A DNA stretch of 64,000 nucleotides from Ruminococcus sp. (GTDB taxonomy: Bacteria; Bacillota; Clostridia; Oscillospirales; Ruminococcaceae), in contig JAEELF010000017.1 of the NCBI GenBank assembly GCA_016288815.1, positions 50,164 to 114,163 of the forward strand, in the 5' to 3' direction. Below the pieces are notes generated by a model, which had not been told where the DNA came from, did no database searches, and saw only the letters and a list, made by a program, of their open reading frames with translations. Position numbers and translations under genes: made by a program. This document shows, in pieces, positions 1 through 64,000 of this stretch (position 1 is the first letter of the stretch; every line of letters begins with the position of its first letter).

Positions 1-590
1 ACCACCCCTCCACTTGCAGCTCCGCTGCGCACAACGCTCTTCCCGCCGCCGATGAGCACCCGCCCGAAGCCGTCCGCGGTGTAGGTCACGCTGCTCGCGC
101 CGGAAGGAGTCCGGAGAATGCGGTCGTAAGCGTACTCGATGCCCGAAACGCCCACGCCCTGCGAAATATAGCCGATTATGTGCTGCGCGCACATATCCCC
201 CGAATAGCGCACAGGCAGCTCGAAAACGGTCAGCCCGTCCAACTCGGGAGTGTCCGCGCGGCAGTCGAAAACGAACGGCTCTCCACGGTCGAAATCCTTG
301 TAAAATCTGGCTTTGTCCTCGGCATAACGGGCAGTCTCCTCCCTGTCGAGCGCAGAGGGCACTGCCACCGCCGTGAAGCGCGTCCCGGCGTTGGTGAGCG
401 GACGCATCTCCTGGTCGTAAATCGTCCCCTCGCTCTCCCCCGCATTGACCGTCACCACCGCCCCCGCCGTGGCTGCCTCGACGTACCTCTGCTCCCGCGC
501 GAGACGGTAATAATTCAGCGATATGCCGACGAATGCCACGAAAAACAGCGTCGTGAGGACTATCACCCCATGCTCTCCGCGTCTGCGCAT
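1..590 (-). CDS. Penicillin-binding protein (PBP2/SpoVD-like), N-terminal part, runs off left edge
   Basis: Minus-strand reading from ATG at 590 is open to the edge: MRRRGEHGVIVLTTLFFVAFVGISLNYYRLAREQRYVEAATAGAVVTVNAGESEGTIYDQEMRPLTN...IIGYISQGVGVSGIEYAYDRIL; single TM plus PBP dimerisation-like region. Not in ORF track because there is no stop in the window. Confidence 0.75.
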   Translation of the reverse strand, partial: MRRRGEHGVIVLTTLFFVAFVGISLNYYRLAREQRYVEAATAGAVVTVNAGESEGTIYDQEMRPLTNAGTRFTAVAVPSALDREETARYAEDKARFYKDFDRGEPFVFDCRADTPELDGLTVFELPVRYSGDMCAQHIIGYISQGVGVSGIEYAYDRILRTPSGASSVTYTADGFGRVLIGGGKSVVRSGAASGGV

Positions 591-597
591 AAAAAAT

Positions 598-628
598 CAC
601 CTCAGCCGTATTATGTCCGGCTGAGGTG
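598..628 (-). terminator. Perfect 11-bp hairpin plus T-run between dtd and the PBP start
   Basis: CACCTCAGCCG-N9-CGGCTGAGGTG, followed on the minus strand by ATTTTTT and then ATG at 590. Confidence 0.7.
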
Positions 629-636
629 CGATTATC

Positions 637-1080
637 CTATTTGTCGGTGTCAAAAACGAGGGTAAACGGTCCGTCGTTCAGAAGGCTGACCTTCATGTCC
701 GCGCCGAATTCTCCCGTTTCGACGTGCTGACCCTTGCTGCGGCAATAGTCCGTGAAATAGCGGAAAAGCCTGTCCGCCTCATCGTGCTTGGCAGCCTGAG
801 TGAAGTTCGGGCGATGACCCTTGCGGCAGTCGGCATAGAGCGTGAACTGAGGCACAACGAGCAGCGCCCCGCCGACGTCCGCAAGTGAGAGATTGATCTT
901 GCCGTTCTCGTCGGAGAATATCCGCAGACCTGTTATCTTGTCCGCGAGGACGCGGCAGTTTTCCTCTGTATCGCCCTGTCCTACGCCGAAAAGCAGCAGA
1001 TACCCCGTATCTATCCTGCCGACGTTCCTCCCCTCCACAACGACCTCCGCAGAGCTCACTCGCTGCAAAACTATCCTCAT
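637..1080 (-). CDS. dtd: D-aminoacyl-tRNA deacylase
   Basis: [37 protein letters not shown]...[15 protein letters not shown], typical DTD motifs. Confidence 0.95.
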
Positions 1081-1086
1081 GCGGGC

Positions 1087-3057
1087 CTACTTTCTCACGA
1101 TGTCAAAGCCGAAGGGCTTGAGCTCTATCTTGTCCTTGCCGATGGAGTCCATAATGCTGTACATAGCCTTCGGGAGACCTATCGACGCATTCTCGGCGGA
1201 GTTGTTGAAGAAGATGATGTAATCGTCCAGACCGTTCGTGCGGGTGACTACCTCGACGCCGCGCGGAAGTCCCTTCAGGCGCGGAATGCCGGTCTGCTTC
1301 ATGATGTTCCCCGCGAAGCTCTCGTAGAAGTCCATTTTGCACACCGTCCCGACGTAGTACGCAACGCCCGAGCAGTAGCGGTTCATGGTGACTGCCGGGC
1401 AGCAGCGGTAGAAGTTGTCGTTGTACTCAGCGTAAGCCTTTGCGGTGGTGAGGCTGAGCACGTCGCACCACTGGCGGCAGGTGAACTTGTTCCCCGCGAA
1501 GTCCACGATAGTCTGTTCTTCCCAGCCTATCGGGTCGTATTCGGTTATCTCCGCGCCGATGAGCTCCTTGTAGACAGTCGGGAGCTGATCCATAATGCAG
1601 TTGTTGTTCTGGTCCTTGACGCCGCTGCGGTTCGTGAGAACGAGCGTACCTCCGTTGATGACGAAGCGGTAGATGTTCTCCGTTGCGGACTTCTTATTGA
1701 CGTACATCGCCGGCGCGATGACGACCTTGTACTTGGAGAGGTCGGCGTCGGGCGAAACAACGTCTATGTTCGCACCGTAGCGCGAGAATGCCGCGTGGAA
1801 GTACTTGAGCTGCTCGAGGTAGTAGAAGCCCTCGGTCTGAGGCTGTATCCTGAAAGCAGCGTCGTTCTCGGGCGAATAGAGTATCGCGATCTCGGAGACT
1901 ATGCGGGTGTTGTCGAGGACGCCCAGCTTTGAAGCCGTTTTGCAGAGCTCGGAGAACTCGAAGAAGCGGCGTCCTGGTACGTTGCTGTGGTCGATGAGAC
2001 CGTGCCAGTGCATCTCAGCGCCGTGGGTAGCAGTCCTCCAGCGGAAGTGAACGACCGTCTCCGCGCCTCTTGCGAGAGCCTGCATGGAATAGCCGAGTAT
2101 CATGCCGGGTCTCGGTGTGGGAGACATCGGCGCCCAGCTGCCAGTCGGACCGCTGAGCTGCTCCATTACCCAGAACTTATCCTGCCTTATGCCGCGCATG
2201 AGGTCGAGGTGGAAGGCGTGCGAGTAGAACTCGTCGGGGTCTGAAGGTATGCGTATCGGCGGGTAGTTGTCGTAGGAGACGAAGTCCATGTCCTCGAACA
2301 GCTTGTAGAAGTCGGGAGTGTTCTCGCAGAACCATGTATTCGTGGTTATCTTAGCCTTGGGAGACTCGCGCCTGATGACCATTGCGAGCTCCTTTGCGTA
2401 GCGGACGGTATTCTCCGACGTGAAGCGGTAGAACTCCAGACAGAGGGCAGGATTCTGCCACGCCTTGGGGTAAGCGGTCGGGGGCTGTACCTGTGTGATG
2501 TCGCTGTAAACGCCGCTCCAGACGCTCGTGCCGAACGCCGCGTTGATGTTCTCGAGGGTATCGTGCTTGTCGAGCAGCCAATGACGGAAGCTGTCCTTGC
2601 AGACGTCACAGCAGCACGGGTAAGCCTCAAGCTCGTTGTCTATCTGCCACGCGATTATCGACTGCTCATTGCCGTATCTGCGCACGAGCTGCTCGGTTAT
2701 GCGCTTTGCGTAGAACATGAACATCGGCGCATTGATACACCTGTGTGCGCGGATACCGGTCTGGATGCGCTTTCCGTCGGGACCCACCTGAACGATATCC
2801 GGGAACATCTGGTACATCCACTGCGGCGGGCAGTTCGTCGGCACTCCGAGAACTATTTCCAGTCCGTAGCGCGAGAGCGTGCGCAGCACCTCGTCCAGCC
2901 ATGTGAAGTCGAACTCGCCGTCCTTTGGCTCGATGAGCGACCATGCGAATTCTGCCACTCTCACGACCTTTACGCCGGTCTTTGACATCAGCTCCGCGTC
3001 CTTAGCCCATAAGGACTTATCCCATTGCTCGGGATAGTAATCAACACCTATTTTCAT
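1087..3057 (-). CDS. GH42 beta-galactosidase
   Basis: MKIGVDYYPEQWDKSLWAKDAELMSKTGVKVVRVAEFAWSLIEPKDGEFDFTWLDEVL...; start chosen at 3057, with ATGA overlap to the upstream gene. Confidence 0.92.
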   Translation of the reverse strand: MKIGVDYYPEQWDKSLWAKDAELMSKTGVKVVRVAEFAWSLIEPKDGEFDFTWLDEVLRTLSRYGLEIVLGVPTNCPPQWMYQMFPDIVQVGPDGKRIQTGIRAHRCINAPMFMFYAKRITEQLVRRYGNEQSIIAWQIDNELEAYPCCCDVCKDSFRHWLLDKHDTLENINAAFGTSVWSGVYSDITQVQPPTAYPKAWQNPALCLEFYRFTSENTVRYAKELAMVIRRESPKAKITTNTWFCENTPDFYKLFEDMDFVSYDNYPPIRIPSDPDEFYSHAFHLDLMRGIRQDKFWVMEQLSGPTGSWAPMSPTPRPGMILGYSMQALARGAETVVHFRWRTATHGAEMHWHGLIDHSNVPGRRFFEFSELCKTASKLGVLDNTRIVSEIAILYSPENDAAFRIQPQTEGFYYLEQLKYFHAAFSRYGANIDVVSPDADLSKYKVVIAPAMYVNKKSATENIYRFVINGGTLVLTNRSGVKDQNNNCIMDQLPTVYKELIGAEITEYDPIGWEEQTIVDFAGNKFTCRQWCDVLSLTTAKAYAEYNDNFYRCCPAVTMNRYCSGVAYYVGTVCKMDFYESFAGNIMKQTGIPRLKGLPRGVEVVTRTNGLDDYIIFFNNSAENASIGLPKAMYSIMDSIGKDKIELKPFGFDIVRK

Positions 3058-3614
3058 AAACTCCTCCTGTTGTCTGTATCGTACTCGATTATCTGACAGT
3101 TGCCCATGAAGAAGCCGGCGAAACGCTCGGTCGTCATGTCGCGGAAGTAGGTGTCGATGACCCTGCACACTCCCCCGTGGCTGACTATCAGTATATTTTT
3201 GCCGTTATATGCTGCGATGATGTCGTCGAGCGCTGCGTAGACCCTGTGTGCGAGCTCAAGCAGCGACTCTCCTGTCTTTCCCATTTTGACGCCGAAATCG
3301 ACCTTATTCTCCGCGAAGCCCTCCGTGAACCGGGACTTCATCTCGTACTCGCCGTAGTCCCACTCTCGCAGCCGCTCGTCGGTAACTATCTCCAGTCCGC
3401 ACCTCTCCGCAGCGAAGCGTGCAGTAGTCTGTGCGCGGTGCATGGGCGAGGCGATTATGAGGTCAACGTCGCCGAGCTCCGCGACCTTTTCAGCCAGCTC
3501 AGCCGCCTGCGCGAGACCGGTCTCGTTCAGCGGGACGTCAGTCGTCCCGAGGATAATATCGTTCTTGTTGCAGTCGGTCTGACCGTGCCTTGTCGAATAA
3601 ATCTTCACATTCAC
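3054..3614 (-). CDS. Histidine phosphatase (phosphoglycerate mutase-like) family protein
   Basis: STRHGQTDCNKND motif; IVSHGGVCRV. Confidence 0.9.
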   Translation of the reverse strand: MNVKIYSTRHGQTDCNKNDIILGTTDVPLNETGLAQAAELAEKVAELGDVDLIIASPMHRAQTTARFAAERCGLEIVTDERLREWDYGEYEMKSRFTEGFAENKVDFGVKMGKTGESLLELAHRVYAALDDIIAAYNGKNILIVSHGGVCRVIDTYFRDMTTERFAGFFMGNCQIIEYDTDNRRSL

Positions 3615-5272
3615 ACCTCCGCAGCCCTGCGAAGCTCCTCGCGGGCGGTGTCGAGCATGAGCTCGCTTGGGTCGTCGCCGCCCATGATACGGGCTATCTC
3701 CGCGACTCTGCCGTCCATGTCGAGCTGCGTAACGTGTGTCTCTGTGCGGTCGCCGACTATCCCCTTCTCTATCATGAGGTGGTTGTCCGCCATGACCGCT
3801 ATCTGCGAGAGGTGCGTCACGCAGATGACCTGCCGGACTTTTCCTATCTCGCGCAGCTTTATGCCTATTTTCTGGGCAGCCTTGCCGCTGACGCCGGTGT
3901 CGATCTCGTCGAATATCATCGTGGGTATGCTGTCCTTGTCGGCGATGACGCTTTTCAGCGCGAGCATTATCCTCGAGAGCTCGCCGCCGGACGCTATCTT
4001 CGATATCGGGCGGGGCTCCTCGCCCTTGTTCGCCGAGATGAGGAACTCCACGGAGTCCATGCCGTTGACGGTGAGCTTGCCCTTTTCGTGGCGTACAGCT
4101 ATCACGACGCTCGGCATATTGAGGAATTCAAGCTCCTCAGTAACACGCTTCACGAACCTCTCCGCAGTCTTTTCGCGGTAGTCGGAGAGCGCCTTTGCCT
4201 TCTCGGTGACGCTGTGCAGGAGCTCCTCGCGGTGCGCGGAAAGCTCCGCTATCTCGCTGCCGGAGCTCTCGAGCTGCATGACCTCGCGGCAGGCGTCGTC
4301 GTAGAGCTTGACCAGCCCCGCACAGTCCGCCGCATACTTGCGTTTGAGCTTGTTTATGGTGTTCAGGCGTGTGCCGAGATATTCAAGACGCTGCCCGTCG
4401 AGCTCTATCCTCTCCGCAGTATTTTCGAGCTCCGCAGCGATGTCCGCAAGCTCTATCTCCGTCGCGGACAGCCGCTCGTAGAGTGCTGCGAGCTGCGGGT
4501 TGATCTCCGTGAACCTGGAAAGCTCTCCCTCCGCGAAGACTATCATATCGTTGGCAGCGTCCTCGCCTATTATCGCCGAGATCGCATTTTTCACGGCGAT
4601 GAGCGTATTCTCCGAATTCTTGGCAGCCTCGTATTCTTTTTCGAGGGTCTCGTCCTCGTCGGGCGAGAGCTCAAGCCCGCCGATATCGTCAATTATCTCA
4701 TTGAGCGTGCGTGTGCGCTCGATACGGGTCTGCTCGAGCTTTTTCAGCTCACCGAGCCTGCGTGCGGTCTGCTGGAGCTCCCGGAACGCCTCCCGGTACT
4801 CGCGGAGCAGACCATCGTCCCCGCCGAAATCGTCGAGTATCTGCAAATGGCGCTCGCTGTCGAGCAGTATCTGGTTGTCGTGCTGACCGTGGATATTTAT
4901 GAGCAGCGCGCCTATCTCGCGCAGCAGCGACGCCGAAGCCGTTCTGCTGTTGATACGAGCAACGCTGCCGCCGTCCGCGCTTATCTCGCGGGTGACGGTC
5001 ATCTCCTCGTTGTCGTGCGCGATACCGAGCTCGTCGAGCTTCGCACAGACCTCTGGCGAGAGGTCCGTGAACAGCGCCGTGATGACCGCCTTGTCGCAGC
5101 CCGTGCGGACGATGTCCTTCGTGCAGCGCTGACCGAGCACGGCATTTATTCCGTTTATGAGTATAGATTTTCCCGCGCCGGTCTCGCCGGTGAAGATGTT
5201 GAGCCGCTCTGTCAGCGGTATCACAGCCTCCCTGATGACGGCGAGGTTCTGAATATAGATCTCCCTAAGCAT
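3611..5272 (-). CDS. recN: DNA repair protein RecN
   Basis: MLREIYIQNLAVIREAVIPLTERLNIFTGETGAGKSILINGINAVLGQR; GGELSRIMLALK; IFDEIDTGVSG. Confidence 0.97.
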   Translation of the reverse strand: MLREIYIQNLAVIREAVIPLTERLNIFTGETGAGKSILINGINAVLGQRCTKDIVRTGCDKAVITALFTDLSPEVCAKLDELGIAHDNEEMTVTREISADGGSVARINSRTASASLLREIGALLINIHGQHDNQILLDSERHLQILDDFGGDDGLLREYREAFRELQQTARRLGELKKLEQTRIERTRTLNEIIDDIGGLELSPDEDETLEKEYEAAKNSENTLIAVKNAISAIIGEDAANDMIVFAEGELSRFTEINPQLAALYERLSATEIELADIAAELENTAERIELDGQRLEYLGTRLNTINKLKRKYAADCAGLVKLYDDACREVMQLESSGSEIAELSAHREELLHSVTEKAKALSDYREKTAERFVKRVTEELEFLNMPSVVIAVRHEKGKLTVNGMDSVEFLISANKGEEPRPISKIASGGELSRIMLALKSVIADKDSIPTMIFDEIDTGVSGKAAQKIGIKLREIGKVRQVICVTHLSQIAVMADNHLMIEKGIVGDRTETHVTQLDMDGRVAEIARIMGGDDPSELMLDTAREELRRAAEV

Positions 5273-5278
5273 TCGCTT

Positions 5279-5725
5279 TTATTTACCTCCCGGAAAAAGC
5301 TCGCTTCGGAATTTCTTCGAGAGCTTTTTCGCCTCCGCCTCTGTCCTGACGAGAATGAATATCGTATCGTCGCCCGCGATCGTCCCGACTATCCCCTGGT
5401 GATCGACCGCGTCGATAGCGGCGCAGGTGCCCTGAGCCATTCCCGCGCGGCATTTGAGCACGATAGTGTTCATCGCGTAGTCCACCGACAGCACCGCCTC
5501 CGAGAACAGGCTTTTCTCAGCGGCAGCCTCCGCGGGGAGCGCATAGCAGTTGATCCCGTCGGCGTTGCGTCTTTTCACGAGCGAGAGCTGCTGTATGTCC
5601 CTGGAGAGCGTCGCCTGAGTCGCCTTGATATCGCGCTCCGCGAGCAGTCCGATGAGCTGCTCCTGCGTGGTGACCGGCTGCGACGTGATTATTTCAAGAA
5701 TTATATCAAGTCTGCGGTTTTTCAT
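5279..5725 (-). CDS. argR: Arginine repressor ArgR
   Basis: MKNRRLDIILEIITSQPVTTQEQLIGLLAERDIKATQATLSRDIQQLSLVK; C-terminal GTIAGDDTIFILV. Confidence 0.95.
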   Translation of the reverse strand: MKNRRLDIILEIITSQPVTTQEQLIGLLAERDIKATQATLSRDIQQLSLVKRRNADGINCYALPAEAAAEKSLFSEAVLSVDYAMNTIVLKCRAGMAQGTCAAIDAVDHQGIVGTIAGDDTIFILVRTEAEAKKLSKKFRSELFPGGK

Positions 5726-5750
5726 TATCCTCTGAATTTCCCCCGAAAGC

Positions 5751-6608
5751 TTATTTTATGGGCTTGCACATCTTCCTGCAAAGCGATTCATGGAACGAAT
5801 TTCCAATAAGATCGACGAAGTTTATATTGTTGCGTCCGCGGCAGATCTCAATGGATTCGCCCTCCGCGAGACGTATATCCTGCTCGCCGTCCACGCTCAC
5901 GATGAGGCAGTCACCCTCGCGGGCGGTGGTGTTGAGGAGCCTGAGTCTGCGGTGCGACGAGAACAGGGTCGCCCTCGAAAAGAGCGAATGCGGACAGATA
6001 AGGGTCATCTCGATGCACTTGAGGTCAGGCTCGATGACCGGTCCCCCCGCGGACAGCGCATAAGCCGTCGAGCCGGAGGGCGTGCTGAACAGCACTCCGT
6101 CCGCGCGGTGCTTACCGACGAGGTAGCCGTCCGAGAAGACCTCGAAATCCGAGATGTGGAAACTGCCCGAGCGTGCCGCGACGTCGTTGAGGGCGGTGTA
6201 GACGACCTCCCTGCCGTTCTCGCGGAAGGTGACATCGAGGGTCATTCGCTGCGAGACCTCGTAATCGCCCGTAGTGAGCAGCGGGAGCTTGTCGAGCTGG
6301 TCAGCCTCGAGACCAGCCATGAAGCCGAGAGTACCCGTATTTATGCCGAGGAGCTTGGTCTCCTTGCCGATGAGAAATTTCGCGCAGCGCAGGATAGTTC
6401 CGTCGCCGCCGATAGCGAGGACGATGTCGGCAGTCTCGGCAGATTCGCTTATCTCCTCAAACTGCACGAACTTCTTGTCCGCAAAGTCATCGCGGAACTT
6501 GCTGCTGACAGTCAGTTCCACTCCGGCGTCATTGAGCACGTCGCAGACCTCACGAGCGCACGCAAGCGCGTTTTTCTTCTGGAAATTCGGATACAATGCC
6601 GCCTTCAT
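5751..6608 (-). CDS. nadK: NAD kinase
   Basis: IVLAIGGDGTILRCAKF; GINTGTLGFMA; LFSTPSGSTAYALSAGGPV. Start at 6608 preceded by GAGGGG. Confidence 0.96.
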   Translation of the reverse strand: MKAALYPNFQKKNALACAREVCDVLNDAGVELTVSSKFRDDFADKKFVQFEEISESAETADIVLAIGGDGTILRCAKFLIGKETKLLGINTGTLGFMAGLEADQLDKLPLLTTGDYEVSQRMTLDVTFRENGREVVYTALNDVAARSGSFHISDFEVFSDGYLVGKHRADGVLFSTPSGSTAYALSAGGPVIEPDLKCIEMTLICPHSLFSRATLFSSHRRLRLLNTTAREGDCLIVSVDGEQDIRLAEGESIEICRGRNNINFVDLIGNSFHESLCRKMCKPIK

Positions 6609-6619
6609 AAAAGCACCCC

Positions 6620-7405
6620 TCAAAGCATTCTGAAAGCGCTCCCCACGAGCGCATGAAAATCATGTATTACCGGCGTTCCCGGCTGTTTTACGAGCTTCAC
6701 GAGATATTCGATGTTCCCGCTACCGCCGCGAACCGGCGAATAAGTATAAGCCTGTGCAGTGAAGCCCAGCCCCGCCGCAAAGCTGTCGATATCGCGGAGG
6801 ATACGCTCATGCACGCGCGGATCCTTTACTATCCCGCGCTTCCCGACGTCTGAGCGTCCCGCCTCGAACTGCGGCTTGATGAGCAGTGCAGCGCACGCGC
6901 CGTCCCGCAGGAGCTCGTATATCTTCGGCAGTATTTTAGTGAGCGAGATGAACGAAACGTCCGCACAGACAAAGTCCGCCTGCCCGCCTATAGTTTCCGC
7001 GGTGACATCGCGGATATCCGTCCCCTCAAGGACAGTCACCCTCGGGTCGTCACGCAGGCTCTGCGCGAGCTGACCGTGCCCGACGTCCACCGCCGCGACC
7101 GCCGCTGCGCCGTTCCTGAGCATATAATCGGTGAAGCCGCCCGTCGAAGCCCCGATGTCGAGGCAACGCAGCCCGGTGAAATCTATCCCGAACTCCTGCG
7201 CGGCTTTTTCGAGCTTCAGCGCACCTCTGCCGACGTAAAGCTCCTCCTCTGCGGACACTATCTCGTCAGTCTCCGCGACCTCGAGTGACGCCTTCGACGC
7301 GCCTGCGCCGTTGACCGTGACGCTCCCCGCGCGTATCATTTCCTTGGCACGCTCGCGGCTCCGCGCGATACCGCGCCTGACGAGCTCACTGTCAAGCCTT
7401 GGCAT
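6620..7405 (-). CDS. tlyA: TlyA family rRNA methyltransferase (S4 plus FtsJ-like domains)
   Basis: RLDSELVRRGIARSRERAKEMIRAGSVTVNG; LDIGASTGGFTDYMLRNGA. Confidence 0.95.
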   Translation of the reverse strand: MPRLDSELVRRGIARSRERAKEMIRAGSVTVNGAGASKASLEVAETDEIVSAEEELYVGRGALKLEKAAQEFGIDFTGLRCLDIGASTGGFTDYMLRNGAAAVAAVDVGHGQLAQSLRDDPRVTVLEGTDIRDVTAETIGGQADFVCADVSFISLTKILPKIYELLRDGACAALLIKPQFEAGRSDVGKRGIVKDPRVHERILRDIDSFAAGLGFTAQAYTYSPVRGGSGNIEYLVKLVKQPGTPVIHDFHALVGSAFRML

Positions 7406-9290
7406 TTTCCTTCACCTTTGAACAGACGAGCTCCACTATCTTGTCGCAGGTCATTCCGAGCTCCGCGAGCGCAGACTTGACCGGCGCCTGCTTCTGGAAG
7501 CCGTCCGCAGTCACGCGGGTGTAGTCGCCTGTGTAGGAGAGCTCCGCGAGACGCTCCCCGAATTTCTCGGAAATACTTCCCTCGCTCATGGACTCCTCTA
7601 TGAAGATCACCCGCTTGTATGTGCTGATCTCATTGGTAAGCTCATGGCTGACGGGGAAGATCTTGGTGAGCTTGAGCATATCGCAGCTCACGCCCTGTGC
7701 GGTCAGTTCCTTGTGAGCCTTGTAGACCTCGTTGTAAAGCCGCCCGTAGGTTATGAGCAGCGTATCACTGCCGTCGCTGCGGTTGAAGAGGTACTCGGTG
7801 TTGAGCACGCCCGTGTTGAAGTCAGCCTCCTCCGAGCCGCGCGGATAGCGTATCGCGGTGAGGCATTTATTCGCGTATATCGCCTTTTTCATGCAGAGTC
7901 TGAGCTCCTCGTAGCACGACGGCGAGTAAATAACGGTATTGGGTATGGTCGTGAGCATAGGCACGTCGAGCAGCCCCTGATGTGTCTCGCCGTCCTCACC
8001 GACGATCCCCGCGCGGTCGATGCCGAGCACGACGTGCAGCTTCCCTATCGCGACATCGTGGACGAGCTGGTCGTAGGCGCGCTGGAGGAAGGTCGAATAC
8101 ACGGCGAATACGGGTATCTGTCCCATTGAAGCGAGACCGCCCGCGAAGGTAACTGCGTGCTGCTCTGCGATCCCAACGTCGTAGAAGCGCTCCGGGAACT
8201 GCCAGTTGAAGAACTGCAGACCCGTGCCGTACTTCATTGCGGCGGTTATCGCGCAGATACGGTCGTCGCGCTCAGCAAGCTCAACGAGCTCCTTGCCGAA
8301 GACCGTAGAGTAGCTGTCCTCCGCCGAGACCTCGGGGTTGCCCGTAGAGATGTCGAACCGCGAGATACCGTGGTACTCGCCGGGGTTCTTTTCTGCCGGA
8401 GAATAGCCCTTTCCCTTGACGGTCTTTGCGTGAATGAAGACGGGTCTGTGGTAGGACTTGGCTGTGCGGATAACGCTGTCAAGCTCCGCGATATTGTGCC
8501 CGTCAACAGGTCCGAGATATATGAAGCCCATGTCCTCGAACATCGTGCTCTGCTCAAGGATATTCGATTTCACCGAATCCTTGGCGGTCTTGATGCCCTT
8601 TGCGACGGTAGTTCCCACCACCGGCACCTTCATGAGCGTCTTCTCTACGGCACGCTTGGTGTTGAGGTACTTCTCCGTGCTGCGAAGGGACGTAAGATAC
8701 CTCGCGAGCGCTCCGACGCTCTTGGAAATGGACATATTGTTGTCGTTGAGAATGACGATGAGGTTGCTCTTCTGATCCTTTCCGGCGTTGTTCATCGCCT
8801 CGTAGAACATACCCCCGGTCATTGCGCCGTCACCGATGACAGCGACCGCGTAGTTGTCCTTGCCCTGGAGCTTCATCGCCTCGGCGATACCGCACGCCAC
8901 CGAAACGGACGTGCTGCTGTGACCGCTGATGAAGCTGTCGTGCTCGCTCTCCTCAGGCTTCGGGAAGCCCGAGATACCGCCCTCCTGACGGAGCGTCTGG
9001 AATTCCTTGAGGCGTCCGGTGAGTATCTTGTGTGTGTAGGACTGATGTCCGACGTCCCAGACTATCTTGTCCTCAGGCGAATTGAAATTGCGGTGTATCG
9101 CCATTGTAAGTTCGACTGCGCCGAGGTTGGACGCAAGGTGTCCGCCGGTCCTTGAGACCGTGGAGATGAGAATGCTCCTGATCTCACTGCACAGGTACCT
9201 GCACTGCCTCGGCGAAAGATTTTTCAGATCATCGGGGAGGGTGAGCTCAGAAAGAGTACATCTTTCCTCTGTATTTTTGTTTTCCTTCAT
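7392..9290 (-). CDS. dxs: 1-deoxy-D-xylulose-5-phosphate synthase
   Basis: DDLKNLSPRQCRYLCSEIRSILISTVSRTGGHLASNLGAVELTMAIH; IGDGAMTGGMFYEAMNNAG; GIAEQHAVTFAGGLA. Confidence 0.98.
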   Translation of the reverse strand: MKENKNTEERCTLSELTLPDDLKNLSPRQCRYLCSEIRSILISTVSRTGGHLASNLGAVELTMAIHRNFNSPEDKIVWDVGHQSYTHKILTGRLKEFQTLRQEGGISGFPKPEESEHDSFISGHSSTSVSVACGIAEAMKLQGKDNYAVAVIGDGAMTGGMFYEAMNNAGKDQKSNLIVILNDNNMSISKSVGALARYLTSLRSTEKYLNTKRAVEKTLMKVPVVGTTVAKGIKTAKDSVKSNILEQSTMFEDMGFIYLGPVDGHNIAELDSVIRTAKSYHRPVFIHAKTVKGKGYSPAEKNPGEYHGISRFDISTGNPEVSAEDSYSTVFGKELVELAERDDRICAITAAMKYGTGLQFFNWQFPERFYDVGIAEQHAVTFAGGLASMGQIPVFAVYSTFLQRAYDQLVHDVAIGKLHVVLGIDRAGIVGEDGETHQGLLDVPMLTTIPNTVIYSPSCYEELRLCMKKAIYANKCLTAIRYPRGSEEADFNTGVLNTEYLFNRSDGSDTLLITYGRLYNEVYKAHKELTAQGVSCDMLKLTKIFPVSHELTNEISTYKRVIFIEESMSEGSISEKFGERLAELSYTGDYTRVTADGFQKQAPVKSALAELGMTCDKIVELVCSKVKENAKA

Positions 9291-9332
9291 TTTATATCAG
9301 GCGGGAACGCTCCCGCGGCTCCTTTTCGTTTT

Positions 9333-9536
9333 TTACGTCGTCTGCGGCTGAGTGCCGGCGTCCTCTGTGATTTTGATCTGCGCCTCACCGAGCTGCTTCT
9401 TGCACGCTGCCGAGAGCTTCACGCCCTCGCCGTAGAGCTCTACAGCCTTATCCAACGGTATATCGCCCTTTTCGAGCTCTGCCACCACCGCTGAAAGGCG
9501 CTGCATATTTTCCTCAAAAGTCGTTATTTTATCCAT
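9333..9536 (-). CDS. xseB: Exodeoxyribonuclease VII small subunit
   Basis: TFEENMQRLSAVVAELEKGDIPLDKAVELYGEGVKLSAACKKQL. Confidence 0.95.
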   Translation of the reverse strand: MDKITTFEENMQRLSAVVAELEKGDIPLDKAVELYGEGVKLSAACKKQLGEAQIKITEDAGTQPQTT

Positions 9537-9539
9537 TTC

Positions 9540-10730
9540 TCACACCGTTTTCGTTATCTCGGCTTCAGCGCTGCCGCTCCCGAGCCTGAGAGTTACAATG
9601 TCCCCGGCATTCAGGCTGCCGGAGCTTTTTATGAGCTCGCTCCCCTTGTAGACGAGCGAGTAGCCGCGCGAGAGCACCTTCAGCGGGCTCAGCGCTTCAA
9701 GTCTTGCGATACTGCCGTCAAGCTGCGAACTCAGACGGTCGAAGTGACGCTCCATAGCTGTTCTCAGACGCTTTTCAAGTCCGACGAGCTGCTCAGAGCT
9801 GAGCTTCATGCGGTTCCCGGGAGACTGTGCATTGAGCCGCGCATTCAGCGTGATATAGTTGTCCGAAGCCTTGTCAAGGACGCTCAGAGCCGCTCTTTCC
9901 GCACGTCTGCCGAGCTGGTCTATCCGTTCCCGGAGGGACTCCACCGACGGCGAGGCAAGCTCTGCCGCAGCCGAGGGAGTGGGGGCTCTCATGTCAGCAG
10001 CGAGGTCAGCGACCGTGAAATCGGTCTCGTGTCCGACCGCCGAGATGACCGGCACCGCGCAGTTGTAGACCGCATACGCGACCTTTTCCGTGTTGAAGGC
10101 ACTCAGGTCCTCGGAGGAGCCTCCTCCGCGCCCGACGATCACCACGTCGCAGCCAGCCTGCTCCGCACGGAGTATCCCGCGGCAGACGGAATCCGGCGCG
10201 CTCTCGCCTTGCACGAGCGCATTCACTGCATACACCTCGCACAGCGGATACCGCCGCGTGAGTACATTTATGACGTCGCGTACTGCCGCGCCGCTCAGCG
10301 ACGTGACAACGCCTATTTTACGGGGCATTTCCGGCAGGGGACGCTTGTGCGCCGCATCGAATATGCCCTCCTTTGCGAGCTTCTTTTTAAGCTGTTCGAG
10401 CGCCGCACCGGCTTTTCCCGCGCCCTCGGGGATAATGTCGCTGACATAGAGCTGATATGCTCCGTCGCGCTCGTAGACGCCCACGCTGCCCGATACCACG
10501 ACGGACATACCGTCCTCGGGCTCGAATTTCAGCCGCTGAGCCGCCGACGCGAACATCACCGCCTTTACCGCACTATCGCTGTCCTTGAGCGTGAAGTAGA
10601 CGTGTCCGCTGCGGAAATGCCGCACATAGTCCGAGATCTCGCCCTTGACCATGACGCCCTGCAAATTGCGGTCGCCCTTGAGCAGGAAGCCGATGTATTT
10701 GTTGACCTGTGTGACCGTTATCACGGGCAT
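9540..10730 (-). CDS. xseA: Exodeoxyribonuclease VII large subunit
   Basis: MPVITVTQVNKYIGFLLKGDRNLQGVMVKGEISDYVRHFRSGHVYFTLKDSDSAVKAVMF; GRGGGSSEDLSAFN. Confidence 0.97.
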   Translation of the reverse strand: MPVITVTQVNKYIGFLLKGDRNLQGVMVKGEISDYVRHFRSGHVYFTLKDSDSAVKAVMFASAAQRLKFEPEDGMSVVVSGSVGVYERDGAYQLYVSDIIPEGAGKAGAALEQLKKKLAKEGIFDAAHKRPLPEMPRKIGVVTSLSGAAVRDVINVLTRRYPLCEVYAVNALVQGESAPDSVCRGILRAEQAGCDVVIVGRGGGSSEDLSAFNTEKVAYAVYNCAVPVISAVGHETDFTVADLAADMRAPTPSAAAELASPSVESLRERIDQLGRRAERAALSVLDKASDNYITLNARLNAQSPGNRMKLSSEQLVGLEKRLRTAMERHFDRLSSQLDGSIARLEALSPLKVLSRGYSLVYKGSELIKSSGSLNAGDIVTLRLGSGSAEAEITKTV

Positions 10731-11677
10731 GGGATCACCCCTGTGCTTTTCATATAGCCGAATATCGCCGCTCCCGCCGCGTTGTCGCAGGAAAACTCCG
10801 GCGCAGCGAAGCTAGCTCCCGGAAATATTTCCGTAATGCGGTCTCGGATAAGCCTGTCCGACATCACCCCGCCCGCAAAAACAAGCGGCAGATCGCCGTA
10901 CTTTCCGACCGCAGACTGCGTCATAGCGATGACCGTCTCCGCGATGAAGCCGAGGCAGTACCCCGCGATATTCTCCGGCTTTTCGCCGTTTTCAAGCATT
11001 GCCCGGCACTTGTTCTCCACGCCGGACAAACAACAGCTACCGTCCTTGATGACGGGTCTGACTTTCACTTTTTTGTCCGCACGGACGGCGAGCTTCTCCA
11101 GCTCCGCGCCGCACGGGAAATCCAGCCCCAGCATTACTCCGACCCTGTCCACAGCCTGTCCGGCTTTGAGGTCGAGCGACGTGCCGAGCTCTGTTATGCG
11201 TATGATATCCTCCGCGTCCGGCTCGCACAGCAGGCAGTCCGTCGTACCGCCGCTGACGTGGAAAGCGATGAAGCGCTCCCCCGCGAGGTCAAGTCTCCCC
11301 GCAGAATACAGCGCTGCGAGGATATGTCCCACCTGATGCGAGGTCGTGAAGACCGGTATCCCCTGCACTGCCGCAAGCGACCTTGCGAAACCCTCGCCGC
11401 ACAGGAAGCACGGCATATACGAGCCCGCGAGGTTGCGCGGTCTCGCCGACGCACACACCGCCGCCGGAGCGCCGAGCTCATTCTCCGAGTAGAGCCGCTC
11501 TATCATCTCCGGGAGCTGCTTAGTGTGGTGGAAGACTGCGTCGCTCTGGCGCAGACCGAGCTCGCCCTTCCGCACCGGAAGGAGCTTCTTCGTATGGACT
11601 ATCCGCCGCTCCTCGCTGATGAACACCGCCGCCGAGGTCGTGTAGTTGCTTGTATCTACGCCGAGAAACTCAGGCAT
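10721..11677 (-). CDS. TsaD/Kae1-like (M22 glycoprotease fold) paralogue found in Clostridia
   Basis: MPEFLGVDTSNYTTSAAVFISEERRIVHTKKLLPVRKGELGLRQSDAVFHHTKQLPEMI; LVFAGGVMSDRLIRDRI. Confidence 0.8.
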   Translation of the reverse strand: MPEFLGVDTSNYTTSAAVFISEERRIVHTKKLLPVRKGELGLRQSDAVFHHTKQLPEMIERLYSENELGAPAAVCASARPRNLAGSYMPCFLCGEGFARSLAAVQGIPVFTTSHQVGHILAALYSAGRLDLAGERFIAFHVSGGTTDCLLCEPDAEDIIRITELGTSLDLKAGQAVDRVGVMLGLDFPCGAELEKLAVRADKKVKVRPVIKDGSCCLSGVENKCRAMLENGEKPENIAGYCLGFIAETVIAMTQSAVGKYGDLPLVFAGGVMSDRLIRDRITEIFPGASFAAPEFSCDNAAGAAIFGYMKSTGVIPCP

Positions 11678-12086
11678 CAGCGTTCTCTTCCTTCTGCGAA
11701 TCCCTCGAGAACGCGCCGAGCACGCCGTTGATGAACGAGGTATCCTCCTGGTATGTATACACCATCGAGAGCTTGATAGCCTCGCTGATAGCCGCGTTCA
11801 TTGGCGTGTTGTCGTCGTATATCGACTCATAGAGCGCTATTCTCAGTATCGCGAGGTTGAGCTTGGAGATACGCGAAAGCGCCCTCGACTTGCTGTAGCC
11901 GGCGATAATCTTATCCAGCTCCTCAGCATGCTCGAGCGTACCCTCGACTATCTTCTTCACCTCGTCGTTGACCGTTATCTCGTCTATCTCCTCAGCGATA
12001 TCATAGAGCTCATTGATGTCATCGTCGCGCAGGAGCTGCTCGAAAACCAGCTTGAATGCGCTGTCTCTTATTTCACGTCTTGTCAT
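11670..12086 (-). CDS. nusB: Transcription antitermination factor NusB
   Basis: MTRREIRDSAFKLVFEQLL...NLAILRIALYESIYDDNTPMNAAISEAIKLS; start preceded by GGAGAG. Confidence 0.95.
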   Translation of the reverse strand: MTRREIRDSAFKLVFEQLLRDDDINELYDIAEEIDEITVNDEVKKIVEGTLEHAEELDKIIAGYSKSRALSRISKLNLAILRIALYESIYDDNTPMNAAISEAIKLSMVYTYQEDTSFINGVLGAFSRDSQKEENADA

Positions 12087-12114
12087 TTGGACTCTCCTTA
12101 CCGAGCGCGCAGGC

Positions 12115-12450
12115 TCATTCAAAAACTACTCCGCTGACTGTCACGTTCACCCTTGCGACGGTGACGCCAGTCATATTCTGGACGTTCTCCTTGACCGCGT
12201 TCTGCACGTCCTGTGCAACAGTCACAGCCTTCTCGCTGCTCTTGACGACTATCTTCATATCGATAGCGGCAACGTCGCCCATCATGGAGATCTTTATCGG
12301 ACCGCTCTTCCTGAGCTTATTCGATTTCTTTATCTCTCCGCCGAGCCCTGCCACTCCCTTTACGTCGAGAGCGGCAAGCTTCGCAACGGTAATGATGACG
12401 TCATCGGATATTTTAAGTCTGCTCTTTGCAGGTTCTTTTGAAACTTCCAT
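12115..12450 (-). CDS. Asp23/Gls24 family envelope stress response protein
   Basis: LKISDDVIITVAKLAALDVKGVAGLGG...VAAIDMKIVVKSSEKAVTVAQDVQNAVKENVQNMTGVTVARVNVTVSGVVF. Confidence 0.95.
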   Translation of the reverse strand: MEVSKEPAKSRLKISDDVIITVAKLAALDVKGVAGLGGEIKKSNKLRKSGPIKISMMGDVAAIDMKIVVKSSEKAVTVAQDVQNAVKENVQNMTGVTVARVNVTVSGVVFE

Positions 12451-12548
12451 TTTGTACCTCCGCCGGCATTATTTGAGTGTATCTTTTAATCAATCGACCG
12501 TAAACACTCTTACTTGTATATTATATCAGAAAATGCAGCTGATTACAA

Positions 12549-13094
12549 CTACTTTACCTCAAAAATTCTGATATTTTCTGCCGAAACGTCAGTTTCCCCG
12601 AGTATTATCTCCTTTATCGCGGCAGCCTGAGCCTTGTCGAGCCCCTCTGTCTTGACGACTATCTTCGCAGATTCGCCGTCGAGGTAGGCAACGCAGTCCG
12701 CAAATCCCTGCGCCTTCACGAGAGATTCGATAGTTCCCTCCGACTCTATCAGCTTCGAGACCTGCACCGCGTCGAGCGCGTTCACGACCATCTCGTCGTT
12801 GCTGACATCACCGCCGCCTATCATGGTCTGGAGGGTCTGAACGGCTTCGTCACGGTTGTTCATGCGGTCGAGACGCGCCTGTGCGAAGTAGTCCGTACCG
12901 GCAGCGTCTGCGTTCACGAACTCCGTATCGCCGTAGCTCACGATGTCGTTCATCTCGGACGCCGCAGCAGCCTCGCTCCTGTCCGAGAGCTTGGGGGCTG
13001 TGGTATAGTTTATGTAGACCGCGATCGCGAGCATGAGCGTGAGACAGGTCATGATTATCTGCTTCTTCCCGATTATTACCGATGGCTTTTTCAT
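12549..13094 (-). CDS. spoIIIAH: Stage III sporulation protein AH
   Basis: KQIIMTCLTLMLAIAVYINY; C-terminal ring-building-like domain; position after spoIIIAG. Confidence 0.85.
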   Translation of the reverse strand: MKKPSVIIGKKQIIMTCLTLMLAIAVYINYTTAPKLSDRSEAAAASEMNDIVSYGDTEFVNADAAGTDYFAQARLDRMNNRDEAVQTLQTMIGGGDVSNDEMVVNALDAVQVSKLIESEGTIESLVKAQGFADCVAYLDGESAKIVVKTEGLDKAQAAAIKEIILGETDVSAENIRIFEVK

Positions 13095-13096
13095 AG

Positions 13097-13627
13097 TTAT
13101 TCTCCTTTTAGTTTAGTTACGAAGATATCCGCAGTCGGCAGGCCCAGCGCCGCCGAGACCGTCCTGTATATCTTCTCCTGCACAGCGGGACTGTCCGCAC
13201 CCGTGCAGGCGACCACCGCCCCGACTATCGCCGGAGCCTGTACCGTTTCTATCAGCGCAGACTTGTCGCTGCCGTTCCCGATCATCACATATTTCTCCTC
13301 CTCCTCTGTCTTTGATTCGGAACGGCTGAGCTTGCCCTCGGTCGCGTAAACGTACCGGAGGTCTGTCCCGACAGTGAGATACACGCGCACCCTCCCCGCG
13401 CCCTCGATCTGCGAGATAAAGCCCTCGAGCCGCTGCTCGGTATCCCGGCAGTACTCCTCCGCGCTCACCGAAACAGTCTGCGCAGTCTCATTTCTGACCT
13501 CGGACTTCTTCCCCGGCAGCACCGACGACAGCAGTATCAGCAACAGTCCGCCGATCCCGAGAGCAGTTATCGCGGCGGTCAGGCGCTTTTCGGACTTCAT
13601 GCCCGCAAACCGGTCAAGTATCCCCAT
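13097..13627 (-). CDS. spoIIIAG: Stage III sporulation protein AG
   Basis: TM plus ETAQTVSVSAEEYCRDTEQRLEGFISQIEGAGRVRVYLTV; APAIVGAVVACTGADSPAVQEKI. Confidence 0.9.
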   Translation of the reverse strand: MGILDRFAGMKSEKRLTAAITALGIGGLLLILLSSVLPGKKSEVRNETAQTVSVSAEEYCRDTEQRLEGFISQIEGAGRVRVYLTVGTDLRYVYATEGKLSRSESKTEEEEKYVMIGNGSDKSALIETVQAPAIVGAVVACTGADSPAVQEKIYRTVSAALGLPTADIFVTKLKGE

Positions 13628-14072
13628 TGCACACCTCCGTCCCGCTCCCGAGACAGCTCCGCACTATCTCCGCAGCCGCGGCAAAATCCCCCGCGCTGAC
13701 AGTCACCCTACTAATAGATATGCTCATATCCTCTGAAATATTAACCTCCGCTGAAATTTCCCCGCAGCTCACCCCTGCGGCTTCGATCTGCCCGCGAAGA
13801 ACCTCGCAGACGTTCTCCGCAGTCTGCCGCGCGAGCTCCTCCCGGTATATCTCCTGCGACCAGCCAATGTCCACGCCAAAGTCCTCCGCCCCGGGGAGCT
13901 CAATATCTATCCCTCCGCGCACGAACGGCGTGATGACGGTCAGCATGAGCACAAGGCTGAGCAGCAGCCTCATCTGTGTTTTCAGTCCGGTCCCCGCGAT
14001 GAGGTTCTCCACAGCGCATATCGCGCCGGAGACCGCGCACACCGCGACGACGGATGCCTTCAGTCCTTCCAT
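13614..14072 (-). CDS. spoIIIAF: Stage III sporulation protein AF
   Basis: Two N-terminal TMs plus soluble domain; operon position between AE and AG. Confidence 0.8.
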   Translation of the reverse strand: MEGLKASVVAVCAVSGAICAVENLIAGTGLKTQMRLLLSLVLMLTVITPFVRGGIDIELPGAEDFGVDIGWSQEIYREELARQTAENVCEVLRGQIEAAGVSCGEISAEVNISEDMSISISRVTVSAGDFAAAAEIVRSCLGSGTEVCNGDT

Positions 14073-15167
14073 TCAATTCACCGCATTCATCAGTATCCCG
14101 GTGCAAATCACGAATATCACCGAGTAGCAGACCAGCACGCTCTGCGCAACAGCAAGCCCGCTGTCGAGCCCTTTGAGCAGCTTCGAGAGTGGCGCGACGG
14201 AGAAAACGTCCGCAGCAGCCGCTCCCGCCCACATCGCCGCCCGGAACGCCATTATCTCAAGTATCGGCGGTAGCATGATGAGCACCACAGCGACCGTTCC
14301 CGCCGCACCGATAGTCGTACGCATGACGTCGAGACTGCTACGAACCGTCGCGTAAGCGTCCGAGACCGCGCTCCCTACGACCGGCACAAACCCCGATATC
14401 ATGAATTTTGCGGTCTTTGTGGCAGCACCGTCAGCCTTTCCGGTGAGGGTGCATTTCATAGAAACGAACCCCGTGAAAAGCGTCATGGCGACGGTAAGTC
14501 CCCATGTCACGAGCTTTTTCAGCAGTACCGAAATGCTGTCGAGTGAGGCGTTCGGGAAGACGCTCCCCGATATCGCGAGGACAGTAGTTATGCTGAGTAC
14601 CGGCATAAGTAAGCGCACCGACAGCTGCACCACGACCTCTGACACTGCAAGTATCAGTATGTCATAAGCGCTCCCCGAGGTGAGCCCGCCAGCCGCAGCG
14701 GTCACAGCTGCGAATATCGGCACAAACACTGAAATAAAGCCTCCCGTGCGTGTTATGGCGCTAAGTGAACGCTCGTAGACCGTGAGCAGCGGCGGCGTGA
14801 TGACAGTCACCGCAGTGAGCACACAGATCATGTTGAAAAGGCTTGAATTCGGGCTTTGCGGGATAAACGAACCGCCCGCGCTCTGTAATACCGCCGTGAA
14901 CAGTACTACCGCAAACAGCGTTCCCAGCATCTGCACGGGCGCCGTCAGCCTGTCCGCGGCACGAGCACGCACATTCCCAAGTATTTCGCTGAATGACAGC
15001 CCGCTAACCGACTCCGCAGAACCGCCGATGTCGTAGTCCCCGAGGAGCTCATCGACCTCCGAAACGATCTCCGACTGCGCCTCTCCCCAGTCCTCGGCAG
15101 ACGCCGGAAAAGGCTTGACAGCGAGAAAAGTGAGCACAACCGCGATAATAATAAAAATTTTTTTCAT
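14073..15167 (-). CDS. spoIIIAE: Stage III sporulation protein AE
   Basis: Polytopic; LFNMICVLTAVTVITPPLLTVYERSLSAITRTGGFISVFVPIFAAVTAAAGGLTSG; GFVPVVGSAVSDAYATVRSSLDVMRTTIGAAG. Confidence 0.93.
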   Translation of the reverse strand: MKKIFIIIAVVLTFLAVKPFPASAEDWGEAQSEIVSEVDELLGDYDIGGSAESVSGLSFSEILGNVRARAADRLTAPVQMLGTLFAVVLFTAVLQSAGGSFIPQSPNSSLFNMICVLTAVTVITPPLLTVYERSLSAITRTGGFISVFVPIFAAVTAAAGGLTSGSAYDILILAVSEVVVQLSVRLLMPVLSITTVLAISGSVFPNASLDSISVLLKKLVTWGLTVAMTLFTGFVSMKCTLTGKADGAATKTAKFMISGFVPVVGSAVSDAYATVRSSLDVMRTTIGAAGTVAVVLIMLPPILEIMAFRAAMWAGAAAADVFSVAPLSKLLKGLDSGLAVAQSVLVCYSVIFVICTGILMNAVN

Positions 15168-15568
15168 ACTTGTCCGCCTTGAATGAGTTCCGTTATTTTT
15201 TCGAGCAGCGCGCTAAGCACGGGCAGGCTCATGAACGTGACAGCTGCCCGTCCCCACATCTCGGCGGCGGACGCGATAGCAGTCTCGCCGCTGTCCCGGC
15301 AGATATCGCAGGTCAGCTGAGTGATGAAGCAGACCGCCGCAGCCTTAAAGATCAGCGAAATATATGCATCTGACACGCCCGCCGCTGTGAAAAGGTCGCC
15401 GAGCTCGCCGATGAAAGTACTCAACAGCACGATGCAAGATCCCCCGACCGCACAGCTTGCCGCAAGCGCCGCCATGAGGGACTGCTCACGGCTGTACTGA
15501 CGCAGGAGAACAGCTACGATCGCCGAAACTACGCAGAAAACCGCGACCGTGAAGCAGCTCTCTACCAT
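15164..15568 (-). CDS. spoIIIAD: Stage III sporulation protein AD
   Basis: Small polytopic protein; YISLIFKAAAVCFITQLTCDICRDSGETAIASAAEMWGRAAVTFMSLPVLSALLEKI. Confidence 0.92.
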   Translation of the reverse strand: MVESCFTVAVFCVVSAIVAVLLRQYSREQSLMAALAASCAVGGSCIVLLSTFIGELGDLFTAAGVSDAYISLIFKAAAVCFITQLTCDICRDSGETAIASAAEMWGRAAVTFMSLPVLSALLEKITELIQGGQV

Positions 15569-15759
15569 AGCCCGAATACGGTCTTGACCGTCTCAAAGAG
15601 GTCGCCGATCTCCTCTACGATGACCACGAGTACGACGATCAGCCCGGCGAGAGTGGTCATCATTGCCTGTTCTTCGCGCTCCGCGCGCTTCAGCACGAGA
15701 TTCAGCACCGCAACGATGATCCCCGTCCCCGCGATCTTGAAAATGAGATCAATGTCCAA
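15562..15759 (-). CDS. spoIIIAC: Stage III sporulation protein AC
   Basis: DIDLIFKIAGTGIIVAVLNLVLKRAEREEQAMMTTLAGLIVVLVVIVEEIGDLF; likely TTG start at 15759 preceded by GGAGGGG. Confidence 0.92.
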   Translation of the reverse strand: MDIDLIFKIAGTGIIVAVLNLVLKRAEREEQAMMTTLAGLIVVLVVIVEEIGDLFETVKTVFGLW

Positions 15760-15770
15760 TCCTGCCCCTC

Positions 15771-16277
15771 CTAAATCACGAGAATGCCCGCCATTAAGCC
15801 GAAAAGCGCCCATAAACTGCGGCAGAGCCGTCCCCGTTGAGCGTACTCCCCGGAGCGCCGGCAGGTCAGTTCATCCGCTTCCGATAGAAGCACTGAGATC
15901 GCGGAGACCTGCCCCTCGATGTCGGTAGTTCCCAGTATTTCGCCGAATTTGAGCAGCAGCTCCCGCTCCTCGTCCATGAGATCGTTCTGCCCCTCGACCG
16001 CCTCCCGCCACTGCAAATGGAAGTCGCTCCCCTGCCGGTAGACCGTCGGAACATCGCTCAGAAAGCTCAGTTTAGCAAGCATTTCCGAGCATTTCAGCGC
16101 GCCCGCGAGCTGGTAGACGTTCAGCGCCTGACACCTCAGCAGCGCACAGCTCCGTCGCAGCAGCTCCGCTGTCTGGCGGGAGACTTCGCGAGCGTCACGC
16201 AGCTTTTCCGCCTGTTTTACGCCGATCAGCGCCCCGGCTCCGGTTATCATGAGCGCCGCGGACAGCCTAAGAAGCAT
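15771..16277 (-). CDS. spoIIIAB: Stage III sporulation protein AB
   Basis: MLLRLSAALMITGAGALIGVKQAEKLRDAREVSRQTAELLRRSCALLRCQALNVYQLAGALK. Confidence 0.88.
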   Translation of the reverse strand: MLLRLSAALMITGAGALIGVKQAEKLRDAREVSRQTAELLRRSCALLRCQALNVYQLAGALKCSEMLAKLSFLSDVPTVYRQGSDFHLQWREAVEGQNDLMDEERELLLKFGEILGTTDIEGQVSAISVLLSEADELTCRRSGEYAQRGRLCRSLWALFGLMAGILVI

Positions 16278-17187
16278 GGGTGAGCCTCCTGATCTCCGCG
16301 ATCTTCCCGGGCGCGTGAGACCCTGCAAGAATGACCGCGTACCCGAACACGCCCGCGTCGATGAGCTCCGCTGCGACCCGACGGCACATCAGATCCTCGT
16401 ACGATCCTGCGTGGAGCGTCGCCGCGAACCGCACTCCGCACCCATGTCCCTGAATGATTGCGCTACTGTCGTCAGGCGTTGATATCTCATCGCAGAAAAC
16501 GAAGTCGGGGGAAAGCGTCCTTATCGACGAGATCACGCCGTCCGCTCGGCTCGTCCCAACGAGGACGTCAGTGTTCAGACCGACATCATACGTCGCTGTA
16601 CCGGCGACCGTTGCGGATATCTCATTGCGCTCGTCTATAAGGACGCACTTCCTTCGGCCTCCGAAAAATCGGCATAGATCACGCAGAACGGTCGTCTTGC
16701 CGGAGTTGACTCCTCCGCAGATGAGCACTCCAGAATCCAACCCAACACGTTCCGCAACAGCCTCAGCGCAGCCGGTCACGCAGCGCGATATCCTGAAATT
16801 CAGCGAGCTGATGTCGCGAAGGGTACGCTCGTCAGTCCCGGAGGCAGTCCCCGCGACGCCTACCCTCACCCCGTTTTCGAGCATGAAATAGCCTTCCCTG
16901 AGCTCCCGCGCGCAGCTGTGGACTGAGTACCGGCACAGCGCGTTCACGATAGAATTAATCTCCTCCGCCGTGACCGTTACGCACGCCGCGCCCGGATTGT
17001 CAGCGAGATTCCCCGCCTCGTTCAGATAACGAATCCTGTCCGGGTAGACCAGAGAGACCGCACGTCCGCTGCGAATCCTTATCTCGGTCAGCCTCTCACA
17101 TGCGGATTGCGGCACACTCATCAGCACCGCACGCAGCCGCTCATTCATATACGCCGTCGCGGTCTCATAGCTTGTACTTCCTGTCAT
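16267..17187 (-). CDS. spoIIIAA: Stage III sporulation protein AA (AAA ATPase)
   Basis: GVLICGGVNSGKTTVLRDLCR; FVFCDEISTPDDSSAI; GCGVRFAATLHAGSYEDLMCR. Confidence 0.95.
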   Translation of the reverse strand: MTGSTSYETATAYMNERLRAVLMSVPQSACERLTEIRIRSGRAVSLVYPDRIRYLNEAGNLADNPGAACVTVTAEEINSIVNALCRYSVHSCARELREGYFMLENGVRVGVAGTASGTDERTLRDISSLNFRISRCVTGCAEAVAERVGLDSGVLICGGVNSGKTTVLRDLCRFFGGRRKCVLIDERNEISATVAGTATYDVGLNTDVLVGTSRADGVISSIRTLSPDFVFCDEISTPDDSSAIIQGHGCGVRFAATLHAGSYEDLMCRRVAAELIDAGVFGYAVILAGSHAPGKIAEIRRLTHAS

Positions 17188-17251
17188 TGAATCACTCCTC
17201 GTTTTCGTCTGATTAATAATATTCAGCCGCGGACGAGGTTAGAACAAAAAA

Positions 17252-17296
17252 GGGCGCCCGCGCGCCCATAAAAAAACAGCACACCGAAGTGTGCTG
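17252..17296 (-). terminator. Two tandem intrinsic terminators downstream of the sugar ABC operon
   Basis: Minus strand: CAGCACAC-TTCG-GTGTGCTG-TTTTTTT (17277-17296), then GGGCGC-GCGG-GCGCCC-TTTTTT (17252-17267). Confidence 0.85.
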
Positions 17297-17308
17297 TTTG
17301 ATGTACTA

Positions 17309-18205
17309 TTATTCCTTTACACCGCCGAGTGCAACGCCGGCAATGATGAATCTCGAAAGGAGAATGTAAACAGTTACGATAGGAAGAATAGAGAGTGCTA
17401 TCGCGAGGTAGATCGCACCGTAATCAGTGAACTTATCGGAAGCCTGAACGGCAGAGATCATCATCGGGAGGGTCTTCTGCTTGAATCTGGACGAGATAAG
17501 GATCATGTTAGGTGTATAGAAGTTGTTCCAGCTTGCGATAAAGGCGAAGATAGCCTGAACCGCGATAGCGGGCTTCATCATGGGGATCGCGATAGAGATG
17601 AAGGTTCTGAACTCATTACATCCGTCGATACGAGCTGCCTCGACGATGTCGAGCGGGAACGATGACTTCATGTAGGAACGCATGAAGTAAACGACCGCGG
17701 GAGCAGCGATAGCGGGGATGATAAGAGGCCAGTATGTATCTGTCAGACCGAGCTTTAACATGAAGTTAACGAAACCGGCAGATGTTACCTGTACAGGAAC
17801 CATCATTACGAGGAGTATGATCGTGTAGGAGATCTCCTTGAGCTTGAAGTCATAGACATGGATGCCGTATGCAGTCATAGCCGAGAAGAAAACCGTGAAC
17901 ACAGTCGCAAAACCTGTAATGGTGAAAGAGTTCTTATAACCTATACCAACATTGTAAACGGTATTGTAGTTAACGTTGTGGAAAAGGGTGTTAAAGTTCT
18001 GGAATAAGCTCTTACCCGGTATAAAGGATATACCGTTCGCTATTTCCGTAGAAGAACGGGTAGCGTTGATGATAAGAATGTAGATAGGGAGAAGACAGAT
18101 GAAGGTCAGGATCACGAACCAAGCAACGAGGATACCGGACTTGAGTCTTACCTTAAGGGTATAGTTATCCTTTGCCTGACCGTATACAGATTTCATATTG
18201 CTCAT
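17309..18205 (-). CDS. Carbohydrate ABC transporter permease (MalG-like)
   Basis: EAARIDGCNEFRTFISIAIPMMKPAIAVQAIFAFIASWNNF: EAA motif and 6-TM permease. Confidence 0.93.
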   Translation of the reverse strand: MSNMKSVYGQAKDNYTLKVRLKSGILVAWFVILTFICLLPIYILIINATRSSTEIANGISFIPGKSLFQNFNTLFHNVNYNTVYNVGIGYKNSFTITGFATVFTVFFSAMTAYGIHVYDFKLKEISYTIILLVMMVPVQVTSAGFVNFMLKLGLTDTYWPLIIPAIAAPAVVYFMRSYMKSSFPLDIVEAARIDGCNEFRTFISIAIPMMKPAIAVQAIFAFIASWNNFYTPNMILISSRFKQKTLPMMISAVQASDKFTDYGAIYLAIALSILPIVTVYILLSRFIIAGVALGGVKE

Positions 18206-19296
18206 AACGAAAGACCTCCAAACTGCTTGCTCTTAAGCTTATTCTGCTTTTCGATCTTCTTGCGCTGCTTCTTCTTGGCGATCTCGTCCTTGTCACGGGT
18301 GAGATAGAACGCGATGCAGCCGAGGAACAGAGTTACGAAGAAGAGCAGAACGGACGCAGCGCCTGCAAAGCCCATCTTCGGGTCAGTCTGATCGTAGAAG
18401 TACTCGTAGATGTAGACCGCAATGGTCTTGAGGTTGTCGCTTCGATGATTCGGGTCATTGTGGTAGAGGAACGGAATATCGAACATCTGGAGACCACCGA
18501 TCATGGAAGTAACGAGAGTATAAGCCATGATAGGGCTGAGGAGCGGGAAGGTGATCTTTCTGAAGACCTGTCCCGAGCTTGCGCCGTCGATAGCAGCTGC
18601 CTCGAAGAGAGACGGGTTGATACCCTGGATACCGGACATGAGCATGATCATGGTATTACCGAACCACATCCATGTCTGGATAAACATAACTACTCCACGG
18701 GACTGCCATACACCAGTAATGAACTTTATGGAGTCGTACTTTTCCGAAACAGGATCCTGGCTTACAACACCGATCTTATGTAAGAAAAGGTTGAGGGAGC
18801 CCGGAACGTTCTCCGCCTCGCCGCAGAGCTGGAGGAAGAGTACAGCAACTGAAGCTGCCGTGATGATATTCGGAAGGTACATAACTACCTTGAAGAATCC
18901 CTTTCCCGGGATCTTGAGCTGAGCGTCCGTGAACCACACAGCAAGAGAAAGGGACAGAATTATCTGAGGAATGAAGTTTCCAAGCCAGAGGATAACAGTA
19001 TTACCAAAGGCATGGAGGAAATTCTCGTGGATTACTCTTGCGGTTCTGTCACCGATATTGAAGGAAACCTCGCCGTTGTCACCCATTACCTTGGTGCCAA
19101 CGCCTCGGAGAAGAGCCTTGTAGTTAGCAAGACCAACAGTCTGATCACCTGTATAATCCTTAAAGCTAAGAATAAAGGTGTTGATCAGAGGCCATAACTG
19201 GAAAAAGAAATAAACAACAAAGAAAGGGATTATGAACAGGTATCCCCATTTAGCATAGCTGATGGATTTGATCCTACGCCGAGCACCTGATGCCAT
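18202..19296 (-). CDS. Carbohydrate ABC transporter permease (MalF-like)
   Basis: SLFEAAAIDGASSGQVFRKITFPLLSPIMAYTLV; start re-set to 19296. Confidence 0.92.
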   Translation of the reverse strand: MASGARRRIKSISYAKWGYLFIIPFFVVYFFFQLWPLINTFILSFKDYTGDQTVGLANYKALLRGVGTKVMGDNGEVSFNIGDRTARVIHENFLHAFGNTVILWLGNFIPQIILSLSLAVWFTDAQLKIPGKGFFKVVMYLPNIITAASVAVLFLQLCGEAENVPGSLNLFLHKIGVVSQDPVSEKYDSIKFITGVWQSRGVVMFIQTWMWFGNTMIMLMSGIQGINPSLFEAAAIDGASSGQVFRKITFPLLSPIMAYTLVTSMIGGLQMFDIPFLYHNDPNHRSDNLKTIAVYIYEYFYDQTDPKMGFAGAASVLLFFVTLFLGCIAFYLTRDKDEIAKKKQRKKIEKQNKLKSKQFGGLSL

Positions 19297-19340
19297 AACG
19301 CACACACCTCTCAAACTGGAATAATATAGATAAATATACA

Positions 19341-19368
19341 CCTACGGAATACCGAAGTATTCCGTAGG
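19341..19368 (-). promoter_or_regulatory. 12-bp hairpin with C(UUCG)G tetraloop between binding-protein and permease genes
   Basis: Minus strand CCTACGGAATAC-TTCG-GTATTCCGTAGG; no following T-run. Confidence 0.75.
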
Positions 19369-19407
19369 CATACATATTACGTTGTTATAGTGAGTCGATC
19401 AGATGGA

Positions 19408-20871
19408 TCAGTCAACGTTGATTGCAGTTACCTGCTCAGCGATCTTGTCCTTGAATGCCTCAACTGTGTCATCCCAAGACTTGCCGCCATCGAGGTAGTT
19501 ATCCTTAACAGCCTCGATAAATGCTGTCTTGATTGTAGCATCGTAAGGAGTGATAAGACCGTTGAAGTTGATGTTCTTAGCGTTCTCAGCGAGCTCAGCG
19601 TAGAAGTTCTGACCGCCGAGGTTGTTTGTGATTGTCTCGTTGAATACTGTGTTGGAGCTGATAAGGCTATCCATTACAGCGCTGTTGTTTACATACTCAG
19701 GCTTAGCAACAGCGTACTTGGACATCTGGTCCTCGTTAGATGTTGCAGAGAGGATGAAGTCACGAGCCTCTTCGCCGTTATCAGTCTTCGGGTTAACAAC
19801 GATCCAAGTACCGCCCCAGTAGAAAGGAGTCGGGCCCTGGCATACTGCCCACTTGCCGTATGTCTCGCCCTCGATGCCTGCTTCCTCATCGTGACCAGTT
19901 GCCTGGAGAGCGAAGCCGCCGAAGCCCCATGTGGATACGAAGTAGCCCATGCAAGTGTCGTTTGTACCAGCTGCTGTCCACTCAGGTGTCCACTGGCCGT
20001 TCTTTGTGATACCGCCGCAGTCCCAGAGCTCCTTAGCTGTGTTAGCGAACTCCTCGCAGAAGGAATCGATCTGGAGAGTGTTGTCCTTAACCCACGGAGT
20101 TGTACGTCCGCAAGCGTAAGCCTGCCAGAGACCACCGAGAGTATCAGCAAGAGCTGTCTTGCCGCCGGACTGCTCAGATACTGTCTTAGCAGCGTCAACG
20201 AACTTAGTCCAGTCACCGATCTTCTCCTGCATCTCAGCGGGAGTCTTTGCACCGAGGTACTGCTCAGCGAGGTCAGATCTGTAGTAGAAGCCGCCTGCTG
20301 CTGCCTGCCAGGAAACACCCTTGCGGATACCGGAAGAAGACTTACCGATCTCCTCAGTGTACTTGTACATGTTAGCGAAATCAGAATCGCCGAGACCGAG
20401 GTCTGTGAGTGCAAGTGTCTTGGAGTCATCGTTGATATACTTGAGTGCCCAGTCAGCCTCGCAGAAGTATACGTCAAGGTCATCACCAGAAGTGAAGAGG
20501 TTGTCGTACTTCTCAGCTGCGTCGCCGCCGCCTACACCGAAGTTGATGAACTTGATACCGGAAACCTTGTCGTTAGCGAGGTCGTCCTTGATAGAATCAA
20601 AGCTGAGGCCCTTCCACTGAGCGATAAGGAACGGAACGTCATCTGCGTTCCAAGCAGCAACTGTGAATGTGTCGCCGCCCTTACCAACAGAATCAGCGAT
20701 CTGACCTGTGCTCTCAGCAGGAACGTCAGGTGTAGAGTTGTCGCCGGAATTTGCAGCTGTGTTGTCGCTTGTAGCAGCAGAAGAATCGTTCTTGTCGCCG
20801 CAGGAAGCGAATGCAGTAGCAGCCATAGCAAGTGTAGCTACTAAAGCTAATGTTCTCTTAAGTGTGTTCAT
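19408..20871 (-). CDS. Carbohydrate ABC transporter substrate-binding lipoprotein
   Basis: MNTLKRTLALVATLAMAATAFASCGDKNDSSAATSDNTAANSGD: lipobox; DUF-like extracellular sugar-binding protein; operon with permeases. Confidence 0.9.
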   Translation of the reverse strand: MNTLKRTLALVATLAMAATAFASCGDKNDSSAATSDNTAANSGDNSTPDVPAESTGQIADSVGKGGDTFTVAAWNADDVPFLIAQWKGLSFDSIKDDLANDKVSGIKFINFGVGGGDAAEKYDNLFTSGDDLDVYFCEADWALKYINDDSKTLALTDLGLGDSDFANMYKYTEEIGKSSSGIRKGVSWQAAAGGFYYRSDLAEQYLGAKTPAEMQEKIGDWTKFVDAAKTVSEQSGGKTALADTLGGLWQAYACGRTTPWVKDNTLQIDSFCEEFANTAKELWDCGGITKNGQWTPEWTAAGTNDTCMGYFVSTWGFGGFALQATGHDEEAGIEGETYGKWAVCQGPTPFYWGGTWIVVNPKTDNGEEARDFILSATSNEDQMSKYAVAKPEYVNNSAVMDSLISSNTVFNETITNNLGGQNFYAELAENAKNINFNGLITPYDATIKTAFIEAVKDNYLDGGKSWDDTVEAFKDKIAEQVTAINVD

Positions 20872-21125
20872 TAGATTTTTCCTCCTTAAATATGTATATT
20901 ATATCTCTCATGGGATATAATATGTATGGATAATTTTGGCGGATCGCCGTGCGCTTGTTTCAGCAGTGCGAATGTGCTCGCAGCGCCTATCCCCGTGCAG
21001 GGCTTCACCGTATCTGGCTTGTGGATCCGGTCGCCCGGAAGCCTGACTCACACCCTCAGCCTTGGATAGTCGCTCCGGCTGATGCCGCAGGACGTGCAGA
21101 CGGGCAGACGGTGTTCGTCTTTGCA
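20872..21125 (-). ncRNA. Candidate structured 5' leader of the sugar ABC operon
   Basis: GC-rich hairpin-rich block (about 20940-21125) in otherwise AT-rich intergenic DNA, starting right after a sigma-A-like promoter; second 10-bp hairpin at 20896-20923 next to the RBS. Confidence 0.5.
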
Positions 21126-21131
21126 ATTAAA

Positions 21132-21160
21132 AATATACAGCATTTTTTGTGCAAAGTCAA
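21132..21160 (-). promoter_or_regulatory. Sigma-A-type promoter for the sugar ABC operon
   Basis: Minus strand TTGACT-N17-TATATT. Confidence 0.7.
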
Positions 21161-21322
21161 TGCTTTGAATCGTTCTTTAATCTTTTTTGAGCACCTTGTA
21201 CATTTTCAACAGTTATTCTTCGGTAATAATTACATAAATCCAATGGTCAAAACCAAAAAGTTACAAAACGGTAAAAGTCATTTTCTCTCTATTTTCACGA
21301 ATTATACACTTCCGTTTTATAC

Positions 21323-21844
21323 CTATTGCCCAACTGTTACAAAATTGACGATCTCAGCGACCTCTTTTTGTTCAAGTTCATCAATGTACAAAAGCTCGTA
21401 AACATGGCTGTAGCCGCCGATCTCCTCACGGAGCCGGATAATATGTTCTGCCGTCGCCTCATCGACGTGCGGCAGCAGCATGAGCTCCTCCGCAGTCGCT
21501 GTGTTGATGTTTATCGGAGCGACCTCTTCAAGCGTGGGAACGTGCTCCGTGACGAACTCTGTTTCGGGCTCTGTCGTTTCAGGAGCGGATGTTTCAGGCG
21601 GGGCAGCGGTCGTCTTGGGAGGCTTGGTCGTCGTCACCTTGACCGTCGTCTGCTTCGGCGCCTTTGTCGCCGCGGGAGCCTTAGTGACCGCAGGAGCCTC
21701 CGTCACTTCGGGAGCAGTCGTCTCCACGACGGTCATCACGGGCACAGTCTCGGAGCGCCGCCGCGAAAATACCGCGATCCCGGCAGTAGCACCGACTATG
21801 ACCGCCGCTGCCGCAATGATCAGTATATCTTCCTTTGCTCTCAC
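21323..21844 (-). CDS. ComEA-like helix-hairpin-helix protein, membrane anchored
   Basis: N-terminal TM, T/P/A-rich linker, then APININTATAEELMLLPHVDEATAEHIIRLREEIGGYSHVYELLYIDELEQKEVAEI. Confidence 0.85.
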   Translation of the reverse strand: MRAKEDILIIAAAAVIVGATAGIAVFSRRRSETVPVMTVVETTAPEVTEAPAVTKAPAATKAPKQTTVKVTTTKPPKTTAAPPETSAPETTEPETEFVTEHVPTLEEVAPININTATAEELMLLPHVDEATAEHIIRLREEIGGYSHVYELLYIDELEQKEVAEIVNFVTVGQ

Positions 21845-21884
21845 TCCATCACCGCCTTCAGATCACACCGCGAGCGTATCCGCA

Positions 21885-24800
21885 TCACGAATTGTTTGCA
21901 TTATAAATAAGTATAAGGCTCGCGTCGATCGGGTCGATCAGACCGTCGCCGTTGTAGTCCGCCCGCGAAAGGAACTTCTCCTCTATCGGTGAGGGCTCGC
22001 CGTTCGTCGCGTTGGCATTGTGCACGAGTATCAGCGAGGCGTCCACGCCGTCCACCATGCCGTCGTTGTTGACATCGCCCACGAGCACGCCCCCGCTGAG
22101 GGTCATTATCGTCACCTTCGACGCAAAAGCCGTGTCCGTCGCGGCGTACCGCACTGCATATAGACCCTCACTGTCGCTCGCCGTGCTGCCGAACTCTCCC
22201 CCGAGGAGCGCCGACAGGTACTTCGTGTCGTCAGTCCCGAACATTGCCGCAGCGAGCACCCCGAACACTTCATCGTCGCTGAACGCATACATCTTTGCAA
22301 GCTCAGCGATATCCGTGCCGCCGCCGGACAGCGCCATGATCTCAAAGTCGAACCCGATCATTTCCAAACCGTCAGCGATCACCATGATCTCCGGCGTTAT
22401 CTCCGGCAGTTCGGGTGCCGCGGGGACATTTACCGTCAGCGGCAGACTGGCGAATTCGTCCTCGCCGGCTGCTATCTTAAGCGAGAGGGTCTCCCCCGGG
22501 ATAACGCGCACCGCATAGTTCATCGTCATGCCGGAGTTTATGAATTTGCCGTCGATGAGCCTCGGAGCCGCACTGACATAATCAGCCGAGCCCTCGGTGA
22601 GTATGAGCAGACGCCCCGTGTCGTCCTTCGGGATGAATCCCAGTGTCTCGCTGTAGTAGTCGAACTCCAGATCTGGCAGCACCGCCCTCTGCGGTACCTC
22701 GACGCTCACGTTCGTCTGGTCCAATCTCACCGTAATGGTCTGCCCCGCATACTCGCCCACGCTGCCGCCTTGCGGTATTTTCGTCCCGTCAGGAGCGTAA
22801 GCCGCCACGCCTTGATAGTCGATGGTCTCGTTCTCGAGGTCTATCGTCGCAGGACTTTTGACCACAGTAAGGGTCACGGTGCTGTCGGGGTCAGAGGTGC
22901 CCGTCAGCTCAAATGTTATCGTTATCACGTCACCGTAGTTTTCGGGTGCGATGTGGTCGGTGTAGGTGTAAGCCTTTATCGGGACGCCGTCCATAGTGAT
23001 GTCCGCCGCCGTCTCCGGGTAGAGATCGACGCAGTAATCCGACGGTCCGATGTCGATGCGGTATTCATTCTCGCCCACGCGCTTAGCCTTCCCGTAGACC
23101 GGATTAGAGTATATCCGCTGACCGTTCGAGCCGTTCACCATATTCGGGTACATTCTGTAGGAAAGCACATTGAACCCGCTCCTTGCCGGGGTGAACGTCC
23201 GCTGAGTAAAGGTGCTGAAGTCGGTCGTCGCGGAGACGGTCATCTTCTCCGTCACCTCAATGGGAGCGGAGTACAGCTCGTACTCCGAGCCGTTGACCGA
23301 CACATAGATATCGCTGCCGTCCTTGACTGACAGTTCAACGCGCTCGCCGGCGTGTATCTCGCCCGATATATGTGAAAAATCAACGGTATTCACGGGATTT
23401 CCGAAAGCCTTCAACGAGATGTTGCCGATGACCATTTCGAGGTCTCCCGCCGAGAACATCGTCCTATAGAGCTGCAAGGCGTTCTCCGCGTTCGCGAGCT
23501 CCTCCGTGTCCTCCGGCTCCAGACCGTCGAACAGCTGATCCTCAACGCTCTGCAGCAGAGCGTCCTTCTCCTCATCTGTGAGCGTGTAGCTGAAATCAGC
23601 CACGTCCTCCCAGCTCACGCCGTCGCCGCTGTAGAAGCTCTCCCCGGGGGCGGTGTGCGCGGAGACCGTATCATAGTCCTCATACGCTCCCAGACTGTAC
23701 AGCACCTCGCCGGACTCCGTATCGTTCACGGTGTAGCAGCCCTCAAGCGGTATAACATACGGATTGTCCGCGCAGTAGAGCTTCACCATAACGCCGAAGC
23801 TGCTCCCTGCGTCAACGTAGACGTCCTCGTCGAGCTCAAGGGTCATATAGCCTGTCATATCGCACGTTCCCGAGCTCACGCCGGATGGCTTTCCCGAGGT
23901 CGGGACAGCGGGGTCGGTGAGATCAGTATAGACAGTCACGTCGTAGGATGTGCCGGGTGTCATGATGTAGGTGGAGACCGCCTCTATCTGCATGGAGCTG
24001 CCGGCAGTGAAGACGTTCGCCATATATGAGGGCTCGGGATCGTCGGAGGGGTCATTGCCGCTCATTATCTGGAACGGTATGCAGTTGTCGTGCTGGAATA
24101 TCTCGGCATAGTTGTCCGCCGAACCGAGCTCATACACGCAGAACTCCCCTATCGACATATCGTCGTAGGATATCCAGATACAGCCGTCCTTTCCGGAGCT
24201 GATCCCCCAGCTGTTCTTGACCAGCCAGGCGCCGTCGTGCTCGGGCTCGTTCTTGAAATTCTCCTTGGGGAAGCTGTCGTCCCAGCCGATAATAGTTATC
24301 ATGTGGTTGGCGAAGCGCGGGGGCTTGCGGGTATACGACGAGCAGTACACATAGCTGTAGTTCTTCGAGGTATTCGAGTAGAACGAAGCCTCCACTGCAA
24401 GCCCGTCGTACACGAACTGCTTGATCTGCGAGTTCACTTCGCCGCAGTTGGAGCGTTCAGCGTCGTAGTCGAACATATACGCATTCTCGAGGTGGAAATC
24501 CGCTTCATAGCGCAGCGCCTCGGTCTTCTCGGCGTCCTCGAGGATATCAATGCGGTCGTAGGGCAGCTTGTCCTCCATGATCGGTCCCGACCACTGCGCC
24601 CACAGATTCGCCGTAACGCCTGCCATAGCGCCCGCGTCGAGAATATCCCCGACTGTCTCACCCTCAGCGTGCGGAACGGCGTACTCGCCCGTGTAGGACA
24701 TATAAGCCGTGTGCAGCTCAGAGAGATCGATACCGGGTACTCTGCCGATGAGGCTCGATTCAGCGCACGCCGCCGCCGAATGCGCCCAGCACGTCCCGTA

Positions 24801-25109
24801 CTGACCCTGATCCTTTATCCCGGTGATCGTGCCCTCAGTGCGCATATCGAAGCTCGCGGGCAGGTCAGATGAGCTCTCCGAGGCGCTTTTGTAGGGAGCA
24901 TACGGAGCAGTCAGACCGTACTCCCCGCCGGACTGTCCCCCGATCTTTTTCAGCTCAGGCACAGCGAAAGCAGCCGCCGGCGAGGAAAACCTGTTCAGTG
25001 GCGAATCCTCCGGCAGATACACAGCCTCCGCAGCCGCCGTCGCACACCACGCCCCTGCAATTACCGCAGCCGACAGAACAGCCGCAGCTCTCTTAAATGA
25101 TCTTTTCAT
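21885..25109 (-). CDS. Secreted C1 (papain-like) peptidase with C-terminal dockerin
   Basis: Signal peptide MKRSFKRAAAVLSAAVIAGAWCATAAAEA; DLPASFDMRTEGTITGIKDQGQYGTCWAHSAAACAESSL; ANHMITIIGWDDSF; WLVKNSWG; C-term GDVNNDGMVDGVDASLILVHNAN...ADYNGDGLIDPIDASLILIYN. Confidence 0.93.
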   Translation of the reverse strand: MKRSFKRAAAVLSAAVIAGAWCATAAAEAVYLPEDSPLNRFSSPAAAFAVPELKKIGGQSGGEYGLTAPYAPYKSASESSSDLPASFDMRTEGTITGIKDQGQYGTCWAHSAAACAESSLIGRVPGIDLSELHTAYMSYTGEYAVPHAEGETVGDILDAGAMAGVTANLWAQWSGPIMEDKLPYDRIDILEDAEKTEALRYEADFHLENAYMFDYDAERSNCGEVNSQIKQFVYDGLAVEASFYSNTSKNYSYVYCSSYTRKPPRFANHMITIIGWDDSFPKENFKNEPEHDGAWLVKNSWGISSGKDGCIWISYDDMSIGEFCVYELGSADNYAEIFQHDNCIPFQIMSGNDPSDDPEPSYMANVFTAGSSMQIEAVSTYIMTPGTSYDVTVYTDLTDPAVPTSGKPSGVSSGTCDMTGYMTLELDEDVYVDAGSSFGVMVKLYCADNPYVIPLEGCYTVNDTESGEVLYSLGAYEDYDTVSAHTAPGESFYSGDGVSWEDVADFSYTLTDEEKDALLQSVEDQLFDGLEPEDTEELANAENALQLYRTMFSAGDLEMVIGNISLKAFGNPVNTVDFSHISGEIHAGERVELSVKDGSDIYVSVNGSEYELYSAPIEVTEKMTVSATTDFSTFTQRTFTPARSGFNVLSYRMYPNMVNGSNGQRIYSNPVYGKAKRVGENEYRIDIGPSDYCVDLYPETAADITMDGVPIKAYTYTDHIAPENYGDVITITFELTGTSDPDSTVTLTVVKSPATIDLENETIDYQGVAAYAPDGTKIPQGGSVGEYAGQTITVRLDQTNVSVEVPQRAVLPDLEFDYYSETLGFIPKDDTGRLLILTEGSADYVSAAPRLIDGKFINSGMTMNYAVRVIPGETLSLKIAAGEDEFASLPLTVNVPAAPELPEITPEIMVIADGLEMIGFDFEIMALSGGGTDIAELAKMYAFSDDEVFGVLAAAMFGTDDTKYLSALLGGEFGSTASDSEGLYAVRYAATDTAFASKVTIMTLSGGVLVGDVNNDGMVDGVDASLILVHNANATNGEPSPIEEKFLSRADYNGDGLIDPIDASLILIYNANNS

Positions 25110-25187
25110 ACAAGACCTCCGAATCATCGTAATCACATTAATTCTAACACAATACACGCCAAAATGCAAGGATATACAAAAAAAGCA

Positions 25188-25211
25188 CCGCACAAACCAG
25201 TGTTTGTGCGG
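25188..25211 (-). terminator. Intrinsic terminator
   Basis: CCGCACAAA-N6-TTTGTGCGG flanked by A-run and T-run. Confidence 0.85.
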
Positions 25212-25219
25212 TTTTTGTA

Positions 25220-27748
25220 TCAAGCAGTAACGATGCTGTCTGCCTTGTGGAGCGCGAGCTTCTCAACAGCCTGCTCTCTCATCTTGTACTTGAGTATCTT
25301 TCCGGCAGCATTCATCGGGAAGCCGTCCACGAAGTCGATGTATCTCGGGCACTTGTGCTTAGCCATGCGCGCGAGGCAGAAGTCCTTTATCTCCTGCTCG
25401 GTAGCGTTCTCACCGGGCTGAAGAACAATGCAAGCCATTATCTCCTCACCATAGTCCTCATCGGGAACGCCGATGACCTGAACGTCCTTTACCTTGGGAT
25501 AGGTGTAGAGGAAGTCCTCTATCTCCTTGGGGTAGATGTTCTCGCCGCCGCGGATTATCATATCCTTTATGCGTCCGGTTATCTTGTAGTAGCCGTCGGA
25601 GGAGCGTCTGCGGGCGAGGTCACCGGTATGGAGCCAGCCGTCTGAGTCGATAGCCGCCGCGGTAGCCTCGGGCATTTTGTAGTAGCCCTTCATGATGTTG
25701 TAGCCGCGCGCAACGAACTCGCCGTCAACGTCGTCCGGCACCTCCTGATTGGTCTCAGGGTCAACGATACGGCACTCAACGCCGAAGATAGGTCCTCCGA
25801 CAGTATTGACGCGCTGCTCAATGGAGTCGGTGGTCTTGGACATAGTCGTCGCGGGTGAAGCCTCAGTCTGACCGTAGGTAATGCATATCTCGGACATATG
25901 CATCTTCTCGATGACCTCCTCCATGGTCTTTATCGGGCAGGGCGAACCCGCCATGATACCCGTTCTCATGTGGGAGAAATCAGTCTTCTCGAAGTTCTCG
26001 TGACCGAGCATAGCGATGAACATGGTCGGAACGCCGTGGAAGCAGGTTATCTTCTCGCGGTTTATGCAGTCCAGACCCTTTCTGGGGGAGAATCTCGTGA
26101 TAGGCGACATAGTAACGCCGTGAGTGACGGAAGCCGTCATCGCGAGCACCATGCCGAAGCAGTGGAACATCGGCACCTGTATCATCATGCGGTCAGCAGT
26201 GGAAAGATCCATGCAGTCGCCGATAGCCTTGCCGTTGTTGACAACGTTGTAGTGCGTGAGCATAACGCCCTTGGGGAAGCCTGTCGTACCGGACGTATAC
26301 TGCATATTGCAGACGTCGTGGATGTCGATAGTGCGTCTTGCCGCCTCGACCTCGCTGTAGGGGACGTTCTTGGAGAAAGCCATAGCCTCCTCCCATGTGA
26401 AGCAGCCAGGATTCTTGGAATCGCAGGTGATGACGTTCTTGAGGAAGGGCAGACGCGCGGACTTGAGCTGTCCGGGCTCGCAGGTATCGAGCTCGGGACA
26501 GAGCTCCCTGATGATGTCTACGTAATTGATGTTCTTTATACCGTCTATCATTACGAGGGTCATGGTATCAGACTGACGGAGCAGATACTCAGCCTCGTGG
26601 ATACGGTACTCAGTGTTCATCGTAACGAGCACAGCGCCGATCTTGGTGGTAGCCCAGAAGGTTATGTACCACTGCGGGACATTGGTCGCCCAGATAGCGA
26701 CGTGGTCGCCCTTCTTGACGCCCATAGCGAGCAGAGCGCGGGCGAACGTATCAACGTCGTCGCGGAACTCGGGGTAAGTCCTTGTGTAGTCGAGCTCAGT
26801 GTAGCGGAAAGCGTACTGGTTCGGGAACACCTCGCAGATACGGTCGAGAATGTCAGGGAAGGTGTAGTTGAGGATACGCTCCTTCGGCCACGGATACTGA
26901 CCGTCGCCACGGAGGTTGGTCTGCATGGCGTGCTTGTGGCTGGTCTTGTAGGGAGCCATATAGTCGGCGAACTGCGGTATAACGATACCCGCATCGCTGA
27001 GGTCAGCAGCCCAGCGCTTTACCCACTCGAGCGTGATGTAGCCGTTGTAGTTGATAGTGTCGAGCGCCGTGAGCATATCCTTTACGGGGATATCGCCGGT
27101 GCCCATGATACGGTACTCCACAGTGCCGTCGGGGCGCATTACGCTGTCCTTGACCTGCGTGTACTTGATGTACTCGCCGAGGTTCGCGACAGTAGTCTCC
27201 GGGGACTCGCCGTTGAAGCGGTAGGGGTGGTGCATATCCCAGAGGGCAGCCACCTTGCGGCTCTTGACAGCCTCGAGCACCTTTGCAAGACGCGCGGAAT
27301 CAGCGTAAACGCCGTTCGTCTCGACGAGGAGGGTAACGTTGTACTCCTCCGCTATCGGCACGAGCTCGATGAGCTCAGCGATTATCTGCTCGTCGTCGAT
27401 CTCGTCCACAGCCTTGGGGTTGAGGTCGGCGAGTATCCTTATGAATGACGTACCGAGCTTCTGAGCGAGCTGTGCGTAAGCGAGCACCTCAGCCTTGGTC
27501 TCGTCGAATTTATCCCTGAATTTCAGACAGGCGCCCGACGACAGGCAGGGTATCTCAAGTCCGAGGGAGCTAAGCTTTTCAATAGTAGCGGGAAGCTGCT
27601 GCTCAGTGAACGGCGGAGCCTTGACCGAAAAAATGTCGTTTCCGAGACCTCTTATCTCGATTCCGTCAAACCTGAAGTCCTTAGCCATTGAGTAGATGTC
27701 CGGCCATGACCAGTCCGGACAGGCCAGTGTGGAAAATCCAATCTTCAT
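25220..27748 (-). CDS. Fusion: xylose-isomerase-like TIM-barrel (sugar phosphate isomerase/epimerase) plus AMP-binding acyl-CoA synthetase
   Basis: N-term MKIGFSTLACPDWSWPDIYSMAKDFRFDGIEIRG...ETNGVYAD...GYITLEWVKRW; C-term QYTSGTTGFPKGVMLTH...GWLHTGDLARRRSSDGYYKITGRIKDMIIRGGENIYPKEIEDFLY. One uninterrupted frame. Confidence 0.92.
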   Translation of the reverse strand: MKIGFSTLACPDWSWPDIYSMAKDFRFDGIEIRGLGNDIFSVKAPPFTEQQLPATIEKLSSLGLEIPCLSSGACLKFRDKFDETKAEVLAYAQLAQKLGTSFIRILADLNPKAVDEIDDEQIIAELIELVPIAEEYNVTLLVETNGVYADSARLAKVLEAVKSRKVAALWDMHHPYRFNGESPETTVANLGEYIKYTQVKDSVMRPDGTVEYRIMGTGDIPVKDMLTALDTINYNGYITLEWVKRWAADLSDAGIVIPQFADYMAPYKTSHKHAMQTNLRGDGQYPWPKERILNYTFPDILDRICEVFPNQYAFRYTELDYTRTYPEFRDDVDTFARALLAMGVKKGDHVAIWATNVPQWYITFWATTKIGAVLVTMNTEYRIHEAEYLLRQSDTMTLVMIDGIKNINYVDIIRELCPELDTCEPGQLKSARLPFLKNVITCDSKNPGCFTWEEAMAFSKNVPYSEVEAARRTIDIHDVCNMQYTSGTTGFPKGVMLTHYNVVNNGKAIGDCMDLSTADRMMIQVPMFHCFGMVLAMTASVTHGVTMSPITRFSPRKGLDCINREKITCFHGVPTMFIAMLGHENFEKTDFSHMRTGIMAGSPCPIKTMEEVIEKMHMSEICITYGQTEASPATTMSKTTDSIEQRVNTVGGPIFGVECRIVDPETNQEVPDDVDGEFVARGYNIMKGYYKMPEATAAAIDSDGWLHTGDLARRRSSDGYYKITGRIKDMIIRGGENIYPKEIEDFLYTYPKVKDVQVIGVPDEDYGEEIMACIVLQPGENATEQEIKDFCLARMAKHKCPRYIDFVDGFPMNAAGKILKYKMREQAVEKLALHKADSIVTA

Positions 27749-27821
27749 TTTTATCATTCCTTTGAATAATTTCGAGTATTATAATCCATAAACGCCGCTT
27801 TTTTTATTTACGGCACAGATG

Positions 27822-27842
27822 TCAGGAGATCAGAGAGCGCAT
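27822..27842 (-). pseudogene. 6-codon mini-ORF with strong RBS just after the T-box terminator (remnant start or leader peptide)
   Basis: Minus strand AGGAAGGTGAAAAA-ATG CGC TCT CTG ATC TCC TGA. Confidence 0.4.
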
Positions 27843-27868
27843 TTTTTCACCTTCCTTTGCCTGGAGCG

Positions 27869-28153
27869 ATAAAAAACAAAACCCGTCCCAAAGCGTAAGA
27901 TTACTTTGAGACGGGTATTATACAATACTCGCGGTACCACTCAAATTGCGGATATAAAAAACCGCCACCTCTTCGAGGTCTATCAACCTCTATGCACTAA
28001 CGCGGCATTCACGGGAACTGTCTACTGGGTGTTTGAACCTTTGGGAGCTCCGGCTCAGAAGGGAGAAGTACAGGTTACAGGCATTACTGATTCGCACCAG
28101 CCATCAGTTCTCTGAAATGCTTTCGCCCTGACTATTCTTCGTCACAGCCTATA
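27869..28153 (-). promoter_or_regulatory. T-box leader (tRNA-sensing riboswitch)
   Basis: Minus strand: apical stem I AGAGAACTGATGGCTGGTGCGAATCAGT, T-box GAGTGGTACCGCG (27930-27942), terminator CCCGTCTCAAAG...CTTTGGGACGGG-TTTTGTTTTTT (27869-27915). Confidence 0.92.
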
Positions 28154-28159
28154 TTCAGG

Positions 28160-28188
28160 ATTATATCACACAATGATCCGTTTGTCAA
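28160..28188 (-). promoter_or_regulatory. Sigma-A promoter of the T-box transcript
   Basis: TTGACA-N17-TATAAT on the minus strand. Confidence 0.85.
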
Positions 28189-28273
28189 TACCTTTTTGAA
28201 AAGTATTTTTTATCATAGGATAGTGTTTTTTGTCTTCGCTATGTTCCGAATAGCTCCCGTCAGGCAGCTCGAC

Positions 28274-28361
28274 CGCCGTCAAACCTGAAGTCCTTAGCCA
28301 TTGAGTAGATGTCCGGCCATGACCAGTCCGGACAAGCGAGCGTTGAAAAACCTATCTTCAA
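28274..28361 (-). pseudogene. Truncated duplicate of the first ~29 codons of the TIM-barrel/AMP-ligase fusion gene
   Basis: 28277-28334 is identical over 58 bp to 27664-27721; translation KIGFSTLACPDWSWPDIYSMAKDFRFDG followed by GRAA-stop. Confidence 0.9.
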
Positions 28362-28406
28362 AATTATTAGGTCTTTGCAACCGCGATTTGCGCAAAAAAA
28401 CAAGTA

Positions 28407-28667
28407 TCAGCGTGAAATCTCTTTTCCGCCGGGGAAAAAATTCCTCTCCACGCCGCATGATATCCCCCCGCTGGAGATCATTTCCCCCGCTCTATCCTCA
28501 GCGAGCCCGCAGACCTCCCAGTCAGCGGGAGCCTCGCAGGAGGCGGTAATGTAAGCCTTCGCCTGCTTGGCGGACTTGAACCTCCGCGCGAAGACGTCCG
28601 TAAAGACCGTCATGCGCTTTGACGCGAGATACTGCCCCGATGTCCTGTTCCTGATGACCCATGCCAT
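28407..28667 (-). CDS. Small hypothetical protein
   Basis: MAWVIRNRTSGQYLASKRMTVFTDVFARRFKSAKQAKAYITASCEAPADWEVCGL; sits directly after the YdcF-like gene. Confidence 0.55.
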   Translation of the reverse strand: MAWVIRNRTSGQYLASKRMTVFTDVFARRFKSAKQAKAYITASCEAPADWEVCGLAEDRAGEMISSGGISCGVERNFFPGGKEISR

Positions 28668-28674
28668 GTCCCTG

Positions 28675-29457
28675 TTATCCTCCTATCGCGCACCACGCCA
28701 CGCCGAACCACTCCCGCACCCAGTACGTCGGTGCGAGCCACCACGGCGTCCGAGCACTGACGCTAAACGTCTCCGTGCCGAGCCGCTTGGCTATCATTCC
28801 CGCCCGGAGCTGGTGGAAGCCGTCGGTAACAGTCGCGACGCTGCCCGGAAGTCCCTCCCGCCTGATGATGTCCAGCGAGAACCGCAGGTTCTCCTCGGTG
28901 TTGGCGGACCTGTCCTCCATGTAGATACGCTCCGGCGCGATGCCCATACTCACGAGCTCGTCCCTCATGCACTGCGCCTCACTGATGAGCTCGTCGCTGC
29001 CCTTTCCTCCGGACACGACCGCGCAGGACTCAGGGTGTGCCCCGAGGTACTCATACGCCGCGCCGATACGCCTTGAAAGCATGAGCGAGGGAGCTCCGTT
29101 CTTCACCTTGCACCCGAGCACGATGAGCGTCGTGCTGTTCCCGGGCGGAGGGGCGTTCGCCGCACGGAGCATGAATACGCTGATGACCGCCGCCAGTATG
29201 ACGCCTACCACGGCAGCAGCTGATATCGCGCACACCGCTGCCCGTCCGCCGGGAGTCATCCACAGCGCAGACACCGCACCGCAGAAGCGTCCGAAGAACA
29301 CGAATATCAGCGTCAGCGCCCCGCAGACCGCCGTCCCTGCGGCGTTCCCGACGTTCACGATCCCGTGAAACGCCGGAACTATGAACAATACCGTTCCTAT
29401 AAAAGAAACGAGAGCCGGGATAGCTCTCATTTCAGGTCTTTCGATAAATAAACTCAT
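28675..29457 (-). CDS. YdcF/SanA (DUF218) family membrane protein
   Basis: TLIVLGCKVKNGAPSLMLSRRIGAAYEYLGAHPESCAVVSGGKGSDELISEAQCMRDELVSMGIAPERIYMEDRSANTEENLRFS. Confidence 0.9.
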   Translation of the reverse strand: MSLFIERPEMRAIPALVSFIGTVLFIVPAFHGIVNVGNAAGTAVCGALTLIFVFFGRFCGAVSALWMTPGGRAAVCAISAAAVVGVILAAVISVFMLRAANAPPPGNSTTLIVLGCKVKNGAPSLMLSRRIGAAYEYLGAHPESCAVVSGGKGSDELISEAQCMRDELVSMGIAPERIYMEDRSANTEENLRFSLDIIRREGLPGSVATVTDGFHQLRAGMIAKRLGTETFSVSARTPWWLAPTYWVREWFGVAWCAIGG

Positions 29458-29461
29458 TCAG

Positions 29462-30295
29462 TCACATCTTCCCCGCGAGCTTGATTATCCTCTCGAGGTT
29501 TTCCTTCGTGGTGATCTCGCTGCCGAGGTGGGTCGGCACCTTATTATAGAGCCCGTGGAAGTCCGAGCCGCCGGTCTCGATGAGCTCATAGCGCTTTGCG
29601 ATAGCCGAGAGCTCGCTGCGGTAAGCCTCGTCCGCGGAGTGATGCCCGATCTCGACGCCGTCGATCTTGCCCTTTTTCGCAAGCTCCTCGAGCAGCTCGA
29701 TATTGTCGTACTGCGCGGGGTGAGCCATGACAGCCACGCCCTTTGCGGTATGGATAAGGTCGATGACGAAATTTACGTCCGGGTACTCACGCTCAACGTA
29801 GCAGGTACCGGTCTTATGGTTGAACAGCTCATTATCGAGCTCACCGTAGAACTCCAGCGCGTAGCCGTAGTCGATGAGCGCGCGCATGATATGCTGCTTG
29901 AAAATGCTCTTTGAAGCGGTGGTGTGCTTGAGTATGCTCTCGAGCGTTATCGGGAACCTCTCCATGACCTTCTCGATCATTTCCTTGGAGACCTCCTTGC
30001 GTATCTCGCAGCTTTTCAGGCAGAGACCCTCAAGGCGGTCAGGCTTCTTTGGAGCGTAGCAGAGTATGTGGACTTTCTGTCCTCTGTCCTTGTCGTACGC
30101 CGAAAGCTCGACGCCGTGCAGTATCTTTACGCCGGCTCTCTCGCCGAGGACGTCCGCCCTTGAAAACGAAGCCATGGTGTCGTGGTCCGTGATCGAGAGC
30201 CAGTCGATTCCTGTACGCTGAGCCTGAGCGATTATGTCTTCAATTCCGAGCGAACCGTCGGACAGCTTGGTGTGGCAGTGCAGGTCGCAGATCAT
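29462..30295 (-). CDS. PHP-domain phosphoesterase
   Basis: MICDLHCHTKLSDGSLGIEDIIAQAQRTGIDWLSITDHDTMASF. Confidence 0.92.
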   Translation of the reverse strand: MICDLHCHTKLSDGSLGIEDIIAQAQRTGIDWLSITDHDTMASFSRADVLGERAGVKILHGVELSAYDKDRGQKVHILCYAPKKPDRLEGLCLKSCEIRKEVSKEMIEKVMERFPITLESILKHTTASKSIFKQHIMRALIDYGYALEFYGELDNELFNHKTGTCYVEREYPDVNFVIDLIHTAKGVAVMAHPAQYDNIELLEELAKKGKIDGVEIGHHSADEAYRSELSAIAKRYELIETGGSDFHGLYNKVPTHLGSEITTKENLERIIKLAGKM

Positions 30296-30391
30296 AGCAG
30301 CCTTCTTTCCCCGCCGGAGCGGATCATGTAATTACAACGAACAGTATTATATCACATCTGCGCACAAATTTCAAGTATTTTTGTGCAATTT

Positions 30392-31225
30392 TTATTTTTC
30401 AGCGCAGTACGCCGCATACAGCTCGCTCTTGCGCAGACCCGTCAGCTTGGCGACCTCCTTGCAGGCTTCGGTCGGCCTTTCGCCCTTTCCGACGAGCTCC
30501 CTCACCTGTCCAAGCGCCTGTTCTACGGTCACAGCCGCTCCCTCGTCAGAAGTCCTTCCCTCCACGACGAGGACGTACTCCCCTCTCGGCTCCCGCTCGG
30601 AGTAATACTCCTGCGCCTCATCGAGAGTCATTCGCAGCGTCTCCTCGTAGACCTTGGTCAGCTCACGGCAGAGCGCGATCCTGCGCTCCCCGCCGAACGT
30701 CCCCGCAAGGTCGGAGAGGGTCTGACGCAGCTTGTGCGGAGCCTCATAGAATAACATCACAGCAGTTTCGCCGCGCAGAGCTTCAAGTCGCTCGCCGCGC
30801 TCCTTCTTCTGTACGGGCAGGAAGCCCTCGAACGTGAACCGGCTGATGTGCATACCCGAAAGCGCCGCCGCCGAAGCCACGGCAGTCGGTCCCGGCACCA
30901 CTTTCACATCGACCCCGCTCTCATACGCCCTCCGCACGAGCACCTCGCCCGGGTCGGAGATACACGGCATACCCGCGTCCGTCACGATACAGCCGTTCTC
31001 CCCCGCCGCGATACGCTCGATGATACGGGCAGCATCTGCCGCGGAGCTGTGCTCGTGGAAGCTGACGAGCGGCTTCTTTATCTCGAAATGGTTCAGCAGC
31101 TTTGCCGTCACGCGGGTGTCCTCCGCGCAGATGAAGTCGGTCTCCTCAAGGGTGCGCAGCTGCCGGAGGGTTATGTCCTCCATGTTTCCGATAGGTGTGC
31201 CGACGATGAATAACGTTCCGCTCAT
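30392..31225 (-). CDS. rsmI: 16S rRNA (cytidine1402-2'-O)-methyltransferase
   Basis: MSGTLFIVGTPIGNMEDITLRQLRTLEETDFICAEDTRVTAKLLNHFEI; VTDAGMPCISDPGEVLVRRA. Start re-set to 31225. Confidence 0.96.
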   Translation of the reverse strand: MSGTLFIVGTPIGNMEDITLRQLRTLEETDFICAEDTRVTAKLLNHFEIKKPLVSFHEHSSAADAARIIERIAAGENGCIVTDAGMPCISDPGEVLVRRAYESGVDVKVVPGPTAVASAAALSGMHISRFTFEGFLPVQKKERGERLEALRGETAVMLFYEAPHKLRQTLSDLAGTFGGERRIALCRELTKVYEETLRMTLDEAQEYYSEREPRGEYVLVVEGRTSDEGAAVTVEQALGQVRELVGKGERPTEACKEVAKLTGLRKSELYAAYCAEK

Positions 31226-31944
31226 TTTTCTTCCTTTCCGGTGTCGTAGATCATTTGCAGCTCCTCCGAGAAGCCGTCCCCGCTGCGGATATAGAGCTGC
31301 GGCTCGACGCGCATGAACGGCTTGGAACCCTTCTTTCCCTCTATGAGGAAGAGCCACGGCGCGTCCTCCGGGGACTTCGACACCATGCGCAGCCGCTTGG
31401 GTTCGATACCATTCGACTTCATCGCGAAAATCACGTCGCTGAGCCGCTCGGGGCGGTTGCACACGCAGAGCCTCCCCCCGAATTTAAGCAGCTTCGCCGC
31501 AGCCGCACAGACGTCATTGATGTCGCAGAGTATCTCATGGCGGGCTATTTTCTGGGCGGTGATGACGCTCTCGAAGCCTGCTCCCGCGACCTTGTACGGC
31601 GGGTTGCACGTCACGAGGTCGAGCTGTCCGAGGGGCGCGCCGTCCCAGAGCACCTTCAGGTCAGCGCACACCGGCACTATCCCCGAGGTCTCGCTGCGCT
31701 CCAGACCGAGCCGCAGCTGCTCGATCGCGCCCTCCTGGATATCGACTGCGTAGATGACCTGCGGGGGCTTGGATTTCTGCATGATAAGGGGGATTATCCC
31801 GCAGCCCGTGCCGAGGTCACAGACCTTATCCTTCATTCGGTACTGCGAGAAATACGCGAGGAGGAAGGCGTCCGTGCCGAAACGGTGGTCGCTGCTCGCA
31901 CAGACGTATATTTTCTCAGTGAGTTTTTCGTAGCTGTATTCCAT
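31222..31944 (-). CDS. tRNA1(Val) A37 N6-methyltransferase-like
   Basis: MEYSYEKLTEKIYVCASSDHRFGTDAFLLAYFSQYRMKDKVCDLGTGCGIIPLIM; LVTCNPPY. Confidence 0.9.
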   Translation of the reverse strand: MEYSYEKLTEKIYVCASSDHRFGTDAFLLAYFSQYRMKDKVCDLGTGCGIIPLIMQKSKPPQVIYAVDIQEGAIEQLRLGLERSETSGIVPVCADLKVLWDGAPLGQLDLVTCNPPYKVAGAGFESVITAQKIARHEILCDINDVCAAAAKLLKFGGRLCVCNRPERLSDVIFAMKSNGIEPKRLRMVSKSPEDAPWLFLIEGKKGSKPFMRVEPQLYIRSGDGFSEELQMIYDTGKEEK

Positions 31945-31957
31945 AGTTTTCCTTTTT

Positions 31958-33139
31958 TCAGTCCAGACTGTCGATGAATTCTCTGATGATCTTCCCGCAC
32001 TCGTCGGGCTTCTGCTCATATATCAGGTGATCGCCGGGGAGGTTTACCAGCTCACAGCTGCCGAGCTTTTCAAGATACGGGAGCAATACCCTCTCCTTGT
32101 AATCACGCCCGATCTCAAGGTAGTCCTCTAGCGCCATCTGACGGCTCTCTGCCTGCGATTTTGGCAGCTCCGGAAGGAGCTCATTGTATTTTTCCTGCGA
32201 TATTTCATCGTTTTGGTATTGCTCATCAAGCTTCTTTTTCAGCTCCCTGCGGACATTCATCAGCTCTCCGATCAGTTCATCTGTCAGAATGCCGTCCGCT
32301 TCAATATCCTCCGCTGTGAAGTAAGCCGTGGAGATGTATATTTTGGGGATATCGTTCGTCACGATAGCCTCCCACGCCGTATTGATATTCCGGGCTTCCT
32401 GTTCATCCTCGGAGAGGAGCGCGCGGGAAGCGTAGGTCATAAGAGCCAGTGCATATTCCGCTTTTTGTTCATCGTCAGACAGCCATTCCTTCGGCGGAAG
32501 GAAACGCTTCAACAGAAGATTTCCCGTGCCGCCCAGACCGAGCTTGTCGAACCAGTGATACAGACGCACCTCCGCGGTATCATCAGCGCCCCATTCCCCG
32601 GGAGATACCGCTTCCAGCTCTGTGCCGTCAATGATCGCAACGGCTTCGACTTCCTCAGGGTATTTGCTCTCCCAGTAGGTCGCATAGACGCCCCCGATAG
32701 AATGCGGCATGAGCACATACGGTGCCTTTATCCCGGCATTTTTCAGCGCAGTCCTGTACGCCTCCACGATATTCTCTACGGTCATGTCCTGCTTTGTGTC
32801 GTCGCTGACGCCGTACCCCGCGCGGTCAATGAAGACCACCTGATGATCAGCTTCAAGCGCGGAAGTCATTCTCCGCATTGTGACACAGATGTCCGGAATG
32901 CCGTAACCTGCCAGCGCGATGATACGGTGTTTCCCGTTCTCATTACCGTATGAAAGGACATTCACTGAATAGTCCCCGGCGGACACAAGGCTGACGTATC
33001 CCCTCTCCTCCAGGAACTCCCTGTCACGTTTCATCCTTATCCTGCTGCTGATAAAAATGATGAGCCACAGCACTGTCAGAACGACAAGTATTATCAGCAG
33101 TACCTTAGCTGTCTTTTTCAGTATCCTTTTCACTTTCAT
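31958..33139 (-). CDS. Membrane-anchored alpha/beta hydrolase
   Basis: VVFIDRAGYGVSDDTKQD; YVLMPHSIGGVYATYWESKYPEEVEAVAIIDG; N-terminal TM. Confidence 0.88.
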   Translation of the reverse strand: MKVKRILKKTAKVLLIILVVLTVLWLIIFISSRIRMKRDREFLEERGYVSLVSAGDYSVNVLSYGNENGKHRIIALAGYGIPDICVTMRRMTSALEADHQVVFIDRAGYGVSDDTKQDMTVENIVEAYRTALKNAGIKAPYVLMPHSIGGVYATYWESKYPEEVEAVAIIDGTELEAVSPGEWGADDTAEVRLYHWFDKLGLGGTGNLLLKRFLPPKEWLSDDEQKAEYALALMTYASRALLSEDEQEARNINTAWEAIVTNDIPKIYISTAYFTAEDIEADGILTDELIGELMNVRRELKKKLDEQYQNDEISQEKYNELLPELPKSQAESRQMALEDYLEIGRDYKERVLLPYLEKLGSCELVNLPGDHLIYEQKPDECGKIIREFIDSLD

Positions 33140-33165
33140 TTTCCGAACTCCCATGCAGTCCCGCG

Positions 33166-33678
33166 TCAGATGTACCTCACGCCCGCCTTTTCGAGCTTTG
33201 CCCGACCCTTAGCCTGCTTCTTTTCCGGGAAGACCGTCGCTATGCCGCTGCGGACGATGAAAGCCTTTATCCCGCGCTTTGCAGCCCCGAGGGCAGTCGA
33301 GGTCACGCAGCCGAATTCGTCGAGTCCGCAGAGGTGCAGCTCCTCGTAGCCGTTACGCGCGATGAGCTCACGCAGCTTTTTGTTGGAGAGAGCGTCCCCG
33401 ACCAGCTTGTCGAAGCAGTAATCGGAGACGATATCCAGCCCGGAGTAGAGCTCCGCGCCCTCGGTCCCCGCGATAGAATAGCCGAACAGCAGCCTGTTCG
33501 TGGGGAGGTTCTGGATAATGTGGCGGATATAGATGACATCACTGCCGGAGTCGCGGTAGCTGTGTATCAGCGAATTTACCGCAGCGACCAGCTCCGCAGT
33601 GTTGTACGCGAACTGCGGCTTGCGCTTGTCGTAAAGGTAATCGTTCTGCATATCAATGACTATGAGTGTCGTTTTCAT
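33166..33678 (-). CDS. Isochorismatase-family cysteine hydrolase
   Basis: TLIVIDMQNDYLYDKRKPQF; LCGLDEFGCVTSTALGAAKRG. Confidence 0.9.
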   Translation of the reverse strand: MKTTLIVIDMQNDYLYDKRKPQFAYNTAELVAAVNSLIHSYRDSGSDVIYIRHIIQNLPTNRLLFGYSIAGTEGAELYSGLDIVSDYCFDKLVGDALSNKKLRELIARNGYEELHLCGLDEFGCVTSTALGAAKRGIKAFIVRSGIATVFPEKKQAKGRAKLEKAGVRYI

Positions 33679-33689
33679 GGTAATTCCCC

Positions 33690-34766
33690 CTATTTTATCG
33701 TTCCGCCGCCGACTACCGTGTCCCCGTCGTAGAGCACGACCGCCTGCCCGCTCGTGACAGCTCTCTGCGGCTCATCAAATTCCACCAGATACTCCCCGCC
33801 CCCGAGGTACGACACGACTGCCGGCTGCTCGGTCTGGCTGTAGCGGGTCTTCGCGGTCACGCGCATCGGCTCAGTCAGCTCCGCGACGGAGATGAGGTTC
33901 ACGTCCTGCGCGACGAGGGTCTTCGTGTAGAGGTCGGCTTCATCGCCGAGGACGACCGTGTTCGTCAGCACGTCCTTTTTAACAACATATGCGGGCTTCC
34001 CGAGAGAAATTCCCAGACCCTTCCGCTGACCCACAGTGTAGTTTATTATGCCCCTGTGGCGCCCGAGAACGTTCCCCTGCATATCGGTGAAGTCACCCTC
34101 AGGAACGTCCGCCCCCGTGAACTTCTTGATGAAGCCCGCGTAGTCACCGTCCGGGACGAAGCAAATGTCCTGACTGTCAGGCTTCGCGGAATTGACCAGC
34201 CCCGCACGCTCCGCAAGCGCCCTGACCTGCGGCTTTTCGAGGTCTCCGAGCGGGAAGAGCGTGTGTGCGAGTTGCTCCTGCGTGAGCGCATACAGCACAT
34301 AGGTCTGGTCCTTGCTCCTGTCCTTCGGACGCTTGAGGAGATACCTCCCCGAATCCTCGTCGAACTCTATCCGCGCGTAGTGACCCGTCGCGATGTAGTC
34401 GTACCCGAGCTCCTGCGCACGCAGAAGCATTTTCCAGAACTTCACGCGGCGGTTGCACTCAATGCAGGGATTGGGCGTCCTGCCCGAAAGATAGCTCTCC
34501 GCGAACTGCTCCATGACGTATTCGCGGAACACCTCCCTGAAATTGAAAACGAGGTGCTCAAAGCTGAGCCGGTACGCGACGCTCCGCGCGTCCTCCACGT
34601 CCGAGAGCGCACAGCAGGTCTTGCCCTCCTTCTCAGCCTGAACGATATCCTCGTCCGAAAACATTTTCAGCGTCACTCCCGTGACGTCGTAGCCGCTGTC
34701 TCTCAGCAGCATAGCAGCGACGGAGCTGTCAACTCCGCCGCTCATACCAACCATAACTTTTTTCAT
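33690..34766 (-). CDS. mnmA: tRNA 2-thiouridine(34) synthase MnmA
   Basis: MVGMSGGVDSSVAAMLLRDSGYDVTGVTLKMF; TPNPCIECNRRVKF; TVGQRKGLGI. Confidence 0.97.
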   Translation of the reverse strand: MKKVMVGMSGGVDSSVAAMLLRDSGYDVTGVTLKMFSDEDIVQAEKEGKTCCALSDVEDARSVAYRLSFEHLVFNFREVFREYVMEQFAESYLSGRTPNPCIECNRRVKFWKMLLRAQELGYDYIATGHYARIEFDEDSGRYLLKRPKDRSKDQTYVLYALTQEQLAHTLFPLGDLEKPQVRALAERAGLVNSAKPDSQDICFVPDGDYAGFIKKFTGADVPEGDFTDMQGNVLGRHRGIINYTVGQRKGLGISLGKPAYVVKKDVLTNTVVLGDEADLYTKTLVAQDVNLISVAELTEPMRVTAKTRYSQTEQPAVVSYLGGGEYLVEFDEPQRAVTSGQAVVLYDGDTVVGGGTIK

Positions 34767-35431
34767 ATCAGTGCCTCAGAGATCATAGTGATTACCTCCG
34801 CAAGCGACGGATAATACCCGTCCGCAATGCGTTCAATGTCCGCGCGGTCGCAGTCAGAGAGCTCATCATAGACCCCGGCCGTCATAAATCCAGCAGATAC
34901 CGCGGTCTCGATACAGTGCAGTGAATCCTCGATGACGAGTATCTCCCCGGGCTCCGCGCCGAGCCTTTCAGCAGCCCCGAGGAAGATGTCCGGGAATCGC
35001 TTCCCCTGCGGATAATCCGAATCCGCAAGAATGAACCTGAACCTCCCGATTATCCCGCAGCGCCGCAGCACAGCCTCCGCGAGCGACCTGTATGTAGCCG
35101 TCGCGATGCCGTATGGTATCCCGTGCGAGTCGAGCAGATCGAGCAGCTCCATGACGCACGGCTTCAGCGGTATCTTCTCCTCATACTGCACCCGCACGAG
35201 CTCCTCGATGCGCCGTATGACCTGCTCCTGCGTGCAGCTCAGCCCGAACCTCGTAACGAAGTGCTCAGCAGCCTGCTCGACGGTCATTTTCTTTATCTTT
35301 TCGGAAATATCAGGCGGAGGGTCGGTCACGCCGTTCTCCGCGAGGAATTCCCTGTCCACCCTGCTCCACACGGTCATGGAGTCGATGAGGGTGCCGTCGA
35401 GGTCGAAGATAACGCCCTTAATTCTCTTCAT
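34763..35431 (-). CDS. HAD family phosphatase (beta-phosphoglucomutase-like)
   Basis: GVIFDLDGTLIDSMTVWSRVDREFL; LVIEDSLHCIETAVSAG. Confidence 0.93.
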   Translation of the reverse strand: MKRIKGVIFDLDGTLIDSMTVWSRVDREFLAENGVTDPPPDISEKIKKMTVEQAAEHFVTRFGLSCTQEQVIRRIEELVRVQYEEKIPLKPCVMELLDLLDSHGIPYGIATATYRSLAEAVLRRCGIIGRFRFILADSDYPQGKRFPDIFLGAAERLGAEPGEILVIEDSLHCIETAVSAGFMTAGVYDELSDCDRADIERIADGYYPSLAEVITMISEALI

Positions 35432-36413
35432 TCTGCTCCTCAGCCGGTTCTGGCTCTACGCTTTCTTCCTGCTCAGTCAGCCCCTGCTTGGCAGCCTCCT
35501 CCTCGAGGTACTGCTTGCGGGTGTGCATGGTAACTGACTTCTCCGCCTCAGTGGTCGTATGGTGACCCGCCGAGGAAGCGTCCCCCGCGATAACGACCGC
35601 CTGCTTGCCCATTATCTCATATATCTTCGCGAACGTTTCAATTGGGTAGGTCGTATTTCCGACGAGCGGGTCAGCCGCATAGACTATCCCCTGGTCGAGG
35701 TCGTAGCCGTAGAGGGTTATGCAGTGCTGATACCAGTCGAATATGAAGTCCTGACCGTTTCCGGCAGTCCAGACGTACTCCGGGTACGACACGCGCATAC
35801 CGATCGTGACCCACACGATGACAGGTCTGCCGGCAGCTATCTGATACCAGAGGTCGCTGTACTCAGTCCCGGTGAGGTCAACACCGTAGCACGGCGAATC
35901 CACCGAAGCGAAGTACATATCCGCAGTCTGCACGATTACGTTGGCATTGCAGCCGAAGCCGTCCGTACGCGGGTCGCCGATGTAAGCCTCGTTCATGAGA
36001 ACGTACCCGTTGTAGTCGATAGGCATGAACTCGTCAGCTATCGTTACCTTGTCCACGTCGAAGCCGAGGTAGTTGAGTGTCTCCGTGAGGGAGGTCGCCT
36101 CGCAGCCTGACGGGAACTCCGGCTCCTGAAGCACAGTCTGGAAGCCGTCGAGCACGGACGATAACGGCAGCTCGAAGTCCTTGTCATAGACGTCAACGGT
36201 CGTCGGCTCGGGCTCTGTCACAGGCTCAGTCTCGGAGGCGGAGGTATCCGTCTCCAGCGGAGCTCCTGTGGTCGTTCCGGACGCCGCACCCGCAGTGCTC
36301 TCGATAGCAGCAAGCTCCGAGGAATCGCCCATGAGCCTTACTGTCTCCCCGCAGGAGCACAGCACGGTCAGTGCCGCAGCCGCAGCGGTGATCTTCATTA
36401 TCCTACACATCAT
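35418..36413 (-). CDS. C39-like cysteine peptidase lipoprotein
   Basis: Lipobox TVLCSCG; FPSGCEATSLTETLNYLGFDVDKVTIADEFMP; HCITLYGYDLDQGIVYAADPLVG. Confidence 0.85.
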   Translation of the reverse strand: MMCRIMKITAAAAALTVLCSCGETVRLMGDSSELAAIESTAGAASGTTTGAPLETDTSASETEPVTEPEPTTVDVYDKDFELPLSSVLDGFQTVLQEPEFPSGCEATSLTETLNYLGFDVDKVTIADEFMPIDYNGYVLMNEAYIGDPRTDGFGCNANVIVQTADMYFASVDSPCYGVDLTGTEYSDLWYQIAAGRPVIVWVTIGMRVSYPEYVWTAGNGQDFIFDWYQHCITLYGYDLDQGIVYAADPLVGNTTYPIETFAKIYEIMGKQAVVIAGDASSAGHHTTTEAEKSVTMHTRKQYLEEEAAKQGLTEQEESVEPEPAEEQNEEN

Positions 36414-36423
36414 ATATCTATCA

Positions 36424-37626
36424 TTACTCCATATCTATAGTTATCTTGGCGCGGTAGTCCTTCTGCGCCGAGGTGACTGTCTCCAGCGCGAGACCGTAGA
36501 GGTCGGAGGCGCGGGATTCGAGCTCCGCGAACCTGCGTGAGACAGCATCGTTCTGCGAGAGCTTCGCGAGTGACGCCGCAAAGGGCAGAATCGCCGTGTT
36601 CTTAGCCTGCGCGAGTATCTCGCGTCCCTTTTCGTTGAACGCAAGGATACGTCCATACGGCGGGAGGTTCTTCATATCGTCCTTGTGGATGCCGATGAGC
36701 AGTGAGAGCATTATGCGCCTGATACGCGCCATAGTGTAGCGCTTGGTCTTGACAGTGAAGAAGAGCTCGTCGAGCGACCCCGCCATACGCGCTCCGAATA
36801 TCCTGTGCTCAAGCCCCTGCCCGACATCGCAGACCTGCGCTATCTCATCAGCAGTAGTCGTGCGGAGCTTGTAGAGCAGCACGCGCTCGAGACGGCTCAG
36901 CGAAGCGGTCTCCCCTCTTGCGATAGCCGTGGAGATAGCCGCAGCCCAGTCGGGGGTAGTGTAGCCGCTTATCGAGGCAGCACTGTGCTGACCTGCGATA
37001 CGGTCACGGATAAAGGACGCGCTCGCAAAGCCTTTTTCTGCCTCGTCAGCGTCGTGGGAGATGCCCACGCGCTTCACGGTGAATGGATTCATGCGCGAGG
37101 TGAACTTCTTCATCGCACGCAGATACTCTATCGCGAGGAGGTTGTTCGGCTCGGCGAGTATCTCGGCAGTCTCGGGGTCAGTGCCGTTGATGACTGAATT
37201 CAGCGCGCGGGGGTATGTATAGCCCTTTTCCATTATGGAGCGTATCTCGTCCGCATGAGCCATGGCAGTCAGCTCGACGGTCGTAAGCGCCTTTTCGAGC
37301 TTTTCGATGTCACCGCACTCGCTTCCGAAGGAGATCTCCTCGACAGCACCGAGCGACTCGAGCAGATAGACAGCTCCCGTCGCGAAATTCTCCGCTGAGG
37401 ACAGGCAGTACTGCACAGGCAGCTCGATGACAAGGTCCGCACCGGAGCGAACCGCGAGCTTCGCACGCTCGAGCTTATCCATAACGGCAACGTCGCCGCG
37501 CTGCACGAAATTACCGCTCATCACGGCAACGATATGAGTCGCGCCGTTCTTTTTAGTCTCGCGGATATGGTAAAGGTGTCCGTTGTGGAAGGGATTGTAC
37601 TCACAGATTATTCCGCTTATTTTCAT
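36424..37626 (-). CDS. tmcAL: tRNA(Met) cytidine acetate ligase-like nucleotidyltransferase
   Basis: MKISGIICEYNPFHNGHLYHIRETKKNGATHIVAVMSGNFVQRGDVAVMDK. Confidence 0.93.
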   Translation of the reverse strand: MKISGIICEYNPFHNGHLYHIRETKKNGATHIVAVMSGNFVQRGDVAVMDKLERAKLAVRSGADLVIELPVQYCLSSAENFATGAVYLLESLGAVEEISFGSECGDIEKLEKALTTVELTAMAHADEIRSIMEKGYTYPRALNSVINGTDPETAEILAEPNNLLAIEYLRAMKKFTSRMNPFTVKRVGISHDADEAEKGFASASFIRDRIAGQHSAASISGYTTPDWAAAISTAIARGETASLSRLERVLLYKLRTTTADEIAQVCDVGQGLEHRIFGARMAGSLDELFFTVKTKRYTMARIRRIMLSLLIGIHKDDMKNLPPYGRILAFNEKGREILAQAKNTAILPFAASLAKLSQNDAVSRRFAELESRASDLYGLALETVTSAQKDYRAKITIDME

Positions 37627-37709
37627 GTTTATGACCTCTTTTCTTCTGTTTGTTTATTTATATTTGACCGCAGCCGCAGGGCGTCTGCGATAAATTTTGC
37701 AAAAAACAC

Positions 37710-37738
37710 TTGCAATTTTATCCGAATGGTAATATAAT
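37710..37738 (+). promoter_or_regulatory. Sigma-A-type promoter for ackA
   Basis: TTGCAA-N17-TATAAT. Confidence 0.75.
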
Positions 37739-37777
37739 TATATGTGCAAATAATATTTGGAAAGGAATCTGCACATT

Positions 37778-38977
37778 ATGTTAATCTTAGTTGTAAATGC
37801 AGGCAGCTCTTCGCTCAAGTACCAGCTCATCAATATGGACGATGAGAGCGTTCTCGCAAAGGGCAACTGCGACAGGATCGGTATCGACGGTCACATTTCC
37901 CACAAGACAAGCTCCGGCAAGGGCTTCGAGGCTGACTGCTCTTTCCCGACTCATACCGAAGCATTCATGAAGCTCGTTGAAGCACTCACCACTGGCGACG
38001 CAAAGGTCATCGACAGCATGGACGAGATCTCCGCTGTAGGTCACCGTATCGTACAGGGCGCTGACGTTTTCGACAAGTCCGTTCTCGTTACAGACGAGGT
38101 CATCGACAAGATCGACGAGCTCCGCGAGCTCGCTCCCGTACATAACCACGCTCACGCGCTCGCTCTGAGAGCCTGCAAGAGCGTTATCCCCGCAAACGTA
38201 CCTCAGGTAGTCGTATTCGATACAGCCTTCCACCAGACCATGCCGCCCAAGGCGTTCATGTTCGGTCTCCCCTACGAGGACTACGAGAAGCTCCACGTAA
38301 GAAAGTACGGCTTCCACGGCACATCTCACCGCTTCGTATCCAAGGCTCTTGCTGAAGCAATGGGCAAGGACGTAAAGGACCTCAAGATCGTGTCCTGCCA
38401 CCTCGGAAACGGCTCCTCCATCACAGCAGTTGACGGCGGAAAGTCCGTTGATACATCTATGGGCTTCACTCCCCTCGACGGCGTCGTAATGGGCACAAGA
38501 ACAGGTGCAGTTGACCCGTCCGCAGTTACATTCGTAGCTGACAAGCACGGCTTCACACCCGCCCAGATGAGCGAGTACATGAACAAGAAGTCCGGCTTCC
38601 TCGGCGTATCCGGCGTAGGCTCGGACAACCGCGACGTACAGGCTGCTGCAAACGAAGGCAACGACAGAGCACAGCTCGTATCTGATATGCTCATCTACGA
38701 GATCAGAAAGTACATCGGCTCCTACGCAGCTGCAATGAACGGCCTTGACGCTGTCCTCTTCACAGGCGGTATCGGTGAGAGCTCCTGGGAGGGCCGCGAG
38801 GGCGCCTGCACAGATATGGACTTCTTCGGCATCAAGATCGACAAGGAGCTCAACAGATCCATCAGAGGCAAGCTCACAAAGATCTCCACTCCCGACTCCA
38901 AGGTCGAGGTATGGATCGTGCCCACCAATGAGGAGCTGCTCATCGCAAGAGACACTCTCGAGCTCATCTCCAAGTGA
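37778..38977 (+). CDS. ackA: Acetate kinase
   Basis: MLILVVNAGSSSLKYQLINMDDESVLAKGNCDRIG; YGFHGTSHRFVSK; CHLGNGSSITAVDGGKSVDTSMGFTPLDGVVMGTRTGAVDPS. Confidence 0.98.
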   Translation: MLILVVNAGSSSLKYQLINMDDESVLAKGNCDRIGIDGHISHKTSSGKGFEADCSFPTHTEAFMKLVEALTTGDAKVIDSMDEISAVGHRIVQGADVFDKSVLVTDEVIDKIDELRELAPVHNHAHALALRACKSVIPANVPQVVVFDTAFHQTMPPKAFMFGLPYEDYEKLHVRKYGFHGTSHRFVSKALAEAMGKDVKDLKIVSCHLGNGSSITAVDGGKSVDTSMGFTPLDGVVMGTRTGAVDPSAVTFVADKHGFTPAQMSEYMNKKSGFLGVSGVGSDNRDVQAAANEGNDRAQLVSDMLIYEIRKYIGSYAAAMNGLDAVLFTGGIGESSWEGREGACTDMDFFGIKIDKELNRSIRGKLTKISTPDSKVEVWIVPTNEELLIARDTLELISK

Positions 38978-39198
38978 TCGGTCATTACACATTATAACAT
39001 ATAGCGCAGAAAAATGCAACCGTCACGGCTGATATCTGCGTAATACAAGCTGAAACTGACTGCCCGGAACACCATCCGGACAGTCCTTTTTCACGCATTT
39101 CTACTGTAAGTATTGCACAAATACCTCTAAACTATTTGTATATAACTGAGTATATCGCCGATTTATCAGATTATTACCGAATTTTAATTATTCTGTAA

Positions 39199-39227
39199 TT
39201 GACAAGAAGATAACAAGGGTATAAAAT
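39199..39227 (+). promoter_or_regulatory. Sigma-A-type promoter for the small metal-binding locus
   Basis: TTGACA-N17-TAAAAT. Confidence 0.65.
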
Positions 39228-39272
39228 CTAAGTATAGTTAGGACATTTAACGTCCGAATGGAGGCATTTTTG

Positions 39273-39422
39273 ATGAGCGATCTCGCTTACAGCAATGATT
39301 TCTGGATAGCCGTTTCCGCGTTTCTGGGAGTGGCAGTATCTCTCGGCGGTCTGCGGAAAATGAAGGCTCCGACCCGCAGAGGTATGGGCAAGGAGGCGCG
39401 TAATGACAAGGACAACAGTTAA
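39273..39422 (+). CDS. 49-aa small membrane protein, overlaps the next gene
   Basis: GGAGG RBS 8 nt upstream of ATG; MSDLAYSNDFWIAVSAFLGVAVSLGGLRKMKAPTRRGMGKEARNDKDNS; not in the ORF track. Confidence 0.65.
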   Translation: MSDLAYSNDFWIAVSAFLGVAVSLGGLRKMKAPTRRGMGKEARNDKDNS

Positions 39423-39660
39423 GATAGAGGGCATGATGTGCCAGAACTGCGAGAGACACATGACCGAAGCGTTCAAAAAGGCATTCAAGGTCAGGGAAGT
39501 CACAGCCTCGCACGAGGACAAGCAGGCAGTCATCCTATCGGACTCAGCTCCCAGCAGCGAAAAGCTCAGGGAGACCGTCGAGGCAGCCGGATATAGATTC
39601 ATCTCCGCGGAGTCCGAGGAAATAGAAAAGAAGGGCTTCCCCTTCTTCAGAAAAAAGTAA
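39403..39660 (+). CDS. Heavy-metal-associated (HMA/CopZ-like) domain protein
   Basis: TTVKIEGMMCQNCERHMTEAFKKAF: MxCxxC-type motif. Confidence 0.88.
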   Translation: MTRTTVKIEGMMCQNCERHMTEAFKKAFKVREVTASHEDKQAVILSDSAPSSEKLRETVEAAGYRFISAESEEIEKKGFPFFRKK

Positions 39661-39666
39661 AAAAAA

Positions 39667-39689
39667 GCCGCACAGTTCCCCTGTGCGGC
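39667..39689. terminator. Bidirectional intrinsic terminator
   Basis: A-run, GCCGCACAG-TTCCC-CTGTGCGGC, AGTTTTTTT. Confidence 0.88.
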
Positions 39690-39702
39690 AGTTTTTTTGA
39701 CA

Positions 39703-41622
39703 TCATGCCTTGCGCAGATAGCGCGAGGTCTTTTTCTTTTTCTTCTTCTCGTACATGATCGAGTCAGCCTGCGTGATGAGCTTGAAGAGCGTCACATCAG
39801 GCGAAACATCGGTGATTATGGTACCGATACTCGCGTCGAGGTCATACGGCTTGAAGATGACGCGGTTCATGCTCTCGAGCTGCTTGCGGAAGGTAGTCTC
39901 CAGCGTGAAGACGTCCTTTTCGCCGGACGCAGTACCCAGTATCAGGAACTCATCGCCGCCGAATCGCGCGCATATCCAGCCCCTGCGGCAGCACTCGCTG
40001 ATGACGGAAGCCAGCCTCTGGAGCGCGAAGTCGCCCTCCTTGTGACCGTAGTTGTCGTTTATCATCTTGAGACCATCCATGTCGATGAAGGAGATGAGCA
40101 GCTTCTCGCCGGTCTCTCTGCACTGATTGAAGATACCGTCAGCCGCCCTGATGAAGCCGTTGCGGTTGTAGATATTGCAGAGCTGATCGTTGACATAGAG
40201 GTTGTCGAGCTCGTGAATCATGCTGTTCAGGCTGAGCAGCTTGCGGATATTTTCGATCGAGTTGGAGATATTGAGCATGATCGAATGGCAGATGAGGCTC
40301 TTTATCGGGAACTCGGTGTTGGTGAAGATATAGTAGCCGAGGCAGCGCTCACGGTAGTGCAGCGGCAGGTAGTAGCTGATATTGCCGCCGTGCTCGTAGG
40401 GCATGGGGTTCATGTCAGCGGTATCGAAGAGGTCCACAGCCTGGCAGCCGTCCCTGCTGAGGATAATAGGAGCGCTCATCTTCTCGGTGTAGCCGTTGAC
40501 AGTCATCTCATCCGCGGAATCTGTATGCCAGCTGTCCTTGAAGGAGCCGTCCCAGTTCATGCACAGGCAGATGCAGAACCTCTCGCAGTTCAGCTCGCGG
40601 ATATAGCGGATTATCGAGTCGAGGTTATCCTCCACAGTCTCCGTCTCGGCAAGACCGGTGGTCATGCGGTTGAGGAGGGAGATATCCCTGCGGCACTCAT
40701 TGATTATCCTGTACATATCCCTGCGGTAGACGATAGCGTCCTCCTCGCAACTGCCGGCGCAGCCGCAGCTCTCAGTGAAGATCGGAGAAGCCGCAAGGCG
40801 GGTCTCCTTGTCGTAGTCTTTGCCAGCGATGATATTGACGAGCATCTCGCACGCCTTGAAGCCAGCCTCGTCGAGCGGACGTGATACCGTCGTGAGGACG
40901 GGATAATGGTGACGCGCGTTGTATGTATTATCGAAGCCGGTGACGATGATATCTCCCGGCACGCTGTAGCCATAGAGAGAGAGCTCCTCGATAGCGGCGA
41001 GCGCCATAGCGTCGTTCGCGCAGATGATAGCTTCCGGAGCGGTCAGTCCGGACTTCATGAACGCCTGGATAGCGAGCTTGCCGTCAACAGCCCTGAACTC
41101 GCCGAAGTGGATGCGCTCCTCTTCCACGGTGAGACCGTGCTCGTGCATTACATCGAGGAAAGCATGGTATCTGTCGGTAGCCTCGGGATTGGCGAGCGGT
41201 CCGGAAATATAGTTGATACGCTTGGCGCCGTGCACCTCGATGACGTGCTTGACGATCTCGCGCATAGCGTTCGTATTGTCGATGCTTACGTTATAGAACT
41301 CCGGGTAGTCGTCGCAGTCGAGCACGACCGACGGCAGCTTGGACTTCCTTACTGACTGGATTATCTTTTCCTTCTCGTCTGGGTCGCTGATGGTGTTGGT
41401 CAGCAGTATTACGCCGTCGAGCTTTTCGTAGTTGATGAGGTTGTATATGTTGTATTCGCCGAGGTCGTACTTGTTATTGGAGATAACTCCGCCGAACGCA
41501 GCAAAGCAGGATACATTCACGTCATGCTCCCTTGCACACGCGATTATACCCTCGATGATACTGTTCTGGTATTCCTCGTCGATACCTGCGACGATCACAG
41601 CGATCTCAGTTATCCTATTCAT
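39703..41622 (-). CDS. LacI-type ligand-binding domain fused to GGDEF diguanylate cyclase
   Basis: N-term LacI/GalR-type periplasmic-binding fold without HTH (AVIVAGIDEEYQNSIIEGIIACAREHDV...GFDNTYNARHHYPVLTTVSRPLDEAGFKACEML); C-term ARFGGDEFLILG. Confidence 0.92.
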   Translation of the reverse strand: MNRITEIAVIVAGIDEEYQNSIIEGIIACAREHDVNVSCFAAFGGVISNNKYDLGEYNIYNLINYEKLDGVILLTNTISDPDEKEKIIQSVRKSKLPSVVLDCDDYPEFYNVSIDNTNAMREIVKHVIEVHGAKRINYISGPLANPEATDRYHAFLDVMHEHGLTVEEERIHFGEFRAVDGKLAIQAFMKSGLTAPEAIICANDAMALAAIEELSLYGYSVPGDIIVTGFDNTYNARHHYPVLTTVSRPLDEAGFKACEMLVNIIAGKDYDKETRLAASPIFTESCGCAGSCEEDAIVYRRDMYRIINECRRDISLLNRMTTGLAETETVEDNLDSIIRYIRELNCERFCICLCMNWDGSFKDSWHTDSADEMTVNGYTEKMSAPIILSRDGCQAVDLFDTADMNPMPYEHGGNISYYLPLHYRERCLGYYIFTNTEFPIKSLICHSIMLNISNSIENIRKLLSLNSMIHELDNLYVNDQLCNIYNRNGFIRAADGIFNQCRETGEKLLISFIDMDGLKMINDNYGHKEGDFALQRLASVISECCRRGWICARFGGDEFLILGTASGEKDVFTLETTFRKQLESMNRVIFKPYDLDASIGTIITDVSPDVTLFKLITQADSIMYEKKKKKKTSRYLRKA

Positions 41623-41825
41623 CGTATTTCCCTTCCGGGCTGGCTCGAAGCAGCTGCCCAGTTATCAGAGTATTACCTACTTTATACATTATAGCACACT
41701 TCGTGTGTGTTTTCAAGACAGCATTTTGTTGATTTTCCCATATTTTTTTTGTTATTAACATACAAAAACGCACTCGCGTGACTGGTATTTGTCACGAAAA
41801 AACTGACTGTCTGCACAAAAAACAA

Positions 41826-41851
41826 GGGCACCGTTCGAATGAACAGTGCCC
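41826..41851 (-). terminator. Intrinsic terminator of the P-type ATPase gene
   Basis: Minus strand GGGCACtGTTC-ATTC-GAACgGTGCCC then TTGTTTTTTG. Confidence 0.8.
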
Positions 41852-41860
41852 GCTGAGAGC

Positions 41861-44260
41861 TTACTTGGTGAGCTTGGTGAACAGGTGCTGGAGCTTCTTC
41901 ATTCCGAGGGTCAGGTAGCGCATGAACGGCTCAGCGATAATGGAGAAGTTTATGCACAGGAGGATACATCTCGGCGACATTGTCGAGATATCGAAGAACT
42001 CGCTCACGAACACCATGCAGAACGCCAGTCCCACGGCGCAGAACAGCCACAGCCACATCTTGTAGACGTCCATAGGCTTGCTTATCTCCCAGACGATCAT
42101 CAGTCCGACGATACCGAGGAGAATGGTCGAGGCTGTCGCGATATCGGAGGCGTCAACGTTGAAGATATTGCCGAAGTATACCATCGCCGCGACGATGATA
42201 GTGTCGGTGATCCCGGCAGGGAGCGCCTTCAGCAGTATATTCGTTATGAATCTTCCGTTGATGATGTCCTTGTTGGGCATCTGCGACAGGAACAGCGCCG
42301 GCACGCCGATAGTGAACAGGCTTATGAGCGATACCTGCGACGGCAGCAGCGGATACGCTATGCCGAAGTAGATAGACATTATCGAGATGAACAGCGAGAA
42401 GATGTTCTTCACGAGGAACAGGCTTCCCGAGCGCTCGAGGTTGTTGACGACCTTGCGTCCCTCAAGGACGACATCAGGCATCTTAGAGAAGTCGGACTCG
42501 AGCAGCACGAGCTGTGCGACCTGCGCGGCAGCGTCGCTTCCCGAAGCCATAGCCACGGAGCAGTCGGCGTCCTTGAGCGCGAGCACGTCGTTGACGCCGT
42601 CTCCGGTCATCGCGACGGTCTTGCCCGCCTTTTTGAGCGCACGCACGAACAGCCGCTTCTGGTCAGGCGTAACGCGTCCGAAAACGGTATACCGCAGCAC
42701 AGCCTCATTTATCGCGGATTCAGTGGTGAGGGTCGAGGCATCGACGTAGTGCTCGGCGTTCTTTATGCCGGCACGCCTCGCGACCTCGGAAACAGTAACG
42801 GGGTTGTCACCCGAAATGACCTTTATCTCCACGCCCTGCTCAGCAAAATACCGGAAGGTCTCGGGAGCGTTCTCACGTATCGGATTTGACAGGATTATGA
42901 AGCACAGCGGAGTGAGCTTCCCCGTGAGCGCCTTGCCGTCGGGACGTCCGCTGTAGCGCCCGAAAGCGAGCACGCGGTAGCCCTTGCGGCTGTTGGACTC
43001 GATGAGGTTCCTGTGCTCCTCGGAGGGGTCAGTGAGTATGAAATCCGGCGCACCGAGGACATACGAGCCGCTCGCGAGGGTCACGCTGCTGTACTTGAAC
43101 TCAGACGAGAATCCGGTGCTCGCGACGGCAGGCATACCCGACGGTGCCTTGAAGCGGTTCTTCATTGCCTCCATAGTCTGGTTGTCGGCGGACTGCGCGG
43201 ACGCGAAATCGCTGAGGAGAGTATTCAGCGACTCCACAGGATAAGCCGGGTCCGCAGGTATCACCTCGTGGACGTGCATACGGTTCTCGGTGATAGTACC
43301 GGTCTTGTCCACGCAGAGGACATTTACGCGGGCGAGGGTCTCGATACATTTCATGTCGTGAACGAGTACCTTGCTGAACGCGAGTCTCATAGCGCTGACC
43401 GCGAGGGTCGTGCTGGCGATGAGGAACAGTCCCTCGGGTATCATGCCGATTATCGAAGCGACCATCGACTGCACGCTCGCCTTGATAGTGTCATGCGCGA
43501 CGATATACCGCTGATAGAAGAGCGTCCCGCCGATCGGTATGATGATTATTCCGGCGATCTTTACTATCTTGTTGAGTGAGCGTATCATCTCGGACTGCTC
43601 GCCCTTCTTGGACTTTTTCGCCTGAAGCGTGAGCTGCGAGATGTAGGAATCCCTGCCGACCTTCTCGAGCCTTGCGCGGCACGAGCCCGACACGATGAAG
43701 CTGCCAGACATAAGCATATCGCCGGGCTTCTTGGCTATCTCGTCCGACTCACCGGTGAGCAGCGACTCGTTGACCGAAACGCTGCCGTCAATGACTATCG
43801 CGTCGGCACATATCTGGCTCCCGGCGCGGAAAACGACGATATCGTCGAGCACCAGCTTGTCCGAGTGGACCTTGAGCTCCACACCGTCGCGGATAACGTG
43901 AGTGACGGGCGCATTGAGCATTGTGAGCTTGTCGAGGGTGCGCTTGGAGCGCAGCTCCTGCACGATACCGATACAAGCATTGGCAATGATTATCGGCATG
44001 AAGGTGAGGTCGCGGTAAGAGCCCGTGACGATGAGCAGCACCGAGATTATGAGAAAAAGGAAGTTGAAATATGTGCAGAGGTTGCCCTTGAAGATCTCCC
44101 CCACCGTCTTGGAGGGCGAATCCACGGGCTTATTGTCATAGCCCTCACGTCTGCGCTGCTCGACCTGCTGGCTGGTCAGACCCGTATGGCTGTCAGCGCT
44201 TATGCGCTTGGCAGGCACGCGGAAGAGGTCGCCGCGGTCATCGACGAATCCATTTTTCAT
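41861..44260 (-). CDS. Cation-translocating P-type ATPase (HAD-IC)
   Basis: ESLLTGESDEIAKKPGD; LCVDKTGTITENRM; AMTGDGVNDVLALKDADCSVAMASGSDAA. Confidence 0.95.
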   Translation of the reverse strand: MKNGFVDDRGDLFRVPAKRISADSHTGLTSQQVEQRRREGYDNKPVDSPSKTVGEIFKGNLCTYFNFLFLIISVLLIVTGSYRDLTFMPIIIANACIGIVQELRSKRTLDKLTMLNAPVTHVIRDGVELKVHSDKLVLDDIVVFRAGSQICADAIVIDGSVSVNESLLTGESDEIAKKPGDMLMSGSFIVSGSCRARLEKVGRDSYISQLTLQAKKSKKGEQSEMIRSLNKIVKIAGIIIIPIGGTLFYQRYIVAHDTIKASVQSMVASIIGMIPEGLFLIASTTLAVSAMRLAFSKVLVHDMKCIETLARVNVLCVDKTGTITENRMHVHEVIPADPAYPVESLNTLLSDFASAQSADNQTMEAMKNRFKAPSGMPAVASTGFSSEFKYSSVTLASGSYVLGAPDFILTDPSEEHRNLIESNSRKGYRVLAFGRYSGRPDGKALTGKLTPLCFIILSNPIRENAPETFRYFAEQGVEIKVISGDNPVTVSEVARRAGIKNAEHYVDASTLTTESAINEAVLRYTVFGRVTPDQKRLFVRALKKAGKTVAMTGDGVNDVLALKDADCSVAMASGSDAAAQVAQLVLLESDFSKMPDVVLEGRKVVNNLERSGSLFLVKNIFSLFISIMSIYFGIAYPLLPSQVSLISLFTIGVPALFLSQMPNKDIINGRFITNILLKALPAGITDTIIVAAMVYFGNIFNVDASDIATASTILLGIVGLMIVWEISKPMDVYKMWLWLFCAVGLAFCMVFVSEFFDISTMSPRCILLCINFSIIAEPFMRYLTLGMKKLQHLFTKLTK

Positions 44261-44344
44261 ATATCTTTTACCTTTCAGAATAAAAATACACACTTATTAT
44301 ATCATGTCCGCAGACATATTTCAACACTAACTGAAAATTTTTCC

Positions 44345-44372
44345 GTCAACCATTTTGTCGATTTGGGTTGAC
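44345..44372 (+). promoter_or_regulatory. BirA-like biotin operator
   Basis: Inverted repeat GTCAACC-N14-GGTTGAC overlapping the -35 box of bioY. Confidence 0.85.
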
Positions 44373-44396
44373 AAGTGACCGCAAAGGTGGTATAAT
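44368..44396 (+). promoter_or_regulatory. Sigma-A promoter of bioY
   Basis: TTGACA-N17-TATAAT, consensus. Confidence 0.88.
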
Positions 44397-44426
44397 GTAT
44401 CTCAGCAACTAAACGGAGGAAGCAAA

Positions 44427-44987
44427 ATGACAGAAGCAGCAAGCAAAAACAAACCATTTTTCACCACCCGCGAGCTCGTCCTGACCTCGCTCTTCGCAGT
44501 ACTCATCGCAGTCTGCTCGTGGATATCCGTCCCGACGGAGGTCCCCTTCACATTGCAGACCTTCGCTATATTCCTCACCCTGCTCGTCCTCGGCGGCAGG
44601 TGCGGAACGTTCGCGGTGCTCGTGTACCTGCTCATCGGAGCGGTCGGAGTGCCTGTGTTCGCGGGCTTCACAGGCGGCATCGGTATCATCACCGGCACGA
44701 CAGGCGGCTATATGCTGGGATTTATCCTCATCGGACTCATCTACTGGGGAGCGGTCTCCCTACTCGGCGAAAAACTGTGGGTACAGATTCCTGCGCTCAT
44801 CATAGGTCTCGCAGTCTGCTACGCATTCGGCACTGCATGGTTCATACACATCTACACTAAGACCGCCTCGGTCACCCTTGCGGAAGCACTGAAATGGTGC
44901 GTAACGCCCTTCATACCGTTCGACCTGCTGAAAATGGCAGCCGCATTCATCATCTCCGCGCGGGTGAAGAGATATGCAAAAACCTGA
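44427..44987 (+). CDS. bioY: Biotin transporter BioY
   Basis: ISVPTEVPFTLQTFAIFLTLLVLGGRCGTFAVLVYLLIGAVGVPVFAGFTGGIGIITGTTGGYMLGFILIG. Confidence 0.96.
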   Translation: MTEAASKNKPFFTTRELVLTSLFAVLIAVCSWISVPTEVPFTLQTFAIFLTLLVLGGRCGTFAVLVYLLIGAVGVPVFAGFTGGIGIITGTTGGYMLGFILIGLIYWGAVSLLGEKLWVQIPALIIGLAVCYAFGTAWFIHIYTKTASVTLAEALKWCVTPFIPFDLLKMAAAFIISARVKRYAKT

Positions 44988-45357
44988 GCTCCGCCCTCAC
45001 CACGCCCTGTGCGTGAGGTTCTTCCGCGGGCTCGGCTACAGCGACGGCTTCTGCCACAATATGACGGCTGTGATAGCCCGCCTCATGACCGAAGACCCGC
45101 TCCTCACCGTCACCGACGGCGCCGACATGATATGCTCCGGCTGCCCTAACAACATCTCAGGAACGTGTACGGGCAGCGAAAAAGTCTCCCGCTACGACCG
45201 CCGCGTCTCGGAGCTCTGTGGTCTCTCCCCCGGCATGACCGTCCGCTGGAGCGAACTCTACGCAGCAGCTTACGCCAATATAGTCCGGAAGGGACTGCTC
45301 ACCGAGGTCTGCGGGGATTGCAGCTGGCATGATATATGCAGCCAGAGCGCTCTGTAA
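44974..45357 (+). CDS. DUF1284-type cysteine-rich protein
   Basis: LRPHHALCVRFFRGLGYSDGFCHNMTAVIARL...ICSGCPNNISGTC...VCGDCSWHDIC. Confidence 0.85.
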   Translation: MQKPELRPHHALCVRFFRGLGYSDGFCHNMTAVIARLMTEDPLLTVTDGADMICSGCPNNISGTCTGSEKVSRYDRRVSELCGLSPGMTVRWSELYAAAYANIVRKGLLTEVCGDCSWHDICSQSAL

Positions 45358-45495
45358 GAATTATTACAGGGCGCTTACAATTATGTTAGGATGATGAAAT
45401 TTCGCGCAGATATCTTGAAAATCGTCGGGAAATGTGTTATTATTGTGGTGTAGTATAGGGATCACTACAAATAATTGTAGAAAGGGGGAACCACC

Positions 45496-45933
45496 TTGGA
45501 AGTACTATTCTGGGCAATAGTCTTCGTGGTATTCATCATTGCCGAAGTATCGACGGTACAGCTCGTTTCGATATGGTTCGCGGTCGGCGCTCTCATAACG
45601 CTGATAAGCACATATTTTTTCGCGGACATAACTATCCTCGGGCAGCTTGGCATATTCATCGTATCGTCGAGCCTCTTCCTCTTACTGAGCGTTCCTTACC
45701 TCAAAAAGAGGCGGAAGAAGGGCCATGTATCCACGAATTCCGAGCTTGATGTAGGGAAACACGCCGTGGTCATCGAGGAGATAAACGTTGACAGCGGCAC
45801 AGGGCGCGTCACTCTTAACGGGGTAGACTGGAGTGCCGTACCCGATGCAGCCGGAGCGGTCATTGCTGTCGGAAGCATAGTCACAGTCAAAGAGGTGCAG
45901 GGAGCAAAGCTCATAGTCGGGCCGGTCTCCTGA
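45496..45933 (+). CDS. NfeD family membrane protein
   Basis: N-terminal TMs plus OB-fold tail (GKHAVVIEEINVDSGTGRVTLNGVDWSAVPD); adjacent to SPFH gene. Confidence 0.92.
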   Translation: MEVLFWAIVFVVFIIAEVSTVQLVSIWFAVGALITLISTYFFADITILGQLGIFIVSSSLFLLLSVPYLKKRRKKGHVSTNSELDVGKHAVVIEEINVDSGTGRVTLNGVDWSAVPDAAGAVIAVGSIVTVKEVQGAKLIVGPVS

Positions 45934-45971
45934 GCCGAACAACAAAAAATTCATTTTGGAGGTAAACTACC

Positions 45972-46949
45972 ATGGATCCGGTATTAGGAATCATCATCGC
46001 AGCAGTTGTTATATTCATGCTGTTCGTATTAGTAAGAGGAATCAGGATCGTTCCGCAGGCGCACGTTTTCGTAATAGAGCACCTCGGTTCGTTCAAGTGC
46101 GAGTGGCAGACAGGTATCCACTTCCTGTGGCCCTTTGTTGACCGCATCGCAGGACGCGTATCCCTCAAGGAAAAAGTCGTTGACTTCAAACCCCAGCCTG
46201 TTATCACGAAGGATAACGTTACCATGCAGATAGACACCGTTGTGTTCTATCAGGTAACTGACGCAAAGCAGTACATCTACGGCGTTGAGAGACCTCTCGC
46301 AGCTATCGAGAACCTCTCCGCCACGACTCTCCGTAACATCATCGGTGAGATGGAGCTCGATGCTACCCTCACCTCGCGTGACATCATCAACACCAAGATA
46401 ACCTCGATCCTCGATCAGGCAACTGACCGCTGGGGTATCAAGGTAAACCGCGTAGAGCTGAAGAATATCCTCCCGCCGCGCGAGATCCAGGACGCAATGG
46501 AGAAGCAGATGAAGGCTGAGCGTGAGCGCCGTGAGAAGATCCTTCAGGCAGAGGGTGACAAGAAATCCCAGATCCTCGTTGCAGAGGGTGAAAAGGAATC
46601 CCAGATCCTCCGCGCAGAGGCTAAGAAGGAAGCACAGATCCTCGAGGCAGAGGCTGAGAAGCAGGCAATGATACTCCGCGCAGACGCCGTAAGAGAGCAG
46701 AAAGTGCTCGAGGCTACCGGTGAAGCGCAGGCTATCGAGCTCGTTCAGCAGGCTCTCGCGGATTCGCTCGTAAAGCTCAACGAAGCCGCTCCGAACGAGA
46801 AGGTGATACAGCTCAAGTCGCTCGAGGCATTCGCAAAGGCTGCTGACGGCAAGGCTACGAAGATCATAATCCCGAGCGAGATCCAGGGCATCGCAGGTCT
46901 TGCAGCAGGTCTCAAGGGCGTGCTCGAGACAGACACCCACAAGCAGTAA
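45972..46949 (+). CDS. SPFH/Band 7 (stomatin/QmcA-like) protein
   Basis: VRGIRIVPQAHVFVIEHLGSFKCEWQTGIHFLWPFVDRIAGRVSLKEKVVDFKPQPVITKDNVTMQIDTVVFYQVTD. Confidence 0.95.
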   Translation: MDPVLGIIIAAVVIFMLFVLVRGIRIVPQAHVFVIEHLGSFKCEWQTGIHFLWPFVDRIAGRVSLKEKVVDFKPQPVITKDNVTMQIDTVVFYQVTDAKQYIYGVERPLAAIENLSATTLRNIIGEMELDATLTSRDIINTKITSILDQATDRWGIKVNRVELKNILPPREIQDAMEKQMKAERERREKILQAEGDKKSQILVAEGEKESQILRAEAKKEAQILEAEAEKQAMILRADAVREQKVLEATGEAQAIELVQQALADSLVKLNEAAPNEKVIQLKSLEAFAKAADGKATKIIIPSEIQGIAGLAAGLKGVLETDTHKQ

Positions 46950-46967
46950 AAATAATACTCACTGATA

Positions 46968-46988
46968 ACGCAGGCACCCCGCCTGCGT
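46968..46988 (+). terminator. Intrinsic terminator after SPFH gene
   Basis: ACGCAGGC-N5-GCCTGCGT followed by TTTTTTT. Confidence 0.88.
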
Positions 46989-47126
46989 TTTTTTTGCGTA
47001 CTTTTCAATGTCAATATTTAAACAATTAATCCACACAAAAAGCGCCCGCAATATATGTCGATTTTTGTCGGTTGATACGATTTTTCCTGAAACTGCAAAA
47101 AAAAGGAAAAACCTTGATCTTTCCTC

Positions 47127-47155
47127 TTGAAATCCGACGTTTCTTAGTGTATAAT
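47127..47155 (+). promoter_or_regulatory. Sigma-A promoter of the MBOAT operon
   Basis: TTGAAA-N17-TATAAT; predicted start about 215 nt upstream of the MBOAT ATG. Confidence 0.75.
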
Positions 47156-47377
47156 GATAGTTGTGATGTTGCATGGTTTTAAAATTATGATCTGGTTTAT
47201 GTAATTTGATTTGTCAAATTCATGGAAATAGAGAGATATCAACATTCGTATACGCTGTTTGTGAAGCGAAACACATCAGATGAGCTTATTTGCCGCCGTT
47301 CTTTTTCGCGGACAACCGACGGGACAGAGATAAAATAATCCCGGGAACAACAAAACGATCCAGGACGGTCACGCTAA

Positions 47378-48778
47378 ATGATTTTTTCAAGACTATTTTT
47401 CATATATTGCTTCCTGCCCCTTTGCCTCGCCGCATACGCGCTCGTCAAAGGGACGGATAAAAAAAATACGGTGTTGATAGTTTTCTCACTGATATTCTAC
47501 GCCTGGGGAGAGCCGCTCTACGTCTTTCTCATGCTGTTCAGCGCTGCCGTCAATTACTCAGCCGGCATAATGCTGAACAATCTCAGAGGACAGAAGGCAG
47601 GCACGGCGATCGCGGCATCTGCCGTCATCTATGACCTCCTCATGCTCGGGATATTCAAGTACAGCGGTTTTATCGTTGAAAACATCAACGCCCTTTTTTC
47701 GTGCTCACTGCCTGTACCCGACATCAGGCTCCCCATAGGTATCAGCTTCTATACCTTCCAGACCATCTCCTACATCATCGACGTCCAGTGGGAGACCGTC
47801 AAGCCGCAGCTGAGCTTCAAGAAGTTCCTGCTGTACATCACCCTCTTCCCGCAGCTCGTCGCAGGACCTATCGTCCGCTACAGCACTATCGAGAAGGAGA
47901 TAGACTCCCGCAGCGTGTCCGCGGAGGACATCGCATACGGCTTCAACAGGCTTATCCTCGGACTTTCCAAGAAGGTGCTCCTCGCCAACCAGCTCAGCAT
48001 CATCGTTGACGGCACCCTCGGTGCCATAGGCAGTTCGAGCTTCGTGGGAGCGTGGTTCGGCGCGGCCGCCTACGCATTGCAGATATACTTTGATTTCTCG
48101 GGATACTCCGACATCGCTATAGGTCTCGGACGCCTCTTCGGCTTCCACTTCAACGAAAACTTCGACCACCCCTTCATATGCAGGGACATCACGGAATTCT
48201 GGCAGCGCTGGCACATCTCGCTCAGCACCTTTTTCCGCGATTATCTGCTCTACGTTCCGATATTCGGCAAGCGCCGCAAGTACGGCGGACTGTTCCTCGT
48301 ATGGCTCTGCACGGGTATCTGGCACGGCGCGAGCTGGAACTTCATCATCTGGGGACTTTACTACGGACTGTTCGTGTTCTTTGAGATGAAGCTCGGCAAG
48401 AAGCGCGTGAAGAAGATACCGGCGCTGCTCCGCCACATCTACAGCAAGATAGTCATAGTCATCGGCTTCGGCATCTTCTACTTTGAGGATCTCGGCAAGC
48501 TCGGCACCTTCTTCCGCACCGTTTTTGGCTTCGGCGGAAACGGCTTCATCGCCATAAGGGACAGGATCACCTTCGTCAACAACGTCAACCTCATACTCGC
48601 TGCACTTATCTGCACGTTTCCGCTCATCGCGGGCTTCAAGAAGCTCGCCGCAAAGTCCGGCGGGGCGAGGTGTGTCCTTTCTGCCTCAGCAGCGCTCGTG
48701 TCAGCAGTGCTGCTCGTTATCACGAGCATAATGCTCGTTGATGCCACCACCAACCCCTTCCTTTACTTCAGATTCTGA
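47378..48778 (+). CDS. MBOAT family O-acyltransferase (AlgI/DltB-like)
   Basis: MIFSRLFFIYCFLPLCLAAY; LPIGISFYTFQTISYIIDV; FFRDYLLYVPIFG; LCTGIWHGASWNFIIWGLYYG. Confidence 0.95.
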   Translation: MIFSRLFFIYCFLPLCLAAYALVKGTDKKNTVLIVFSLIFYAWGEPLYVFLMLFSAAVNYSAGIMLNNLRGQKAGTAIAASAVIYDLLMLGIFKYSGFIVENINALFSCSLPVPDIRLPIGISFYTFQTISYIIDVQWETVKPQLSFKKFLLYITLFPQLVAGPIVRYSTIEKEIDSRSVSAEDIAYGFNRLILGLSKKVLLANQLSIIVDGTLGAIGSSSFVGAWFGAAAYALQIYFDFSGYSDIAIGLGRLFGFHFNENFDHPFICRDITEFWQRWHISLSTFFRDYLLYVPIFGKRRKYGGLFLVWLCTGIWHGASWNFIIWGLYYGLFVFFEMKLGKKRVKKIPALLRHIYSKIVIVIGFGIFYFEDLGKLGTFFRTVFGFGGNGFIAIRDRITFVNNVNLILAALICTFPLIAGFKKLAAKSGGARCVLSASAALVSAVLLVITSIMLVDATTNPFLYFRF

Positions 48779-48791
48779 CCGGAGGCTCTCC

Positions 48792-50201
48792 ATGCAGGAA
48801 AAAAACACCGCCCGCGCAAACGGACGTACTCATAAAAAGCAAAGCACCTCTCCCGCCCAGAAGGCAGTGTGGTGCGCGAACATCGCGCTCATCACACTGA
48901 TACTGCTCTGCGGCTTCTCGTACCTTCTCTTCTTCAAGCGGGACAAGGTCTCCAAGGAGGAGAACCGCACCCTCACGAAGTTCCCGAAGTTCACCTTATC
49001 GAGCTATTTCAGCGGGGAATTCACCGAGGCTCTGGCTGACTTCTACGACGATACTATCCCTAACAGGAGCGCCTTCAAGAAGATCATCTCCTCGAAGCTC
49101 ATGCCGCTCAAGGGCAGGATGTACGGCGACGACGGCGACGGCGGAGTGGAGCTCCACGGCGCTGGCTTCGAGCATATCCAGAACACCACCAAGCCCGCCG
49201 TCACTATCCCGAAGGAGACAGTGATCACGACAGCTCCTGACGGCTCAGTCAGCGAGCCCATAGTCACGACCGAGCTTGCAGAGCAGACCACCGCAGCCGA
49301 GGAGGAGCCTGTTGACGGCGACGGCGAGGTCACGAGCAATATCCTCGTCGTGAACAAGCGCGGCGTAATGCTCTACGGCGGAGGCGGCGGACGCGAGCTC
49401 GATTACGCCCAGTACGTCAACACCTACAAGAGCTACTTCGGCGACGCGCTCAACGTCTATTCCATGGTGATACCCACCCCTGTGTCGTTCTATATGCCGG
49501 ACGAATACGCTGACCTCTCCGCGCAGGAGAAGCCTGACATCGACAACATCGCCGCGAATCTCAGCGGCGTCACAGCAGTCGACGCCTACGGAGCCCTCCT
49601 CGCCCACAAGGACGAGAGCATCTACTCCCGCACCGACCACCACTGGCAGGCGCTCGGCGCATACTACGCCGCTCAGGAATTCTGCAAGGACGCAGGCGTA
49701 GATTTCGCCGATATATCGCAGTACGACGAAGTAAGGATCAGCGGCTACGTCGGCACGCTCTACGGCTACACGCAGAGCGCCCAGCTCATAAACAACCCCG
49801 AGGACTTCGTCTACTACTCCCCCAAGGCAGAGATCGAGTGCGAGAACTACTCTACTTCGTTCACCTCGCCCTACGCGACGAGCCTCTTCATCGACCCTGC
49901 GTGCCTCGATAATTCGGGCTACTACATGGTCTTCGGCTCGGACGAACGCATAGCCCACGTCCACACTCAGGCAAACAACGGACGCAAGCTCGTCATCTTC
50001 AAGGACAGCTACGGAAATGCACTGCTGCCGTTCCTGACGAGTTCCTTCGAGGACATCTACCTCTGCGACATACGCTACTTCGACCTCAACGCGCTCACCT
50101 TCATCAGCGACGTCGGCGCGACCGACCTCCTGTTCGCGATGTGTACCTTCTCTGCAGTCGGTCCGAACAGAACGTGCATATACAACAATATGTACAAGTA
50201 A
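48792..50201 (+). CDS. DHHW family (AlgX/AlgJ-like, SGNH-type) membrane-anchored protein
   Basis: N-terminal TM; KEENRTLTKFPKF; YSRTDHHWQALGAYYAAQEFCKDAG; VIFKDSYGNALLPFL. GGAGG RBS before ATG 48792. Confidence 0.92.
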   Translation: MQEKNTARANGRTHKKQSTSPAQKAVWCANIALITLILLCGFSYLLFFKRDKVSKEENRTLTKFPKFTLSSYFSGEFTEALADFYDDTIPNRSAFKKIISSKLMPLKGRMYGDDGDGGVELHGAGFEHIQNTTKPAVTIPKETVITTAPDGSVSEPIVTTELAEQTTAAEEEPVDGDGEVTSNILVVNKRGVMLYGGGGGRELDYAQYVNTYKSYFGDALNVYSMVIPTPVSFYMPDEYADLSAQEKPDIDNIAANLSGVTAVDAYGALLAHKDESIYSRTDHHWQALGAYYAAQEFCKDAGVDFADISQYDEVRISGYVGTLYGYTQSAQLINNPEDFVYYSPKAEIECENYSTSFTSPYATSLFIDPACLDNSGYYMVFGSDERIAHVHTQANNGRKLVIFKDSYGNALLPFLTSSFEDIYLCDIRYFDLNALTFISDVGATDLLFAMCTFSAVGPNRTCIYNNMYK

Positions 50202-50211
50202 GGAGCAAGAT

Positions 50212-52011
50212 ATGAAAGAGCTTTGCTTCCCGCTCGACGGGAAATATATCCTCCGCCGCCGCCGCGGTATCCGCAGGGAGCTGCTCGCGGACGGCTCTGC
50301 CCGCATAAAGAAGCGTATCGCAGTACTCGGCGGCTCCACGACGAGCGACGTCATCTCCATGCTTGAGCTCTTCCTTCTCGACGCCGGGATCGAGCCGGAA
50401 TTCTACGAGTCGGAGTACAACAAATTCTACGAGGATGCCGTATTCGGCGCCCCGGAGCTCGACAGCTTCCGCCCGGACATAATTTATATCCACACCACCT
50501 CGCGCAACCTCACCCTCCTGCCCGAGTCCCCTGCCGAGACGCCGGAGCAGATACAGCAGCGCCTCGACGACCAGTTCGCGGTGTTCAGGGAGGTCTGGGT
50601 GAAGCTCATGCAGAGGTTCCAGTGCCCGATAATACAGAACAACTTCGAGCTGCCGCTCTGCCGCAGGACAGGCAATTACGACGGCTGGGGATACGCCGGA
50701 CACGCCGCGTTCATCAGCAGGCTGAACGTCATGCTGTCGGACTACGCAAGGCATAACAACGGCTTCTACATCAACGACATCAACTACCTCTCGGCGGCGT
50801 GCGGACTTGAAAAATGGCACGACCCCGAGGCGTGGTTCCTGTATAAATACGCCATGCGAACGGAGGTCATACCCGACCTCGCATTCAGCGTGGCAAGCAT
50901 CGTCAAGTCAGTTTTCGGAAAGAACAAGAAGGTCATCGACCTTGACCTTGACAACACCCTGTGGGGCGGCGTCATCGGCGACGACGGTCAGGAGGGCATA
51001 GAGATAGGTCCCGAGACCGCCGTGGGGCAGTCCTTCTCGGAATTCCAGAGCTACATCAAGGGCTACCGCAGCTTCGGCGTACTGCTCGCAGTATGCTCGA
51101 AGAACGACGAGGAGAACGCACTCCTCGGACTCGCCCACCCCAGCTCCGTGCTGAAAAAGGAGGACTTCGTCTCCATAAAGGCGAACTGGGACCCCAAGGA
51201 CCGCAATATCGCGGAGTCCGCCGCAGAGCTGAACCTCCTTCCCGATAGCTTCGTCTTCATCGACGACAACCCCGCGGAGTGCGCGATAGTCAGCGCACAA
51301 CTCCCGCAGGTGCAGACCATTGAGCTGACCTCTGTCGGAGAGGCGATGTACAGGCTCGGCAGGAGCGGCTTCTTCGAGGTCACATCTGTCTCCGAGGACG
51401 ACCTGCGCCGCTCGGAGATGTACGCAGCAAACGCCAAGCGAGCCGCGCAGCAGCGCAGCTTCGCGAGCTACACCGACTACCTCCTCAGCCTTGAAATGCG
51501 CGCGGAGATATGCGGCTTCGAGCCCGTATACGTCCAGCGCATAGCACAGCTGACCAACAAGAGCAATCAGTTCAACCTCACCACCAAGCGCTGTACGGAA
51601 GCCGACATACGCTCCTTCGAGGACGACCCCGGACGTATCTGCCTGTGCGGCAGCCTGACGGATAAGTTCGGCGAAAACGGCATAGTATCGGTCGTTATCG
51701 CGAGGTGCGAGGGCGAAACCGCCCACATTGAGCTCTGGCTGATGAGCTGCCGCGTGCTAAAGCGCGACATGGAGCTCGCAATGCTCGACGAGCTCGTGCG
51801 GCAGTGCCGTGAGCGCGACGTCCGCAGGATAGTGGGCTACTACTTCAGAACGGCAAAAAACCGCATGGTCTCGGAGCTCTACGGTAGCTTCGGGTTCACG
51901 CAGGACAAACTCGACGACAGCGGAGACTCCGTCTGGAGCCTTGACATAACAGACTACAAAAATAAAAACAAAGTAATAAGTGTAAACGAAAAGGAGAACA
52001 AAAATGGATAA
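50212..52011 (+). CDS. FkbH-like HAD-IIIC family protein
   Basis: VIDLDLDNTLWGGVIGDDGQEGIEIG; FVFIDDNPAECAIV; C-terminal GNAT-like LWLMSCRVLKRDMELAMLDELV. Confidence 0.95.
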   Translation: MKELCFPLDGKYILRRRRGIRRELLADGSARIKKRIAVLGGSTTSDVISMLELFLLDAGIEPEFYESEYNKFYEDAVFGAPELDSFRPDIIYIHTTSRNLTLLPESPAETPEQIQQRLDDQFAVFREVWVKLMQRFQCPIIQNNFELPLCRRTGNYDGWGYAGHAAFISRLNVMLSDYARHNNGFYINDINYLSAACGLEKWHDPEAWFLYKYAMRTEVIPDLAFSVASIVKSVFGKNKKVIDLDLDNTLWGGVIGDDGQEGIEIGPETAVGQSFSEFQSYIKGYRSFGVLLAVCSKNDEENALLGLAHPSSVLKKEDFVSIKANWDPKDRNIAESAAELNLLPDSFVFIDDNPAECAIVSAQLPQVQTIELTSVGEAMYRLGRSGFFEVTSVSEDDLRRSEMYAANAKRAAQQRSFASYTDYLLSLEMRAEICGFEPVYVQRIAQLTNKSNQFNLTTKRCTEADIRSFEDDPGRICLCGSLTDKFGENGIVSVVIARCEGETAHIELWLMSCRVLKRDMELAMLDELVRQCRERDVRRIVGYYFRTAKNRMVSELYGSFGFTQDKLDDSGDSVWSLDITDYKNKNKVISVNEKENKNG

Positions 52012-52246
52012 GCAGGACGTATTACCGCGCCTTACGCAGGTATTCAGGGACGTATTCGGAGACGACTCGATCATCATCAGCGACGCCACCACCTCAGCTG
52101 ACATCGAGGACTGGGACAGCATCGAGCACATCAACCTCATCGGCGCCGTCGAGGACGAGTTCAGCGTGAGCTTTAAAATGCGCGAGGTCTCCGGCATGAA
52201 GAATGTCGGCGAGATGATCGCACTTATCTGCGAGCGCGGAAAATGA
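52004..52246 (+). CDS. Acyl carrier protein
   Basis: IEDWDSIEHINLIGAVEDEFSVSFKMREVSGMKNVGEMIALI: phosphopantetheine DS motif. Confidence 0.95.
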   Translation: MDKQDVLPRLTQVFRDVFGDDSIIISDATTSADIEDWDSIEHINLIGAVEDEFSVSFKMREVSGMKNVGEMIALICERGK

Positions 52247-52284
52247 GCGCGGCTGCGGCATTCGACAGATACAGCCGATTTTCC

Positions 52285-52326
52285 CCCGCATACCCCATTG
52301 ATATGCGGGAAAATGTATGATACAAT
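52285..52326 (+). promoter_or_regulatory. Promoter of rlmB with overlapping inverted repeat
   Basis: TTGATA-N17-TACAAT (52298-52326); CCCGCATA-N9-TATGCGGG (52285-52309) overlaps the -35. Confidence 0.55.
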
Positions 52327-52374
52327 AGATAAAAAGGACAAAAGGAGCAGAGACGCAAGTCTCTGGGAATAAAC

Positions 52375-53130
52375 ATGGAGAACGAAAAGAACCTCGGCGG
52401 CTCCGGCGACGTCATCGCCGGCAGGAACCCCGTCATAGAAGCGCTCAAATCGGACGCGCAGCTCGATGTGATCTACATCGACGGAAACGGCGGCAGCCTG
52501 AACGTCATCAGGCGGCTCGCAAATGAGAAGGGCGTCGTTGTCAAGGACGCTCAGGACAAAAAGCTCACCCAGCTCTCTGGCGGAGCTTCTCATCAGGGAG
52601 TAGTTGCGGTCGGCGCGTGCGGAGAGTATGTGTCGGTGGAGGATATCCTCGCAGTGTCGCAGAAAAAGGGCACCAAGCCCTTCATCATAATCTGCGACGA
52701 GATAGAGGACCCGCACAATCTCGGCGCGATAATCCGGACCGCTGAGACCTCCGGTGCAGACGGCGTGATAATCCCCAAGCGCCGCAGTGCGTCGCTGAAT
52801 GCGACGGTATTCAAGACCTCCGCGGGCGCGGCAAGCTACGTCCCCGTCGCGAGAGTTTCCAATCTTGCCGCGTGCATAGACCAGCTCAAGGAGAACGGCG
52901 TGTGGATATACGGCACGGACGCCTCCGGCAGCGAATACACCCAGACCGACCTCACCGGCAGCATGGCGCTCGTCATAGGCTCGGAGGGCTTCGGTATAAG
53001 CAAGCTGATACAGAAAAAATGTGATTTTATGATAAAGCTCCCGATGCTGGGGAAGATAAACTCCCTCAACGCCTCAGTTGCGGCTGGCATCTTCATGTAC
53101 GAAGTGCTCAGGCAGCGCGGGACACACTAA
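52375..53130 (+). CDS. rlmB: 23S rRNA (guanosine-2'-O)-methyltransferase RlmB-like (SpoU family)
   Basis: VIAGRNPVIEALKS; DEIEDPHNLGAIIRTAETSGADGVIIPKRRS; LVIGSEGFGISKLIQKKCD. Confidence 0.95.
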   Translation: MENEKNLGGSGDVIAGRNPVIEALKSDAQLDVIYIDGNGGSLNVIRRLANEKGVVVKDAQDKKLTQLSGGASHQGVVAVGACGEYVSVEDILAVSQKKGTKPFIIICDEIEDPHNLGAIIRTAETSGADGVIIPKRRSASLNATVFKTSAGAASYVPVARVSNLAACIDQLKENGVWIYGTDASGSEYTQTDLTGSMALVIGSEGFGISKLIQKKCDFMIKLPMLGKINSLNASVAAGIFMYEVLRQRGTH

Positions 53131-53144
53131 ACAAGGAGACCACC

Positions 53145-55667
53145 ATGCCGGATCAGAACCTATCTCTGGAGGATATTCTGAACGAGTATTCTCCCGATAC
53201 AACAAATGAACGTCTGCCCGTGGGCAGGGTCACGGCTCAGAAGATACTGAATTCCACTGTCCCCGATCCCGAAAAACCGGAGGCTGCACCCGCAAGACCA
53301 CCCATGTCCCACAGCAAGAATGAGCTTTTCGACAGCTCCCTCCGCAGACCCGACCCCGCCGACGAATTCAAGCCCGCCGATCTTTCGCGCAATAAGGTGT
53401 CGTTCGTCAGCTCAGAGGCGATAACCGAGATCAAGAACACCGGTCCCATACCCGTGACCGATAATACCGTCCCCACCGTCCCGCAGGGCGCCCCGAAGAT
53501 ACGCCGTATGTCGGACTCCACCCGAGCCCGCGAAATGGAGATAATCAAGAGCAATACGCGCCACCGCCGCGGAAAGACCTCGGGCTACACCTACGAGAAG
53601 GAGACCCCCGAGGGCGAGTATATGTACACTCCTCCCGCCTTCAAAAAGAAAAAGCGCTCCCATGCCGCGATATACGCGGAGGCTGAGTCCCCCGAAGGCA
53701 GGAAGCTCACAACGGACATCGTCCCCTCGCCTGCCGCAGTCGAAGCCGCAAAGCCTGTCGAGCCGACCCCGCGTGCAGAGCTCACAAGCATAGACCTCAG
53801 CCAGCGTCCCCGCATGGAAGCCGGCGAGCTCGACGTACATATCACCCAGCAGACCGACGAATACGTCTCTGCCCGCTCAAAGCGGAAGCGCACCAAGCGC
53901 ATGGTCGATTTCAACTACTACGGCGACGTCGAGGACGTCGGGCGCGACATCTACGAGCTGAAAAACACCATTTCCGTGCGTGTGCTGATACTCGCGATGA
54001 CCGCCTTCCTCAGCATATTCATCACCGCCGCGAACCAGCTCGGGCTCCCGCTGCTTAGCATACTCAGCCGCACGAACATCAGGTCCTTCATCTGGATACA
54101 GCTCCTCCTCGGACTGATATCCATGCTGTCCTCCACGGCAGTAATCTCGAAGGGAATGAAGAAGCTGTTCACGCTCCACGCCGACGGCGACTCCATGACC
54201 GCAGTTACGGCGCTGTCGTGCTTCGTCGCGATCATTCCCCTGCTCTTCAGACCGGAACTCGCCTCGCAGCAGTCGGTGCACATCTATATGCCGATAGGCT
54301 GTCTCGCGCTGTTCTTCAACTCAGTCGGCAAGATGCTGATAATCAGGCGTGCCGCACGTAATTTCAGATTCGTCTCGCGCAGCTTCGACCGCCACGGGAT
54401 AGTCTACGTCCGCGACGAGGACAGAGCCGAACGCCTCACCCGCGGAACGCTCGGTGACTTCCCGATACTCGCCTCCATGCGCAAAACGGACTTCCTCACG
54501 GACTTCCTGCGCTACACATACTCCTCGGACATGACCGACGACTATTGCAGCAAGGCGACTCCCCTGTGCCTGCTGCTGTCGGTGCTCATCGCGCTGCTGA
54601 TAACATTTTTCAGCAAGGGCACGCTTGCTACCGCAGATTCCGCAGCATTCGGCTTCTCGATATACAGTATGCTGATATGCGCTACGTCGTGTATCGCGAT
54701 GCCGTTCGTAGTGAATATCCCCCTTGAAGCCGCCGCAGACCGCTCCTTCCAGAACCGAGGGATAATGCTCGGCTACCAGAGCGTGGACGACTTCTACGAC
54801 ACCAACTCCATACTCGTGAACGCAGATTCGCTCTTCCCGGAGGGACACGTCAAGCTGTCGGGGATAAAGGTCTTCTCGAACACCAAGATCGACGAAGCCC
54901 TCCTCGAAGCCGCCAGCCTCACCCACCATGCGGGCAGCATGATGAGGAGGATATTCAGCGACGTCACCGCCGGACGCGAGGACGCCCTCTACCCCATCGA
55001 GAACTTCTCGTTCGAGGAGTCAATGGGACTATGCGGCTGGATAAACAACAAGCGCGTGCTGTTCGGAAACCGCGAGCTCATGACCAGCCACAACATCGAG
55101 GGTATCCCGACCAAGACCAAGGAGAACGAGTTCACCGGCGCCGGTCAGGAGGCGATGTACCTCTCGATCTCGGGCAATCTCGCCGCGATGTTCATAGTAG
55201 AGCTCACCGCCGACTCCGCGGTAAAGAAATGGGCGAAGCGCCTGAGCCGCAACAAGGTCTTCATGATAATCAAGTCAGTTGACCCCTGCATCTCGCTGAG
55301 GAAGCTCAGCACGCTCTTCGGCGTACCGGAGGAGATGATGAGGATACTCCCCAAGAAGCTCCACGACGACTTCGACGAGGAGACAAAGAAGGCAGTCCGC
55401 CTGAGCGCCTCAATGGCTTGCTCCGGCAAGTTCGCATCGCTCGCGCAGCTGATAATCGGCACAAAGACCGTCCATGCCGCCGCGATAGTCGGACTGATCT
55501 TCCAGACCGCCTCGATAATGCTCGGCTTCGGACTGAGCCTGCTTATGATACTCTCGAAGGCGTTCGAGCTGAACTACCTTTATATGTCCGAGACCGCGCT
55601 GATAGTCTACAACCTCTCGTGGGCACTGCTGACGTATTTTGCAGTACGGCTGAAGCGCGTAAAATAG
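53145..55667 (+). CDS. P1-type-ATPase-like membrane protein lacking catalytic motifs
   Basis: Aligns by eye to the P/N-domain of P1-type ATPases (LCGWINNKRVLFGNRELM; STLFGVPEEMMRILPKK), but the DKTGTLTEG position reads NADSLFPEG and no TGES or GDGxND is present; long disordered N-terminus. Confidence 0.7.
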   Translation: MPDQNLSLEDILNEYSPDTTNERLPVGRVTAQKILNSTVPDPEKPEAAPARPPMSHSKNELFDSSLRRPDPADEFKPADLSRNKVSFVSSEAITEIKNTGPIPVTDNTVPTVPQGAPKIRRMSDSTRAREMEIIKSNTRHRRGKTSGYTYEKETPEGEYMYTPPAFKKKKRSHAAIYAEAESPEGRKLTTDIVPSPAAVEAAKPVEPTPRAELTSIDLSQRPRMEAGELDVHITQQTDEYVSARSKRKRTKRMVDFNYYGDVEDVGRDIYELKNTISVRVLILAMTAFLSIFITAANQLGLPLLSILSRTNIRSFIWIQLLLGLISMLSSTAVISKGMKKLFTLHADGDSMTAVTALSCFVAIIPLLFRPELASQQSVHIYMPIGCLALFFNSVGKMLIIRRAARNFRFVSRSFDRHGIVYVRDEDRAERLTRGTLGDFPILASMRKTDFLTDFLRYTYSSDMTDDYCSKATPLCLLLSVLIALLITFFSKGTLATADSAAFGFSIYSMLICATSCIAMPFVVNIPLEAAADRSFQNRGIMLGYQSVDDFYDTNSILVNADSLFPEGHVKLSGIKVFSNTKIDEALLEAASLTHHAGSMMRRIFSDVTAGREDALYPIENFSFEESMGLCGWINNKRVLFGNRELMTSHNIEGIPTKTKENEFTGAGQEAMYLSISGNLAAMFIVELTADSAVKKWAKRLSRNKVFMIIKSVDPCISLRKLSTLFGVPEEMMRILPKKLHDDFDEETKKAVRLSASMACSGKFASLAQLIIGTKTVHAAAIVGLIFQTASIMLGFGLSLLMILSKAFELNYLYMSETALIVYNLSWALLTYFAVRLKRVK

Positions 55668-55726
55668 ACGATTATCCGAGCCTGTGCCGAACCGTGCGCA
55701 GGCTCTGTGATTGAAAGGAGACAGAA

Positions 55727-57100
55727 ATGCCAGACAAATACACCGATCATTTCAGAAACACAGACAACGATCAGACCATTCAATTTCCCACTGCCGGGCA
55801 GCCAGCTTCCGTGACTCCCCCGACGAACCAGAAGAGAGCTCCACAACAGTACAGCGGCAGCGCGCAGTATAATGACGGCTACCAGTACGACCCATACGCC
55901 GACTCTCAGAACGCAGTGAACCCCTTCGAGGAAGCTTACCGCGAGGAGCACTACAACCAGCAGCCCCAGTATTCGCAGCAGCAGTACGCTCAGCAGCAGC
56001 AGTACTCACAGCAGCAACAGTACGCTCAGCAGCCGCAATACTCACAGCAGGCGATGTTCGTCCAGCAGCCGGCATATCCCCAGCAGCGCGTGAACGAGTC
56101 CGCCCCGAAGCAAAAGAAAAAGCGCAGGAAGCACAAAAACATCGTCACAAGGATCATCACACGCCTCCTGCTGACGTTGCTGATACTCTTCCTGCTGCTC
56201 TTCGGCATATACTCCTGCACCGCGCTGAGCATAATAAAGAAGCTCGACTACCGCGAGACCGGCGACCGCGACCGCGCAGACAGCGCCCTCCGCAGGAGCT
56301 ACGTCACGAGCGTACTCATCATCGGTACAGACGGACGCTCCGACGACGACACAGGACGCTCCGACACGATGATACTTGTCTCGATAAACAAGCACACCAA
56401 AAAGATCTGCATGACCTCATTCATGCGCGACTGCTACGTCAATATCCCCGGGCACGGCTGGGACAAGCTCAACGCAGCGTATAATTACGGCGGACCCGAG
56501 CTCGTCATGGACACGATCGAGAACAATTTCTACGTCCGCATCGACGACTATGTCTGCATAAACTTCAACTCGTTCGCGTCGATAGTTGACTCCGTCGGCG
56601 GTATCGACATCGAGGTCTCGGACTCCGAGGCGGAGGCGATAAACGTTATCCTCCAGTCCGAGGTGAACGAGCTCATGGGCGACGACAAGATGGACGATAT
56701 GCTGTCGTCCGGCGGAAAGCTCCACCTCAACGGCAAGCAGGCGCTCGCCTACTCGCGTATCAGATACGTCGGAAATGCTGATTTTGAGCGTACTGAGCGT
56801 CAGCGCACGGTCATGGAGAAGATAATCAAGAAGATGCGCTCGTTCAAGCCGACGTACATCAAGAAGCTCACCAACAACGTCATGCCGCAGCTCACAACGA
56901 ACATGAAGACGCTCGACCTCTATCTGCTGTCGCTGAGAGTTCCGTTCATCATGAAGTACGACTTCGTGCAGGTACAGGTGCCCGCAGAGGACACATACTA
57001 CAGCGACAACGTAGAGCTTTACGGCGGTATCCAGAATGTACTGTCAGTAGATTTCGACGCAAACTACGACATAATAAAATCCGAGGTATTCGACGACTGA
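55727..57100 (+). CDS. LytR-CpsA-Psr (LCP) family protein with Gln-rich N-terminus
   Basis: LIIGTDGRSDDDTGRSDTMILVSINKHTKKICMTSFMRDCYVNIPGHGWDKLNAAYNYGG; KLHLNGKQALAYSRIRYVGNADFERTERQRTV. Confidence 0.95.
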   Translation: MPDKYTDHFRNTDNDQTIQFPTAGQPASVTPPTNQKRAPQQYSGSAQYNDGYQYDPYADSQNAVNPFEEAYREEHYNQQPQYSQQQYAQQQQYSQQQQYAQQPQYSQQAMFVQQPAYPQQRVNESAPKQKKKRRKHKNIVTRIITRLLLTLLILFLLLFGIYSCTALSIIKKLDYRETGDRDRADSALRRSYVTSVLIIGTDGRSDDDTGRSDTMILVSINKHTKKICMTSFMRDCYVNIPGHGWDKLNAAYNYGGPELVMDTIENNFYVRIDDYVCINFNSFASIVDSVGGIDIEVSDSEAEAINVILQSEVNELMGDDKMDDMLSSGGKLHLNGKQALAYSRIRYVGNADFERTERQRTVMEKIIKKMRSFKPTYIKKLTNNVMPQLTTNMKTLDLYLLSLRVPFIMKYDFVQVQVPAEDTYYSDNVELYGGIQNVLSVDFDANYDIIKSEVFDD

Positions 57101-57120
57101 TACCCCGGAGCAGCAAAAAA

Positions 57121-57142
57121 AGCAGCTTCCGAAGAAGCTGCT
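57121..57142. terminator. Bidirectional terminator between LCP and pilin genes
   Basis: A-run, AGCAGCTTC-CGAA-GAAGCTGCT, T-run. Confidence 0.88.
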
Positions 57143-57150
57143 TTTTTTCA

Positions 57151-57726
57151 TCAGTGCGGTGAAGCATATTCATGGCTGACGGTAGACCAGAGCCTGTAGC
57201 TGGGCTGACATTCGCTCGCGCCCATAGCATCCCCGACCCATACCTCAATGGTATTCGGGTTATCCTCTCTGTAACCGATTATCCATTTATTCGCAGGCTT
57301 AGAGCCCCTGTACTTTATCGGGAGCTGAACGCTGCTCGTATTCGTGAACTCCATAGTGTCATTCAGTGCATCAACGAAGTCCTGGCAGGACGGCTCAGAA
57401 GCAGTCCACACGAAATCCTTGTGAGCGTTATTGTGTTTAGCGCCGTCCATTCTGCAAACGACGACGAGGTCATACGTCTCAGAATTCTCAGTAACGCTGA
57501 ACTTCACAGCACTCGCAGAGTAAAAAGAAGAGATCACATTGTCATCAGTATCGTCCGAGAAAGTCTCAGAGACTCTCTGAGAGATATGCTTGGCGTTCGT
57601 TACGTCGTTTTTCTTCTTCGCATTCGCGACATACCCGATGAGCACCGGGACAAGCAGTGCAGCAAGTACGCCGATGATGGCAATGACTATGATCAGTTCA
57701 ATAAGTGTAAAACCCTTTTTTCTCAT
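57151..57726 (-). CDS. Type IV pilin-like (prepilin N-methylation) protein
   Basis: MRKKGFTLIELIIVIAIIGVLAALLVPVLIGYV. Confidence 0.92.
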   Translation of the reverse strand: MRKKGFTLIELIIVIAIIGVLAALLVPVLIGYVANAKKKNDVTNAKHISQRVSETFSDDTDDNVISSFYSASAVKFSVTENSETYDLVVVCRMDGAKHNNAHKDFVWTASEPSCQDFVDALNDTMEFTNTSSVQLPIKYRGSKPANKWIIGYREDNPNTIEVWVGDAMGASECQPSYRLWSTVSHEYASPH

Positions 57727-57872
57727 CCCGATTCCTCCTTCTGTATGGCGGTGGCTTATGTCTTTTTTTTACATTATACTCTCTGTTTTCAAATTTGTCA
57801 ATAGGATTTTAAAATCTTATTAAGCTTTTATGAACGAAAACTATGTAAGCTAAAATATTTTTGTAATAAAAA

Positions 57873-57902
57873 CTGCTGCACAGTCCCCAAACCGTGCAGC
57901 AG
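57873..57902 (-). terminator. Intrinsic terminator of ldh
   Basis: CTGCTGCAC-N12-GTGCAGCAG then TTTTTA on the minus strand. Confidence 0.8.
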
Positions 57903-57923
57903 CCAACAAAAAATCGCATTAAA

Positions 57924-58877
57924 TCAGAGCTTCAGCCCTTCAAAGTACTCATCGAGCAGAGTGGCAGAGCTGCGGAACTTCTCCTTCTCGTCGGCAGTTA
58001 ACGAGAGCTCGACTATCTCCTTGATACCGTTTCTGCCGATGATACACGGCACGCCGATGAAGACATTGCGCGAATCGTACTCCCCGCAGAGCTTCGCGGA
58101 GACCGTGAGGACGCTGTTCTCGTCGCCGAGGATAGCTTTCACTATACGGGTTATCGCCATACCTATGCCGTAGTAGGTCGCACGCTTAGCCTCTATTATC
58201 TTGTACGCCGCCGTGCGCACCTGCTCCTCGATCTTCTTCATATCGTCAACGCAGTAGCTGTTGCTGTCATCGTTGAGGATATCGGTGACGGGCTTGGTCG
58301 CGAACATCACCTGAGACAGCGGCACGAACTCGCTGTCGCCGTGCTCACCCATGACGTAAGCGTGGATATTCTTGGGGTCTACGGTGAAATAGTCCCCGAG
58401 CAGATAGCGCAGACGCGCCGTGTCGAGCGATGTACCCGTACCGATGACCCTCGAAGCCCCGAAGCGCGAGAGCTCGTAGGTAACTCTCGTCATGATGTCC
58501 ACAGGGTTGGTCGCAACGAGGAAGATACCGTCGAATCCGGACTTCACCACAGGCGTGATTATCGAGCGGAATACCTCAGTATTGCGCTGGAGAAGGTCCA
58601 TGCGGGTCTCGCCCTCCTTCTGCGCGACGCCAGCCGCGATGACGATGATATCCGCGTCCTTGCAGTCCTTATACTCGCCGGCGTATATCTTCATATTGGA
58701 CTTCGCGAACGCCAGACCGTGGTTAAGATCCATAGCCTCGCCGTTAGCGCGTTCCTTGTTCACGTCGATGAGGACGAGCTCATTGCAGATACCGCCCTGA
58801 TTGACGAGCGCGTACGCGAAGCTCATTCCGACCATACCCGTACCGATGAGCACGACCTTGCGTCTGTCCTGATTCAT
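57924..58877 (-). CDS. ldh: L-lactate dehydrogenase
   Basis: MNQDRRKVVLIGTGMVGMSFAYALVNQGGICNELVLIDVNKERANGEAMDLNHGL; GTGTSLDTARLRYLLG; YVMGEHGDSEF. Start re-set to 58877. Confidence 0.96.
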   Translation of the reverse strand: MNQDRRKVVLIGTGMVGMSFAYALVNQGGICNELVLIDVNKERANGEAMDLNHGLAFAKSNMKIYAGEYKDCKDADIIVIAAGVAQKEGETRMDLLQRNTEVFRSIITPVVKSGFDGIFLVATNPVDIMTRVTYELSRFGASRVIGTGTSLDTARLRYLLGDYFTVDPKNIHAYVMGEHGDSEFVPLSQVMFATKPVTDILNDDSNSYCVDDMKKIEEQVRTAAYKIIEAKRATYYGIGMAITRIVKAILGDENSVLTVSAKLCGEYDSRNVFIGVPCIIGRNGIKEIVELSLTADEKEKFRSSATLLDEYFEGLKL

Positions 58878-59120
58878 AAAAAACAGCTCCTTTACACAGC
58901 GCAGAGCGCCGAACATTCTGACATTATTATAACATTTCCCCGCAGAACTGTCAAGGAAAATAATGAGTGACGCCGTCTTGCCAAAGGGAAAGATCCATGA
59001 CCTGTCCCCCAAAAATCCACAATAGAGTCCCGTATGCGATGTACAATTATCGTCCTCAATGAGCGTGAACGGGCTTGCGAGTGACAGCGTGAACCGCCTG
59101 CGGGGCGTCCCCGCGAAAAA

Positions 59121-59138
59121 AGCAGCCCGAAGGCTGCT
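59121..59138. terminator. Intrinsic terminator downstream of the pectate lyase gene
   Basis: AGCAGCC-CGAA-GGCTGCT flanked by A- and T-runs. Confidence 0.85.
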
Positions 59139-59174
59139 TTTTTCATATCATTATATTTTGAGGAACTGGTACAC

Positions 59175-62100
59175 TTAAATGCCTTCGGTCGGGAGGGTAT
59201 CCACCAGACCCGCCTCGAGCCACTGGATCGCGAGAGCGTCCATGTTGCTCACGCCGTCGCCGTGTGCGTAAACATCAGCATTAGCCTTGCCCTTTGCAGT
59301 GAACCGGAAGCTGTCAGGATCCGCATTCACGCGCATGATGTAGACCGCGTCAGCCATATTGACTCCACCGTCATCATTAGCGTCGCCGTAGAGGGAAGCC
59401 TCAGGTTCATCACCGGTAGAAGTGGACTGTACAGGAGCTGTCTCAGTCACAGTTGTGGTGGCTGACTCTGTGACTGAAGTCGCAGCCGCTGTAGTAGTTG
59501 TAGCAGCCGTTGTCGAGGTGGTCGAAGCTGCTGTAGAAGTCGTAGTTGCAGGAGCACCGCTCTCGCTGTAGACCATATAGAAGAGGTTAGCGGTATCAGC
59601 CTTGGTGATAGTGTGCTGACCAGCGGACAGAGCAACAGTGATGATACCGTCGCCGGAGGAGGTGTACTTAGTACCGTCCACCTTGATCGTAGCCGCAGCC
59701 TCGACGAATACGAGAGTGAGTGTTCCGGAACCTGTAGAATTAAATGTGATAGAAGTTGCAGTTTCTATCTTCAGGCACTGTGTGAGGGTCTTGCCGTCGT
59801 AGTTTACTGTGCCCTTGGAAGTCGAGAGGTTGCCGCTGATAGTGTAGAACGAGCTGTTCGTTCCGTTGAGGGTGAAATCGTGTACCTGTGCACCTGCGAC
59901 GGGAGTCTGAGTACCTGCCGCTGTAGTAGTCGTGGTCTGCTGGGTAGTAGTCTGACCGCCGCCGGTGGTAGTCTGAACAGGATCAGTACCGCCTGCGTAA
60001 ACGTCAGGAGTAGCAGTCTGAGCTACGCCGCTTGACATATGATAGCCGAGAGACTTGTAAGTGCCGTTGGTCTCAGCGAAGCCCGCAGGCTTGGGAGAAC
60101 CGTCAGCGTTTCTCCAGTTCTTGTGGAAGTCAGTACCCATAGCTCCGACCGAGAGGGTGATGAAGTCGGAATCAGAGGGTGTAACTATGTCGCCGACCTT
60201 AGGCGAGCTGCCGTCGCAGGTGGTCGATCCGGAATTGTAGTAATACTTGCTGTTGTAGTAAAGGGTATTCTTCATAACGCCCTTGAACTTGTCGTTTGCG
60301 AGCTTTATGCCGGCAGCACCGGTATTGGACACCTTTGAGGTATTGTAGTATGTGAGGATATTCTGGATATCAGCAGTTTCGGAGCAGCGATATACGTAGT
60401 AATTAGCCTTGCCGTTGCCGCCTACGCCGTTATTGTAAGCCGTGCAGTCCTTGAGGACGCCGAACTCGGGGTTGTTGTTATCGGTGAAGCCGCAGTTGAG
60501 GTTCTCGAAAGCGAGGCAGTTCTGAACGATGTGGCGTGTGCCTACGCCGCCGCCGCCGAGCTTGAAGCCGTTTCCGTCGCAGTCGCCGTAGCCTCTGCCG
60601 TTCTCAGTGAAGCCGTTGCGGAACGCGATACAGTTCTTGATAGTTACCACGCCGGTAGGACCGGTCTCAGTCTTAGCATAGAGATCCCAGCCGTCATCGG
60701 AGTTATTGTAAGCGATACAGCCGTCGAAGACGTTGCCCTCACCGCAGGTGAGCTTAGCCGCGAAGCCGTCAGCGTTCTCCATAGTTGCATCGTCGCAGTT
60801 ATTGCGGGATGTGCAGTTCTTGATGTAATTATTGGTCGGCCACTGAGCAACAGTGGTATACGAGCCATTGTATCTCGAGAGCTGGAGACCGGTATCCTGG
60901 TTGTTATCGAATACCATCATCTCGATGATGTTGTTGTCGCCGGAGAGGAGCATACCGTTGTCGCCGGCATTTGCAATAGTGAAGCCGTAGAAGTGCCAGT
61001 AGCTGCCGTCGAGGACGAATCCCCTTGCAGAAGAGTCAACAGCCTGACCCGTGAAGTCGAACTTGACATTCGCGCCCGGATAAGCAGCGATAGTCTTGTA
61101 CTTTCCGGAGGAACCGGAATTGCTCTCCTCGATCATGATCGTGGAGGTGTACTTGTATGTACCGTCGAGGAGGTAGATATAGCCGCCCGCTTGAACGTTC
61201 TTGATAGCCGTGAGGACGTCAGTCGGCGAGCTCACTGACTTACCGTCGCCGCCGCCGTTCGGGGAAGCGTAGATAACGTTGCTGCCCGAAACGGGAGTGC
61301 CTGTCCCTGACGAAGAGGAAGCCGTAGTCGTGACAGTGGGAGTGGTCTGTGCAGCAGTCGTAGTGATAGTAGTTACGACCGGTGTCACAGTAGTTGTAAC
61401 TGTCGGAGTGGGAGTGCTGTCGTTCACAAACCCGCTGCCGATAGCGAGAATGCTGTCCTTGTAGGAAACGAGTGCAGACTTGAGAGCAGTATTCACAGCG
61501 TAGCTCTCATCATCGACGGAGTTGTCGAACGTCCACTTGAAATCACCGCCCTGAACACGTCCCGCGTTAGCCATTACCTTAGCCGGAACATCAGCCGCAG
61601 CATCGGGAGTGTAGGAGTACATAACGCTCGACGTATCGAAGTTATTGTAAGTAGTGCCGCCGGAGAGCGTCTTAACGCCCGAGGGAACGGTCTGAGAAGC
61701 GGAGCTTACCTCGTAAGCGTCGAAGCTGGAGGAGTTCTGAGAATATGTGATGTAGCTCGCAGCACCGGTGATGTAATTGCCGCAAGCCTTGATGATACCG
61801 CCTGTCTCGCCGGAGAAGGTACCGTCGCCGAGAGCGTCAGTGCCCTGCATGGAGCTCATCATGGGGTTCTTGCAGTTGCGGAAGTAGTTGTTCTCAACGA
61901 AGCAGGAAGCGCCCATCGTAACGCCTACGCCGTACTTCGCATTGCCGTCAAAGTAGTTGTTGTAGCAGTGTACGGAGCACGTCCTGATACGCGGGTGACG
62001 CGAATCGGAGTGATCGTACCAGTTGTGGTGGTAGGTGATATAATTAGTGGTCTCCTCGGACTTCATGCCCTGGAGATTGCACTTTCCGTTGTCCCAGAAG

Positions 62101-63074
62101 TGGTTGTAGGAGTGAGTGATGTAGGTCGAAGTCTTGGTGTCGAGAGCGCCGTCGCCCTTTACCTGATCTGCATCAGAGCCAGCATCGCCGTAGAAGAAAT
62201 CGCAGTGATGCACCCAGATGTGGTCGTTGCCCTGCTGGAGACCGCAGTTGTCGCCCTCAGAGCTGTCGCAGTTCATGAAGCCGAGGTTGCGCACCTCAAC
62301 ATTTGAGCTGTTCTTCATTACGAGACCGAAGCCGTTGAGGGTCGTGTCAGTACCGATACCTTCGACCGTGAGACCGCAGCTCACGGTGTCAACATAGAGG
62401 TCGCCCTTAGTAAGTGTGGACGGGTCAGTGATGTTGCCTATAAGACGGATACATACAGGACCCACCTTAGTATTGCTCTTGAGACCGGTGATGATATTCT
62501 GCACGCCTGTGAGGGTGGCGTCAGCGCCCTTCTTATCGGGAAGAGTAACAGTAACGCTGTCCTTGTTGGCGTTGGTGACGTAGATAACAGTCGCGTTGGA
62601 CTTGAGCGTACCGTCGTCGTTGTAAGCTCCTGAAGATGAGCCGCTGACGAAGCCAAAGCCCGAACGGTCGTGAGCGATAGATGTAACAGTTGTCTGACCA
62701 GCCTTGGAGCTGTCCTCAGAACCGTTGATGACCGGCACTACCTTGATAGTGTGGCTGCCGGCTTTAATGCCAACGACGTCCGCACGGAAATAGCCGGCAT
62801 ACTGTCTGATGAGCATGGAGTCGATCTTGGTGCCGTCGCAGTAAACGTTGTAGCCGGTCGCATTGGATACCGGAGCCCACTCAGCGAAAGCGCCCTCTGC
62901 GTAGCCCGCGCTCTGGACGAAAGAAACGTTCGTCTCAGCAGCGAAAGAAGTCATGATGCCGGAGCCCGCGAGCATAACAGTAGTCCCGCCTAAAGAACCC
63001 ACCGAAGCCGAGACCGTCATCACAGCCGCAGCCGCAGCCGCTGCCGCTCTTCTTTTCATAAGTGAATTTCTCAT
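59175..63074 (-). CDS. Secreted multidomain pectate lyase (PL1 plus PL9-like beta-helix, CBM-like module, dockerin)
   Basis: Signal peptide; PL1-like WVHHCDFFYGDAGSDADQVKGDGALDTKTSTYITHSYNHFWDNGKCNLQG...HHNWYDHSDSRHPRIR; T-rich linker; PL9-like NCTSRNNCDDATMENADGFAAKLTCGEGNVFDGCIAYNNSDDGWDLYAKTE; CBM-like VHDFTLNGTNSSFYTISG; dockerin GDANDDGGVNMADAVYIMRVN...YAHGDGVSNMDALAI. Confidence 0.93.
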   Translation of the reverse strand: MRNSLMKRRAAAAAAAAVMTVSASVGSLGGTTVMLAGSGIMTSFAAETNVSFVQSAGYAEGAFAEWAPVSNATGYNVYCDGTKIDSMLIRQYAGYFRADVVGIKAGSHTIKVVPVINGSEDSSKAGQTTVTSIAHDRSGFGFVSGSSSGAYNDDGTLKSNATVIYVTNANKDSVTVTLPDKKGADATLTGVQNIITGLKSNTKVGPVCIRLIGNITDPSTLTKGDLYVDTVSCGLTVEGIGTDTTLNGFGLVMKNSSNVEVRNLGFMNCDSSEGDNCGLQQGNDHIWVHHCDFFYGDAGSDADQVKGDGALDTKTSTYITHSYNHFWDNGKCNLQGMKSEETTNYITYHHNWYDHSDSRHPRIRTCSVHCYNNYFDGNAKYGVGVTMGASCFVENNYFRNCKNPMMSSMQGTDALGDGTFSGETGGIIKACGNYITGAASYITYSQNSSSFDAYEVSSASQTVPSGVKTLSGGTTYNNFDTSSVMYSYTPDAAADVPAKVMANAGRVQGGDFKWTFDNSVDDESYAVNTALKSALVSYKDSILAIGSGFVNDSTPTPTVTTTVTPVVTTITTTAAQTTPTVTTTASSSSGTGTPVSGSNVIYASPNGGGDGKSVSSPTDVLTAIKNVQAGGYIYLLDGTYKYTSTIMIEESNSGSSGKYKTIAAYPGANVKFDFTGQAVDSSARGFVLDGSYWHFYGFTIANAGDNGMLLSGDNNIIEMMVFDNNQDTGLQLSRYNGSYTTVAQWPTNNYIKNCTSRNNCDDATMENADGFAAKLTCGEGNVFDGCIAYNNSDDGWDLYAKTETGPTGVVTIKNCIAFRNGFTENGRGYGDCDGNGFKLGGGGVGTRHIVQNCLAFENLNCGFTDNNNPEFGVLKDCTAYNNGVGGNGKANYYVYRCSETADIQNILTYYNTSKVSNTGAAGIKLANDKFKGVMKNTLYYNSKYYYNSGSTTCDGSSPKVGDIVTPSDSDFITLSVGAMGTDFHKNWRNADGSPKPAGFAETNGTYKSLGYHMSSGVAQTATPDVYAGGTDPVQTTTGGGQTTTQQTTTTTAAGTQTPVAGAQVHDFTLNGTNSSFYTISGNLSTSKGTVNYDGKTLTQCLKIETATSITFNSTGSGTLTLVFVEAAATIKVDGTKYTSSGDGIITVALSAGQHTITKADTANLFYMVYSESGAPATTTSTAASTTSTTAATTTTAAATSVTESATTTVTETAPVQSTSTGDEPEASLYGDANDDGGVNMADAVYIMRVNADPDSFRFTAKGKANADVYAHGDGVSNMDALAIQWLEAGLVDTLPTEGI

Positions 63075-63375
63075 AGTAATAGTCCCTCCATAAGTAAAAA
63101 AAGATATCCCTTATGTGCTTTAAATGCACATTTCATCTACTTTGTCCTTCATTGTTCATATTATACTGTATATTTTGCGTAATTGCAATGATTAATAGTA
63201 CCTTTTAACTGATATATCGTGCTATTTAGAATATTTATCTCACACAATGTATCAATAGCAGCCCGCCCACATATCTCAGTACGGTCACGCAGCGGTTACA
63301 ATATCCCCCGGACTATTGACAAATCCCGCATTTTTTATTATAATAATACTGCATAAAGGGAAAGGGGGATCTGCT

Positions 63376-63825
63376 ATGGCAAGATCAAAGGACCAGAAGG
63401 AGCTCGACAAGATCTACCGCGAGCTAAGAGACGCAAACAACGGAAGCTATTCCAGCGAGAGCAATGATCTGCTGAGATTTTTCATCGGACTTCTCCTGCT
63501 TGGCGGAGGTCTGTTCATGATCCTCCAGAACATCAACGTCACGAGCAACTGGGGAGGCTACTTCTTCCACATCGGCTCGTTCCACCTCGCTAACGGCATG
63601 ATAATGCTCCCGGCGATAGTCGGGATAGGGATGCTCTTCCTCATGGACAGGAAGATATTCGGCTGGATAGTCCTCTCGATAGGCATAGTCATCATACTCC
63701 TGAGCGTGCTGCTCACCACCCACCTCGAGTGGCGCAGGACCAACGCCTACATATTCATCATTATGTTCGGCATGGTCGCAGCAGGCGGCGGGATCGTCAT
63801 CAGGGAGCTTTTCAAACAGAGATAA
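63376..63825 (+). CDS. Small 4-TM membrane protein of unknown function
   Basis: GGGGG RBS; MARSKDQKELDKIYRELRDANNGSYSSESNDLLRFFIGLLLLGGGLFMILQNI, several TMs. Confidence 0.75.
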   Translation: MARSKDQKELDKIYRELRDANNGSYSSESNDLLRFFIGLLLLGGGLFMILQNINVTSNWGGYFFHIGSFHLANGMIMLPAIVGIGMLFLMDRKIFGWIVLSIGIVIILLSVLLTTHLEWRRTNAYIFIIMFGMVAAGGGIVIRELFKQR

Positions 63826-63831
63826 CAAAAA

Positions 63832-63849
63832 GGCGGACGCTCGTCCGCC
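63832..63849 (+). terminator. Intrinsic terminator
   Basis: GGCGGAC-GCTC-GTCCGCC-TTTTT. Confidence 0.85.
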
Positions 63850-63877
63850 TTTTTCATATATGTCCCGCATACAAAAA

Positions 63878-63898
63878 GGCGTACCCAGAGGGTACGCC
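63878..63898 (-). terminator. Intrinsic terminator of the right-edge gene
   Basis: Minus strand GGCGTACCC-TCT-GGGTACGCC-TTTTT. Confidence 0.8.
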
Positions 63899-63917
63899 TT
63901 TTCGTGCATATTCAGTC

Positions 63918-64000
63918 TCAGGTGGAAGGCTTGGTGTCGACAGCCGTCTTCTTAGCGACTTCGGCGAATTTGCCGCAGGTAGCCAGGGCCTCGAACTCAA
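63918..64000 (-). CDS. C-terminus of an unidentified protein, runs off right edge
   Basis: Minus-strand frame ...FEALATCGKFAEVAKKTAVDTKPST-stop, followed by a terminator. Confidence 0.45.
   Translation of the reverse strand, partial: EFEALATCGKFAEVAKKTAVDTKPST

Follow-up and report, generated by a model that had tools for sequence, protein, structure and literature searches.

The forward-strand gene at positions 53145-55667 of a 64,000-nucleotide stretch of Ruminococcus sp. DNA (hereafter the window) near-certainly encodes, judging from its sequence, a pseudo-P1B-ATPase. It represents an unnamed, order-specific family, and our comparisons strongly support a P-type relative that has lost catalysis yet remains functional. 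The open reading frame is unbroken over its 840 codons, as originally predicted, and the product is a homologue of P1B (CopA-type) ATPases by sequence, by profile and by a confident AlphaFold model. A single-sequence phmmer query matched LpCopA (3rfu) over residues 480-744, the TM4-P-N region (E=3.5e-14), and the family profile recovered the same pump with E=2.2e-30. The model of residues 246-840 reached a mean pLDDT of 95.2, and its best Foldseek match was LpCopA in the E2P state (4bbj; E=8.7e-20, probability 1.00), with a global TM-score of about 0.55, a value probably explained by the absent A-domain and a differing domain orientation. These phmmer, profile and Foldseek matches uphold the P1-type order of domains that had been claimed, and the structure prediction, run as an attempt at refutation, displayed the P1B fold with eight TM helices and left the claim standing. 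In the models, helices MA, MB, M1 and M2 occupy 53919-54377 (residues 259-411), M3 and M4 occupy 54531-54752 (residues 463-536), and the last two, M5 and M6, occupy 55431-55661 (residues 763-839), all on the plus strand. No Pfam model scored over its cut-off in the 11 family members searched, one HAD match falling below it, and the NCBIfam CopA and heavy-metal ATPase models matched the window protein far below their cut-offs.

LpCopA, a CopA-type (P1B-1) pump, was the best match in both sequence and structure, sharing with the pseudo-ATPase its membrane topology and its P/N-domain fold, as well as the GNRELM-type signature, G628 and D713. The general architecture is also like that of ZntA/CadA-type P1B ATPases, but the profile similarity to these is weaker than to most CopA-type pumps (about 58-77 bits, versus up to 180 bits for the CopA type). 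The scores favour a CopA-like ancestor, which is the best-scoring candidate rather than a proven one. In a tree within P1B, the split between the pseudo members and every active one was fully supported, whereas the sister group and the root were unreliable because of long branches.

The machinery of the pump has been lost throughout the family. At 54819-54845 (residues 559-567), where active CopA has DKTGT(L/I)T, the window protein reads NADSLFPEG, exactly the replacement of DKTGTLTxG that had been proposed, and the family consensus is xxxxLFPxG (F564 in 138/153 members, P565 in 131/153). DKTG was present at this motif in all 12 active CopA proteins and in none of the 153 family members, which were drawn from across the order, so the search for orthologues retaining it did not refute the claim; the KTGT that follows the phosphorylation-position Asp was lost in all 153. 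The reported absence of TGES and GDGxND also proved correct and goes beyond mere mutation, the two motifs having been deleted together with their surroundings. In the alignment with the 12 active CopA proteins, the M2-M3 segment has a median of 78 aa in the family versus 143 aa in CopA, indicating that about 65 aa of the A-domain, including the TGE loop, were deleted family-wide; the remnant at 54378-54530 keeps two strands in the model. Likewise, the stretch between the P-domain LP and M5 measures 50 aa versus 82 aa, so that about 32 aa, including GDGxND, are missing from the P-domain tail (55344-55493, residues 734-783). Both deletions are common to the order and do not represent recent decay. 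Both ATP contacts in the SEHP of the N-domain have gone: the Glu at position 593 is mostly L, T, A, V or I, and the His at position 598 mostly S or G, whereas all 12 CopA proteins have E and H. The CPC metal motif of M4 is lost as well, reading TSCIAMP in the window protein, and its second Cys (position 517) was found in 12/12 CopA proteins and 0/153 family members. Known P-type ATPase chemistry requires the machinery lost here, and the pseudo-ATPase is therefore unable to run the P-type cycle.

Other positions have been retained or newly fixed. The region of the TGD loop does read IIKSVDP (residues 708-714), as had been noted, but the Asp of this loop (D713, 55281-55283) is retained in 148/153 members within a family consensus of TxDPNIT. 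The N-domain (54891-55205, residues 583-687) keeps G628 and G641, and F604, W632, R637, H649 and E660 are conserved in the family yet not in CopA. F683 is conserved in the family too, its absence elsewhere being judged against just two other active pumps. The TM helices and P526 are also kept across the family, and M4 carries this conserved Pro and a part-conserved Cys, which, from the sequences, may allow a ligand to bind within the membrane.

In place of the metal-binding domain of CopA pumps, the protein carries a charged, Pro-rich arm without a CxxC domain (53145-53879, residues 1-245), which is predicted to be disordered (pLDDT mostly 40-55). This agrees with the N-terminal extension of about 270 aa in the original prediction, the arm measuring about 250 aa ahead of the core. 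Near its start lies a conserved short linear motif, S-L-E-D-I-L-N-E-Y (53163-53189, residues 7-15), and the arm begins in most members with S-[VL]-[DE]-[DE]-I-L-x-E. With the start codons of relatives chosen mechanically, a loose form of the motif fell within the first 70 aa in 119/153 members, versus 2.3% of shuffles and 1.8% of other ORFs; in alignment A2, which was built from motif-bearing members, I11 and L12 each reach a conservation of at least 90%. AlphaFold predicted no confident docking of the motif or arm on the core. DNA-pattern searches of the genome for a second protein sharing SxDDILxE, sought as a clue to a partner, returned none that was convincing, and a second motif-bearing ORF, L052:3281-5774, was rejected as an assembly artefact, being an N-filled duplicate of the start of a family gene. 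The arm contains a second predicted helix at 53514-53567 (residues 124-141, STRAREMEIIKSNTRH; pLDDT 66-79), which, going by the model, may be another binding motif.

The family is nearly universal in its order. A match was found in 147 of the 149 genomes of its GTDB family, and the profile used for the order, class and phylum searches (A1, 107 members) matched better than 1e-40 in about 231 of 247 order genomes by our count. We take Ruminococcus relatives to sit in Oscillospirales by GTDB, so this was probably the order searched. No full-length match was obtained in 187 genomes of the class outside the order (best 7e-35), nor in a draw of 147 phylum genomes from beyond the order, of which two were shared with the class draw (best 8e-32); the best outside-order matches are restricted to profile positions of about 246-528, the stretch that real CopA pumps also match. 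Six order genomes of at least 95% completeness (G209, G229, G235, G251, G279 and G360) gave no full-length match, and whether these are real losses or search misses is uncertain because the genome search scores few candidates per genome; the gene may thus be dispensable in some members. In the core, dN/dS (Nei-Gojobori) was 0.017-0.035 in four close Ruminococcus pairs and 0.08-0.43 in some other pairs, where saturation, alignment or relaxed constraint may be responsible. The family is under purifying selection despite the loss of its catalytic residues, and near-universal retention under strong selection makes a non-pumping job probable.

The gene order upstream is equally constant. In the window, rlmB, encoding an SpoU-type rRNA 2'-O-methyltransferase (52375-53130, plus strand; Pfam SpoU_methylase, 1.2e-44), ends 14 nt before the gene, and among the 154 loci compared, which are related rather than independent, rlmB shares the strand and lies directly upstream in 146. 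The gaps centre near 20 nt and are exactly -4 in nine loci; in five of the seven loci without rlmB, it is invisible because the locus breaks off no more than about 200 bases from where the gene begins. The observed gene order suggests that the gene is probably co-expressed with rlmB. Neighbours other than rlmB vary between loci. The LCP (LytR-CpsA-Psr) gene downstream (55727-57100, plus strand; Pfam 1e-42), from which a link to envelope assembly had been proposed, adjoins in only 13/154 loci, all near relatives; LCP is a neighbour locally and no conserved partner, and we do not retain that link. Beside the LCP gene, a type IV pilin-like protein with the N-terminal sequence GFTLIELIIVIAIIGVLAALLVP is encoded on the minus strand at 57151-57726.

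We propose that an ancestral CopA-like pump would have lost its metal-binding domain, TGE loop, phosphorylation motif, GDGxND segment, ATP contacts and CPC site, while its eight-helix membrane core and P/N-domain platform, as the model and the conservation show, were kept and re-optimised. A re-purposed face of the N-domain and the long disordered arm with its SxDDILxE peptide would then recruit at least one cytosolic partner belonging to a housekeeping process. Such a role as a membrane-anchored scaffold or adaptor, acting by way of the arm and the face of the N-domain, seems to us about evenly balanced between right and wrong, and its main rival is a sensor.

Decay hardly deserves consideration. 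Although the catalytic motifs are gone and two relatives have an in-frame stop, the reading as a decaying pseudogene or strain-specific oddity is already refuted by the intact gene in nearly all sampled order genomes and by a dN/dS of about 0.02-0.04 in close pairs, which bears out the initial statement that the gene is not simply decaying. It is also distinctly unlikely that the protein serves an active P-type ATPase of its own cell as a regulatory partner, or pseudo-subunit. Active P-type ATPases occur in all 149 family genomes, which favours this idea, but no ATPase gene recurs among the neighbours of the family gene. The intact P-type ATPase of the window (41861-44293; E1-E2_ATPase, 5.5e-42), which had been offered as an internal contrast, does keep TGES, DKTGT and GDGVND; however, it is encoded on the minus strand and, while sharing the P-type superfamily with the pseudo-ATPase, belongs to the IPEG type (P2/CtpE-like) and not to P1B. 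Its strong orthologues are confined to about a quarter of the genomes of the GTDB family, and a partnership with it was rejected because it is patchy whereas the pseudo-ATPase is near-universal. A partnership with a metal ATPase is contradicted by three reduced genomes that keep the pseudo-ATPase (G068, 0.7 Mb; G088, 0.9 Mb; G103, 1.0 Mb; each at least 94% complete): none of them has a heavy-metal ATPase over the TIGR01525 cut-off, and they hold just one or two other P-type ATPases. The sole P-type ATPases kept in G068 and G088 share 37-38% identity with the IPEG ATPase of the window. Elsewhere in the genome of the window, at G000:C59:20222-22207, lies a P-type ATPase gene interrupted by in-frame TAG and TGA stops, which appears either to be broken or to contain assembly errors.

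More credible, though still on the doubtful side, is a receptor or sensor resembling a transceptor, whose membrane core would bind a ligand (metal, ion or lipid) and signal via the P/N platform and the arm without transport. The eight TM helices and the Pro526/Asn524 region of M4 are conserved family-wide although the transport chemistry is gone, and this favours a sensor because a pure anchor could do without them. Against it, CPC is lost, no set of Cys, His or Met residues was seen to be conserved family-wide in the membrane part, and the gene is kept in the genomes without a heavy-metal ATPase. A non-canonical activity, such as a passive conduit, a lipid scramblase or a HAD-type phosphatase with shifted acidic residues, appears improbable. 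The phosphorylation-position Asp itself is kept in 68/153 members, so that residual non-canonical chemistry is possible in some of them, an acidic residue occupies position 562 in 96/153, and D713 is nearly invariant; but the window protein has Asn at 559, no acidic residue of the former phosphorylation motif is invariant across the family, and the deleted GDGxND segment was the Mg-binding one.

The pseudo-ATPase differs from CopA in lacking the N-terminal metal-binding domain, TGE, DKTGT, GDGxND, CPC and the ATP-contact E/H, and in carrying instead a disordered arm with an SxDDILxE motif. No published pseudo-P-type-ATPase family was found in the open-access library searched, which is weak evidence of absence. 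Pseudoenzymes in general offer a parallel, for example the pseudoproteases CspC and CspA of C. difficile (PMC12880746), which are likewise enzyme relatives kept for signalling after the loss of catalysis, although the fold differs.

Its near-universality in a major lineage of the gut and rumen, its survival in reduced genomes and its lack of a Pfam model together mark the gene as a candidate housekeeping gene. The DKTG motif is the defining mark of P-type ATPases, which are textbook machines, and a family in which the machinery is deleted and the shell is under strong selection order-wide indicates that the P-type scaffold can serve another use. Somewhat more tentatively than we propose the scaffold itself, we suggest that a whole order may have remade an ancestral copper pump as a near-essential, non-transporting membrane hub, its motor deleted, a recruiting arm grown and its expression tied to rlmB. 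If true, bacteria would here provide the first known pseudo-P-type-ATPase to define an order.
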